From the NCBI GenBank assembly GCA_015490455.1, contig WFXU01000020.1, forward strand, positions 1 to 45,815: 45,815 bases of DNA. The letters are read 5' to 3'. Below the pieces are notes generated by a model, which saw nothing but the letters and a program-made list of their open reading frames with translations, was not told the DNA's origin and did not search any database. Below, piece after piece: positions 1 through 45,815 of the stretch. Position numbers and translations under genes: made by a program. Source of the stretch: Hyphomicrobiales bacterium (GTDB lineage Bacteria; Pseudomonadota; Alphaproteobacteria; Rhizobiales; Devosiaceae). The stretch's first letter is position 1. Each line of letters begins with the position of its first letter.

Positions 1-441
1 CGGCAAAAATATGCCGAATTTTTACGCATTGATTTCCCCCATGTCGCCTTTCCCGAAGCTCAAGAGCAATTTGAACTTTTGGCCGAGCTAGGTCAGGAAC
101 TAATGGAAGCGCACCTGATGCGCAACCGGCCGCAATTAGGGCTTGGTGCCTATAATGGCAAGGGCAGTCATGAGGTTGAAAAAGTGCGCTTTGTTGAGGA
201 AAAGGCTCAGCTTTATATCAATAAAACGCAATATTTCGCCCCAGTGCCAAAAGATGTCTGGCAGTTTCATATTGGTGGTTATCAGGTGCTAGATAAATAT
301 CTAAAAAGCCGTAAAGGGCGCACTCTTAGCCTTGATGAGATTAACAATATCAGCAATATTTGCAATATACTCGCCTTTACCATTAAGCAGATGCAAAAAA
401 TTGATGATGCCTATAACAAGGCTTTTGGAGAGGGCTGTTAG
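1..441 (+). CDS. Type ISP restriction-modification enzyme, C-terminal part (5' truncated by the window)
   Basis: The reading frame is open from base 1, so the gene begins outside the window; about 146 residues remain. The fragment resembles the C-terminal target-recognition region of Type ISP (single-polypeptide helicase/methyltransferase/nuclease) enzymes. It has a stretch reading YAEFLRIDFP, then a VRF...YINKTQYF segment, then VWQFHIGGYQVLDKYLKSRK, which is typical of the end of that family, followed by a short helical tail. The enzyme would methylate and cut specific DNA. Only the specificity end is visible, so catalytic motifs cannot be checked. It could instead be the end of a related stand-alone DNA methyltransferase. 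The family call is from recognised motif wording, not from a search. Confidence 0.7.
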   Translation, partial: RQKYAEFLRIDFPHVAFPEAQEQFELLAELGQELMEAHLMRNRPQLGLGAYNGKGSHEVEKVRFVEEKAQLYINKTQYFAPVPKDVWQFHIGGYQVLDKYLKSRKGRTLSLDEINNISNICNILAFTIKQMQKIDDAYNKAFGEGC

Positions 442-487
442 CTGTTATGTTAAAGCTGTCGAATCATAATCAAAAGAATTTTAGCTA

Positions 488-811
488 ATGTCAAAGCAAA
501 CAGAATTATTTGCCAGAGAACAGGGCGATTTATTTGGGGAACAATCGCCGCAATATAAGGTGCATAAGCCAGATGAGCGCTATGTGCGTAATTCTCTAAA
601 GTCATTATTGGAAAAAATGCAAAGCGCACAAAGCTGGCCATGGCGAGAGGCAACCGTCAGGATGCACAAGGAAAATAATTTTGATTATTTGTGCAACTTA
701 TTATCTGATAAAGAAGAAGCCGAGCAATGGCGCGCACAAATCAATAAGGAAATTCTGCGGCTAGATGCTATTGATGAATCTTCACGGCCGGCTAGTTCAA
801 AGACGGCGTGA
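488..811 (+). CDS. Small conserved hypothetical protein, 107 aa
   Basis: A soluble 107-residue protein of unknown function. The N-terminus carries an ELFAREQGDLFGEQSP segment with a DLFG motif, followed by a helical, charged region with a conserved-looking PWREATVRMHKE stretch and a Glu/Ala-rich end. Short alphaproteobacterial proteins with a DLFG start and an amphipathic helical body are common, but I cannot assign a function. It starts 46 bases behind the restriction-modification gene on the same strand and could be co-transcribed with it. Its last codons overlap the end of the convergent DUF1232 gene, and its stop codon sits in the loop of a shared hairpin. Confidence 0.6.
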   Translation: MSKQTELFAREQGDLFGEQSPQYKVHKPDERYVRNSLKSLLEKMQSAQSWPWREATVRMHKENNFDYLCNLLSDKEEAEQWRAQINKEILRLDAIDESSRPASSKTA

Positions 812-1129
812 AGTGCCGTCTATTGTAATCGTTTCATCTTCATAATCATCGCGCTTTTTTGCGCGCTCTGTTGAGTGTGATTCTGAATATGTTTCTTTTG
901 GCAAACGGCTCAAAATCCAATTTAGCACAAGGACAATAATCAAAACATCATCAACCAGCCCGAATAAAAGTAAAAAATCCGGTATTATATCAATTGGCAA
1001 TAATAGATAAATAACAAGGCCAACCATTAACGCCTTTAGATAAAATGGCGTTTCAGGGTGCCAAAAAGCGTGCCAAAGAGCCTTTAGCTGCCCGCGCAGC
1101 CGCCCCTGAAAAATGCGTAAAAGAGTCAT
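797..1129 (-). CDS. DUF1232 (YkvA-type) small membrane protein
   Basis: About 110 residues. The DUF1232 signature is clear: FYLKALMVGLVIYLLLPIDI followed by IPDF and LVDDVLIIVLVL, which forms two hydrophobic segments joined by the conserved PxDxIPD turn. Function is not established for the family. I start at the ATG at 1129 because the family domain begins soon after it and a GGG lies just upstream. In-frame ATGs at 1141 and 1204 would add a non-conserved tail. The C-terminus is charged and cytoplasmic in character. It lies downstream of pgsA on the same strand with about 110 bases between, so it may be the last gene of that unit. Confidence 0.8.
   Translation of the reverse strand: MTLLRIFQGRLRGQLKALWHAFWHPETPFYLKALMVGLVIYLLLPIDIIPDFLLLFGLVDDVLIIVLVLNWILSRLPKETYSESHSTERAKKRDDYEDETITIDGTSRRL
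801..821. terminator. Bidirectional hairpin between convergent genes
   Basis: A perfect 7-bp inverted repeat, AGACGGC at 801-807 and GCCGTCT at 815-821, with a 7-base loop, lies where the plus-strand hypothetical gene and the minus-strand DUF1232 gene meet. It contains the stop codon of the former. There is no long T run on either side, so it is a hairpin terminator by position rather than a textbook one. Confidence 0.5.
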
Positions 1130-1241
1130 TACCCTATACATGAGAAACAATATAGAGATATTTTTATTATTTTCAAGAATAGGGCAAAATAATCCGCTAA
1201 CCAATCGCCATGATTATCAGCAAATGGGCTTGTAATTAAGT

Positions 1242-1790
1242 TTACTTAAAATAATTTTTAGCCTCACGCCAATAAAGATAGGCGCTCCATATTGTTAAAA
1301 TAGCTGCCAGCCAGAGAAAAATATCAGATAATAATATGAGAATAGGGAAAATAGGTTCGGCAAATAAAAGAATAAAGGCTAACATTTGCACCGCAGTCTT
1401 ATATTTTGCCACAAAACTAACGGGCAATTTTATATTTTTATTTCCTAAAAATTCGCGTAAACCAGAAATAAAAATTTCCCGCATTAAAATAATAATCGCC
1501 GCAACTAAATCAAATAGGTTAAATGTTCCATCAAAAGCAAAAACCACCAATAAAGAGCCAATAAGCAATTTATCGGCAATCGGATCTAACATCTGCCCCA
1601 AAGAAGAAATAATATTCCATTTGCGCGCTAAATATCCATCAAAATAATCGCTTATTGAAGCAAGCACAAATAATAATAGAGCTAATAGGCGCAAATTATC
1701 ACTTTCTGCCAAAGTTAATATAACAATAAACGGAATAGCAATAATGCGCAAAAAAGTAAGATAGTTGGGAATATTGTTTTTCTTTATCAT
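1242..1790 (-). CDS. pgsA: CDP-diacylglycerol--glycerol-3-phosphate 3-phosphatidyltransferase
   Basis: Makes phosphatidylglycerol phosphate from CDP-diacylglycerol and glycerol-3-phosphate, the committed step to anionic phospholipids, in the inner membrane. The CDP-alcohol phosphatidyltransferase motif is intact: SDYFDGYLAR, then G and D-x3-D in SLGQMLDPIADKL. There are several hydrophobic segments. The frame opens at 1826, but the family start (IPNYLTFLRI near the N-terminus) fits the ATG at 1790, giving 182 residues. No convincing ribosome binding site separates the choices. It directly follows uvrC on the minus strand, and uvrC next to pgsA is a familiar alphaproteobacterial arrangement. 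Confidence 0.93.
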   Translation of the reverse strand: MIKKNNIPNYLTFLRIIAIPFIVILTLAESDNLRLLALLLFVLASISDYFDGYLARKWNIISSLGQMLDPIADKLLIGSLLVVFAFDGTFNLFDLVAAIIILMREIFISGLREFLGNKNIKLPVSFVAKYKTAVQMLAFILLFAEPIFPILILLSDIFLWLAAILTIWSAYLYWREAKNYFK

Positions 1791-1838
1791 GGACAACAAG
1801 AAACAGGATTGCGCTATTAAGGTCAAGGCGGGGAATAA

Positions 1839-3728
1839 TTATTGATTAAAATAATCATATATTTTTTGTGCTAAATTGTCAGATATTAAATTAACTTTTT
1901 TCAGATCGGCTAAAGAGGCGCGCGATACGGCCTTTGCCGAACCGAAATAATTTAATAAAGCGCGTTTTTTTGCCGCCCCTATGCCAACAATTTCATCGAG
2001 CGGATTTTTAACCATATTTTTCTTTCGCTTTGCCTTATGTGTTCCAATTGCAAAACGGTGCGCTTCATCGCGTAAATTTTGTAAAAAATATAAAACAGGC
2101 TCATTTGCTGCTAATTTTATCTCCCGCCCATTTGGCATATAAAATTTTTCCTCCCCCCAATTACGATTTTTTCCCTTCGCAATAGCGATTAGTTCAATTT
2201 TATGCGGCAAATCAAATTGCTCTAACTGCCCACCAACGGCACTAAGCTGTCCCCTGCCCCCATCAATTAAAATCAGATCAGGCCAAAGGGGAAAATCATT
2301 CTCCTTTATTTTATCAATTTTATTATCCTCATTATCGGTAACGATATTTTTAAGACGCTTAAAGCGACGATTAAGAACTTCCTTCATCATCGCAAAATCA
2401 TCACCAGCTGCAATATTTTCACTTTTAATGTTAAAAGTGCGATATTGTTTTTTGTTAAACCCTTCTTCACCAGCGACAATCATGGCGCCAACCGCATTAG
2501 TTCCCTGAATATGCGAATTATCATAAACTTCTATGCGACGTGGAGTTTTTGCAAGATTAAAAATTCTCGCTAAATCTTTGAGCAATTTTTTCTGCGTTAT
2601 ATTGAGCGCTAATTTACGCCCCAATGCCTCTTTAGCATTATTAAGGGCATTTTGGACTAAGGTAAATTTTTCTCCCCTTTTGGGAGCCATAATATTAATC
2701 TTTTTTTCTTTGCTGATTGAAAGCGCCTTTTGCAACAAATTCTGCTCCGCTAATTTATGCGATAAAAGCACTAATTTGGGAGCTGGCCTATTTTCATAAA
2801 ACTGCAAAATAAAGGAAGATAAAACTTCACTTTCCTCCATTGAACTATCCGCCTTTGGATAAAAGGCATGATTGCCCCAATTTTGAAATGCCCGATAAAA
2901 AAATAACTGCACGCAAAATTGCCCACCCATACGATAAATCGCAAAAATATCCGCTTCTTCAACTCGTTGCGTGCTGATTTTATTCTGGCTGGTAATATGC
3001 GCTAAAGCGGAGATTCTATCACGCAAAATTGCCGCATTTTCAAAATCTTCTCTTTTTGCTGCCGCATGCATTTTTTTAACTAATTCTTGCTTAATTTTTT
3101 CGGATTTTCCCCTTAGAAAAGCACAAGCCTCATCAACCAATTTTGCATAATTTTTGAGCGATATTTCCCCCGTGCATGGAGCTGCACAACGTTTAATCTG
3201 AAATTGTAAGCAGGGGCGAGTGCGATTTGCATAATATGAGTTAGAACAATTTCTTAATAAAAACGCCCTTTGCAATATATCAATGGTGGCATTGACCGAT
3301 TTTACCGAAGCAAAGGGACCAAAATAATGCCCCTTTCTATTTCTTATTCCGCGATGTTTTGTTAATTCTGCCGCCTTATGCTCGGTAGCAATGAGAATAT
3401 AAGGAAAACTCTTATCATCACGCATTAACACATTATATTGCGGCCTATAGCGTTTAATCATATTGGCTTCTAGTAATAAAGCCTCGCTTTCGGTCTCGGT
3501 TTGCACAAATTCCATAGATTTAGTGGCAGCAATCATACGGCAAATACGATTAGAATTACCCTTAAAACTAGTATAATTCTTAACCCGCGCCTTCAAATTT
3601 AGTGCTTTACCAACATATAACACCCTTCCATTTTCATCAATCATACGATAAACGCCCGCAGAGGTAGGTAAATCTTTTTGGTATTTAGCAATAATTTCAG
3701 GTCCGGACAAATTAGAAGTCTGTTTCAT
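1839..3728 (-). CDS. uvrC: Excinuclease ABC subunit C
   Basis: Nuclease of nucleotide excision repair that cuts on both sides of a lesion marked by UvrAB. At 629 residues it is full length. Domains in order are an N-terminal GIY-YIG nuclease (GVYRMIDENGRVLYVGKA, about residues 25-43), a four-cysteine cluster region (NCSNSYY through CAAPCTG) expected to hold iron-sulfur, a UVR domain binding UvrB (about 215-250), an RNase H-like nuclease with the Asp of VYDNSHIQGT, the Asp of LILIDGGRGQ and the His of RDEAHRFAI, and a C-terminal helix-hairpin-helix pair. It lies 30 bases after the exchanger gene and upstream of pgsA, all minus strand. Confidence 0.97.
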   Translation of the reverse strand: MKQTSNLSGPEIIAKYQKDLPTSAGVYRMIDENGRVLYVGKALNLKARVKNYTSFKGNSNRICRMIAATKSMEFVQTETESEALLLEANMIKRYRPQYNVLMRDDKSFPYILIATEHKAAELTKHRGIRNRKGHYFGPFASVKSVNATIDILQRAFLLRNCSNSYYANRTRPCLQFQIKRCAAPCTGEISLKNYAKLVDEACAFLRGKSEKIKQELVKKMHAAAKREDFENAAILRDRISALAHITSQNKISTQRVEEADIFAIYRMGGQFCVQLFFYRAFQNWGNHAFYPKADSSMEESEVLSSFILQFYENRPAPKLVLLSHKLAEQNLLQKALSISKEKKINIMAPKRGEKFTLVQNALNNAKEALGRKLALNITQKKLLKDLARIFNLAKTPRRIEVYDNSHIQGTNAVGAMIVAGEEGFNKKQYRTFNIKSENIAAGDDFAMMKEVLNRRFKRLKNIVTDNEDNKIDKIKENDFPLWPDLILIDGGRGQLSAVGGQLEQFDLPHKIELIAIAKGKNRNWGEEKFYMPNGREIKLAANEPVLYFLQNLRDEAHRFAIGTHKAKRKKNMVKNPLDEIVGIGAAKKRALLNYFGSAKAVSRASLADLKKVNLISDNLAQKIYDYFNQ

Positions 3729-3758
3729 TTTATAAAATTATATATCCGCCAAAATAAT

Positions 3759-4727
3759 TTAGCTAACATTGGCAAAAATCAAAACTATATATATTATATA
3801 GCCTATTGTCATAGCCCAACCTAATAGGCGCGTTATTTTGCGGGTAATAAAGGCCATTGGCAACAAAAATAAAAATATTGCCAACATAACCCAAATATCA
3901 AGGCGCATAATTGAAGCGGGCACATTTAGCGGCACTATCATAGCGGTAATGCCAATAATACCAAGAATATTGAAAATGCTGGAGCCAAGCACATTACCTA
4001 TCATCATGCCCGCCTGCCTTCTTAAGCCAGCCGCAATTGAGGCGGCCAATTCTGGCAAGGAAGTTCCCAGTGCAACAATTGATAAACCAACTGCCGTATC
4101 TGCAACACCAAGCATTTCTGCAACTCCCAACGCACCGGCAATCGTTAATTTACCGCCTATTCCAAGCCCAACAACACCAAATGCCAAAAATGCTAAAATC
4201 CAGGGTAAAGTCAAATCCGGTTTATCTTCGTCAGTTTGGTCTTTAGTGCCATCGGCAATTTCTTTTAAGGTTTCATTACGCGAACGATTTGCAATAATAC
4301 CACTATAGGTAAGATAAATAATAAGTAGAGCAAACAAAATAAGCCCTTCAAAACGGCTGATTGTTCCATCAAGCATAAGCAGGATAAATATTAGCGAAAT
4401 GGCCAATAAAAATACTAATGAGCGGCGAATACCACCGGCGACAAGAGCAAATGAAGCTATTATTGCTGGAGCCCCAAGCACCAATAATGTATTGGCCACA
4501 TTTGAGCCAATCACATTGCCTAAAGCCAAACCGGGAGCATTATTTAGCGCCGCTTCAACCGATACTATAAGTTCGGGAGCAGAAGTGCCAAAGGCCACAA
4601 TTGTTAGACCGGTAATGATGGTTGGAATATGCATTATTTTGGCGGCATTTAACGCCCCGCGCACCAAAGCATCACCAGATATTGCCAGAAGAGCTAATCC
4701 AAAGAATAAAAATAAAATATGTAGCAT
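3759..4727 (-). CDS. Sodium/calcium exchanger family protein (YrbG/CaxA-like)
   Basis: An inner-membrane cation antiporter, probably exporting calcium in exchange for sodium. Two alpha repeats are visible: GTSAPELIVSVEAAL with GNVIGSNVANTLLVLG in the first half, and GTSLPELAASIAAG with GNVLGSSIFNILG in the second. These form the ion path. About ten hydrophobic segments are split by a charged cytoplasmic loop (NETLKEIADGTKDQ region). I use the ATG at 4727, which has a GAAAG upstream; the frame also opens at a TTG at 4748. Length (322 aa) fits the family. It is the first gene of the leftward exchanger-uvrC-pgsA group. Confidence 0.92.
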   Translation of the reverse strand: MLHILFLFFGLALLAISGDALVRGALNAAKIMHIPTIITGLTIVAFGTSAPELIVSVEAALNNAPGLALGNVIGSNVANTLLVLGAPAIIASFALVAGGIRRSLVFLLAISLIFILLMLDGTISRFEGLILFALLIIYLTYSGIIANRSRNETLKEIADGTKDQTDEDKPDLTLPWILAFLAFGVVGLGIGGKLTIAGALGVAEMLGVADTAVGLSIVALGTSLPELAASIAAGLRRQAGMMIGNVLGSSIFNILGIIGITAMIVPLNVPASIMRLDIWVMLAIFLFLLPMAFITRKITRLLGWAMTIGYIIYIVLIFANVS

Positions 4728-4815
4728 ATTATGCACTTTCAAAAACAAACTATAATAGTTTGAAAATGATTTAGCATTTACTACAACTATTTCAAATTAT
4801 TTATGAAATATTATC

Positions 4816-4858
4816 CTCCATTTTCTTTGGCATAATCACTATAGCCAAAATAATGGAG
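4816..4858. other. Interrupted inverted repeat in the divergent 4728-5028 gap
   Basis: CTCCATT (4816-4822) and TTTGGC (4826-4831) pair with GCCAAA (4844-4849) and AATGGAG (4852-4858), giving a 13-bp stem with a small internal loop. It lies between the leftward exchanger gene and the rightward glycine-zipper gene. It may be an operator or an RNA hairpin; no T run follows. The rest of this 300-base gap shows only a TTGACC near 4941 without a good -10 partner. Confidence 0.35.
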
Positions 4859-5028
4859 AAGACGTCAATTTCGCCCTCATTTATCTCTTCATCACAATTG
4901 GCCTTAGTTTTACACAAGCAAATTGCTCTTTGCTTTATTTTTGACCTAATTAGTCTTAACATGAAGGTGCAAGAAAGCAAAGTCGCTCAAAAGGGGGGGC
5001 TTTTTGCAAAATAGAGGGGAACAAGCTT

Positions 5029-5358
5029 ATGGAAATGTTAATATCTTTGATTGTACAAATTATTGGCGGAGGCGCTGGGGGCGGCATAGTTGGTAAGCTG
5101 GTAAAAAGCGTCAATATGGGCGGAAGCACTAATATGATTGCCGGCGCACTGGGCGGACTTGGTGGAACGGCAATTTCGGGTATGATACCCGGTCTTGACA
5201 GTCTGATTGGCAAAGGTGCCTCTATGGCCGGCGATGCAACCAGTGCTGTTAGCGGCATTGATATTGGTGCTCTTGCCGGACAGGGCGTAACCGGACTAGT
5301 TGGCGGTGGTTTATTAACCCTGATTGCTGGTTTTGTTAAGAATAAATTTATGGGATAA
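5029..5358 (+). CDS. Glycine-rich small membrane-type protein, unknown function
   Basis: A 109-residue protein rich in Gly, Ala and Ile. Its N-terminus (IVQIIGGGAGGGIVGKLVKS) has a glycine-zipper pattern, and a second hydrophobic glycine-rich segment near the C-terminus (GVTGLVGGGLLTLIAGF) ends in a basic tail. This suggests membrane insertion or self-assembly rather than an enzyme. There is no classical cleavable signal peptide. A GAGGGG ribosome binding site lies 9-14 bases before the ATG, supporting translation. It stands alone and is followed at once by an intrinsic terminator. I know of similar uncharacterised glycine-rich proteins in alphaproteobacteria but assign no function. Confidence 0.7.
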   Translation: MEMLISLIVQIIGGGAGGGIVGKLVKSVNMGGSTNMIAGALGGLGGTAISGMIPGLDSLIGKGASMAGDATSAVSGIDIGALAGQGVTGLVGGGLLTLIAGFVKNKFMG

Positions 5359-5367
5359 TGAACCTAC

Positions 5368-5395
5368 TCCTCCAACCTGTTGGAGGAATATTTTG
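5368..5395 (+). terminator. Intrinsic terminator after the glycine-zipper gene
   Basis: Perfect 8-bp stem TCCTCCAA (5368-5375) / TTGGAGGA (5380-5387) with a CCTG tetraloop, followed by a T-rich stretch. It starts 10 bases after the stop codon. Confidence 0.8.
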
Positions 5396-5500
5396 GTTTT
5401 TCTTTGTGACTAAATTTGCTTAGGGCATTTGGCGCTGGGTTTATTGGTCAAACATTTCTTATCATTTGACAAAATCGCATGAAATTACGTTTTTCTATTT

Positions 5501-5528
5501 CCGACTTCTGACTTCCAGCTTCCGATTT
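5501..5528 (-). repeat. Heptamer repeat array A (consensus AARTCRG on the minus strand)
   Basis: Four abutting 7-base units on the plus strand: CCGACTT, CTGACTT, CCAGCTT, CCGATTT. Read on the minus strand they match AARTCRG with one or two variants. The same heptamer occurs in arrays at 32161-32195 and 45523-45557, always in non-coding DNA. Confidence 0.7.
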
Positions 5529-5560
5529 TCGCAAATATTAATATGTTAAAAATTCTTCAC

Positions 5561-5738
5561 GGAGGGCTAGATACTAAACACCCTCCAAAGTCATCAACTC
5601 AGTTGCGCCCCACGAGCCGCAATCCAATAAACTCAGCTCATGATAGGCGATTGATTTGGAGCAAAAGAGTCCCACGCCCGCTAGTGGACGGGCTATATAT
5701 TTGCTGCTCTTGCCGGAAAAATTACTTATAATGCGCAT
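5561..5738. other. GC-richer structured patch of unknown nature (non-coding RNA, remnant or tiny gene)
   Basis: This part of the 5359-5936 gene gap looks unlike its AT-rich surroundings. Inverted repeats are nested: GGAGGG (5561-5566) with CCCTCC (5581-5586), the competing CTCCAAA (5583-5589) with TTTGGAG (5655-5661), and GCCCG (5676-5680) with CGGGC (5689-5693). The last is followed by TATATATTT, as at an RNA 3' end. The heptamer AACTCAG occurs twice (5597-5603, 5630-5636). Both strands are open: a plus-strand frame at 5543-5731 and a 54-codon minus-strand frame at 5574-5738 with AAGGA beside its ATG. Neither product is recognisable. A small RNA is my first guess, a decayed mobile element the second. 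Confidence 0.3.
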
Positions 5739-5861
5739 ATCCTTCATCTGATTATAAAATTAAATCGGAAAATAGGACATATTCTAACTTATTTCATCAA
5801 ACCTATGTTGGTAGGTAGGCTTAAATTTTGTAATTTTGGTATAAATAAATATTTATGAAGT

Positions 5862-5875
5862 TTGATCCGCATCAA
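5862..5875 (+). promoter_or_regulatory. FNR/FixK-type box upstream of the cytochrome genes
   Basis: TTGATCCGCATCAA is a perfect TTGAT-N4-ATCAA palindrome, the binding site of FNR/FnrL/FixK regulators. Its centre lies about 68 bases before the diheme cytochrome ATG. A TATTAC at 5902-5907 would serve as -10 and place the box near -45, close to the class II activator position. I infer induction under low oxygen. Confidence 0.8.
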
Positions 5876-5936
5876 TGACAAAGTGCAAAATTTAGTCGCA
5901 CTATTACTCGTGGGCAAAAGTAATGGGAGAATAAAC

Positions 5937-6659
5937 ATGCAGAATATATTGCGAAGAGTTTTCTCTAGTATTTTATTGATTACATTTGCGCTGGTGGGTT
6001 TTTCTTTGCCTGCGCTTAGTGCAAATGAAGGTGATATTGTCAGAGGCGCTCAGCTTTATGATAAATGGTTTGCGGTTATTAAAGCAGACAAACCTGATGT
6101 AACTCACCCTAGCTGGCCAGCCAGCAACACCAAGAAGAAAGGTGATGTAACTTGGCGGTGTAAATCCTGTCATGGTTGGGATTATAAAGGGGTTGATGGC
6201 GCCTATGGCTCTGGTTCATATCTAACGGGTATTAAGGGAATTGATGGCATGGTCGGAGCCGATTTAGATGCAATTATTGCTATCTTAAAAGATGATACTC
6301 ACCAATTTGCAGATAGAATGGATGATGCTGATTTTAATGATTTGGCTTTGTTTGTTTCCAAAGGTCAGGTTGATATGTCTCAATATATTGACCTAAAGAC
6401 TAAGGCGCTAAAATCAGGTGATGCAACAAGAGGTCAGCAATATTTTGATACTCTTTGCGCTCAATGTCATGCCCGTGATGGCACTTTACCAAAAGATATG
6501 GATAAATCACTAGGTAAACAAATGGGCAATCCATGGGAAGTAATGCACAAAATCTTAAATGGGCAGCCAGCTGAGCAAATGCCAGCTTTAAGAGCTTTAG
6601 ATTATCAAATTACCCTTGATTTGATGGCACATTTATTGACCTTACCAACTGAGAAATAA
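5937..6659 (+). CDS. Periplasmic diheme c-type cytochrome
   Basis: An electron carrier of 240 residues. Residues 1-29 form a Sec signal peptide (basic start, hydrophobic core, cleavage after ALSA). Two CxxCH haem sites are present, CKSCH at 75-79 and CAQCH at 174-178, so there are two cytochrome c domains. The frame extends upstream to 5862, but that region is promoter DNA containing the FNR box. The ATG at 5937 follows GGGAGA and begins the signal peptide. The next gene, 70 bases on, encodes a membrane tetraheme NapC/NirT cytochrome, so electrons may pass quinol to NapC-type protein to this diheme carrier and on to an unseen reductase. The exact partner is unknown. Confidence 0.9.
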   Translation: MQNILRRVFSSILLITFALVGFSLPALSANEGDIVRGAQLYDKWFAVIKADKPDVTHPSWPASNTKKKGDVTWRCKSCHGWDYKGVDGAYGSGSYLTGIKGIDGMVGADLDAIIAILKDDTHQFADRMDDADFNDLALFVSKGQVDMSQYIDLKTKALKSGDATRGQQYFDTLCAQCHARDGTLPKDMDKSLGKQMGNPWEVMHKILNGQPAEQMPALRALDYQITLDLMAHLLTLPTEK

Positions 6660-6674
6660 TTTCCCTCCTCTAAA

Positions 6675-6703
6675 AGTTGCGCCGATAATATTTTGGCGCA
6701 ACT
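6675..6703 (+). other. Hairpin between the two cytochrome genes
   Basis: AGTTGCGCC (6675-6683) pairs perfectly with GGCGCAACT (6695-6703) across an 11-base loop. No T run follows, so it is more likely an mRNA stability or processing element that sets the ratio of the two cytochromes than a full terminator. Confidence 0.5.
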
Positions 6704-6729
6704 ATCATATTTAACCTTAAGAGGGCATT

Positions 6730-7311
6730 ATGATTAAAAAAATCTGGAATTGGTTTTGGCAACCCTCAAAAAAATTTACATGGGGCGCTATTTTTATCAT
6801 TGGGGGGATTGCTGGGATAATTTTTTTGGGTAGTTTCAATAGTTATGTGGAATATACAAATAGCGAAGAATTTTGTATTTCTTGCCATGAAATGAGAGAT
6901 ACAGTTTATGAAGAATATAAAAAAAGCTCCCATTATAAGAATGCTTCAGGTGTGCGTGCCATTTGTTCAGATTGTCATGTGCCAAAAAAGTGGACGGCAA
7001 AATTAATCAGAAAAGTTCAAGCAACTAGTGAGCTTTATCATAAATTAGTCGGCACTATTGATACGCTAGAAAAATTTGAAGCTAAGAGGCTTGAACTGGC
7101 AAGGCGTGTGTGGGAATCAATGAAAAATAGCGATTCGCAAGAGTGCAGAAACTGCCATTCTGAAGAGGCTATGGATTTTACCAAGCAAGGCAGGCGAGCA
7201 TCTAAAAAAATGCAAGAAGCATTTGAGGTGGGTGAAAAAACCTGCATTGAATGTCATCAAGGTGTTGCACATAAATTACCAGTTGATCCAAATGCAGATG
7301 ATGAAGATTAG
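6730..7311 (+). CDS. NapC/NirT-family tetraheme cytochrome c, membrane-anchored
   Basis: A quinol dehydrogenase that passes electrons from the quinol pool to periplasmic reductases. The 193-residue protein has an N-terminal anchor (about residues 17-35, GAIFIIGGIAGIIFLGSF) and four CxxCH haem sites: CISCH 49-53, CSDCH 79-83, CRNCH 139-143 and CIECH 172-176. Length and haem spacing suit NapC/NirT/NrfH proteins. A GAGGG precedes the ATG. No nitrate, nitrite, TMAO or DMSO reductase gene is adjacent, so the terminal acceptor cannot be named; hence no gene symbol. It is followed by an intrinsic terminator and is presumably under the same FNR-box promoter as the diheme gene. Confidence 0.92.
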   Translation: MIKKIWNWFWQPSKKFTWGAIFIIGGIAGIIFLGSFNSYVEYTNSEEFCISCHEMRDTVYEEYKKSSHYKNASGVRAICSDCHVPKKWTAKLIRKVQATSELYHKLVGTIDTLEKFEAKRLELARRVWESMKNSDSQECRNCHSEEAMDFTKQGRRASKKMQEAFEVGEKTCIECHQGVAHKLPVDPNADDED

Positions 7312-7385
7312 CCAAATAATTATGTCATTAATTTATTGCGGATAAATTAGGTTCTGAATCCAAAACATCAATGCGAACGACAGTA

Positions 7386-7411
7386 AAGGGCAGCGATTTA
7401 TAGCTGCCCTT
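7386..7411. terminator. Bidirectional terminator between the cytochrome and DUF2853 genes
   Basis: AAGGGCAGC (7386-7394) pairs with GCTGCCCTT (7403-7411) over an 8-base loop. AT-rich tracts on both sides suit termination of the rightward tetraheme gene and the leftward DUF2853 gene. Confidence 0.75.
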
Positions 7412-7430
7412 AAAGTTATAATTTATAAAA

Positions 7431-7754
7431 TTATGCTAATTTTGATAAAGTGCCAGTCTTTTCAGCTAATAAATAATAAAAAGTCACACGGCTCTTTTGC
7501 CGATCTTCTTTCATAGTTTCACAAACTGATTGCACACCAGCTGCGGCATCATCTTCTGAAAGACCAAGTTTTTTGGCAGCAAAGCCAGAACGAATGCGCT
7601 CTAATTCAGAATCATCTGAACAAGAAACCAAAGAAGCATCGCGGCTTTGCAGGGCTATGCCCAAATAAGAGACGATTTTTTTAACTACATTTTCATCGGC
7701 GTCCGGCGCATATTTTCTAACATCGTCCATATATTTAAGATATTTATCACTCAT
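7431..7754 (-). CDS. DUF2853 family protein
   Basis: A soluble 107-residue helical protein that I recognise as DUF2853 from its start (SDKYLKYMDDVRKYAPDADE), the LGIALQSRDASLVSCSD segment and the C-terminal SRVTFYYLLAEKTGTLSKL. The family is small, conserved and has no firm function. A GGGGAAA ribosome binding site lies just before the ATG. The gene is monocistronic: a terminator is downstream, and about 200 bases without recognisable features lie upstream (7755-7962) before the next leftward gene. Confidence 0.85.
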   Translation of the reverse strand: MSDKYLKYMDDVRKYAPDADENVVKKIVSYLGIALQSRDASLVSCSDDSELERIRSGFAAKKLGLSEDDAAAGVQSVCETMKEDRQKSRVTFYYLLAEKTGTLSKLA

Positions 7755-7962
7755 AATATTTCCCCAACAATTTTACTGTAATTTTTACTATAATTGCTCG
7801 CAATTTTGACAGGCAAGACGTTTAACTTATAACAGTATTTTTTCTTTTTTCAAATTAACATGTGTAAAGCTTAAATATTCCGATTATAGATAACAATGTA
7901 TGGCATAAAATCTGATATTTATATATGCGAAATTAAATGGAAATATGTTTAGCAATAATCCG

Positions 7963-8430
7963 TTACTTAAACTCAATATGTTTAGTAAAGGCTGCTAAGC
8001 TAAGACGCCAATAGGAAAATATTTTATCAAGATTTTTGGATGAAATCCCTCCATCAATTACAATATCCATTTCTAAAATAGCATCTTTTTCATTGTCCAA
8101 ATAGGCTCTGGTGAAACGCTTTGTTTGATTCCATTTGTTGATTAACTCAATAGAAGGCTTTATAAGAAATCCTACTCTAAAATTCATATCTTCGCATATT
8201 TGCTCATTTGTGCAATTTCTAAGTCTTATTATATATGGAATATTATCAATCCGCCCAATTATTTTTGGGTTGCCATCAGCTTGGTAGGCGAGGGCGGCGC
8301 TGCCATATTGGCGAGCAATGAAAATTATTTCATCAATATTATTCCCATCTATCAGATTCTGCGCAAATATAGCCATAGGCTGAATTATGGCTGTAAATAT
8401 TAGTATGATTCGTATAAAATTTCGCCGCAT
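7963..8430 (-). CDS. Secreted YbjN-like protein, copy 2
   Basis: 155 residues with an N-terminal signal peptide (about 1-23, cleavage near IFA-QN). The mature part begins LIDGNNIDEIIFIARQYGSA and contains a paired-cysteine segment (RNCTNEQICED) and a D-GGIS motif near the C-terminus. The layout resembles the YbjN (putative sensory transduction regulator) fold, a small alpha/beta domain of unclear biochemical role. It is a tandem paralogue of the gene just upstream at 8504-8989: DGxxI-E, the two cysteines and ILEMD-GGIS all align. It is probably co-transcribed with that copy, 73 bases apart. Confidence 0.7.
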   Translation of the reverse strand: MRRNFIRIILIFTAIIQPMAIFAQNLIDGNNIDEIIFIARQYGSAALAYQADGNPKIIGRIDNIPYIIRLRNCTNEQICEDMNFRVGFLIKPSIELINKWNQTKRFTRAYLDNEKDAILEMDIVIDGGISSKNLDKIFSYWRLSLAAFTKHIEFK

Positions 8431-8503
8431 AAGGCAAAGATTGCCATAAAACTCTTAAAAGCCTGTCAATTTGTTCTTAATGCTATTCTTTAATGGAAGA
8501 AAA

Positions 8504-8989
8504 CTATTCTTTTTGCAAATAACCATCAAAAAATTGTTGCATATTTTGCGACCAAATGGAAAAGGCTTGCTCCAGATTAGTTATGGAAATTCCTCCACCC
8601 AAATTCACATCCATTTCTAATATTGCATCATCAACATCATCAAAATATAGTTTAGTCCAGCGATTTCTAAAATTCCACTCATTGGCCAATCCCAGATCAA
8701 CCACTGGTTTTATGATAAAGGCTTGAAAATAAAAATCCTCGCAAGAAATCTCACCAGAGCAATTTCTAAATGTTAAATAATAGGCATTCCCCTCAATTCT
8801 TCCCCGAATTCCGGGCTCACCATTATCATTGCGATTAAGGGTAGCTGAGCCAAATCCTTTTGCAATATTTAGAACTTCATTAATATCAGAGCCATCAATT
8901 AGTTCTTCGGCAGCAATGGGGGTAGAAAATACTAAAATAAATGGTAATAAAATAAAGAATTTTTTTGTTAAACTATGCAATTTTTTCAT
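8504..8989 (-). CDS. Secreted YbjN-like protein, copy 1
   Basis: 161 residues with a clear signal peptide (basic MKKLHSLTKK start, hydrophobic core, cleavage near IAA-EE). The mature protein begins LIDGSDINEVLNIAKGFGSA, has two cysteines in RNCSGEISCEDF and ends with ILEMDVNLGGGIS and an aromatic-rich helix. It shares its whole layout with the downstream paralogue at 7963-8430. Periplasmic location is inferred; the two cysteines could form a disulfide there. A run of six G lies upstream of the ATG as a possible ribosome binding site, and a 3-unit tandem repeat lies just beyond, in the promoter area. Confidence 0.7.
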   Translation of the reverse strand: MKKLHSLTKKFFILLPFILVFSTPIAAEELIDGSDINEVLNIAKGFGSATLNRNDNGEPGIRGRIEGNAYYLTFRNCSGEISCEDFYFQAFIIKPVVDLGLANEWNFRNRWTKLYFDDVDDAILEMDVNLGGGISITNLEQAFSIWSQNMQQFFDGYLQKE

Positions 8990-9002
8990 GATAACCCCCC
9001 AG

Positions 9003-9026
9003 TTAGATATTTAGATATTTAGATAT
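9003..9026. repeat. Three tandem copies of TTAGATAT
   Basis: An exact 8-base unit is repeated three times, 14 bases upstream of the start codon of the leftward YbjN-like gene, so it lies in its 5' untranslated or promoter region. Changes in copy number could alter expression. The rest of 9027-9316 is AT-rich and shows no gene or clear signal to me. Confidence 0.7.
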
Positions 9027-9316
9027 TTTTGCGAACAATATTGCTTTATCTGTTAAGTGCCACTCTGAACAATAATGGATTTAGTCGGCAGGTCACAGCA
9101 GAACTTAAAATGGTCTTTATGTCAATATACCAAAATATTCCATGATTACTCTATATAGTCAGTAAATGCGGAGCGAATATGGGTAAATATGTGAGAAGTT
9201 GTTATTTTTGGTCAGTAGAAATTTATGAAAATTTGAGTTAAAATGAACTAATATAGGGCTGATATTAAGCAAGCTAGCAAAAAAAATAAAAAAATCATAA
9301 AAAATTTCGATTTTTC

Positions 9317-9345
9317 TTGACGAGAGCGAAACGGAGGGGTATAGC
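9317..9345 (+). promoter_or_regulatory. Promoter of the str/S10/spc/alpha ribosomal block
   Basis: TTGACG (9317-9322) and TATAGC (9340-9345) are separated by exactly 17 bases, a strong housekeeping-type promoter for an alphaproteobacterium. The G-rich GGAGGGG spacer end and the GC-rich bases after the -10 fit a growth-rate-controlled ribosomal promoter. Transcription would start near 9352. Confidence 0.7.
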
Positions 9346-9351
9346 CAGCCC

Positions 9352-9589
9352 AGCTTCGCGTTAGGTCGTGATTTGTATTAGATTATCATTCGCAAGGTTT
9401 GAATAATCAGACAAGTCAAACACATCGCTAAGTTAACAGATGCTGACATGGTTGAATGATGAACGCTTTTTGGTGTTCCGCTGTGTAGAAGGTGCTTCCA
9501 GCTCTCAATGGGGGGTGATGGGGCGCTTTGGGTTTGTGTCACATTTGTTTGGATTTAGAATTGAAACGTAAGTAAGGGCTCGAGCGAAC
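9352..9589 (+). other. Long rpsL leader with a possible 43-codon leader ORF
   Basis: About 240 bases separate the promoter from rpsL. GATTAT (9381-9386) can pair with ATAATC (9403-9408). A frame opens at the ATG at 9440 and runs to the TAA at 9569-9571 (43 codons, beginning MLTWLNDERF), ending 18 bases before rpsL. No good ribosome binding site precedes it, so translation is uncertain. A leader of this size may carry autoregulation by a ribosomal protein. Confidence 0.35.
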
Positions 9590-10446
<857 letters not shown>

Positions 10447-10458
10447 GGGTTGAGAAGT

Positions 10459-12549
10459 ATGGCGCGCGAATATGACATTAAAGATTATCGCAATTTTGGC
10501 ATTATGGCGCATATTGACGCCGGCAAGACTACGACTACCGAACGTATTCTTTATTATACCGGTAAAAGCCATAAAATTGGCGAGGTTCATGATGGTGCGG
10601 CCACTATGGACTGGATGGAGCAAGAGCAAGAGCGTGGCATTACTATTACCTCTGCTGCAACTACTACCTTTTGGAAAGATAGAAATGGCAAGCAGCATCG
10701 CTTTAATATAATTGATACTCCTGGTCACGTTGACTTTACCATTGAGGTTGAGCGTTCATTGCGTGTGCTTGACGGGGCTATTGCTCTCCTTGACGCTAAT
10801 GCGGGGGTTGAGCCGCAAACCGAAACTGTATGGCGTCAGGCCGATAAATATGAGGTTCCGCGTCTAGTTTTTGTTAATAAAATGGATAAAATTGGTGCGG
10901 ATTTTTATCGTTGCGTAGAAATGATAGAAAGCCGTCTTGGGGCGGTGCCTCTGGTTATGCAATTGCCGATTGGTGCAGAAAGCGAATTTGTTGGGATTGT
11001 AGATCTGATTGAGATGAATGCGCGCATTTGGCGTTCGGAAGATTTGGGGGCGCAATGGGATGTTGTTGAAATTCCGGAAGATCTTAAAGAAAAGGCTGAA
11101 GAATATCGCACTAAATTAATCGAGACAATTGCTGAGCTTGACGATGATGTGATGATGGCTTATTTGGAGGGTGAAATTCCAGATAATGATACAATCAGAA
11201 AATTGGTTCGCAAGGGTACATGTGAAGTTAAGTTCTTCCCAGTTTTCTGTGGTTCTGCCTTCAAAAACAAGGGTGTGCAGCCATTGCTTGATGCGGTGAT
11301 TGATTTTCTTCCCTCGCCAGTTGATGTGCCGGCAATCAAGGGTATTGACCCTAAAAGCGAAAAGGAAATTGAGCGTAAAGCCAGTGATGATGAACCTTTT
11401 TCAATGTTGGCGTTTAAGATAGCCAATGATCCGCATATGGGTTCGCTCACATTTTGCAGAATTTATTCCGGTAAGTTAGAGCAGGGCGCCATGCTTGAAA
11501 ATACGGTTAAGGGTAAACGCGAGCGTGTTGGGCGAATGTTTGAAATGCATTCTAATTCGCGTGAGCAAATTACCGAAGCCTTTGCAGGCGATATTGTTGC
11601 TGTTGTTGGTCTTAAAGATACAACAACTGGCGATACTCTGGCAACTCCTAGCGCTCCGGTAATTCTTGAAAGAATGGAGTTTCCTGAGCCAGTTATTGAA
11701 ATTGCCGTTGAGCCTAAAACCAAAGCAGATCAGGAAAAAATGGGTATTGCTCTTAATCGTCTGGCGGCTGAAGATCCTAGTTTTAGGGTTAAGTCAGATG
11801 AAGAAAGCGGGCAGACAATTATTGCCGGTATGGGTGAATTGCATCTTGATATTTTAATTGACCGTATGAAGCGTGAATTTAATGTTGAGGCAAATATTGG
11901 TCAGCCTCAGGTTGCTTATCGTGAGACTATCAGCCATGCTGCAGAAGTTGACTATACCCATAAGAAGCAAACTGGTGGTTCCGGGCAATTTGCGCGTGTC
12001 AAAATGACAATTGAACCGAATGAAATTGGTGCTGGCTTTTCGTTTGAATCAACAGTTGTTGGTGGTAATGTTCCAAAAGAATATATTCCTGGTGTTGAAA
12101 AGGGCATTCAAAGCGTGATGAGTTCTGGTATTTTAATCGGCTTTCCTATTGTTGATGTGAAGGTCACACTCACAGATGGTGCTTATCACGATGTTGATAG
12201 TTCTGTTTTGGCCTTTGAAATAGCTGCTCGTGCTGGCTTTAGAGAGGCTTTGGCAAAGGCGGGGCCAAAAATTTTAGAACCTATTATGAAGGTTGAAGTT
12301 GTAACGCCGGAGGAATATATGGGCGATGTGATTGGTGATCTTAATTCACGTCGTGGGCAAATTCAGGGAACTGAAAGTCGTGGTGTTGCTCAAGTAGTAA
12401 ATGCGTTTGTACCTTTGGCAAATATGTTTGGCTATGTTAATAATTTGCGCTCTATGAGTCAGGGACGTGCGCAATATACAATGGTGTTTGATCATTATGA
12501 GCAGGTGCCTAAGGCAGTAGCCGATGAGATTATGGAGAAATATTCCTAA
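10459..12549 (+). CDS. fusA: Elongation factor G
   Basis: GTPase that moves tRNAs and mRNA through the ribosome and, with RRF, recycles it. 696 residues, five-domain layout. Nucleotide-binding motifs are intact: [12 protein letters not shown] (P-loop), [11 protein letters not shown] (switch I), DTPGHVDF (switch II) and NKMDK. Domain IV and V family stretches ([31 protein letters not shown]) are present. The frame can open at a TTG at 10450, but the ATG at 10459 starts the conserved [12 protein letters not shown]. It lies 12 bases after rpsG. tuf follows after 61 bases. Confidence 0.98.
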
Positions 12550-12610
12550 ATCTTGGTTGAGTTAGAAATTAAGGAATTGGTCAAATCGACTAATAAAACG
12601 GAGAAAGAGA

Positions 12611-13801
12611 ATGGCTAAAGAAAAATTTGATCGCAGTAAGCCGCACTGTAATATAGGAACAATTGGTCATGTGGATCATGGCAAAACCACACTTACAGCG
12701 GCTATTACTAAGGTTTTGGCGGAAGCGGGCGGTGGTGAAGCTACTGCTTTTGATGAAATTGACAAAGCGCCTGAAGAAAAAGCGCGTGGTATTACAATTT
12801 CAACGGCACATGTTGAATATGAAACAGAAAAACGTCACTATGCGCACGTTGATTGTCCTGGCCATGCTGACTATGTGAAAAATATGATTACCGGTGCGGC
12901 GCAGATGGATGGCGCTATTCTTGTTGTGTCGGCGGCTGATGGTCCTATGCCGCAAACACGTGAGCATATTTTGTTGGCTCGTCAGGTTGGTGTTCCTGCT
13001 TTGGTTGTTTATCTGAATAAGGTTGACCAGGTTGACGATGAGGAATTGCTTGAACTGGTTGAAATGGAAGTGCGCGAATTGCTTTCTTCTTATGATTTTC
13101 CGGGTGATGATATTCCGGTTGTCAGAGGTTCAGCGCTTGCTGCTCTTGAAGGGCGTGATGATGAAATTGGCAAAAATTCTATTATTGAATTGATGAATGC
13201 GGTGGATGAGCATATTCCTCAGCCTGCGCGTCCTATTGATCAGCCATTCTTAATGCCAATTGAAGATGTATTCTCAATTTCTGGTCGTGGAACTGTTGTT
13301 ACTGGCCGTGTTGAGCGTGGCATTATTAAAGTTGGTGAAGAGGTTGAGATTGTGGGTATCAGGGATACGCAAAAGACCACTGTTACCGGCGTTGAAATGT
13401 TCCGCAAACTGCTTGATAGTGGTGAGGCTGGTGATAATATTGGCGCTCTAATTCGCGGTATTGATCGCGATCAGGTTGAGCGCGGGCAGGTTCTTTGTGC
13501 TCCCGGCTCTGTTACGCCTCATACGAAATTTATTGCCGAAGCATATATTTTGACTAAGGATGAGGGTGGTCGTCATACTCCATTCTTTTCAAATTACCGT
13601 CCGCAATTTTATTTCCGCACCACAGATGTTACCGGTGTTGTTACGCTAAAAGAAGGTGTGGAAATGGTTATGCCGGGTGATAATGTTGAAATTAATGTTG
13701 AGCTGATTGTGCCAATCGCGATGGAAGAAAAACTACGTTTTGCTATTCGCGAAGGTGGCAGAACAGTTGGTTCAGGTGTTGTTTCAAAGATTGTAGAATA
13801 A
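12611..13801 (+). CDS. tuf: Elongation factor Tu
   Basis: GTPase delivering aminoacyl-tRNA to the ribosome. 396 residues, full length. [36 protein letters not shown] and NKVDQVDD are intact, and domains 2 and 3 are complete, with the [21 protein letters not shown] stretch. GGAGAAAGAG precedes the ATG. The gene is followed by an intrinsic-terminator-like hairpin before rpsJ, which would raise tuf mRNA relative to downstream genes. Alphaproteobacteria often carry a second tuf copy elsewhere; this cannot be judged from here. Confidence 0.98.
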
Positions 13802-13809
13802 TTAATTGT

Positions 13810-13840
13810 AAATGCGGTAATTAAATTGCCGCATTTATTT
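13810..13840 (+). terminator. Terminator or attenuator between tuf and rpsJ
   Basis: AAATGCGG (13810-13817) pairs with CCGCATTT (13829-13836) over an 11-base loop and is followed by an AT-rich TATTTTAA. It sits inside the otherwise continuous ribosomal block, so it is probably leaky and separates the str part from the S10 part. Confidence 0.65.
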
Positions 13841-13862
13841 TAACAGTTGGAAAAGAAGATAA

Positions 13863-14171
13863 ATGAACTCGCAAAACATTCGCATCAGACTAAAAGCGTT
13901 TGATCATAGGGTGCTTGATAACTCAACTCGTGAGATAGTCAATACGGCTAAAAGAACGGGGGCGCAGGTGCGCGGGCCAGTTCCGTTACCGACGCGGATT
14001 GAAAAATATACAGTCAATCGCTCGCCCCATGTTGATAAAAAGAGCCGCGAACAGTTTGAAATTAGAACGCATAAGCGTTTGTTGGATATAATAGATCCGA
14101 CCCCGCAAACTGTTGATGCCCTCATGAAATTAGATCTTGCCTCTGGTGTAGATGTGGAGATTAAACTTTAA
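13863..14171 (+). CDS. rpsJ: 30S ribosomal protein S10
   Basis: Small-subunit head protein, which in other bacteria also acts as NusE in transcription antitermination. 102 residues, normal length. The [13 protein letters not shown] start, the [29 protein letters not shown] core and the C-terminal VDVEIKL are typical. It is the first gene of the S10 group and lies just behind the hairpin at 13810. The 85-base gap to rplC holds two inverted repeats (14179-14195 and 14213-14234). Confidence 0.98.
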
Positions 14172-14178
14172 GATTTTG

Positions 14179-14234
14179 CAGCAAATTATTTGCTGAATTT
14201 GATGGATAGGTTGAGCTAGATGGTTATTTAGCTC
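14179..14234 (+). other. Two hairpins in the rpsJ-rplC gap
   Basis: CAGCAAAT (14179-14186) mirrors ATTTGCTG (14188-14195), and GAGCTA (14213-14218) pairs with TAGCTC (14229-14234). They lie before the rplC ribosome binding site and could control translation of L3 and L4 or mark mRNA processing. No T run follows either. Confidence 0.4.
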
Positions 14235-14256
14235 GTAAGTTGAGAAGGTAGAACCA

Positions 14257-15033
14257 ATGCGTTCTGGATTGATAGCGCAAAAGCTGGGCATGACCCGCAT
14301 ATTTAACGATGATGGCACCGCTGTGCCCGTCACTGTTTTGGGCTTGCAAAATTGCCAAGTAGTAGGTGTGCGCACAAAAGAAAAAAATGGTTATACGGCG
14401 TTACAGCTTGGGGCTGGAAAGGTCAAAGTTAAGAATACGTCTAAACCTTTGCGCGGGCATTTTGCTGTAGCAAAAGTAGAGCCTAAACGTTATATATGTG
14501 AATTTCGTGTTAGCGATGATAATCTTATTGAGGTTGGTGCTTCTATGTTGGCCGATCATTTTAAGGAAGGTCAGCTGGTTGATGTTACTGGAATCTCAAT
14601 AGGGAAGGGGTTTGCGGGCGCCATGAAGCGGCATAATTTTGCAGGTCTTCGGGCGTCTCACGGTGTTTCAATTTCGCACCGCTCGCACGGTTCAACTGGT
14701 AATAGTCAGGATCCGGGCAAAGTATTTAAGGGCAAAAAAATGGCCGGCCATATGGGTAATGAACGTGTTACCACGCAGAATTTACTGGTGGTAAAAACTG
14801 ATGTTGAGCGCGGCTTGATTATGGTTAAAGGTTCGGTTCCGGGAACTAAGGGGACATGGATTAGGGTGCAGGACGCGGTTAAGAGGCCGGCGCCAGATGG
14901 AGTGAAATATCCGGGTTCTTTTGTTGCTCCTGAAGTAAATAAAGGAGCAAAAGTTAAGGCAAAGCCGGATCAGCAGGATAATGCAAAAGAAACTCCAAAA
15001 GCAGATGATAAAGCTGAAGGAGGGCAAGAATAA
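14257..15033 (+). CDS. rplC: 50S ribosomal protein L3
   Basis: Early-assembly 23S rRNA-binding protein with a loop reaching the peptidyl transferase centre. 258 residues, longer than the roughly 210 of E. coli. The core ends near residue 225, and the rest is a Lys/Asp/Gln/Glu-rich hydrophilic tail, as seen in many alphaproteobacteria. The loop [20 protein letters not shown] includes the glutamine that PrmB methylates. Its TAA shares one base with the ATG of rplD. Confidence 0.97.
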
Positions 15034-15653
15034 TGGAAATTAAGATTGTCAATCTTGCTGGTAAATCATCAGGAAAAATTGCGCTTAATGAAAAAATATT
15101 TGGTCTAGAGCCGCGTGAGGATATTTTACACCGTATGGTTAGATATCAATTAGCAAAACGCCGTGCGGGCACTCACGATGTAAAAAATCGCTCTGAGATT
15201 AGAGGTTCAATGCGTAAATTTGTGCGGCAAAAGGGATCAGGTGGTGCGCGCCACTCAACTAAAAAGGTAAATATTTTTAGAGGTGGTGGGCGAGCCTTTG
15301 GTCCAACCCCACGTTCGCATGCTTTTAGTTTGCCCAAAAAAGTTAGGGCATTGGCATTAAAACATGCATTAAGCGCGAAAGCTAAAGCGGGTGAGATAAT
15401 AATTTTGGCAGATGCTAAGGCAAAAGAGCCCAAGACCGTTTCCATTAAAAAGGATTTTGCAAAATTGGGCATAGATAATGCTCTGATTATTGATGGCAAT
15501 GAACTGGATAAGAATTTTGCGCTTGGCGCAAGAAACATACCGAATATTGATGTTTTACCTGTTCAGGGTATCAATGTTTACGATATTTTGCGCCGCAATA
15601 AATTAGTGCTGACAAAAGCGGCAATTGAAAATTTGGAGGCGCGCTTATCATGA
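15033..15653 (+). CDS. rplD: 50S ribosomal protein L4
   Basis: Lines the peptide exit tunnel. In gammaproteobacteria L4 also represses the S10 operon; whether this holds here is unknown. 206 residues. The extended loop [20 protein letters not shown] through [10 protein letters not shown] is complete, and the globular C-terminus ([16 protein letters not shown]) matches the family. Its start overlaps rplC by one base and its end overlaps rplW by four, so the three are translationally coupled. Confidence 0.97.
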
Positions 15654-15943
15654 GTATTATTTCTAATTATGATATTATTCGCAATCCGGTTGTAACTGAA
15701 AAATCAACCATTGCCTCTGAAAATAATCAGCTTGTTTTTGATGTGGCAATGAATGCTACAAAGCCGCAAATAAAAAGGGCAGTTGAACAGTTATTTTCGG
15801 TTAAGGTCAAGTCGGTTAATACTCATATTCGCAAGGGTAAGACTAAGCGTTTTCGCGGTATTAAGGGGCGTAAGATAAATGTTAAAAAGGCAATTGTCAC
15901 TCTTGTTGAAGGTCAACATATTGATATTGCAACTGGTTTATAG
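15650..15943 (+). CDS. rplW: 50S ribosomal protein L23
   Basis: Sits at the tunnel exit and is the docking point for trigger factor and SRP. 97 residues. Start [20 protein letters not shown] and the [20 protein letters not shown] core are typical. ATGA overlap with rplD indicates translational coupling; rplB follows 15 bases later with a GAGGAAAG ribosome binding site between. Confidence 0.97.
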
Positions 15944-15958
15944 GCTGAGGAAAGATAA

Positions 15959-16801
15959 ATGGCGTTAAAGCAATATAATCCAACTTCGCCGGGCAGGCGC
16001 GCTCTGATTGGCATTGAGCGTTCTGAGCTCTATAAGGGAAAGCCTCTGAAAAAACTGACAGAAGGTTTGAGCAAATCTGGCGGTCGTAATAATAGGGGGC
16101 GTATTACCTCACGCCGGCGTGGTGGTGGGCATAAGCGCACTTACCGTTTAGTTGATTTTAAGCGTAAAAAATTTGATATTGCCGGAACAGTTGAGAGAAT
16201 TGAATATGATCCTAATCGCACTGCCTTTATCGCTCTGATAAAATATGATGATGGCGATATGGCCTATATTTTGGCACCGCAGCGTGTTGGAGTAGGTGAT
16301 AAAATTATTTCTTCTCTTAATCTAGTTGATGTTAAGCCTGGTAATGCTATGCCGCTGGAAAAAATGCCGGTTGGAACAATTGTGCATAATATTGAAATGA
16401 AACCGGGTAAGGGAGGGCAAATTGCCCGCTCTGCTGGGGCCTATGCTCAATATGTTGGACGTGATCAGGGTTGGGCAATTTTGCGTCTTAATTCTGGAGA
16501 ACAAAGAAAAGTGCATGGTTCATGTTTAGCAACGGTCGGAGCCGTTTCAAATCCAGATCATATTAATATAAATCTTGGCAAGGCTGGGCGCAATCGCTGG
16601 CTTGGAAGGCGCCCATCGGTTCGTGGGGTTGCGATGAATCCGGTAGATCACCCTCATGGTGGCGGAGAAGGGCGCACTTCAGGTGGTCGTCACCCCGTTA
16701 GTCCGTGGGGTCAGCCTACTAAGGGTAAGAGAACACGTAAAAATAAATCGAGCGATAAATTTATTATTCGCTCGCGTCACGTTAAGAAGAAGGGGCGCTA
16801 G
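15959..16801 (+). CDS. rplB: 50S ribosomal protein L2
   Basis: Essential for subunit association and peptidyl transferase centre assembly. 280 residues, normal length. The start [15 protein letters not shown], the [16 protein letters not shown] box and the [20 protein letters not shown] segment with the conserved histidine are all present, followed by the basic C-terminus. Only three bases separate it from rpsS. Confidence 0.98.
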
Positions 16802-16804
16802 GAG

Positions 16805-17083
16805 ATGACTCGTTCTGTTTGGAAAGGCCCATTTGTTGATGGGTATTTGCTAAAAAAAGCTGAAAAGGTTCGCGAAAGCGGGCGTAATGAGACTATTAAA
16901 ATATGGAGCCGTCGCTCGACAATTTTACCGCAATTTGTTGGCCTTACCTTTGGCGTTTATAATGGCAAAAAACATATTCCGGTTAGTGTTAGCGAAGATA
17001 TGATTGGTCATAAATTTGGCGAATTTGCACCAACCAGAACCTATTATGGTCATGCAGCTGATAAGAAAGCTAAGAGGGGCTAA
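16805..17083 (+). CDS. rpsS: 30S ribosomal protein S19
   Basis: Head protein contacting S13 and the A-site region. 92 residues. [38 protein letters not shown] and [20 protein letters not shown] are the family's conserved stretches. It is tightly packed between rplB and rplV (3- and 2-base gaps), with GGAG before the ATG. Confidence 0.98.
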
Positions 17084-17085
17084 TT

Positions 17086-17466
17086 ATGAGTAAGCCAAAA
17101 ACATTACGCGCTCTAAAGGATAATGAGGCTAAGGCGGTTTTGCGTTCGGTGCGCACAAGTCCGCAAAAGTTAAACTTGGTTGCGCAGCAAATACGTGGCA
17201 AAAAAGTTGAAAAGGCACTGGCTGATCTGTCCTTTTCACCAAAGAGAATTGCGAAAGAAGTGAAAAAGACATTAGAAAGCGCCATTGCCAATGCTGAGAA
17301 TAATCATAATCTTGATGCGGATTCTTTGATTGTAGCAGAGGCATATGTTGGTAATTCACTAGTTATGAAGCGTTTTCATGCGCGAGGTCGAGGAAGGTCT
17401 GCAATGGTACAAAAACCCTTTGCTCATTTAACAATAATAGTGCGCGAAATTGAGGAGGCCGTATAA
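17086..17466 (+). CDS. rplV: 50S ribosomal protein L22
   Basis: Binds all 23S domains and has a hairpin reaching the exit tunnel constriction. 126 residues, normal for alphaproteobacteria. The [20 protein letters not shown] and [20 protein letters not shown] segments are clear; the latter is the tunnel hairpin and is intact (no macrolide-resistance type change visible). The stop codon shares one base with rpsC. Confidence 0.97.
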
Positions 17467-18179
17467 TGGGACAAAAAGTAAATCCAATTGGCTTACGGCT
17501 TGGAATTAACCGCACTTGGGAATCTCGCTGGTTCGCTAATAAGGGCGAATATGGGGATTTGTTGCAGGAAGATCTGAAAATTCGCAATATGTTAAAAAAA
17601 GAGCTTAAGCAAGCAGCAGTTTCAAAAATTACCATTGAGCGTCCGCACCGTAAGTGCCGTGTGTTTATTCATACTGCCCGCCCTGGCATTGTTATCGGGA
17701 AAAAAGGTGCTGATATTGAAAAATTAAAGGCGAAGGTAAGTAAATTTACTAATAGCGATATTAATATTAATATTGTTGAAGTGCGTAAGCCCGAAATTGA
17801 TGCAAATTTGGTAGCGCAAACTATTGCACAACAATTAGAGCGCAGAGTTGCCTTTCGGCGCGCAATGAAAAGGGGTGTGCAAACGGCTATTCGTATGGGA
17901 GCGGGCGGAATTAGGGTTAATGTTGCCGGTCGTTTAGGCGGAACAGATATTGCCCGCACTGAATGGTATCGCGAGGGCAGGGTGCCGCTACATACTTTAC
18001 GCGCAGATATAGATTATGGAGTTGCCGAAGCAGATACAACCTACGGTATTATCGGTGTTAAGGTTTGGATCTATAAGGGCGACATAATGGAACATGACCC
18101 TTCAGCACATGAGCGTCGGGCAAATGAGGCTGGTTCGGGTTCTCAACAACAACGCCGTCGTGAGCCGGCTAGCAGATAG
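17466..18179 (+). CDS. rpsC: 30S ribosomal protein S3
   Basis: Part of the mRNA entry tunnel with helicase activity. 237 residues. [20 protein letters not shown] start, the KH domain with the [15 protein letters not shown] loop, and the C-terminal half [20 protein letters not shown] are complete, followed by a short hydrophilic Ser/Gln/Arg tail as is common in the class. One-base overlap with rplV. Confidence 0.98.
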
Positions 18180-18192
18180 GAATAGGTGAATT

Positions 18193-18606
18193 ATGTTACA
18201 ACCAAAACGCACCAAGTTCCGTAAAGCTCATAAGGGGCGTATTCGTGGCGCCGCTAAGGGCGGGTATGAGCTTAATTTTGGACAATTTGGGCTAAAGGCA
18301 ATTGAGCCAAGCCGTATTACCGCAAGGCAGATTGAAGCTGCCAGGCGTGCAATGACCCGTCATATGAAACGTGCTGGCCGGGTTTGGATTAGAATTTTTC
18401 CGGACACTCCGGTATCAAAAAAGCCAACTGAGGTTCGTATGGGTAAGGGAAAAGGCTCTGTAGAATATTGGGCTGCTCGTGTTCATCCCGGCAGGATTAT
18501 GTTTGAATTAGATGGTGTTAGCGAGGATGTTGCTCGTGAAGCATTAAGGCTTGCAGCGATGAAGCTGCCAATTAAAACGCGGTTTATTAGCCGCATTGCA
18601 GATTAA
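18193..18606 (+). CDS. rplP: 50S ribosomal protein L16
   Basis: Needed for late 50S assembly and A-site tRNA accommodation. 137 residues. The [16 protein letters not shown] start, the [20 protein letters not shown] helix with the [14 protein letters not shown] strand, and the [20 protein letters not shown] loop match the family. 13-base gap after rpsC with TAGGAATAGG upstream. Confidence 0.98.
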
Positions 18607-18617
18607 GGGGCTTAAAA

Positions 18618-18821
18618 ATGAAAGCCAGTGACGTTCGGGCTAAAACGGTTGATGAGTTAAAGGATATGCTAGTTGAGCTCAAGAAAGAGCAGTTTAATCT
18701 GCGCTTTCAAAAGGCGACACAACAATTAGAATCAACTTCGCGAATTCGCGAGGTAAGACGTGATATTGCACGCGTAAAAACCGTGCTTGCTGAAAAAATT
18801 AGGAATGAGGAAACAAGTTAA
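18618..18821 (+). CDS. rpmC: 50S ribosomal protein L29
   Basis: Small helical protein next to L23 at the tunnel exit. 67 residues. [20 protein letters not shown] and the [20 protein letters not shown] helix-turn are typical. It lies 11 bases after rplP and 2 bases before rpsQ. Confidence 0.97.
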
Positions 18822-18823
18822 AT

Positions 18824-19057
18824 ATGCCAAAGAGAATATTACAAGGAACAGTTGTTTCCGATAAGAATGATAAAACAGTAGTGGTGCGGGTTGAGCGTCG
18901 CTTTACCCATCCGCTATTAAAAAAGACGGTTCGCCGTTCCAAGAAATATCATGCGCATGATGAGACCAATTCAAAGAAGGTTGGTGATGTGGTGAATATT
19001 CAGGAATGTGCGCCAATATCAAAAAATAAGCGGTGGACGGTTTTACCGTCTGCTTAA
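18824..19057 (+). CDS. rpsQ: 30S ribosomal protein S17
   Basis: Early-assembly 16S binding protein with an OB fold. 77 residues. [41 protein letters not shown] and the C-terminal [12 protein letters not shown] are typical. Two bases after rpmC. The 57-base gap to rplN contains a perfect 8-bp hairpin (19073-19094). Confidence 0.97.
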
Positions 19058-19072
19058 TTAGGAGTTAGGTTA

Positions 19073-19094
19073 GCGAATTATTTTGCTAATTCGC
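19073..19094 (+). other. Hairpin before rplN
   Basis: GCGAATTA (19073-19080) pairs with TAATTCGC (19087-19094) across a TTTTGC loop, just upstream of the GAGGAAGG ribosome binding site of rplN. The position is where the spc group begins in E. coli; there S8 represses through an RNA element around rplE, so a regulatory role here is only a guess. Confidence 0.4.
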
Positions 19095-19114
19095 AAAGAG
19101 GAAGGCATCATATT

Positions 19115-19483
19115 ATGATTCAGATGCAGACAAATTTAGATGTAGCTGACAATTCAGGAGCTCGTCGGGTAATGTGCATTAAAGTGCTTGGCGGCTCTCA
19201 CCGTAAATATGCTTCTGTTGGTGACATTATAGTAGTATCTGTTAAGGATGCTATTCCGCGTGGTCGTGTTAAAAAGGGGCAGGTGATGAAGGCTGTTGTT
19301 GTGCGCACAGCTTTTGAAATACGTCGTCCTGATGGATCAATTATTCGTTTTGATCGCAACGCAGCCGTTTTGGTAAATGCGAATAAGGAGCCGATTGGAA
19401 CACGTATTTTTGGCCCAGTCCCGCGTGAATTACGTGCCAAGAAGCATATGAAGATTATTTCGCTTGCTCCGGAGGTGCTATAG
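19115..19483 (+). CDS. rplN: 50S ribosomal protein L14
   Basis: Interface protein forming an intersubunit bridge. 122 residues. [20 protein letters not shown] is the standard start, so the first ATG is right rather than the one at 19124. [20 protein letters not shown] and the C-terminal [10 protein letters not shown] are conserved. GAGGAAGG precedes the start. rplX begins immediately after the stop codon. Confidence 0.98.
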
Positions 19484-19798
19484 ATGGCTGCAAAGATTAA
19501 AAAAGGCGATAAGGTCATTGTGTTAAATGGGCGTGATAGGGGAAAAACCGGTGAGGTTTTAGAAGTTATTCCTAGTAAAAACCGCGCTTTGGTAAAGGGA
19601 GTAAATTTGATAAAGCGCCACACTAAACAGACACAAAAGCAAGAAGCGGGCATTTACACAAAAGAGGCGCCCATTCATCTTTCAAATCTGGCTATTATAG
19701 ATCCAAAAGATGGTAAGGCAACAAGGGTAGGTTTTCAATTCAAGGATGGCAAAAAGGTTCGTTTTGCCAAAAGAAGCGGAGAGATTATCGATGGCTGA
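19484..19798 (+). CDS. rplX: 50S ribosomal protein L24
   Basis: Assembly-initiating 23S binding protein. 104 residues. The KOW motif [20 protein letters not shown] is at the start, and [18 protein letters not shown] follows. No gap after rplN. The last eight bases overlap the start of rplE (ATGGCTGA), indicating translational coupling. Confidence 0.97.
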
Positions 19799-20345
19799 CT
19801 TATATATTCCGCGTCTTCGCGCTGAATATGAAAATAATATTCACGCAAAATTGACTAAGGATTTTGGTTATAAAAACCCAATGCAGGTGCCCAAACTTGA
19901 TAAAGTTGTGCTTAATATGGGTATTGGTGAAACTGTTGGTGATAGTAAAAAAATAAAATCAGCGGCAGCGGATCTGGCACTTATTGCAGGGCAAAAACCC
20001 GTTATTACACGCGCTAAACGCTCAATTGCAGGGTTTAAGGTGCGTGAAAATATGCCGCTTGGGGTAAAGGTAACTTTGCGTAAGAGCCGCATGTATGAAT
20101 TTATCGATCGTTTAATCAATATTGCTTTGCCTAGAGTGCGCGATTTTCGTGGCTTAAGTGCAAAGAGTTTTGATGGTCGGGGAAATTTTGCGATGGGCAT
20201 TAAGGAACATATAGTATTTCCGGAAATTGATTATGAGCAAGTTGATCAAATTTGGGGAATGGACATAGTTATTTGCACCACCGCTAAAACGGATGAAGAG
20301 GCGCGAGCTTTGCTTGCAGCTTTTAACTTCCCATTCACTCAATAA
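19791..20345 (+). CDS. rplE: 50S ribosomal protein L5
   Basis: Binds 5S rRNA and forms an intersubunit bridge. 184 residues. The frame opens at 19746, but the family start ([16 protein letters not shown]) fits the ATG at 19791, inside the end of rpl[39 protein letters not shown]-type and [20 protein letters not shown] stretches are as expected. Confidence 0.97.
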
Positions 20346-20367
20346 TATGGGGGAGAAAGGATAGAAT

Positions 20368-20673
20368 ATGGCTAAATCTAGCGCTGTAGAGAAAAATAAA
20401 CATAGGGCGAGATTGGTAAAGCAATATGCCAATAGACGTAAGGCGCTAAAGGCGATTATTAATAATAGGAGCCTACCGCTTGATGAGCGTTTTAAGGCAA
20501 GTATAAAACTATCAGAATTGCCGCGTAATTCTTCGCCCGTCAGGGTGCGTAATCGTTGTGAGGTTAGTGGGCGTCCGCGCGGATATTATCGCAAATTAAA
20601 ATTAAGCCGCATTGCTTTACGTGAACTTGGTAATTTTGGGCAAATTCCCGGTCTCGTTAAGTCTAGCTGGTAA
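20368..20673 (+). CDS. rpsN: 30S ribosomal protein S14 (zinc-free, long form)
   Basis: 101-residue long form of S14 that lacks the zinc-ribbon cysteines of the short form; only one Cys is present. The C-terminal half [20 protein letters not shown] with the final GLVKSSW is characteristic. It lies 22 bases after rplE with GGGGGAGAAAGG upstream, and ten bases before rpsH. Confidence 0.98.
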
Positions 20674-20683
20674 GGAGAAAAAA

Positions 20684-21082
20684 ATGGCTCTTTCAGATCC
20701 ACTCGGTGATATGCTTACTCGCATCAGAAATGCGCAAATGCGTTTGCGTGAAACTGTTATAACACCGGCTTCAAAGTTGCGTGCTCATGTTCTTGATGTG
20801 CTACAATCTGAGGGTTTTATTCGCGGTTATAGGGAAATAAAATTGGATAATGGCGCTTCTGAATTTATGATTGAGTTAAAATATCTTGATGAAACTCCGG
20901 TCATTCGTGAGTTGCAACGCGTTTCTCGGCCTGGTCGGCGAGTATATGCTTCGGTTAAGAACATTCCTCCGGTTGCTAATGGGTTAGGTATATCTATCCT
21001 AAGCACACCAAAGGGTGTGATGGCCGATCATGAAGCAAGATCAAAAAATGTAGGTGGTGAAATATTGTGTCGCGTCTTCTAA
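20684..21082 (+). CDS. rpsH: 30S ribosomal protein S8
   Basis: Central 16S-binding protein, 132 residues. In E. coli it represses the spc operon. The frame opens inside rpsN at 20612, but the true start is the ATG at 20684 behind AAGGAG, giving [21 protein letters not shown]-terminal [20 protein letters not shown] and GGEILCRVF are conserved. A 71-base gap follows before rplF. Confidence 0.98.
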
Positions 21083-21153
21083 TTATAAGGCGCTAAAGAA
21101 AGGTAGAACCATAGGTTGGGTCTAGTAAGGTTTGAGCAAGAAGGTTTGAAATA

Positions 21154-21684
21154 ATGTCACGTACTGGCAAAAAACCCGTTTTATTAAATGGTGCAACTGT
21201 CACGATTGAGAATAATAGGGTAAGAGCAAAAGGTCCTAAGGGCGAATTAAGTGTTGAGTTGCTTGATATTGTAAAGGTTAAGCAGACTGGTGATGCTATT
21301 ATGGTTGAGCCTGCAAATGATAGTAAACAGGCAAGAGCTGCTTGGGGTACTTTTCGCTCTTTAATACAGAATATTATAACTGGAGTTACATCGGGCTTTG
21401 AGAAAAAATTAGAAATAAGCGGCGTTGGTTTTCGTGCCTCTATGCAAGGCTCTGATCTTAAGCTGATGCTAGGATTTTCGCACGATGTAGTTTATAAAGC
21501 GCCAGAGGGAATCAAAATAGCGGTGCCCTCACCAACCGAAATTGTGGTTTCTGGTATTGACAAACAACAGGTTGGCCAAGTTGCGGCAAATATTCGTTCC
21601 TTTCGTCCGCCTGAGCCCTATAAAGGTAAGGGTGTTCGCTATGCGGATGAATATATTTTCCGTAAAGAAGGCAAGAAAAAATAA
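21154..21684 (+). CDS. rplF: 50S ribosomal protein L6
   Basis: Located near the sarcin-ricin loop and factor-binding site. 176 residues. The [15 protein letters not shown] start, the [20 protein letters not shown] box and the C-terminal [16 protein letters not shown] are typical. It has a 71-base leader after rpsH and a 27-base gap to rplR. Confidence 0.98.
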
Positions 21685-21711
21685 AGAATTTAAACTAAGG
21701 ACTATATTGAG

Positions 21712-22074
21712 ATGGCAAATAGAAATAAGGGAGCAGAACGACGCAAAAAAAGGGTCCGCCGCGCAGTTAAGGCGCGCGCTGCTGGCCGTCCTAGACTTAG
21801 TGTTTTTCGCTCAGAAAAAAATATTTATGCACAAATTATTGATGATATAGCAGGGCATACTTTGGTTGCTGCCTCCAGCCTTGAGAAGGATATTAAAAAT
21901 AAGGTCAAAAAAGGTTCCTCAAGGGAAGCAGCCGAAGAAATCGGCAGACTAATTGCCAAGCGGGCTAAAGAGGCAAAAATAGAGGAAGTTGTATTTGATC
22001 GTGGCGCATATATTTATCATGGAAGGGTTAAGGTTCTTGCTGAGGCCGCGCGTGAAGGTGGACTTAAATTTTAG
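21712..22074 (+). CDS. rplR: 50S ribosomal protein L18
   Basis: 5S rRNA-binding protein, 120 residues. [18 protein letters not shown] and [20 protein letters not shown] with the terminal AREGGLKF are conserved; the N-terminus is the usual basic extension. rpsE follows after 34 bases. Confidence 0.98.
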
Positions 22075-22108
22075 ATGAAATATAATTTAGTTGAATGAAA
22101 GATTAGCG

Positions 22109-22639
22109 ATGAAAAATGAACAAGAGCGTGAGAGCGAATTTATAGATCGCCTAGTGCATATTAACCGTGTAGCTAAAGTGGTAAAGGGCGGCAAACGTTT
22201 TAGTTTTGCAGCTTTAGTGGTTATTGGTGATCAAAAGGGGCGTGTTGGTTTTGGTCATGGCAAGGCGCGTGAAGTGCCTGAGGCTATTCGCAAGGCAAGT
22301 GAACAGGCTAAGCGTCATCTTATTCGTGTTCCATTACGCGAGGCGCGCACTTTGCATCATGATGTTAGGGGACGTCATGGGGCGGGAAAAGTTATTTTAC
22401 GTGCAGCTCCTCCGGGAACCGGAATAATTGCCGGTGGTCCGATGCGGGCTGTGTTTGAGACATTGGGAATAAACGACATTGTTGCCAAGTCACAAGGTAG
22501 CGCTAATCCTTATAATATGGTTAGGGCAACTTTTAATGCTCTAAAAAATATTGATAGTCCGCGTTCAGTTGCAGCAAGAAGAGGCATAAAGGTTTCTGAG
22601 TTACAGGCTCGCCGTAACCAGGCAGGTATAGATGCTTAA
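22109..22639 (+). CDS. rpsE: 30S ribosomal protein S5
   Basis: Accuracy protein at the mRNA entry region, 176 residues. [39 protein letters not shown]-type and [20 protein letters not shown] stretches are intact. The frame can also start at a TTG at 22091; I chose the ATG at 22109. Neither has a strong ribosome binding site, so the start is less certain than the identity. Confidence 0.96.
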
Positions 22640-22689
22640 GATTATTGTTAAAGTAAATTTTAATAATATTCTTGAGTTAGGAGATGATA

Positions 22690-22878
22690 ATGGCTGATAA
22701 ATTAATTACTATTAAGCAGATAGGCTCGCCAATAAGGCGTGAAAAAAGTCAGCGTGCGACGCTTATTGGTCTTGGCCTGAATAAGATGCATAAAACCCGC
22801 ACTCTTAAAGACACGCCGCAAGTTCGCGGTATGATAAATAAAATTCCGCATCTTGTTAGCGTCATATCAGAAGAATAG
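22690..22878 (+). CDS. rpmD: 50S ribosomal protein L30
   Basis: Small 23S-binding protein, 62 residues. [20 protein letters not shown] and [20 protein letters not shown] are the family signature. Two ATGs are close; GTTAGGAG ends right against the first (22684) but is well spaced for the second at 22690, which I chose. Nine bases to rplO. Confidence 0.96.
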
Positions 22879-22887
22879 GATAGTAAA

Positions 22888-23382
22888 ATGCGTTTGAACA
22901 TAATTAGCGATAATCGGGGAGCTGCTAAAAAACGTCTTCGCGTTGGACGCGGTATCGGCTCGGGCAAAGGCAAGACTGGCGGGCGTGGCATGAAAGGGCA
23001 AAAATCACGCTCTGGTGTAACAATTAAGGGTTTTGAAGGCGGGCAAATGCCGCTCCATATGCGTATACCAAAGCGCGGCTTTAATAATCCCTTTGCTAAA
23101 AATTATAATGCAGTGCGCTTAGATCGTGTGCAAAGAGCGATTAATGCCGGAAAACTTGACGCTAAGACTATAATTGATAGTGCAGCTCTTGTTTCATCGG
23201 GCGTAATTCGCCGTAAAAGGGACGGTGTTCGTCTGATTGCCGGCGGAGAATTTACCGCTAAAAAAGTCACATTTAAGGTTGCTCACGCTTCAAAAGGTGC
23301 GCTAAAAATTATTACGGAAAATGGTGGCAAGGTTGAATTGAGTGAAACTAAAGGCAATTCCTCCGGCCAGATCAAGGAATAA
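22888..23382 (+). CDS. rplO: 50S ribosomal protein L15
   Basis: Late-assembly 23S protein, 164 residues. The glycine-rich [20 protein letters not shown] segment and [19 protein letters not shown] are diagnostic. secY starts three bases after the stop codon, as usual in spc operons. Confidence 0.98.
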
Positions 23383-23385
23383 AGA

Positions 23386-24723
23386 ATGGCATCTGCAGCC
23401 GAACAATTAGCAAGCAATTTAAGTTTTGCTACTTTTAGGAAGGCTAAACAATTACAACAGCGCATCTGGTTTACGCTGGGTGCCTTATTGGTTTATCGCA
23501 TCGGGACATATATTCCTATGCCCGGCATAGATCCTGATGCCTATGCGCAGACATTTGAGCAGGCAGCGCAAGGGGTTGTTGGATTATTAAATGTATTTGC
23601 TGGCGGTGCGGTTGAAAGAATGGCAATTTTTGCCCTTAACCTTATTCCCTATATTACCGCTTCAATTGTTATTCAGGTTATGGCTTCTTCAATCCCAAAA
23701 TTAGAAGCGCTAAAAAAAGAAGGTGGAGAAGCAGGGCGCAGAAAAATAAATCAATATACCCGCTATTTAACAGTGGCATTTTGTGCTGTTCAGGCTTATG
23801 GAATAGCTGTAGGTTTAGAGGCAAGTCCGGGCGTGGTGTTGGAGCCAGGCTGGTTCTTTAGAATATCAACTGTGATTACTTTGGTTGGTGGAACTATGTT
23901 TTTAATGTGGCTGGGTGAGCAAATTACTGCGCGCGGGGTTGGAAATGGTATTTCTTTAATTATTTTTGCCGGAATCGTTGCCAATCTTCCCGGAACTATT
24001 GCTCAGACTCTTGAATTAAGCCGCACAGGAGCTCTGCCAACTATGGTAGTTGTTGGAATGTTGATATTGGCTATTTTAGTTATTGGAGTTATTGTGTTTT
24101 TTGAAAGGGCGCAACGCCGCTTATTAATACAATATCCAAAGCGCCAGGTTGGTAATAAAATATTTCAGGGTGATACATCGCATTTGCCGCTAAAATTAAA
24201 TACGGCTGGGGTTATTCCGGTTATTTTTGGCTCTTCTTTATTGTTAATGCCGGCAACTCTTGCTTCTTTTTCGGCGCAGGGTAATGCCCCTCAATGGCTA
24301 CAAATTGTCTCGGCCATGCTCGGGCGCGGTCAACCGCTATATTTAATATTATTTGCGCTATTTATTATATTTTTCGCCTTCTTTTATACTTCAATTGTGT
24401 TTAATCCTTCAGATACGGCGGATAATCTAAAGCGCTCAGGCGGCTTTATTCCGGGCATTAGGCCGGGTGAAAGAACTGCCGCACATATTGATTATGTTCT
24501 AACAAGAATTACAACTGTTGGCGCTATATATTTGACAATTGTTGCATTAATACCAGAAGTTTTATTTTCGCAACTAAATATTTCGCAATTTATTGGTGGC
24601 ACCTCACTTTTAATCATTGTGACAGTTACATTGGATACAATTTCACAAATTCAAAGCCATCTCATTGCCCAGCAATATGAGGGATTAGTGAAAAAATCGC
24701 GGTTAGGGGGGAGACGTAGATGA
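23386..24723 (+). CDS. secY: Protein translocase subunit SecY
   Basis: Central channel of the Sec translocon in the inner membrane. 445 residues with about ten membrane segments. The start of TM1 (RIGTYIPMPGIDPDAYAQ), the plug region (NVFAGGAVERMAIFALNLIP) and the cytoplasmic loop QYPKRQVGNKIFQGDTSHLP are conserved. The last membrane segment is followed by the basic KKSRLGGRRR tail. ATGA overlap with adk couples their translation. Confidence 0.98.
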   Translation: MASAAEQLASNLSFATFRKAKQLQQRIWFTLGALLVYRIGTYIPMPGIDPDAYAQTFEQAAQGVVGLLNVFAGGAVERMAIFALNLIPYITASIVIQVMASSIPKLEALKKEGGEAGRRKINQYTRYLTVAFCAVQAYGIAVGLEASPGVVLEPGWFFRISTVITLVGGTMFLMWLGEQITARGVGNGISLIIFAGIVANLPGTIAQTLELSRTGALPTMVVVGMLILAILVIGVIVFFERAQRRLLIQYPKRQVGNKIFQGDTSHLPLKLNTAGVIPVIFGSSLLLMPATLASFSAQGNAPQWLQIVSAMLGRGQPLYLILFALFIIFFAFFYTSIVFNPSDTADNLKRSGGFIPGIRPGERTAAHIDYVLTRITTVGAIYLTIVALIPEVLFSQLNISQFIGGTSLLIIVTVTLDTISQIQSHLIAQQYEGLVKKSRLGGRRR

Positions 24724-25289
24724 GGCTTATTTTATTGGGACCTCCGGGTGCGGGTAAAGGGACACAGGCAAAATTTTTAATGGAGAAATATAATATACCG
24801 CAACTTTCAACTGGGGATATATTGAGAGAAGCAATAGCGGCCAAAACCCCAACCGGGCTTGCAGCAAAAGAAATAATGGATAGGGGCGATTTAGTTTCCG
24901 ATGATATTGTTAATGCAATAATTTCTGAACGTTTAGATGATGAAGATTGTAAAAACGGGTTTATTCTTGACGGTTTTCCAAGAACAATAGCTCAGGCTCA
25001 ATCATTAGAAGAAATGCTAAAAGAAAAACAAATGCCGCTTGATGCCGTGATTGAGATAAGGGCAGATGAAAATATTTTGGTTGAGCGCATCTTAAATAGG
25101 GCAAAGGAAAGCGGTGGTGCACGCGCTGATGATAATGAAGAAGTAATAAGAAAAAGGCTAAAAGTCTATAAAGAACTGACCATGCCTCTTGTTAAATTTT
25201 ACCAGGATTTAGGACTGTTAAAATCGGTTGATGGAACAAAAAATATTGCGGGTGTAAGAAGTGAAATTAATGATATTTTGGAGAGTTAG
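24720..25289 (+). CDS. adk: Adenylate kinase
   Basis: Balances ATP, ADP and AMP. 189 residues, the short type without the long LID insertion: the segment RAKESGGARADDNEEVIRKR replaces the zinc-ribbon lid. This form is normal in alphaproteobacteria. P-loop GPPGAGKGTQAKFL and GFILDGFPRTIAQAQ are intact. It overlaps secY by four bases. A 196-base gap with an inverted repeat separates it from rpsM. Confidence 0.97.
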   Translation: MRLILLGPPGAGKGTQAKFLMEKYNIPQLSTGDILREAIAAKTPTGLAAKEIMDRGDLVSDDIVNAIISERLDDEDCKNGFILDGFPRTIAQAQSLEEMLKEKQMPLDAVIEIRADENILVERILNRAKESGGARADDNEEVIRKRLKVYKELTMPLVKFYQDLGLLKSVDGTKNIAGVRSEINDILES

Positions 25290-25344
25290 TTAGATTTATT
25301 AAAAAGGGTAGTAAAGTTTATTGACTTTGCTTAAAGGAATCGTT

Positions 25345-25387
25345 AGGAACCGCTTTATTGAGTTTTATGGGCTTGTGACCGGTTCCT
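25345..25387 (+). other. Inverted repeat in the adk-rpsM gap
   Basis: AGGAACCG (25345-25352) pairs with CGGTTCCT (25380-25387) across a 27-base loop within the 196-base leader of rpsM. A TTGACT at 25321 could be a -35 but has only a poor -10 partner. The element could be a leader structure for the alpha-operon part of the block. Confidence 0.4.
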
Positions 25388-25485
25388 TTGGGGCTGGGTG
25401 CTAGTCTTTTATCGTTGAATGAACATTTATTAAATGGGCAATTATTGTTGTTTTTGGTAATTGTCAAAAATTAAGGAGTGCTAAA

Positions 25486-25854
25486 GTGGCACGTATTGCT
25501 GGCGTTAATATTCCAACTAATAAGCGCGTTATTATCGCGCTGCAATATATTTATGGGATAGGCCCAAAAAATGCAGCTGATATCTGCAAAAAGGCTAATA
25601 TTCCCCTTGAGCGTCGTGTTAATGAATTAACCGATGCTGAGTTGATTGCAGTTCGTGAGACTATTGACAAAAATTACGTTGTTGAGGGTGATTTGCGTCG
25701 CGAGGTTGCGATGAATATTAAGCGTTTAATGGATTTAGGGAATTATCGTGGTCTTCGTCATCGGCGCGGTTTGCCGGTTAGGGGGCAAAGAACACACACA
25801 AATGCGCGTACGCGCAAAGGGCCTGCTAAGGCAATAGCAGGGAAGAAAAAATAG
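25486..25854 (+). CDS. rpsM: 30S ribosomal protein S13
   Basis: Head protein contacting the 50S and the P-site tRNA. 122 residues. [20 protein letters not shown], the [20 protein letters not shown] box and the basic tail are typical. It starts with GTG, unlike its neighbours, behind AAGGAG with a seven-base spacing. First gene of the alpha group, after the long gap behind adk. Confidence 0.98.
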
Positions 25855-25870
25855 TCCGCTTAGGCGGGCT
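25853..25870 (+). other. Hairpin directly after rpsM
   Basis: AGTCCGC (25853-25859) pairs with GCGGGCT (25864-25870, one G-U pair) over a TTAG loop, overlapping the rpsM stop codon. A second stem, CAACCA with TGGTTG, follows around 25880-25900. They occupy the 71-base gap to rpsK. No T run, so probably mRNA structure rather than termination. Confidence 0.35.
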
Positions 25871-25925
25871 ATCGGTGGAGCAACCAAACCTTTATGGTTG
25901 TAATGAGATCGATAGGAAAGAATAG

Positions 25926-26318
25926 ATGGCAAAAAGTGAAACTAGTCGCGTTCGCCGCAAAGAACGCAAAAATATAACAAATGGTGTGGCGCATGTGAAC
26001 GCCTCATTTAACAACACAATGATTACTATCACCGATGTTCAGGGCAATACTATTGCTTGGTCATCTGCTGGTATTATGGGTTTTAAGGGCTCGCGTAAAT
26101 CTACGCCATATGCGGCGCAGGTTGCAGGTGAGGATGTAGCAAAAAAAGCACAAGAGCACGGAATGAAAACTCTTGAGGTTGAGGTGCGTGGACCAGGTTC
26201 TGGTCGCGAATCAGCGCTTAGGGCATTGCAGGCAGCAGGTTTTACCATAACTTCTATTCGTGATGTGACAGCAATTCCTCACAATGGTTGCCGTCCGCGC
26301 AAAAGACGGCGTGTTTAG
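25926..26318 (+). CDS. rpsK: 30S ribosomal protein S11
   Basis: Platform protein near the E-site. 130 residues. [20 protein letters not shown], the [16 protein letters not shown] box and the C-terminal [13 protein letters not shown] are diagnostic. It is followed by a 99-base gap with two small hairpins before rpoA. rpsD, which lies between rpsK and rpoA in E. coli, is not here, as is usual in alphaproteobacteria. Confidence 0.98.
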
Positions 26319-26417
26319 TTTGTGTATATTTAAGGTTGAGCTTTGGGCTCTTAATATAAAGATATAAAGGCGGCATAACGGTAAATTTCACCGAAAAATT
26401 GAAAGGATATTGACAGA

Positions 26418-27431
26418 ATGATCCAGAAAAACTGGCAAGAACTGATCAAACCTACAAAATTAGAACTCATTCAGGGAGATAGTAGCAATGTAGCTTCACT
26501 AATTGCAGAGCCCCTTGAAAGAGGTTTTGGACTAACATTGGGTAATGCTTTAAGGCGGGTATTATTATCTTCTTTACAGGGAGCGGCGATTACTGCAATC
26601 CAGATTGATGGTGTTTTGCATGAATTTTCTTCTATTTCTGGTGTAAGGGAAGATGTCACTTCAATTGTGCTTGCAATAAAGGAAATTGCAATAAAATATG
26701 AAGGTGAAGGTCCCAAACGTTTATTCATCTCTAAAAAAGGTCCATCTGCTGTTACCGCTGCAGATATTGAAACTAGCGGTGATATTGAGATATTAAATCC
26801 GGAGTTGGTTATATGCCATTTGGATGATGGTGCAGAGATAAATATGGAACTAACATTAAATACTGGTAAAGGTTATGTAACTGCCGAAGCAAATCGTCCG
26901 GAAGATGCGCCAATTGGCTTTATCCCGGTTGACTCGCTATTTTCTCCTGTTCGCCGCGTTAGCTATAAGGTCGATGCGACGAGAGAAGGGCAGGTTTTGG
27001 ATTATGATAAATTGACCTTACAAGTTGAAACAAATGGGGCGGTAAAACCGGAAGATGCGATAGCTTTTGCCGCGCGTATTTTGCAAGATCAGCTTTCTGT
27101 CTTCATTAATTTTGATGAGCCGGAAAAAGAAGTAGTGCAGGAGACAACGCCAGAATTGGCATTTAATCCGGCCTTGCTTAAGAAAGTTGATGAACTTGAA
27201 TTTTCTGTGCGTTCAGCAAATTGTCTAAAGAATGATAATATTGTTTATATTGGTGATTTGATTCAGAAAACTGAAAGCGAAATGCTCAGAACTCCTAATT
27301 TTGGGCGTAAATCACTAAATGAAATTAAGGAAGTATTGGCGCAGATGGGCCTACATTTAGGAATGGATGTGGCTAACTGGCCGCCGGAAAATATTGATGA
27401 ACTTGCAAAACGTTATGAAGATCATTATTAG
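26418..27431 (+). CDS. rpoA: RNA polymerase subunit alpha
   Basis: Assembles the polymerase core and contacts UP elements and activators. 337 residues, full length. N-terminal domain with [20 protein letters not shown], acidic linker (about 235-250), and C-terminal domain with [20 protein letters not shown] and [34 protein letters not shown] precedes the ATG. rplQ follows after 43 bases. Confidence 0.98.
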
Positions 27432-27474
27432 ATTTCGTAAATCATAAATGCAAGTGTTGACAGGAGAGTAAATT

Positions 27475-27912
27475 ATGCGTCACCGCAAGGCACACCGCAA
27501 ATTAAGCCGCACCTCAAGCCATCGCAAGGCAATGTTTGCGAATATGGCTGCGGCGCTCATTAAACATGAGCAAATTATTACTACCTTAGCCAAAGCCAAA
27601 GAATTACGTCCCATAGTAGAAAAATTAATCACATTGGCTAAAAAGGGAGATCTTAGCGCTCGTCGTCGCGCTATTGCTAAAATTCGCGATGAAAAAATGG
27701 TAAAAAAACTTTTTGATGTGCTTGGGCCTAGATATAAAGATAGGGCGGGCGGTTATACTCGGGTATTAAAGGCTGGTTTTCGTTATGGTGATAATGCGCC
27801 GCTTGGAGTTATTGAATTTGTTGATAGAGATGTTGAGGCTAGGGGACAGGATTCTGGTCCTGTTGAGCAAAAACAGGTTGAAGAAGAACCAGCAGAAGCT
27901 GTGGCTTCTTAA
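27475..27912 (+). CDS. rplQ: 50S ribosomal protein L17
   Basis: Tunnel-exit protein. 145 residues. [20 protein letters not shown] start and [20 protein letters not shown] are conserved. An acidic Glu/Gln-rich tail (about 25 residues) follows the conserved core, common in the class. CAGGAGAG precedes the ATG. It is the last gene of the ribosomal block; a strong terminator follows. Confidence 0.98.
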
Positions 27913-27943
27913 GCCAAAGCCAGTCTCATATTAGTAATTTTGG

Positions 27944-27974
27944 CGGCTGCGAGAGGATCGTAGCCGTTTTTTTT
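27944..27974 (+). terminator. Strong intrinsic terminator of the ribosomal block
   Basis: CGGCTGCGA (27944-27952) pairs with TCGTAGCCG (27958-27966, one G-U pair) over a GAGGA loop and is followed by eight T. This is the best terminator in the window. The rarA ATG lies only ten bases beyond the T run. Confidence 0.92.
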
Positions 27975-27983
27975 GAGAATATT

Positions 27984-29315
27984 ATGAGCGATTTATTTGC
28001 AGATGAAAAAGAAGAAATATTGAGCAATAAGACGCATTGCCCGCTAGCAGAAAAATTACGCCCCAAATCGCTTGATGAGATTATAGGCCAGCCCCATTTA
28101 TTGGGAAAAAACGGAATTTTAAGGCGAATGGTTAAAGCAAAGCGTCTTAGTTCAATGATTTTTTGGGGGCCGCCCGGAACGGGCAAAACTACTATTGCCA
28201 GATTATTAGCCAAAGAAGTGGATTATGATTTACAGCAAATTTCTGCCATTTTTAGTGGAGTTGCAGAATTAAAAAAGAGCTTTGCTAAAGCTAAACAATC
28301 CTTACAGCAGGGAAGACAAACATTATTATTCATAGATGAAATTCACCGTTTTAATCGCGCCCAACAAGATAGTTTCTTGCCCTTTATGGAAGATGGAACA
28401 ATAATTTTGCTCGGTGCAACTACAGAAAATCCTTCTTTTGCATTAAATTCTGCCCTATTGAGCCGCGCGCAAATTGTTAATTTTAAGCCGCTATGCCTAG
28501 ATGATTTAGAAAAAATTCTTACCAGAGCCTGTCTGCAATATAAGCGTGATTTACCACTTAAAAAAAGAGCAAGGCAAATATTATTGCGATTTGCAGACGG
28601 GGATGGACGTATGCTTCTTAACTTAGTAGAAGAAATATTTTCTTCAACTAAGGATGGCGAGCAATTAGACGAAAAAGAATTACAACAAATATTACAAAGG
28701 CGCGCTCCCCTTTATGATAAGGGACAGGATGAACATTATAATCTTATTTCGGCATTACATAAATCTATTCGTGGTTCAGATGCTGATGCGGCTATTTATT
28801 ATTTTTCTCGTATGATAATGGGTGGTGAAGATCCCTTATTTTTAGCGCGCAGACTTATCCGTATGGCCAGTGAAGATATTGGCTTAGCAGATCCAAATGC
28901 CCTTTCTTTGGCGATTGCAGCAAGAGACGCTTATCAAATGTTAGGCTCGCCCGAAGGTGAACTAGCCCTTGCCCAGCTTGTTATTTATCTGGCTTTAGCG
29001 CCAAAATCTAACGCTGTCTATATGGCCTATAAAAATGCAACTAATTTTGCTAAGAAACATGGCTCTATCATGCCGCCAAAGATAATATTAAACGCTCCAA
29101 CAAAATTAATGAAAGAGCAGGGCTATGGCAAAAATTATATTTATGATCATGACACAGATTTAGGATTTTCGGCGCAAAATTATTTTCCCGATAATATAAA
29201 AAGGGAGCAATTTTATTTACCCGTTGAGCGCGGCTTTGAAAGAGAATTAAAAAAGCGACTTGATTATTTTTGCGCTCTGCGCTCAAAGAAAGAAAGGCAA
29301 GAAAAAGAGAAATAA
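27984..29315 (+). CDS. rarA: Replication-associated recombination protein RarA (MgsA), AAA+ ATPase
   Basis: Clamp-loader-like ATPase acting at stalled replication forks. 443 residues, normal length. CPLAEKLRPKSLDEIIGQPH start, Walker A FWGPPGTGKTTIARLL (about residues 54-69), Walker B LLFIDEIHRFN, sensor I LLGATTENPSF, and the C-terminal tetramerisation region with EDIGLADPNAL. The start codon falls ten bases after the terminator of rplQ, leaving almost no room for its own promoter. The next gene, crcB, follows two bases after its stop. Confidence 0.96.
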   Translation: MSDLFADEKEEILSNKTHCPLAEKLRPKSLDEIIGQPHLLGKNGILRRMVKAKRLSSMIFWGPPGTGKTTIARLLAKEVDYDLQQISAIFSGVAELKKSFAKAKQSLQQGRQTLLFIDEIHRFNRAQQDSFLPFMEDGTIILLGATTENPSFALNSALLSRAQIVNFKPLCLDDLEKILTRACLQYKRDLPLKKRARQILLRFADGDGRMLLNLVEEIFSSTKDGEQLDEKELQQILQRRAPLYDKGQDEHYNLISALHKSIRGSDADAAIYYFSRMIMGGEDPLFLARRLIRMASEDIGLADPNALSLAIAARDAYQMLGSPEGELALAQLVIYLALAPKSNAVYMAYKNATNFAKKHGSIMPPKIILNAPTKLMKEQGYGKNYIYDHDTDLGFSAQNYFPDNIKREQFYLPVERGFERELKKRLDYFCALRSKKERQEKEK

Positions 29316-29317
29316 TA

Positions 29318-29704
29318 ATGCAGGCATTTTTACTGGTTGGGGTAGGTGGCGCGCTTGGAGCAATGGGGCGCTATGGGCTGGGAATATTAGTGGGAAAATT
29401 ATGGCATCTAAATTTCCCGCTTGCCACTATTTTAGTAAATATTTTTGGTTCATTCTTAATGGGATTGCTAATTGGCATTCTTGCTCATTATACGCCAGAA
29501 TGGCAAGCACAAGCCCGACTTTTTATAGCGGTTGGTTTGCTTGGCGGATTTACAACTTTTTCTACCTTTTCCCTTGATGTTATTTACCTATTGGAAAGGG
29601 GAGAATTTTTTCTTGCCGCGCTTTATATTTTTATTTCGGTAATATTTTCTATCTTAGCGCTGTTTTTTGCTCTTTTGCTCGTGCGTATGGGCGTTTCATT
29701 ATGA
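29318..29704 (+). CDS. crcB: Fluoride channel CrcB/Fluc
   Basis: Exports fluoride through a dual-topology dimer in the inner membrane. 128 residues with four membrane segments. Family motifs: GGALGAMGRYGLG, TILVNIFGSFLMG with the conserved Asn, and GLLGGFTTFSTFS with the phenylalanine box. The frame opens earlier at 29270 inside rarA, but the ATG at 29318 starts at the first membrane helix. No fluoride riboswitch is seen, as the gene is embedded in the operon. Its stop overlaps the next start (ATGA). Confidence 0.95.
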   Translation: MQAFLLVGVGGALGAMGRYGLGILVGKLWHLNFPLATILVNIFGSFLMGLLIGILAHYTPEWQAQARLFIAVGLLGGFTTFSTFSLDVIYLLERGEFFLAALYIFISVIFSILALFFALLLVRMGVSL

Positions 29705-30705
29705 ATATGGTGACATATAAAATTATAAAAAAGGATGAAGAAAATATGCGCTTAGATCGCTGGTTTAAGCTATATTATCCGCAAATTTCCCATGCGCATT
29801 TACAAAAATTATTGCGAAAGGGTGAAGTGCGTCTTGATGGGGGACGTATAAAGGCAAATATTCGCCTTAAATCGGGGCAAAAAATACGTATTCCACCTCT
29901 TAATATTGAGAAAAATATAAAGAATATAAAATTTTCAAAAACTGATGCCGATTTTTTGCGCTCAATAGTGCTTTATGAAGATGATGATTTATATGTTTTT
30001 AACAAACCACCCGCTTTAGCGGTGCAGGGGGGAAGCGGCACAACTAACCATATTGATAAAATGCTAAAGAGTTTTCCTTGTAAAGAAGGTGAAAATTTGC
30101 GCCTTGTGCACCGTTTAGATAGAGATACTTCTGGTTGTTTAATAGTGGCTAAAACCCGCAAAACAGCCGCTCATTTCGGTAAAATTTTTCGCACCCGTTC
30201 CGTTAAAAAAATATATTGGGCTATAACAATAGGAGTGCCAAACCCGATGCAGGGAAAAATATCTTGTTTTTTAGCTAAGGAGGGGAATGCAAATGGAGAG
30301 CAAATGGTGGTAGTTAATAGGGGGCAAAGGGGAGCACAATATTCACAGACCTATTATTCAACAACCGATCATGCCGGACGTGAATATGCCTGGATAACAT
30401 TAAAACCGGTTACAGGACGCACACATCAGTTAAGGGTTCATATGATGCATCTTGGAGTGCCCATTTTAGATGATCCGCGCTATAATAGGCTTGATAATTA
30501 TAATTGGCAGCGCCCGCAGGAGCTAGGAAGGGGGTTGCATTTACATGCGCGTCGCTTAATTGTGCCTCTTTTGGGGGGGCGTATTTTAGATATCAGCGCT
30601 CCATTACCCGAGCATATGCAGAAAACTTTTAATCTGCTTGGCTTTGATGCCGATAGATATGATGTAAAGAACATAGATCCCGAAACGACTATTAATGGAA
30701 TATAA
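29701..30705 (+). CDS. rluC: 23S rRNA pseudouridine synthase, RluC type
   Basis: Isomerises uridines in 23S rRNA (955, 2504 and 2580 in E. coli). 334 residues. N-terminal S4 RNA-binding domain (MRLDRWFKLYYPQISHAHLQ, KGEVRLDGGRIKANIRLKSG) and the RluA-family catalytic segment LVHRLDRDTSGCLIVAKT with the nucleophilic Asp (about residue 140). RTHQLRVHMMHLGVPILDDP is also typical. RluC is preferred over RluD because of the arrangement next to crcB and the HAD gene and the S4 type, but exact site specificity is inferred. Confidence 0.9.
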   Translation: MNMVTYKIIKKDEENMRLDRWFKLYYPQISHAHLQKLLRKGEVRLDGGRIKANIRLKSGQKIRIPPLNIEKNIKNIKFSKTDADFLRSIVLYEDDDLYVFNKPPALAVQGGSGTTNHIDKMLKSFPCKEGENLRLVHRLDRDTSGCLIVAKTRKTAAHFGKIFRTRSVKKIYWAITIGVPNPMQGKISCFLAKEGNANGEQMVVVNRGQRGAQYSQTYYSTTDHAGREYAWITLKPVTGRTHQLRVHMMHLGVPILDDPRYNRLDNYNWQRPQELGRGLHLHARRLIVPLLGGRILDISAPLPEHMQKTFNLLGFDADRYDVKNIDPETTINGI

Positions 30706-31377
30706 ATGAGTGATATTAAACTGGTTATTTTTGATCTTGATGGAACCTTAATTGATACTGTTTCTCTTGTTGTTAATTCTCTAAGCGCGGCTTTTAATCA
30801 TTTTGGATATATTCCCCCTTCAGAAAAAGAGATAAGATCTATTTCGGGACTAAGAATAGATATAGCTCTTAGGCAGTTAGCGCCAAATTTGAGTAATGAG
30901 CAACTAAATTTGGTAGGTGAAAAATATAGGCAGAATTATTTACACTCTGCGCTTTCTGCTAACAGGGAACCTTTATTTGAAGGGGCATTGGAGCTCATAG
31001 ATGAACTTAGTAGGCGAGATAATTTTTTAATGGCTATCGCAACAGGCAAGCCAATGGCTGGCACAAAGAGAATATTAAAAGAGCACAATATTATAAATTA
31101 TTTTAGCTCATTACAAACGCCAGATAATAATAAATCAAAGCCAAATCCGCAAATGATATATAGTGCTATGGAAAAAGTTGGGGCAAAAAAAGAAAATAGC
31201 CTCATGATTGGTGATACAGTTCATGATATGCATTTAGCAAAAAATGCTAATGTAAAATCCATTGCTGTTGGCTGGGGTTATCACACAAAGGAAGAACTCA
31301 TAAAAGCTGGTGCGGATAGTTTTACAGATAGGTTTGATAATTTATTAAAGAAAATAGATGGGCTTATTTATGCGTGA
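30706..31377 (+). CDS. HAD-superfamily hydrolase, phosphoglycolate-phosphatase-like
   Basis: A phosphatase of 223 residues. HAD motifs in order: FDLDGTLIDT (nucleophile Asp and acid Asp), IATGKP (motif II Thr), the lysine in NKSKPNPQM, and IGDTVHDM (motif IV acids). A helical cap domain lies between motifs I and II. The substrate is not determined by sequence; phosphoglycolate or another small phosphoester is possible. It starts right behind the rluC stop codon and overlaps the ATP12 gene by eight bases, so it belongs to the same operon. Confidence 0.9.
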   Translation: MSDIKLVIFDLDGTLIDTVSLVVNSLSAAFNHFGYIPPSEKEIRSISGLRIDIALRQLAPNLSNEQLNLVGEKYRQNYLHSALSANREPLFEGALELIDELSRRDNFLMAIATGKPMAGTKRILKEHNIINYFSSLQTPDNNKSKPNPQMIYSAMEKVGAKKENSLMIGDTVHDMHLAKNANVKSIAVGWGYHTKEELIKAGADSFTDRFDNLLKKIDGLIYA

Positions 31378-32143
31378 ATTTTTAGACGAAGCACAAAAAC
31401 ATATAGAAGATGGGATTGCGCGCGTAAAAAAGGAACAAAGGCGTGTTTTGGCGAAGAGATTTTATAAAAATGTCAGTGTAAAAAATGTTAAAGCGGGATT
31501 TGCAATTTTTCTTGATGACAAAATGCTTAAAACGCAAAAAAAACGTGATTTAGTTCTAAAAAATGAAAAAATAGCAAAATTATTAGCCGCTGAGTGGGAA
31601 GAACAAAAAAAGGAAATAAATTTATTTTCAATGCCTATAAATAGGTTGGTTAATTTGGCGATAGATGGAGAAAAGGGGCTAAGAGATAGATTAAAAAATG
31701 AAATAATTAAATATGCTGCGTGCGATCTGTTGCTTTATCGTGCTCAATCTCCCAAAGAATTATTGCAGCAGCAGGAAGAAAAATGGGACATAATTTTAAC
31801 AAAATTGGCCAAAAAATTTAATATAAAATTTATTCCAACCATTGGCATTCTTCATCAAGAGCAACCCGCAAAAACGCTTAAACGACTTAGAGAAGCTATT
31901 AATAATTTAGATAGGCTTAATCTTATTGCCCTTATGTCAATAACAAATTTAAGCGGTTCAGCTCTTTTGGCAATAGCTATTTATTGTAAGTTAATTGATG
32001 AAAGGGAGGCGCTTATAGCGGCTAATATTGATGAGGATTATAATATTAAAATTTGGGGCATGGATGAAGAAGCGAGGATAAATCGCAAAAATAAAGAAAG
32101 GGATTTTTTTGCCAGCGCAAAATTGCTCAATCTGCTTAATTAG
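31370..32143 (+). CDS. ATP12-family F1-ATPase assembly chaperone
   Basis: The alphaproteobacterial and mitochondrial ATP12 protein binds the alpha subunit of F1 during ATP synthase assembly. 257 residues. Features: RFYKNVSVKN start, an FAIFLDDKMLKTQKKRDLVL strand, LAAEWEEQKKEINLFSMPIN, and the D-LLLYRAQSPKELLQQQEEKW motif typical of the family. I chose the ATG at 31370, which overlaps the HAD stop; a TTG at 31358 is a poorer choice. This protein is the strongest single hint of an alphaproteobacterium. Confidence 0.92.
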   Translation: MREFLDEAQKHIEDGIARVKKEQRRVLAKRFYKNVSVKNVKAGFAIFLDDKMLKTQKKRDLVLKNEKIAKLLAAEWEEQKKEINLFSMPINRLVNLAIDGEKGLRDRLKNEIIKYAACDLLLYRAQSPKELLQQQEEKWDIILTKLAKKFNIKFIPTIGILHQEQPAKTLKRLREAINNLDRLNLIALMSITNLSGSALLAIAIYCKLIDEREALIAANIDEDYNIKIWGMDEEARINRKNKERDFFASAKLLNLLN

Positions 32144-32160
32144 TCGTCCGTGAGGATTTA

Positions 32161-32195
32161 TCTTCAGAAGTCGGAAATCAGAAGGCAGAGGGCAG
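32161..32195 (+). repeat. Heptamer repeat array B (consensus AARTCRG)
   Basis: Five abutting 7-base units: TCTTCAG, AAGTCGG, AAATCAG, AAGGCAG, AGGGCAG. The array begins 17 bases after the ATP12 stop codon in the 212-base gap before the next gene. It has the same consensus as the arrays at 5501 and 45523. Confidence 0.7.
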
Positions 32196-32355
32196 AAATA
32201 TAGTAGTTTCAATTTACGTGAATGGAGTGGAAAAGTAACGCTAATTCTTCCATAGCCTTCGCTATTACATTCGCATTTATGTGTAGCTTTCTTGCAATTT
32301 TCATTATGGATATTTTTTTGATTCACTACTCTAAATAATCAAATAGAGAAAAATT

Positions 32356-32640
32356 ATGAAAAATAAAATCTTGATTTCAACTTTAATGCTGGGAGCATTT
32401 ACAATTCCCTCCTTTGCTCAGACCAATGTTGAGCCATATCCAGGACTAGAAGGACTTGATTGTGTGGCGCTGGTAGAAAAACTTGATGTCACCCTTGAGG
32501 AAGTGACCATCTCAGATGAGCTTAAACTGCTTATTTTAGAGCAACGCGAAAAGGGCGTGGAAGAAAAAAAGGCAGGTGATGAAGAAGCTTGTGTTACTTC
32601 CCTAAAGGCCGCATTCCAACTACTCGTGCCTAAAGAATAG
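32356..32640 (+). CDS. Small secreted protein with two cysteines, unknown function
   Basis: 94 residues. Residues 1-21 form a signal peptide (MKNKILISTLMLGAFTIPSF, then AQ cleavage). The mature 73-residue protein is acidic and helical, with Cys residues in GLDCVALVEKLD and EEACVTSLKAAF that could pair in the periplasm. AGAGAAAAATT precedes the ATG. It stands alone between the ATP12 operon and the convergent purine genes and is followed by a hairpin. I do not recognise a family. Confidence 0.7.
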   Translation: MKNKILISTLMLGAFTIPSFAQTNVEPYPGLEGLDCVALVEKLDVTLEEVTISDELKLLILEQREKGVEEKKAGDEEACVTSLKAAFQLLVPKE

Positions 32641-32650
32641 GTGTTGGAAA

Positions 32651-32678
32651 GCGGGGCGCATAGACCTATGCTCCCCGC
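32651..32678. terminator. Hairpin after the small secreted protein gene
   Basis: GCGGGG (32651-32656) pairs with CCCCGC (32673-32678), and GCATA (32658-32662) with TATGC (32667-32671), giving an 11-bp stem with one mismatch and a GACC loop. It starts 11 bases after the stop codon. No clear T run follows on the plus strand. The remaining bases up to allA at 32876 show nothing I can name. Confidence 0.55.
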
Positions 32679-32875
32679 GACGAATATTTATCATTTTCAG
32701 GATAAAAGATAATCTATTTTCCATATGGCGCTGGTGGATATAATTTTATCTCATAATGCTCATCATATTTTGTTCAAAATGCTGTGCCAGATATTTATCA
32801 GCGTGCATTATCCTTACCGCTTTTAATATATTAGCAATAGTTCCATATATCTAGCAGGGCGGTTTACCAGCCTTG

Positions 32876-33367
32876 TTACTCCTCTATCCAATATGCATCT
32901 TCAAAATCATAAAGTTCCAGATTTTTTTCTACCCCCTCCCTGTCTACAACCAGAAAATCTGTCTCTTTATCTAGCGCAACTAGCGCTCCATGCCAAATAT
33001 TGGGATAATAATTTACCCCCTGCCCTTCCTTAGCCAAAAATGCCTTTGGTTCACCCGCTTTGCCATTTTCATCATCGGCAACAATAACCAAAAAACGCGC
33101 CAAAGACATGGGCATAAAGGCCTGACTACCATAGGGGTGCCGCTCCATAAAATCCAACCTATATGGAAGGGAAAAAGGCTTAGAACGAAATATTGAAATA
33201 GCAATTCTGGCATTTGTGCCCAAAGCGCTTACTCTGGCCAAATCATGAAAACGCTTTGTTTTACCATTATTTATCAACATATAGTCTGTTTTTTCATCTG
33301 CCTCTATCACATCGCCATAGGGAGCAAATTCTTGTTTTGTTAAATTTTTTATTTTTATTTTTTTCAT
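32876..33367 (-). CDS. allA: Ureidoglycolate lyase
   Basis: Splits (S)-ureidoglycolate into glyoxylate and urea, the last step of ureide breakdown. 163 residues, full length, a small cupin-like beta fold. MERHPYGSQAFMPMSLARFL, FLAKEGQGVNYYPNIWHGAL with the conserved His, and FLVVDREG are typical AllA stretches. It lies 15 bases downstream of allE and ends the leftward puuE-uraD, allE, allA operon. Urea released here would need a urease or export; no urease gene is in the window. Confidence 0.93.
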   Translation of the reverse strand: MKKIKIKNLTKQEFAPYGDVIEADEKTDYMLINNGKTKRFHDLARVSALGTNARIAISIFRSKPFSLPYRLDFMERHPYGSQAFMPMSLARFLVIVADDENGKAGEPKAFLAKEGQGVNYYPNIWHGALVALDKETDFLVVDREGVEKNLELYDFEDAYWIEE

Positions 33368-33382
33368 TTTAATACCAATAAT

Positions 33383-34213
33383 TTATAATTCCAACTTTGG
33401 GTGACGATTTACGTCCTTATAAAGCAAATAGCGAAAATCCTCTTCACTCTTTGCAATACAGGCCTGCGGGCAAAAAGCGCGTAACCACATATAATCACCC
33501 GCCTCAATATCAATCCAATCATTATTAAGACGATATTTTGCCCTGCCCTGTAAGACATAAATACCATGCTCCATTATATGTGTTTCGGCAAAGGGAATGG
33601 AACCGCCTTTCTTAAAATTCACAATATTTACGTGACAATCATAGCGCAAATCGTCAATTTCCACAAAACGTGTCGTGCTCCACTTGCCCTCACTATTGGG
33701 CATTTCAATAGGCGTAATATATTGTTCATTAGTGACAAAAGATGGAGGAATTTCCAGTCCCCTGATTTTTTGATATTTTTTTCTTATCCAATGAAAAAAT
33801 GCTTTTTTCTGACTATTATTTTTAATGCTCCACTCACTATTTGGTGCAATATAGGCATATCCGCCCGGCTTCATTTTATGGACTTTCCCATTCAAATTTA
33901 ATTCTATCTCGCCCTTTGTTACAAATATTATGGCTTGGGCTTCTCTATCTGGCTCGGGATTATCAGAGCCGCCACCAGAATCAACTTCCATAATATATTG
34001 CGCGAAACTTTCAGCAAAGCCAGAAAGGGGACGCGCTAAAACCCAACCGCGACTTTTCTGCCAAAAGGGAAAATAAGAGGTCACAATATCGCTAAATGCG
34101 CTTTTTGGAATAAGCACATAGGCCTGGTTAAATATAGCCTTATCATCGGCTCTTCTATTCTGTGTTGGCAATCCGCCCTTAGGGGTATAATATTTGCAAC
34201 TATGATATTTCAT
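33383..34213 (-). CDS. allE: (S)-ureidoglycine aminohydrolase
   Basis: Releases ammonia from (S)-ureidoglycine to give (S)-ureidoglycolate. 276 residues forming two cupin domains. The C-terminal cupin carries the manganese ligands Glu210, His212 and His216 (FAETHIMEHG) and Gln250 (RAFCPQACI). The end YLLYKDVNRHPKLEL is characteristic. The start overlaps the stop codon of the puuE-uraD fusion (ATGA), so translation is coupled. Its substrate comes from allantoate through AllC-type hydrolases, for which no gene is seen here. Confidence 0.95.
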   Translation of the reverse strand: MKYHSCKYYTPKGGLPTQNRRADDKAIFNQAYVLIPKSAFSDIVTSYFPFWQKSRGWVLARPLSGFAESFAQYIMEVDSGGGSDNPEPDREAQAIIFVTKGEIELNLNGKVHKMKPGGYAYIAPNSEWSIKNNSQKKAFFHWIRKKYQKIRGLEIPPSFVTNEQYITPIEMPNSEGKWSTTRFVEIDDLRYDCHVNIVNFKKGGSIPFAETHIMEHGIYVLQGRAKYRLNNDWIDIEAGDYMWLRAFCPQACIAKSEEDFRYLLYKDVNRHPKLEL

Positions 34214-35628
34214 CTATTAAAAATCTCATTTATGCGCAATTGAGCAATGCGCTCTACCTGCCTTAGAGCAATATTAAATTCTTCCTCTTTAGAATTTTGC
34301 AAACGCCGCTCAAAATTTTCTAATATTTCCGCCCTTTTATAGTCCTTTACGGCGATAATAAAGGGAAAGCCAAATTTTCTCTTGTAATCTTCATTTAGCT
34401 TAGTAAATTTGGCTCTTTCTTCTTCGCTTAACATATCAAGCCCGGCGCTGGCCTGCTCTTTTTCGCTTTGTTTAGTTAGTTTTTTTGCCCTTGCTAATTT
34501 TCCTGCCAAATCCGGATGAGCGCGTAAAACCGCCATTTTTTCCTCTATGCTGGCGGCGCGAAACTGGCTTCTTAAAGCAAAAGCAAGCCCTTTTGGACTA
34601 TCATTTGCCGGGCCTAATTCGGCAGCAAATGCTCTTTCTGCTACCCACTCACTATGCTCATAGACCGAGCCAAAAAGCGCAAGAAAATCATCCCTTTCTA
34701 ATCTTGAAGGGATAATTGCCTGTTTAACAAAAGGGTGATGTTCAATCCAGTGATTGGCAATATCTATCCTTTTAGCAATCCAGACTTTGTCAAATTGCTT
34801 AATATAGGAAATAAATTTTTTAACCGCCATTGCCCTTCCTGGCCTTCCGGCAAGGCGGCAATGTAAACCAATAGACATAATTTTTGCCGCTCCCGCTTCT
34901 CCCTCAGCATAAAGAAGATCAAAACTATCCTTTAGATAAGTAAAAAATTGCTCCCCATTATTGAAACCATTATTTGTTGCAAAACGCATATCATTATTAT
35001 CAAGACTATAGGGAATAATTAATTGCGGTTGGCGCCAATGTTCGCGCCAATAGGGTAAATCATCATTATATGCATCGCTCAAATAAGTAAAACCACCTTC
35101 TTCAGTAGCCAAATCAAGACTATTGATAGTGCAGCGACCAAGATAAAATCCTGTTGGCCTTTTGCCGGTAGCAATTTCATGTTTTCTTATTGCTTCATGT
35201 AAATAATCACGTTCTTTCTCAGGGCTAAAATCCTTATATTCAATCCATTTCAGCCCGTGTGAAGCTATTTCCCAATCTGCTTCCAACATTGCTTCAACCT
35301 GCAAGGGAGAACGCATTAACGCGTCAGCTACTGCAAATATTGTAAGGGGGATTTTTTCTTCCAGAAAAATATCACGCAAGCGCCAAAAACCGCTTCTTGC
35401 GCCATATTCATAAATGCTCTCCATATTCCAATGGCGTTGATTTGGCCAAGTTTCAGCGCCAATTATTTCCGAAAGAAAATTCTCAGAGCCACTATCCCCA
35501 TGTAAAATATTATTTTCTCCCCCCTCTTCATAATTAAGGACAAATTGCACCGCAATATTTGCCCTATTTGGCCAATTAACCTTTGGGAATTTGCCAGCAT
35601 AGCCCGACATATCACGTGGATAGCGCAT
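34210..35628 (-). CDS. puuE-uraD: Fused allantoinase (PuuE) and OHCU decarboxylase (UraD)
   Basis: One 472-residue protein with two activities. Residues 1 to about 305 are a PuuE-type allantoinase of the polysaccharide-deacetylase fold (YPRDMSGYAGKFPKVNWPNR start, ASHGLKWIEYKDFSPEKERD, GFYLGRCTINS). Residues about 310-472 are UraD: RAHPDLAGKL with catalytic His371, SEKEQASAGLD with Glu391, and KFGFPFIIAVKDY. UraD decarboxylates OHCU to (S)-allantoin, and PuuE opens it to allantoate, so consecutive steps are joined. Such fusions are known in alphaproteobacteria. It is the first gene of the leftward operon, divergent from uraH. Confidence 0.95.
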   Translation of the reverse strand: MRYPRDMSGYAGKFPKVNWPNRANIAVQFVLNYEEGGENNILHGDSGSENFLSEIIGAETWPNQRHWNMESIYEYGARSGFWRLRDIFLEEKIPLTIFAVADALMRSPLQVEAMLEADWEIASHGLKWIEYKDFSPEKERDYLHEAIRKHEIATGKRPTGFYLGRCTINSLDLATEEGGFTYLSDAYNDDLPYWREHWRQPQLIIPYSLDNNDMRFATNNGFNNGEQFFTYLKDSFDLLYAEGEAGAAKIMSIGLHCRLAGRPGRAMAVKKFISYIKQFDKVWIAKRIDIANHWIEHHPFVKQAIIPSRLERDDFLALFGSVYEHSEWVAERAFAAELGPANDSPKGLAFALRSQFRAASIEEKMAVLRAHPDLAGKLARAKKLTKQSEKEQASAGLDMLSEEERAKFTKLNEDYKRKFGFPFIIAVKDYKRAEILENFERRLQNSKEEEFNIALRQVERIAQLRINEIFNR

Positions 35629-35716
35629 AGATCTCCCTTCCTCTTATCCTAATATGCGTATAAATTCTACCAGTTGCAATATAACAGAGCATATCAGAAA
35701 TAATTTAACTTAAAAA

Positions 35717-35732
35717 TAGACCAAACGGTAAA
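35717..35732. promoter_or_regulatory. Possible operator in the puuE-uraH divergent region
   Basis: TAGACCAAACGGTAAA contains ACC-N4-GGT with imperfectly symmetric flanks, a form used by TetR-type regulators of base catabolism. It lies 57 bases before the chosen uraH start, in the 160-base divergent region, where one regulator could control both operons. This is motif reading only; no regulator gene is adjacent. Confidence 0.2.
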
Positions 35733-35788
35733 AATTTACTAATATTACCCGCAAAAGATAATTAATGGCTCAAAATTATGGGAAGAAA

Positions 35789-36148
35789 ATGACTAATAAG
35801 GGATATTTAACAACCCATATTCTTGATATGGCAAGGGGGGTTCCGGCTTCTTTAGTAAAAATTGAATTATATTCAATTGAAAGGGAGAGAAAATTATTGG
35901 CTAGTGCTATTACCAATGAAGATGGGCGTTGTAATAAACCGCTTTTGGAAGGGAATAATTTTAAGGCGGGTGCTTATGAATTATTATTTTATGCGGGGAA
36001 ATATTTTCGGGAGAAAAATATTGAACAAAAAAATGGACAATTTTTAGAAATTATCCCGGTGCACTTTATTATAGTTGATGAAAATGCCCATTATCACGTT
36101 CCCTTACTGCTTTCACCCTATGGCTATTCAACCTATCGGGGCAGTTAA
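35789..36148 (+). CDS. uraH: 5-hydroxyisourate hydrolase
   Basis: Transthyretin-like enzyme that hydrolyses 5-hydroxyisourate, the unstable urate oxidase product, to OHCU. 119 residues. LTTHILDMARGVPASLVKIE has the catalytic-site His, NEDGR has the Arg region, and the C-terminus ends in SPYGYSTYRGS, the hallmark YRGS tetrapeptide. The frame opens at 35765, but GGGAAG directly before the ATG at 35789 and the family start favour the latter. xdhA begins three bases after the stop codon. The substrate-producing urate oxidase is not in the window. Confidence 0.94.
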   Translation: MTNKGYLTTHILDMARGVPASLVKIELYSIERERKLLASAITNEDGRCNKPLLEGNNFKAGAYELLFYAGKYFREKNIEQKNGQFLEIIPVHFIIVDENAHYHVPLLLSPYGYSTYRGS

Positions 36149-36151
36149 TTA

Positions 36152-37603
36152 ATGGAATATAAAAAAAGCATAAAATTTATCCTAAATGAGAGGGAGGTTG
36201 AATTAAGTAATTTTTCCCCTAACCTTACTTTGCTTGATTTTATGCGTTTAGACAGGGGAATGATTGGCACAAAAGAGGGATGTAATGAGGGCGATTGCGG
36301 GGCTTGCTCAGTTTTAATCGGTAAAATTAAGAACGGCAAAATTGAATATATGAGCGCTAATTCCTGTATTTGTTTTGTCGGCACCTTAAATGGCACACAT
36401 ATTATAACCATAGAATATCTGCAAAAAATAAACCCTCCCCTACATCCTATTCAAAAGGCTATTATTGATTATCACGGCTCTCAATGTGGTTTTTGCACAC
36501 CAGGAATAATTATGTCACTTTATGGGCTGTTTTTGCAAAATCCTAAACCCAGTGAAGAAAATATTAAAATAGCTCTACAGGGTAATTTATGCCGCTGCAC
36601 CGGCTATGCGCCAATAATTCGCGCAGCCATCTCTCTTAGTCAAAATGATGCTTTATCTGATGATAGGCTAAAAAATCACCAGAGCGAAATTATTAAAAAA
36701 TTGCAAATAATAAACAGTGAAAAGACAATTATAATTCATAATAAAGAAGAGGAAAGCGAAGAAGAAGAATTTATTATTCCTGCAAATTTAGATGATTTTG
36801 CCAAAATTTATCTGCAAAAACCGCATGCAACAATTTTGGCCGGAGGGACAGATATTGGAGTTTGGGTTAATGTTGAATTGAAAAAACTTACCCCCCTCAT
36901 TTATATTGGCCATTTGAATGAACTTAAATTATTACAAAAAAATTCTGATAATATAATTTTTGGCTCCATATTTTCCTATACAGAATTAAATAAATATATT
37001 AAACAATATTTTCCTGACCTTACCGATTATTGGTTGCAAATAGGAAGCGCGCAAATAAGAAATATGGGCACAATTGGCGGCAATATTGCCAATGGTTCTC
37101 CCATTGCCGATTTAGCACCGGTTTTAATTGGGCTAAATGCCAGCTTAATTTTGCGAAAAGGAAATAAAAGACGCAAAATAAGGGTTGAAGATTTTTATCT
37201 CTCTCATAATAAACAAGATTTATCGGCGGGGGAATTTATTGAAAATATTATTATTCCCCTTTTGAAAAAAAATGAACATATTAGTTTTTATAAAATTTCT
37301 AAAAGAAAATATGAGGATATTTCAACTATAAGCGCCGCTCTTAAAATTGAGATTAGCAAAGGAAAAATTATCAACTCTATTTTTGCATTTGGCGGTATGG
37401 CAGCTATACCCAAGCGAGCTAAAAAAGCAGAAAAAATATTATTAAACCAGCCAATATGTGAAGATATTTTTATAAAAAGCGCTAAACAGTTAGAAAAGGA
37501 TTTCACCCCCATTAGCGATGTTAGGGCGAGCAAGCAATATAGGATGAGAATAGCCCAAAATTTAATTAGAAAATTCTATCTGGAGCTTAATAATGAAAAA
37601 TAA
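36152..37603 (+). CDS. xdhA: Xanthine dehydrogenase, FeS/FAD subunit
   Basis: Carries electrons from the molybdenum centre through two 2Fe-2S clusters to FAD. 483 residues. First cluster Cys44, 49, 52 and 72 (GCNEGDCGACSV, NSCICF); second cluster Cys112, 115, 147 and 149 (QCGFCTPGI, NLCRCTGY). The FAD domain (from about residue 205) has ILAGGTDIGVWVN and GTIGGNIANGSPIADLAP. An acidic linker (EEESEEEEF) joins the ferredoxin part and FAD domain. It follows uraH by three bases and overlaps xdhB by 11, showing tight coupling. Confidence 0.95.
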   Translation: MEYKKSIKFILNEREVELSNFSPNLTLLDFMRLDRGMIGTKEGCNEGDCGACSVLIGKIKNGKIEYMSANSCICFVGTLNGTHIITIEYLQKINPPLHPIQKAIIDYHGSQCGFCTPGIIMSLYGLFLQNPKPSEENIKIALQGNLCRCTGYAPIIRAAISLSQNDALSDDRLKNHQSEIIKKLQIINSEKTIIIHNKEEESEEEEFIIPANLDDFAKIYLQKPHATILAGGTDIGVWVNVELKKLTPLIYIGHLNELKLLQKNSDNIIFGSIFSYTELNKYIKQYFPDLTDYWLQIGSAQIRNMGTIGGNIANGSPIADLAPVLIGLNASLILRKGNKRRKIRVEDFYLSHNKQDLSAGEFIENIIIPLLKKNEHISFYKISKRKYEDISTISAALKIEISKGKIINSIFAFGGMAAIPKRAKKAEKILLNQPICEDIFIKSAKQLEKDFTPISDVRASKQYRMRIAQNLIRKFYLELNNEK

Positions 37604-39881
37604 TATAGCCCATGATAGCGCAATTAAACATGCGATGGGTAAGGCCATATTTATTGATGATATGGTTGAAGAAAAGGGAACCTTACACGCTTATTTAGGT
37701 CTAAGCAAAATTGCGCATGGGGAAATAATAAATATTGATTTAAGTGAGGTTGAGAAAGCAAAAAATATTATTTGCATTCTGGATGCGAGCGACATTATCG
37801 GCGTTAATGATATTAGCCCAATGGGACTATTAGATGAGCCAATATTTGCGCAAAAAAAGGTTGAATTTTATGGGCAGCCAATATTTGCTGTAATAGGTAA
37901 AAGCCGTCTTGCCGCAAGAAAAGCAGCACAATTGGCCAAAATAAAATATAAAGAACATAAAGCAAAAATTAATATTAATGATGCGCTTCTTGCCGGAGGG
38001 GAAGAAGTTACTCCCCCTCTAACACTTGAGCGGGGGAATACGGAACAATCTTTGCAACAATCTAAATATCGCCTTAAAGGATCTATACGGATTGGGGGGC
38101 AGGAACATTTCTATCTTGAGGGACATATTGCTTATGCTATTCCCAAAGAAGAAAATGAAATGATTATTTATTCCTCAACCCAACATCCGAGCGAAGTGCA
38201 GCAAATGGTAGCCAAAGCACTTAATATTTCCACTAATGAAATAGTGGTAATAAATAGGCGTATTGGTGGGGGATTTGGCGGCAAAGAAACACAAAGCAAT
38301 TTATTTGCAGTTATTGCGGCTCTGGCGGCAAAAAAAACCAAACGGGCAGTTAAAATAAGACCATCCAGAGAAGATGATATTATTTCTACAGGCAAAAGGC
38401 ATGATTTTTTAGTCAATTATGATGTTGGTTTTGCTGAAAATGGGCGCATTAATGCCCTTAAGGCTAATTTTGCTGCCCGTTGTGGATTTTCAGCCGATTT
38501 AAGCGGACCGGTAACGGATAGAACATTATTCCATGCGGATAATTGCTATTATTATCCAAATGTTAAACTAACATCCCAGCCCCTTAAAACCAACACAGTT
38601 TCAAATACTGCCTTTCGCGGTTTTGGCGGGCCACAAGGCATGTTGGCGGCCGAAAGAATAATTGAAGAAATAGCCTATAAGCTAAATAAAGATCCGCTGG
38701 AAATCAGAAAAATAAATTTTTATGGAGAAAATGAGCGTAATATCACTCCCTATCATCAGGAAATTACAGATAATATAATTGCAAAATTGGTTGAGGAACT
38801 AGAAATAAGCTCTAACTATAAGCAGCGTCGGGAAGAAATAATTAAATTTAACAAAAATAATAAATTAACCAGAAGGGGAATAGCTTTAACGCCGGTTAAA
38901 TTTGGAATTTCCTTTACCGCCACCTGGTATAATCAGGCTGGCGCCTTAGTGCATATTTATAGAGATGGCTCTATTATGCTCAATCATGGCGGCGTAGAAA
39001 TGGGGCAGGGCTTACATATTAAAATAGCGCAAATTGTGGCAGAACAATTTTCACTTGATTTAGATAGGATAAAAATTAGCCCAACCGCAACTGATAAAAT
39101 TGCCAATAGTTCGGCAACCGCTGCCTCTTGCGGAGCGGATCTAAATGGAATGGCCGCAAAAAGGGCGGCTAAAAAAATAAAAAAACGCTTGATTGAATTT
39201 GCAAAGAAAAAATTTTCTTGCAAAAAAGACGATATTAAATTTATCAATAATGAAGTTATTATTGGCAAGCAAAAGCTGTCTTTTGCGCAATTTATTAATA
39301 TGGCCTATTTGGCAAGAGTGCAGCTATTTGACAGTGGTTTTTATAAGACTCCAAATATTAGCTGGAATAGGGATAAGGGAGAGGGAAATCCATTTTTTTA
39401 CTTTGCCTATGGTGCAGCAGTAAGTGAAGTGCAGATTGATTTACTAACTGGTGAGAGTAAAATTAAACGGGTAGATATTTTACATGATGTTGGTAATTCG
39501 CTAAATGAAAATATTGATTTGGGGCAGATTGAGGGAGGATTTTTGCAAGGTTTAGGCTGGCTCACATTTGAAGAATTATATTTTGATAAAAAGGGGAGAT
39601 TAATTACTAATTCTCCTGCTACTTATAAAATACCGCTTGCCTCTGATATTCCAGAAATTTTTAACGTAAAAATGGTTGATTGGTCAAAAAATCCGGCCAA
39701 AACGATTAAACGTTCTAAAGCAGTGGGGGAGCCCCCCTTTATGCTAGCAATTTCGGTTTTGCAAGCCATTTCAATGGCTATTGCTTCTATTGCCGATTAT
39801 AAAATTTGCCCACGCTTAAATAGTCCGGCAACGGCTGAAAATATTTTTATGAGCATTGAGCGCCTAAAAAGTGAAATATAA
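37593..39881 (+). CDS. xdhB: Xanthine dehydrogenase, molybdenum-binding subunit
   Basis: Hydroxylates hypoxanthine and xanthine to urate at a molybdopterin site. 762 residues, usual length. Conserved parts: GQEHFYLEGHIAYA, RRIGGGFGGKETQ, TAFRGFGGPQGMLA, the HGGVEMGQGLHIKIAQIVAE stretch, SSATAASCGADLNG, and VGEPPFML with the catalytic Glu713. The Arg and Glu residues needed for purine binding were not individually aligned, so a different heterocycle substrate cannot be excluded, but the neighbours (uraH, xdhC, puuE-uraD) argue for xanthine. xdhC starts three bases after the stop. Confidence 0.94.
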   Translation: MKNNIAHDSAIKHAMGKAIFIDDMVEEKGTLHAYLGLSKIAHGEIINIDLSEVEKAKNIICILDASDIIGVNDISPMGLLDEPIFAQKKVEFYGQPIFAVIGKSRLAARKAAQLAKIKYKEHKAKININDALLAGGEEVTPPLTLERGNTEQSLQQSKYRLKGSIRIGGQEHFYLEGHIAYAIPKEENEMIIYSSTQHPSEVQQMVAKALNISTNEIVVINRRIGGGFGGKETQSNLFAVIAALAAKKTKRAVKIRPSREDDIISTGKRHDFLVNYDVGFAENGRINALKANFAARCGFSADLSGPVTDRTLFHADNCYYYPNVKLTSQPLKTNTVSNTAFRGFGGPQGMLAAERIIEEIAYKLNKDPLEIRKINFYGENERNITPYHQEITDNIIAKLVEELEISSNYKQRREEIIKFNKNNKLTRRGIALTPVKFGISFTATWYNQAGALVHIYRDGSIMLNHGGVEMGQGLHIKIAQIVAEQFSLDLDRIKISPTATDKIANSSATAASCGADLNGMAAKRAAKKIKKRLIEFAKKKFSCKKDDIKFINNEVIIGKQKLSFAQFINMAYLARVQLFDSGFYKTPNISWNRDKGEGNPFFYFAYGAAVSEVQIDLLTGESKIKRVDILHDVGNSLNENIDLGQIEGGFLQGLGWLTFEELYFDKKGRLITNSPATYKIPLASDIPEIFNVKMVDWSKNPAKTIKRSKAVGEPPFMLAISVLQAISMAIASIADYKICPRLNSPATAENIFMSIERLKSEI

Positions 39882-39884
39882 TTT

Positions 39885-40682
39885 ATGGATATTCGCCTAA
39901 AAAATTTAATAGATTTTTTCGTCCACAATAAAAAGACTATCTTAGTGCAACTTAAAGAGCTAAAAGGCTCAACCCCCAGAGATAAAGATGCGCAAATGTT
40001 GGTCGGCAACAATGATATTATCGGCACTATTGGGGGAGGAAAATTAGAATTTTTAGCTATAAATAAAGCTAAAAATATGCTGCTTAATAGAGAAAAATTG
40101 GCAAAAGAGCAATTTATCCTAAATGATGAAAATTCCCAATGTTGCGGTGGTGTTGTTTTAGTAGAATTTTCTCTTCTACATGAAAAACAAAAAGATAATC
40201 TTATAAAAAAAATAAAATTAGAAGAAGATAATCTGCCCCATATTTATTTGTTTGGCGCTGGCCATATTGGCAAAATGTTAGCCAAACTTCTTTCACCCAT
40301 GCCTTTTAAGGTTAATCTGGTTGATAATCGGCCTGAACAATTAGAAAAAATTGAAGAAAATATAAATATAATTCCCACCCCTTTACCCGAAAAAATAGTC
40401 AGACAAGCCCCTAAAAATAGTGCCTTTTCTATTTTTACCCATGATCATAGCCTAGATTTTTTAATTGCTTTTGAAGCATTGCAGCGAAAAGATGCCCTAT
40501 ATATTGGCATGATTGGCTCTAAAACAAAGCGGAAAAAATTTGAAAATTATTTTCTAAAAATGGGTGGTAATAAGCAAAATTTAGCAAAATTATCCTGCCC
40601 AATTGCTGCTGAGCAAGTTGGGGATAAAAGAGTGCATATTATTGCGGCTTTGACTCTTGGTGAAATAATTAGCAAACTCTAG
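39885..40682 (+). CDS. xdhC: XdhC, molybdenum cofactor insertion chaperone
   Basis: Binds molybdenum cofactor, promotes its sulfuration and inserts it into XdhB. 265 residues. N-terminal LKELKGSTPRDKDAQMLVG and GTIGGGKLEFLAINKA, the CCGGVVLVEF motif, and a Rossmann fold starting HIYLFGAGHIGKMLAKLL (about residue 118). The C-terminal LYIGMIGSKTKRKKF and CPIAAEQVG are typical of the XdhC/CoxI family. It lies three bases after xdhB and 24 before the ABC transporter genes. Confidence 0.94.
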   Translation: MDIRLKNLIDFFVHNKKTILVQLKELKGSTPRDKDAQMLVGNNDIIGTIGGGKLEFLAINKAKNMLLNREKLAKEQFILNDENSQCCGGVVLVEFSLLHEKQKDNLIKKIKLEEDNLPHIYLFGAGHIGKMLAKLLSPMPFKVNLVDNRPEQLEKIEENINIIPTPLPEKIVRQAPKNSAFSIFTHDHSLDFLIAFEALQRKDALYIGMIGSKTKRKKFENYFLKMGGNKQNLAKLSCPIAAEQVGDKRVHIIAALTLGEIISKL

Positions 40683-40706
40683 AATTAGAGTTGATTTGGA
40701 GGGTTC

Positions 40707-42278
40707 ATGCAAAAAAGCCAGAATATAATGCTTGAATTAAAAAATATTAGCAAATCATTCCCGGCCGTTTTAGCCAATGATAATATTTCTTTTGCAGTTA
40801 AAAGCGGAGAAATTCACGCCCTATTAGGAGAAAATGGCGCCGGTAAATCAACTTTAGTAAAAATTATTTATGGCATAATGCAACCCGATAAAGGTGAGAT
40901 ATTTTGGCAAGGTAAAAAGGTGCATATTGCCAATCCGCGTGCGGCCAGAGCACTTGGAATTGGTATGGTTTTTCAGCATTTTTCATTATTTGAAGCAATG
41001 AGTGTTCTAGAAAATATTGCACTTGGAATGGATAAAAAAATATCTAACCGCATTTTAGAAAAAAAAGTGCAACAAATTATGCAAAAATATGGATTATTAT
41101 TAAATCCAAAAAGAATTGTCTCAACTTTAGGGGTTGGTGAAAGACAAAGAATTGAAATTGTCAGAGCTTTGCTGGTCAATCCAAAATTATTAATAATGGA
41201 TGAGCCAACTTCTGTTTTAACCCCGCAGGAGGTTGAACAATTATTTCTTGTTTTAAGGCAATTAGCCAATGAGGGATGTTCAATAATATATATTTCGCAT
41301 AAATTACAGGAAATAAAGGCGCTTTGTGATAGGGCAACAATTTTGCGTGGGGGTAAAGTTGTTGGAGAGTGCAATCCGAAAAAAGAAACTTCCAAATCAA
41401 TGGCGCAAATGATGATAGGAACTTCACTAAAGACCATAAAAAAGAGCAAAAAGAAAAAATTTGCCGATATTGGGCTTAAAGTTAATAATCTTTCCTTGAA
41501 AAAACAGGGTGATTTTGGGGTTAGCTTAAAAAATATTTCTTTTACAGTTCGGCACGGGGAAATTTTGGGGATTGCGGGAGTTGCCGGCAATGGACAAAAT
41601 GAATTACAAAATGTTCTTAGTGGAGAAATTGTTCTAAAAGATAATGAGGCTATTATTCTTAATGGGGTAGCGGTGGGTAAAAAAAATGCCACTGAAAGGC
41701 GCAAATTAGGCCTTTGCGCAGTGCCAGAAGAAAGATATGGGCACGCAGCCATTCCCGATTTCAGCTTAAATGATAATTCTATTTTGACGGCGCGCGAGAG
41801 AAAAAATATGGTGCGCGCCGGCATGATAAATATTAAGAAAGCGCAGGATTTTACCAAAAAAATCATTGCCAATTTTAATGTAATGACCACAGGTCACGCA
41901 GCAAGCGCTAATTCTCTTTCAGGAGGAAATTTACAAAAATTTATTATGGGGCGCGAAATTTTACAGGCTCCTGATATTTTGGTTGTTTCCCAGCCTACAT
42001 GGGGGGTTGATGCGGGGGCGGGCAGCGCTATTCGCCAGGCAATAATAGATTTGGCATTAAAGGGGGCGGCAATTGTGCTTATCTCGCAGGATTTAGATGA
42101 ATTATTGGAATTATGCGATAGTTTAGCGGTAATAAATGAAGGTAAATTATCCAAACCCAAAAAGGTTGGTGATATGAGCATTGAAGAAATTGGCCTATTA
42201 ATGGGCGGTATTCACGGAGCAGTTCCAAAGGAAAGTTCTAGTAAAATAAAGGTAGAAACAGATGCAGCTTCAGCTTGA
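40707..42278 (+). CDS. ABC importer ATPase, two ABC domains (nucleoside/BMP type)
   Basis: Energises import by the two permeases that follow. 523 residues with two nucleotide-binding domains. Domain 1: Walker A GENGAGKST (41-49), signature LGVGERQRIE, Walker B LLIMDEPTS. Domain 2: GVAGNGQNEL in place of a normal P-loop, signature LSGGNLQKF, and VVSQPTWGVDAGA in place of Walker B. The degenerate second site is normal in this sugar/nucleoside-type family (NupO/YufO-like). GGAGGG precedes the ATG. It overlaps the first permease by 17 bases. Adjacent xdh genes suggest purine nucleosides or bases as substrate; this is inferred from context. Confidence 0.92.
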   Translation: MQKSQNIMLELKNISKSFPAVLANDNISFAVKSGEIHALLGENGAGKSTLVKIIYGIMQPDKGEIFWQGKKVHIANPRAARALGIGMVFQHFSLFEAMSVLENIALGMDKKISNRILEKKVQQIMQKYGLLLNPKRIVSTLGVGERQRIEIVRALLVNPKLLIMDEPTSVLTPQEVEQLFLVLRQLANEGCSIIYISHKLQEIKALCDRATILRGGKVVGECNPKKETSKSMAQMMIGTSLKTIKKSKKKKFADIGLKVNNLSLKKQGDFGVSLKNISFTVRHGEILGIAGVAGNGQNELQNVLSGEIVLKDNEAIILNGVAVGKKNATERRKLGLCAVPEERYGHAAIPDFSLNDNSILTARERKNMVRAGMINIKKAQDFTKKIIANFNVMTTGHAASANSLSGGNLQKFIMGREILQAPDILVVSQPTWGVDAGAGSAIRQAIIDLALKGAAIVLISQDLDELLELCDSLAVINEGKLSKPKKVGDMSIEEIGLLMGGIHGAVPKESSSKIKVETDAASA

Positions 42279-43374
42279 AAAAAGGCTGCACCCAAGCCGA
42301 CTAATGCTATTTATTGTTCCCATTGGCGCGGTTATTATGACTATGGTTTTGGGAGCAATAATTTTTACTATTTTGGGTTTTAACGGTCTATCAGCGGTGA
42401 GGGAGATATTTCTAACTCCAATAATAAATCCGTTAAAATGGCAGGATTTAGCCGTTAAAGCCGCTCCTCTCATTATTATTGGGGTTGGTTTATCTATTGG
42501 CTATCGGGCAAATGTTTGGAATATTGGCGCTGAGGGACAATATATTGTTGGCGGCCTAGCGGCCACTGCCATTGCGCTTATTACATATGAAATGAGTGGT
42601 TGGTGGATTTTGCCTCTCATGGCGATTGGCGGAATATTTGGCGGCATGGTTTGGGTATTTATTCCCGCCCTTTTACGAACCAAGCTGAAGGTTAATGAAA
42701 TTCTTACCTCGCTAATGCTTACATATGTGGCGGTAAATTTGCTTAATTATTTGGTCTTTGGCCCCTGGAAAAGCCCTTTTGCATTTGGTCAACCGCAAAC
42801 AATTTTATTTAATGAATGGCAAACTTTACCCTATATAATTGAGGGAACTATTGTTCAGGCGGGTGCTCCGATTGCAATTATTATTGCCCTATTGGCCTGG
42901 CTCTTAATGAGTCGCTCACTTTTTGGCTTTCAGATAAAAACAGTTGGCTCAGCTCCAAATGCTGCCCGTTATGGCGGTTTTTCTGAAAATAAAACTATCT
43001 GGCTGACTTTGTTAATCAGTGGGGGGCTAGCCGGATTAGCCGGCATGTTGGAAGTAGCTGGACCTTTTGGGCGAATGGTGCCACAATTTCCAACCGGCTA
43101 TGGCTTTACAGCAATAATTGTTGCCTTTTTAGGGCGCTTACACCCGATTGGAGTTTTATTTGCGGGAATCATATTAGCAATTAGTTTTGTCGGTGGGGAG
43201 GTTGCACAAACTACTATTGCCCTACCTAATGCGGCAGTTGGGTTATTTCAGGCCCTTATGCTATTTTTGCTGTTGGCCGGCGATGTTCTGGTGCACTATA
43301 AAATAAAGCCTATCAGAATTAACAGGGTGGATAAAGGACAAATGGGAGCGAAAAAACAAGAAGAAATAATATGA
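42262..43374 (+). CDS. ABC importer permease, nucleoside/BMP type (first)
   Basis: 370-residue inner-membrane permease of the BPD_transp_2 family, with eight to ten hydrophobic segments. The YRANVWNIGAEGQYIVGGLA motif and RTKLKVNEILTSLMLTYVAV are characteristic of NupP/YufP-like proteins, as is FQIKTVGSAPNAARYGGFSE. It overlaps the ATPase gene at the start and the next permease by four bases at the end. The hydrophilic C-terminus is cytoplasmic. Confidence 0.9.
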   Translation: MQLQLEKRLHPSRLMLFIVPIGAVIMTMVLGAIIFTILGFNGLSAVREIFLTPIINPLKWQDLAVKAAPLIIIGVGLSIGYRANVWNIGAEGQYIVGGLAATAIALITYEMSGWWILPLMAIGGIFGGMVWVFIPALLRTKLKVNEILTSLMLTYVAVNLLNYLVFGPWKSPFAFGQPQTILFNEWQTLPYIIEGTIVQAGAPIAIIIALLAWLLMSRSLFGFQIKTVGSAPNAARYGGFSENKTIWLTLLISGGLAGLAGMLEVAGPFGRMVPQFPTGYGFTAIIVAFLGRLHPIGVLFAGIILAISFVGGEVAQTTIALPNAAVGLFQALMLFLLLAGDVLVHYKIKPIRINRVDKGQMGAKKQEEII

Positions 43375-44300
43375 ATATTGATCTTACTATTGCTATTATT
43401 ATCACTATGGTTGGCGCTTCAACTCCACTTTTATTGGCAGCGCTTGGCGAATTAGTGGTAGAGAAAAGTGGCGTGTTGAATTTGGGCGTTGAAGGAATGA
43501 TGCTAACCGGAGCTGTGGTTGGCTTTGCCGTTGCCTATAGTAGCTCTAATGCCTGGCTTGGAATTTTAGCGGCAGCCTTTGCTGGAGCTGCTGTTTCTAT
43601 GATTTTTGCCTTTTTAACCCTTACTCTTTCAGCCAACCAAGTGGCAACCGGTTTGGCGCTGACTATTTTTGGCGCGGGTTTTTCTTCTCTTTTTGGTCAG
43701 CCCTATACAGGAAAACCAATTGAAATATTTGGTTCAATTTTTCCCCCATTTTTACGCGATCACCCAATATTAAGAGTATTTTTTGATTATTCACCGCTGG
43801 TTTATTTTTCTCTTATTATGGTTTTTATCGTCTGGTGGTTTTTATATAAAACCCGTGCCGGTCTGATTTTACGCGCTGTCGGTGAAAATGATATTTCCGC
43901 CCATTCTATAGGATATTCAGTAATTACTATACGCTATGGGGCTGTGGGCTTTGGTGGAATGATGGCCGGAATTGGCGGCGCTTGTTTCCCGCTTATTTTA
44001 ACTCCGCAATGGGTTGAAGGACTAACTGGGGGGCGCGGCTGGATAGCTCTAGCATTGCTTGTTTTTTCCGCCTGGAAGCCAGCCCGCCTATTTTTGGGTG
44101 CTTATCTTTTTGGTCTTATTGCCACAATGGAAGTTTATGCAAAAGCAGCGGGGGGAATCTTTAAGATTTTACCCTCTGAGCTCTGGGCAAGTCTGCCATA
44201 TTTAGCTACAATTATTGTGCTTGTTATTTTTTCATTGCGCCATAAGGCAAGTTCAAGCGCACCAGCATGTTTAGGAAAACCATTTATTGCAACTAATTAA
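43371..44300 (+). CDS. ABC importer permease, nucleoside/BMP type (second)
   Basis: 309-residue partner permease (NupQ/YufQ-like). GASTPLLLAALGELVVEKSG and LNLGVEGMMLTGAVVGFAV are the family signature, and TRAGLILRAVGENDISAHSI is the conserved cytoplasmic loop. About eight to nine membrane segments. It forms the channel heterodimer with the preceding protein. ATGA overlap with the first permease; the binding-protein gene follows after 18 bases. Confidence 0.9.
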   Translation: MNIDLTIAIIITMVGASTPLLLAALGELVVEKSGVLNLGVEGMMLTGAVVGFAVAYSSSNAWLGILAAAFAGAAVSMIFAFLTLTLSANQVATGLALTIFGAGFSSLFGQPYTGKPIEIFGSIFPPFLRDHPILRVFFDYSPLVYFSLIMVFIVWWFLYKTRAGLILRAVGENDISAHSIGYSVITIRYGAVGFGGMMAGIGGACFPLILTPQWVEGLTGGRGWIALALLVFSAWKPARLFLGAYLFGLIATMEVYAKAAGGIFKILPSELWASLPYLATIIVLVIFSLRHKASSSAPACLGKPFIATN

Positions 44301-44318
44301 TCAAAATAGGAGAGAAAA

Positions 44319-45404
44319 ATGAAATTAATCAACAGACGTAATGCCTTAAAAATTGGTGGCGCCGCCGCTGCTCTGCCATTGATTGGAACGCCAATATTTG
44401 CGCAAAAAGCCAAAGTAAAAGCGGCATTTGTGCTAATTGGCACCCCCGATGATAATGGCTGGAACTATGCCCATGATAGGGGCAGGTTAGAAATGATTGA
44501 AGCTATTGGTGCAGATAAGGTAGAAACTACAGTTGTTACCAATGTCGCCGAAGGGCCTGATAGTGAAAGAGTATTTCGTGAATTAGCCCAACAGGGGCAC
44601 GATATTATTTTTGGCACTTCTTTTGGCTATGGTGATTCTATGCTAAAAGTGGCAAAACAATTTCCCGACGTAAAATTTGAATGGGCAACCGGCTATAAGA
44701 CTGCGCCAAATCTTTCAATTTATAATGCACGTTTTCATGAGGGACGCGCAGTTATTGGTACTATTGCCGGCATGATGAGCGAAACAGGTATAGGTGCCTA
44801 TATTGGCTCTTTCCCCATTCCTGAAGTGGTAATGGGAATTAATGCTTTTCATCTTGCAGCAAGGAAGAAAAATCCTGACTTTATTACCAAAGTTGTTTAT
44901 GTTGATAGCTGGTTTGACCCGGCAAAAGAGGCTGACGCTGCCCGCGCTCTCATAGATCAGGGGGTTGATATTATTACTCAACATACTGATGGCCCAGCAG
45001 CCCTACAAGTTGCTGAAGAACGCGGCATTATTGGCGGTTTTGGACAAGGTGCGGATATGAGTGCCTTTGCACCAAATGCACATTTAACAGCAATTATTGA
45101 TATTTGGTCACCTTATTATATTAAAGCTGTGCAGTCAGTGCTTGATGGCACATGGAAATCAGGTAGCTCTTGGGAAGGTCTGGCAGGAGGCGAAGTTGTT
45201 ATTGGCCCCTATAATGAGAAAATACCTAGCGAAGTTGTCGCTGCCGCTGAAGCGGTTAAGGAAGGCATTATAAATGGTTCATATCATCCATTTGCCGGCC
45301 CAATTACCGATAATAAGGGTAAACTTCGCGTAGAAGAGGGTGATATTATTGATGATGTTGAGTTTTGGTCTGTTGATTGGTATGCGCAAGGCGTAGAAGC
45401 CTAA
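44319..45404 (+). CDS. BMP-family ABC transporter substrate-binding protein
   Basis: Periplasmic receptor for the importer, 361 residues. The first 29 residues form a signal peptide with NRRNALKIGG before a hydrophobic core; this resembles a twin-arginine signal, though the residues after RR are only a partial match. The mature part starts KAAFVLIGTPDDNGWNYAHD, as in BMP/PnrA proteins, and has TSFGYGDSMLKVAKQFPDVK, GAYIGSFPIPEVVMGINAF and ITQHTDGPAALQVAEERG. AGGAGAG precedes the ATG. BMP proteins of known function bind nucleosides or related bases, so purine uptake fits. A terminator follows. Confidence 0.92.
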   Translation: MKLINRRNALKIGGAAAALPLIGTPIFAQKAKVKAAFVLIGTPDDNGWNYAHDRGRLEMIEAIGADKVETTVVTNVAEGPDSERVFRELAQQGHDIIFGTSFGYGDSMLKVAKQFPDVKFEWATGYKTAPNLSIYNARFHEGRAVIGTIAGMMSETGIGAYIGSFPIPEVVMGINAFHLAARKKNPDFITKVVYVDSWFDPAKEADAARALIDQGVDIITQHTDGPAALQVAEERGIIGGFGQGADMSAFAPNAHLTAIIDIWSPYYIKAVQSVLDGTWKSGSSWEGLAGGEVVIGPYNEKIPSEVVAAAEAVKEGIINGSYHPFAGPITDNKGKLRVEEGDIIDDVEFWSVDWYAQGVEA

Positions 45405-45427
45405 TCATTTTGCCATTTGTCAATATC

Positions 45428-45480
45428 GCCCAAAAATCCCTAAAATTCAGCTTTGCCTATGGGGGTTTTTGGGCTGTTTT
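45428..45480 (+). terminator. Terminator of the xdh-importer operon
   Basis: A 13-bp stem, GCCCAAAAATCCC (45428-45440) with GGGGTTTTTGGGC (45462-45474, one G-U pair), has a 21-base loop and is followed by TGTTTTATAT. It begins 23 bases after the last stop codon. Confidence 0.7.
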
Positions 45481-45522
45481 ATATGTTCCCAACCAGTCGG
45501 GCGCGAAGATTTTGTCGCTCGG

Positions 45523-45557
45523 AATGCGGAAATCAGAAATCGGAAGTCGGGAATCGG
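45523..45557 (+). repeat. Heptamer repeat array C (consensus AARTCRG)
   Basis: Five abutting 7-base units: AATGCGG, AAATCAG, AAATCGG, AAGTCGG, GAATCGG. The array lies behind the operon terminator and matches the arrays at 5501 and 32161. Confidence 0.7.
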
Positions 45558-45600
45558 GGGCAGAATTTATAAGAAAAAGAATAGTGAACATAGCGAGCGA

Positions 45601-45815
45601 CTACCCACATTAATTGCATCACCGAAATATATCCTAAACTAACTGCCATTTCTGACATTACTCTCTACAATCAACTCAATAGTCCACGCCCCACAATCAG
45701 CCCTACAAAATTACCCTCAAAACTACCCTACAATTTACCCATGCCCCAGCCATTCACCCTCTAAAACCACACCATACAACTTCAAATAACTCAACTTATC
45801 GGAATAAATATACTA
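45601..45815. other. Extremely G-poor, C-rich non-coding tail with short tandem units
   Basis: By direct count the 215 bases hold 11 G and 73 C on the plus strand. Inside, 45701-45740 has three imperfect 12-13 base units beginning CCCT and ending TA, followed by a fourth CCC. All frames contain stops, so I see no gene. The 411-base region from 45405 holds only this, the terminator and heptamer array C. Confidence 0.6.

Follow-up and report, generated by a model that had tools for sequence, protein, structure and literature searches.

A freestanding, FNR-boxed pair of diheme and NapC/NirT-type cytochrome genes as a probable quinol-to-periplasm feed with clients encoded elsewhere

Introduction

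NapC-type quinol dehydrogenases are expected to hand their electrons to a periplasmic reductase, but where do these electrons go when a NapC/NirT-type gene is accompanied only by a gene for a soluble cytochrome? This question is raised by a two-gene locus in the window, namely the whole stretch of 45,815 nucleotides analysed here, which belongs to a Hyphomicrobiales genome of 2,015,493 bases (81 contigs, 98% complete). A preliminary description had noticed a perfect FNR site before a secreted diheme cytochrome c gene and a NapC/NirT-type gene, with no terminal reductase beside them. Both observations hold, the second for the families searched on the contig of the pair (molybdopterin enzymes, haem-copper oxidases, CCP/MauG proteins and NosZ); all matches of the genome to these families lie on other contigs. 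The reading favoured here is that the pair probably constitutes a freestanding, FNR-switched feed from quinol to the periplasm at low oxygen, with clients encoded elsewhere, the likeliest being the putative iodate reductase IdrAB and/or the nitrous oxide reductase NosZ. In the first case, the pair would offer concrete gene candidates for the electron route to iodate reductase; in the second, it would be a further route by which electrons reach an enzyme that removes a greenhouse gas. With either client, it would be a reusable module for electron transfer, whose two proteins family models label no further than ‘cytochrome c’ and ‘NapC/NirT’.

The two cytochromes

The longest reading frame of the diheme gene, as called mechanically, opens at a TTG within the FNR box (5862). 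However, the ATG at 5937, which stands behind GGGAGAATAAAC (GGGAGA), is the likelier start and was chosen by reading the sequence, so that the gene spans 5937..6659 on the + strand and encodes 240 amino acids. The protein begins with a Sec-type signal, recognized by eye, and carries the haem motifs CKSCH and CAQCH at residues 75–79 and 174–178. In the alignment used for structure prediction, which comprises 38 sequences (the window protein, its paralogue and proteins from 36 of the 80 loci described below), His122 and Met215 are invariant (38/38). Since both residues are invariant, haem 1 is probably bis-His, with His122 as second ligand, and haem 2 probably His/Met, with Met215 as the methionine ligand. 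In profile searches, the protein exceeds the cut-off solely for general cytochrome c profiles, and PF09459 (EB_dh) gave no match at E values of 1 or below. The model predicted from the 38 sequences has a mean pLDDT of 93. Compared by sequence with solved structures, the top match is CcoP (E 9e-4); compared by fold, good alignments were obtained for single solved cytochrome c domains only, matches to the two-domain fold (QcrC of actinobacterial supercomplexes, TsdA) being weak (best E 9e-4, TM 0.28). A plasmid search for relatives gave no match at 1e-8. The genome also encodes a paralogue, 46% identical over residues 34–239 (L099:6901–7704, contig C38), which stands alone, without NapC and without an FNR box (best 7/10).

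The second gene (6730..7311, + strand) encodes a NapC/NirT-family tetraheme quinol dehydrogenase of 193 amino acids, with a score of 243.3 bits against PF03264 (cut-off 24.1), four CxxCH motifs at residues 49, 79, 139 and 172, and an N-terminal membrane anchor seen by eye. It remains below the cut-offs of the more specific NCBIfam models (270.7 versus 310.6 for TIGR02161, 251.7 versus 349 for NapC, and likewise for TorC), and no second NapC-family protein is found in the genome. In a phylogenetic tree, the NapC proteins of 29 pairs form one group (support 96/83) relative to a comparison set of one TorC and eight plasmid NapC-type sequences, of which six derive from annotated nap operons. The annotated plasmid NapC-type matches sit in nap or tor operons; two matches, as well as a plasmid IdrA record, come without annotation. 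Distances among the diheme proteins correlate with those among their NapC partners (r 0.66, reached by 0/2000 permutations), a correlation to which shared ancestry also contributes.

An intercistronic hairpin under probable selection

The inverted repeat noted between the two genes in the preliminary description lies at 6675..6703 on the + strand and can form a hairpin of 11 pairs with a loop of 7. Folding of the 28 stretches between diheme gene and napC that measure 45 bases or more was compared with that of 53 other same-strand gaps from the same loci, these control gaps lying between called reading frames of which some are possibly spurious. The pair stretches beat their shuffles with a median z of –2.8 (n = 28) versus –0.7 for the controls, of which 9/53 had z below –2, and thus fold better (p 2e-7). 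Covariation was assessed on eight of the 28 stretches, chosen for near-equal length: 97.7% of the cells pair and two-sided changes occur at 9 of the 11 stem pairs, compared with 28–53% of cells and 0–3 two-sided pairs in slid controls. Four of five covariation measures were reached by none of 500 shuffles; 38 shuffles reached the fifth (further pair types). These data support selection on the hairpin. In some relatives (L011, L014) the stem is followed by a run rich in T, and 5 T are found in 10 bases in the window; an Rfam search of 5300–7900 gave no match at E values up to 1. The hairpin could be a weak terminator or an mRNA stabilizer; it may set the ratio of the two proteins, as suggested earlier, and would probably leave the soluble carrier more abundant than the membrane-bound NapC-type protein.

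The FNR box and the regulatory setting

The FNR box TTGATCCGCATCAA (5862..5875, no strand assigned) is a perfect palindromic consensus, the sole perfect FNR match in the window, and its centre lies 68.5 bases 5′ of the ATG at 5937. A possible –10 element, CACTAT (5899..5904, + strand), proposed by sequence reading only, would place the box near –42; a sigma-70 promoter scan listed no promoter at the box or at CACTAT. Perfect FNR sites number 13 in the 2.0-Mb genome versus 2 for the reversed pattern. Among the 34 closest diheme loci, an upstream FNR-like box of at least 9/10 is found in 16 and is perfect in 7. Single-base shuffles give such a box by chance in 1.4% of cases, that is in about 0.5 of 34 loci; two of the 16 boxes (L014, L025) are over 200 bases away from the start and may be due to chance. 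The genome further encodes a regulator with CRP/FNR domains, nearest to FnrL (220.7 bits, under the cut-off of 300), with a Cys-rich N terminus by eye. The control by an FNR-type regulator that had been proposed from the box is strengthened by these findings, and the box at the putative promoter, its conservation in relatives and the presence of a candidate regulator together point to an FNR-controlled operon.

In the present genome, boxes of 10/10 precede the diheme gene and moaA, in the latter case about 220 bases 5′ of the called start, moaA belonging to a molybdenum cofactor (Moco) operon that faces the idr cluster described below. Boxes of 9/10 precede ccoN and the FnrL-like gene itself, while nosR has an 8/10 box 64 bases upstream and idrP1 a weak one (8/10, about 300 bases upstream). 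A gene for a hybrid histidine kinase (PAS, HisKA, HATPase and receiver domains) precedes idrP1 in the same orientation, which is why idr may answer to a signal of its own within a low-oxygen state set by FNR.

Reductases and oxidases encoded on other contigs

A search of the genome for periplasmic reductases lacking a NapC partner, suggested in the preliminary description, yielded IdrABP1P2 and NosZ; NirS was sought as well, and only weak propeller matches to PF02239 (best 27.5 bits) were obtained in the genome, none being a cd1 nitrite reductase. Three molybdopterin enzymes are encoded. One is NuoG (726 bits, cut-off 470), another is an FDH/NasC-like protein under all cut-offs shown and with no visible export signal, and the third is an AioA/IdrA-like protein of 896 residues on contig C76; neither napA nor torA is among them. 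The gene order around the third is idrP1-idrP2-idrB-idrA. Its large and small subunits pass the arsenite-oxidase-type cut-offs (TIGR02693, 405 bits versus 359; TIGR02694, 121.5 versus 95.65), the small subunit (Rieske IdrB) has by eye a twin-arginine start, and IdrP1 and IdrP2 are di-haem MauG-like proteins that pass the PF03150 cut-off and miss the NCBIfam cut-offs. As passages of PMC8692401 state that idrA neighbourhoods contain idrP1 and idrP2 and aioA neighbourhoods do not, the C76 cluster is taken to be a putative iodate reductase cluster, idrABP1P2. In the short stretches examined around AioA-like loci, an IdrP match was found in 0/8. The facing Moco operon encodes MoaA (324 bits, cut-off 284) and MoaC/MoaB (329, cut-off 285), its further genes being below cut-offs. 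Within the 40 kb of C76 that were read, CxxCH occurs in no called reading frame except IdrP1 and IdrP2, and the genome holds no other CCP_MauG protein. Downstream of idrA lies a gene for a HEAT-repeat protein of about 760 residues (L097:11452–13752, C76); the protein family is present in 25 of 32 idr stretches, and the passages of the idr literature consulted here contain no mention of it.

The NosZ of this genome is of TAT type (1122 bits, cut-off 625) and is accompanied by NosR-like and NosD genes. CcoN (775 bits), encoded beside the FnrL-like gene, is the one haem-copper oxidase over cut-off, with neither a second one nor NorB above it. Contigs C48 (L228) and C70 (L225) carry NosZ and the cbb3 oxidase, and the genome has no cd1 protein. 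By its gene content in the families searched (NosZ, cd1 proteins and haem-copper oxidases with NorB), the organism is possibly an N2O reducer and not a full denitrifier. The expectation that the electron acceptor of the pair is encoded elsewhere is in line with the location of IdrABP1P2 and NosZ on other contigs.

The pair in relatives and the settings of the diheme family

A scan of genome contigs with the diheme protein gave 80 loci, the top 34 of which (L011–L044), mostly labelled Proteobacteria, form the closest set used above. Adjacency of NapC was counted with tblastn because longest-frame calling misses genes, for example the NapC of L013, L023, L030, L032 and L036, and the idrA of L106. 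On this count, a search for the same pair elsewhere, also proposed earlier, was productive: NapC lies within 400 bases 3′ of the diheme gene in 27 of the 34 closest loci. Of the complete set of 80 loci, 28 have NapC beside the diheme gene, 15 a Qrc-like complex (Mo/Fe-S/NrfD) and 37 neither. In the order sample described below, NapC adjoins all 10 diheme orthologues. The Qrc-like setting (L050, L053, L054, L056–L058, L060–L062, L064, L071–L073, L075 and L080) concerns mostly four-haem tandems of diheme relatives, in Chloroflexi and a few other metagenome-assembled genomes (MAGs). On this distribution, the diheme family is read as a soluble carrier beside a quinone module.

Two further observations concern individual loci. 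In L037 and L251, the diheme and NapC genes are joined in one row by a gene for a four-haem tandem of this diheme domain, as a longer version of the module. In L043, a neighbour of 598 residues with one haem motif was considered as a possible NirS and was rejected, its best matches being diguanylate cyclases.

Co-occurrence with IdrA and NosZ

Co-occurrence was determined in a sample of 397 genomes of the order. A diheme orthologue (at least 340 bits, next score 203) is present in 10 of them, IdrA in 26 (all at 765 bits or more, the best genome left out reaching 319) and NosZ in 93. All p values given here ignore phylogeny. The diheme protein is associated with IdrA (6/10 versus 20/387, p 8e-6) and with NosZ (9/10 versus 84/387, p 1e-5), but these associations are confounded, IdrA itself being associated with NosZ (19/26 versus 74/371, p 4e-8). 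Stratification leaves both clients in play: among NosZ-positive genomes the pair still tracks IdrA (5/9 versus 14/84, p 0.016), among IdrA-negative genomes it tracks NosZ (4/4 versus 70/367, p 0.0015), and among IdrA-positive genomes no NosZ effect is seen (5/6 versus 14/20, p 0.47). The diheme orthologue is missing from 20 of the 26 IdrA genomes and from 84 of the 93 NosZ genomes. The six genomes with both diheme protein and IdrA are spread over five families of the order; among the 21 sampled genomes of its own family, only the present one has the diheme protein or IdrA. One of the 26 IdrA genomes (G075) is doubtful, with 47% identity and no idrP1/P2 seen in 17 kb; as it does not have the pair, the IdrA association would be no weaker without it.

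Of the 28 pair genomes reached via the loci, counted regardless of their completeness, 14 contain IdrA, 19 NosZ and 16 cd1-type matches, and 3 have none of these. This set overlaps with the order sample by at least six genomes (identical 300-base cores), so that the two are not independent. IdrA occurs in 0 of nine diheme genomes without NapC; the NosZ search covered the 28 pair genomes, the present genome and the order sample. Pair and idr also co-occur in MAGs labelled Gammaproteobacteria (G012, G022, G023), and two genomes (G009, G012) have the pair and IdrA with no NosZ match. No genome has pair and idr in one examined stretch; in G012 they share a contig at a distance of about 250 kb. In G397, a putative ABC permease of the nos genes, a NosL-domain gene and NosZ lie about 4, 5 and 14 kb from the pair on the same contig, and the pair was never seen as near to idr. 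Judged by these genomes, the pair belongs to low-oxygen respirers and follows no single reductase, which lends no support to the earlier premise that a NapC-type protein normally serves one neighbouring reductase. In 8 of 32 idr stretches (L176, L177, L181, L183, L184, L185, L189 and L198), CydA-like proteins and membrane-anchored or EB_dh-type cytochromes c flank idr; they are possible dedicated partners of Idr and, in those genomes, rivals of the pair.

Direction of electron flow and candidate clients

The proposed mechanism is that an FNR-type regulator would turn the pair on at low oxygen, that the NapC-type protein would oxidize quinol and pass electrons to the soluble diheme cytochrome, and that the latter would deliver them to periplasmic reductases encoded on other contigs. 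IdrAB with its di-haem partners IdrP1/P2 is tentatively ranked as the likeliest client and NosZ, with somewhat less confidence, as the next; both are possibly served. The nos genes about 4 kb from the pair in G397 lowered our estimate for Idr a little and raised that for NosZ. The most specific form of this reading, which we hold as a conjecture, is that the pair provides certain marine Proteobacteria with a hitherto unrecognized quinol dehydrogenase and electron carrier for iodate respiration, with FNR activating both the pair and the idr-facing Moco operon and a NapC-type route replacing bc1. That the pair and this operon each have a perfect FNR box upstream counts in its favour; the weak idrP1 box and the other cytochrome clusters beside idr in several relatives count against it. 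Should the pair instead feed mainly NosZ, electrons would pass from quinol to N2O bypassing bc1, and the link to iodate would reflect a shared low-oxygen lifestyle. This view is on balance unlikely, yet several findings speak for it, namely the presence of NosZ in nearly all pair genomes of the order and in most of those reached via the loci, the NosZ effect among IdrA-negative genomes, the gene neighbourhood in G397 and the box before nosR. It accounts poorly for the many NosZ genomes without a diheme orthologue, for the IdrA effect within NosZ-positive genomes, for the lack of a NosZ effect within IdrA-positive ones, and for G009 and G012.

Two other explanations have a much lower probability. 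The pair could feed the cbb3 oxidase, or bypass bc1 towards it, at very low oxygen, as the 9/10 boxes before ccoN and the adjoining FnrL-like gene, and the status of CcoN as the single haem-copper oxidase over cut-off, might suggest. However, haem-copper oxidases occur in 37 of the 38 genomes searched, and such near-universal enzymes explain neither the rarity of the pair (10/397) nor its tracking of anaerobic reductases, which makes this explanation improbable. Still less probable is a reversed flow, in which the diheme cytochrome would be reduced by an external or periplasmic donor and would pass electrons through the NapC-type protein to quinone. Quinone-side roles in both directions have reportedly been discussed for the NapC/NirT family (PMC9600427, PMC6295460), and for the Qrc-like neighbours in Chloroflexi the best-scoring model is a menaquinone reductase, below the Qrc cut-offs; but no porin–cytochrome genes were noticed beside the pair, and the FNR box and the co-occurrence with acceptor reductases are more in keeping with an export of electrons.

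Comparison with known systems

For iodate respiration, passages of PMC8692401 describe idr clusters without a quinone oxidoreductase, a non-dedicated one being inferred there and bc1 drawn in the scheme. The idrABP1P2 cluster is present here as P1-P2-B-A and is a proposed client, not the pair itself, so that the pair becomes a candidate for the missing quinol dehydrogenase. In Pseudomonas sp. SCT, genes for a c-type cytochrome and for the molybdenum cofactor lie near idr, according to passages of PMC10149662; a literature search, mainly of open-access papers, found none that links idrABP1P2 to a NapC-type protein.

The NapC of nap operons and TorC belong to the same NapC/NirT family as the NapC of the pair; however, the present genome has neither napA nor torA, and the pair NapC proteins group apart from the plasmid NapC-type and TorC sequences. 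Parallels are also found among tetraheme–diheme pairs. NirT and NirB of Stutzerimonas, a tetraheme NapC/NirT protein and a diheme cytochrome encoded together directly downstream of nirS (passages of PMC13086519), show the same gene pairing, the diheme cytochromes being likened by description and not by sequence, but they stand beside nirS, whereas the present genome has no NirS. In Azospira suillum PS, PcrQ-PcrO and NapC-NapO are interchangeable for perchlorate and nitrate and thus represent a shared feed, as reported in passages of PMC5845722, which again speaks against tying a NapC-type protein to one neighbouring reductase. These pairs likewise combine a tetraheme NapC/NirT protein with a soluble diheme cytochrome. 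That paper relates PcrO and NapO by homology to the gamma subunit of ethylbenzene dehydrogenase, a statement from which an EB_dh domain is deduced, and the diheme protein here differs in having no PF09459 match; moreover, PcrQ-PcrO and NapC-NapO sit in pcr or nap loci, whereas the pair here stands alone under its FNR box. Service to several reductases would be compatible with the co-occurrence of the pair with several. From its gene content and conservation, the pair is considered real, conserved and FNR-boxed, and of an already known kind in joining a tetraheme to a diheme cytochrome; it would work like PcrQ-PcrO and NapC-NapO or like NirT-NirB, with a diheme cytochrome of another family.
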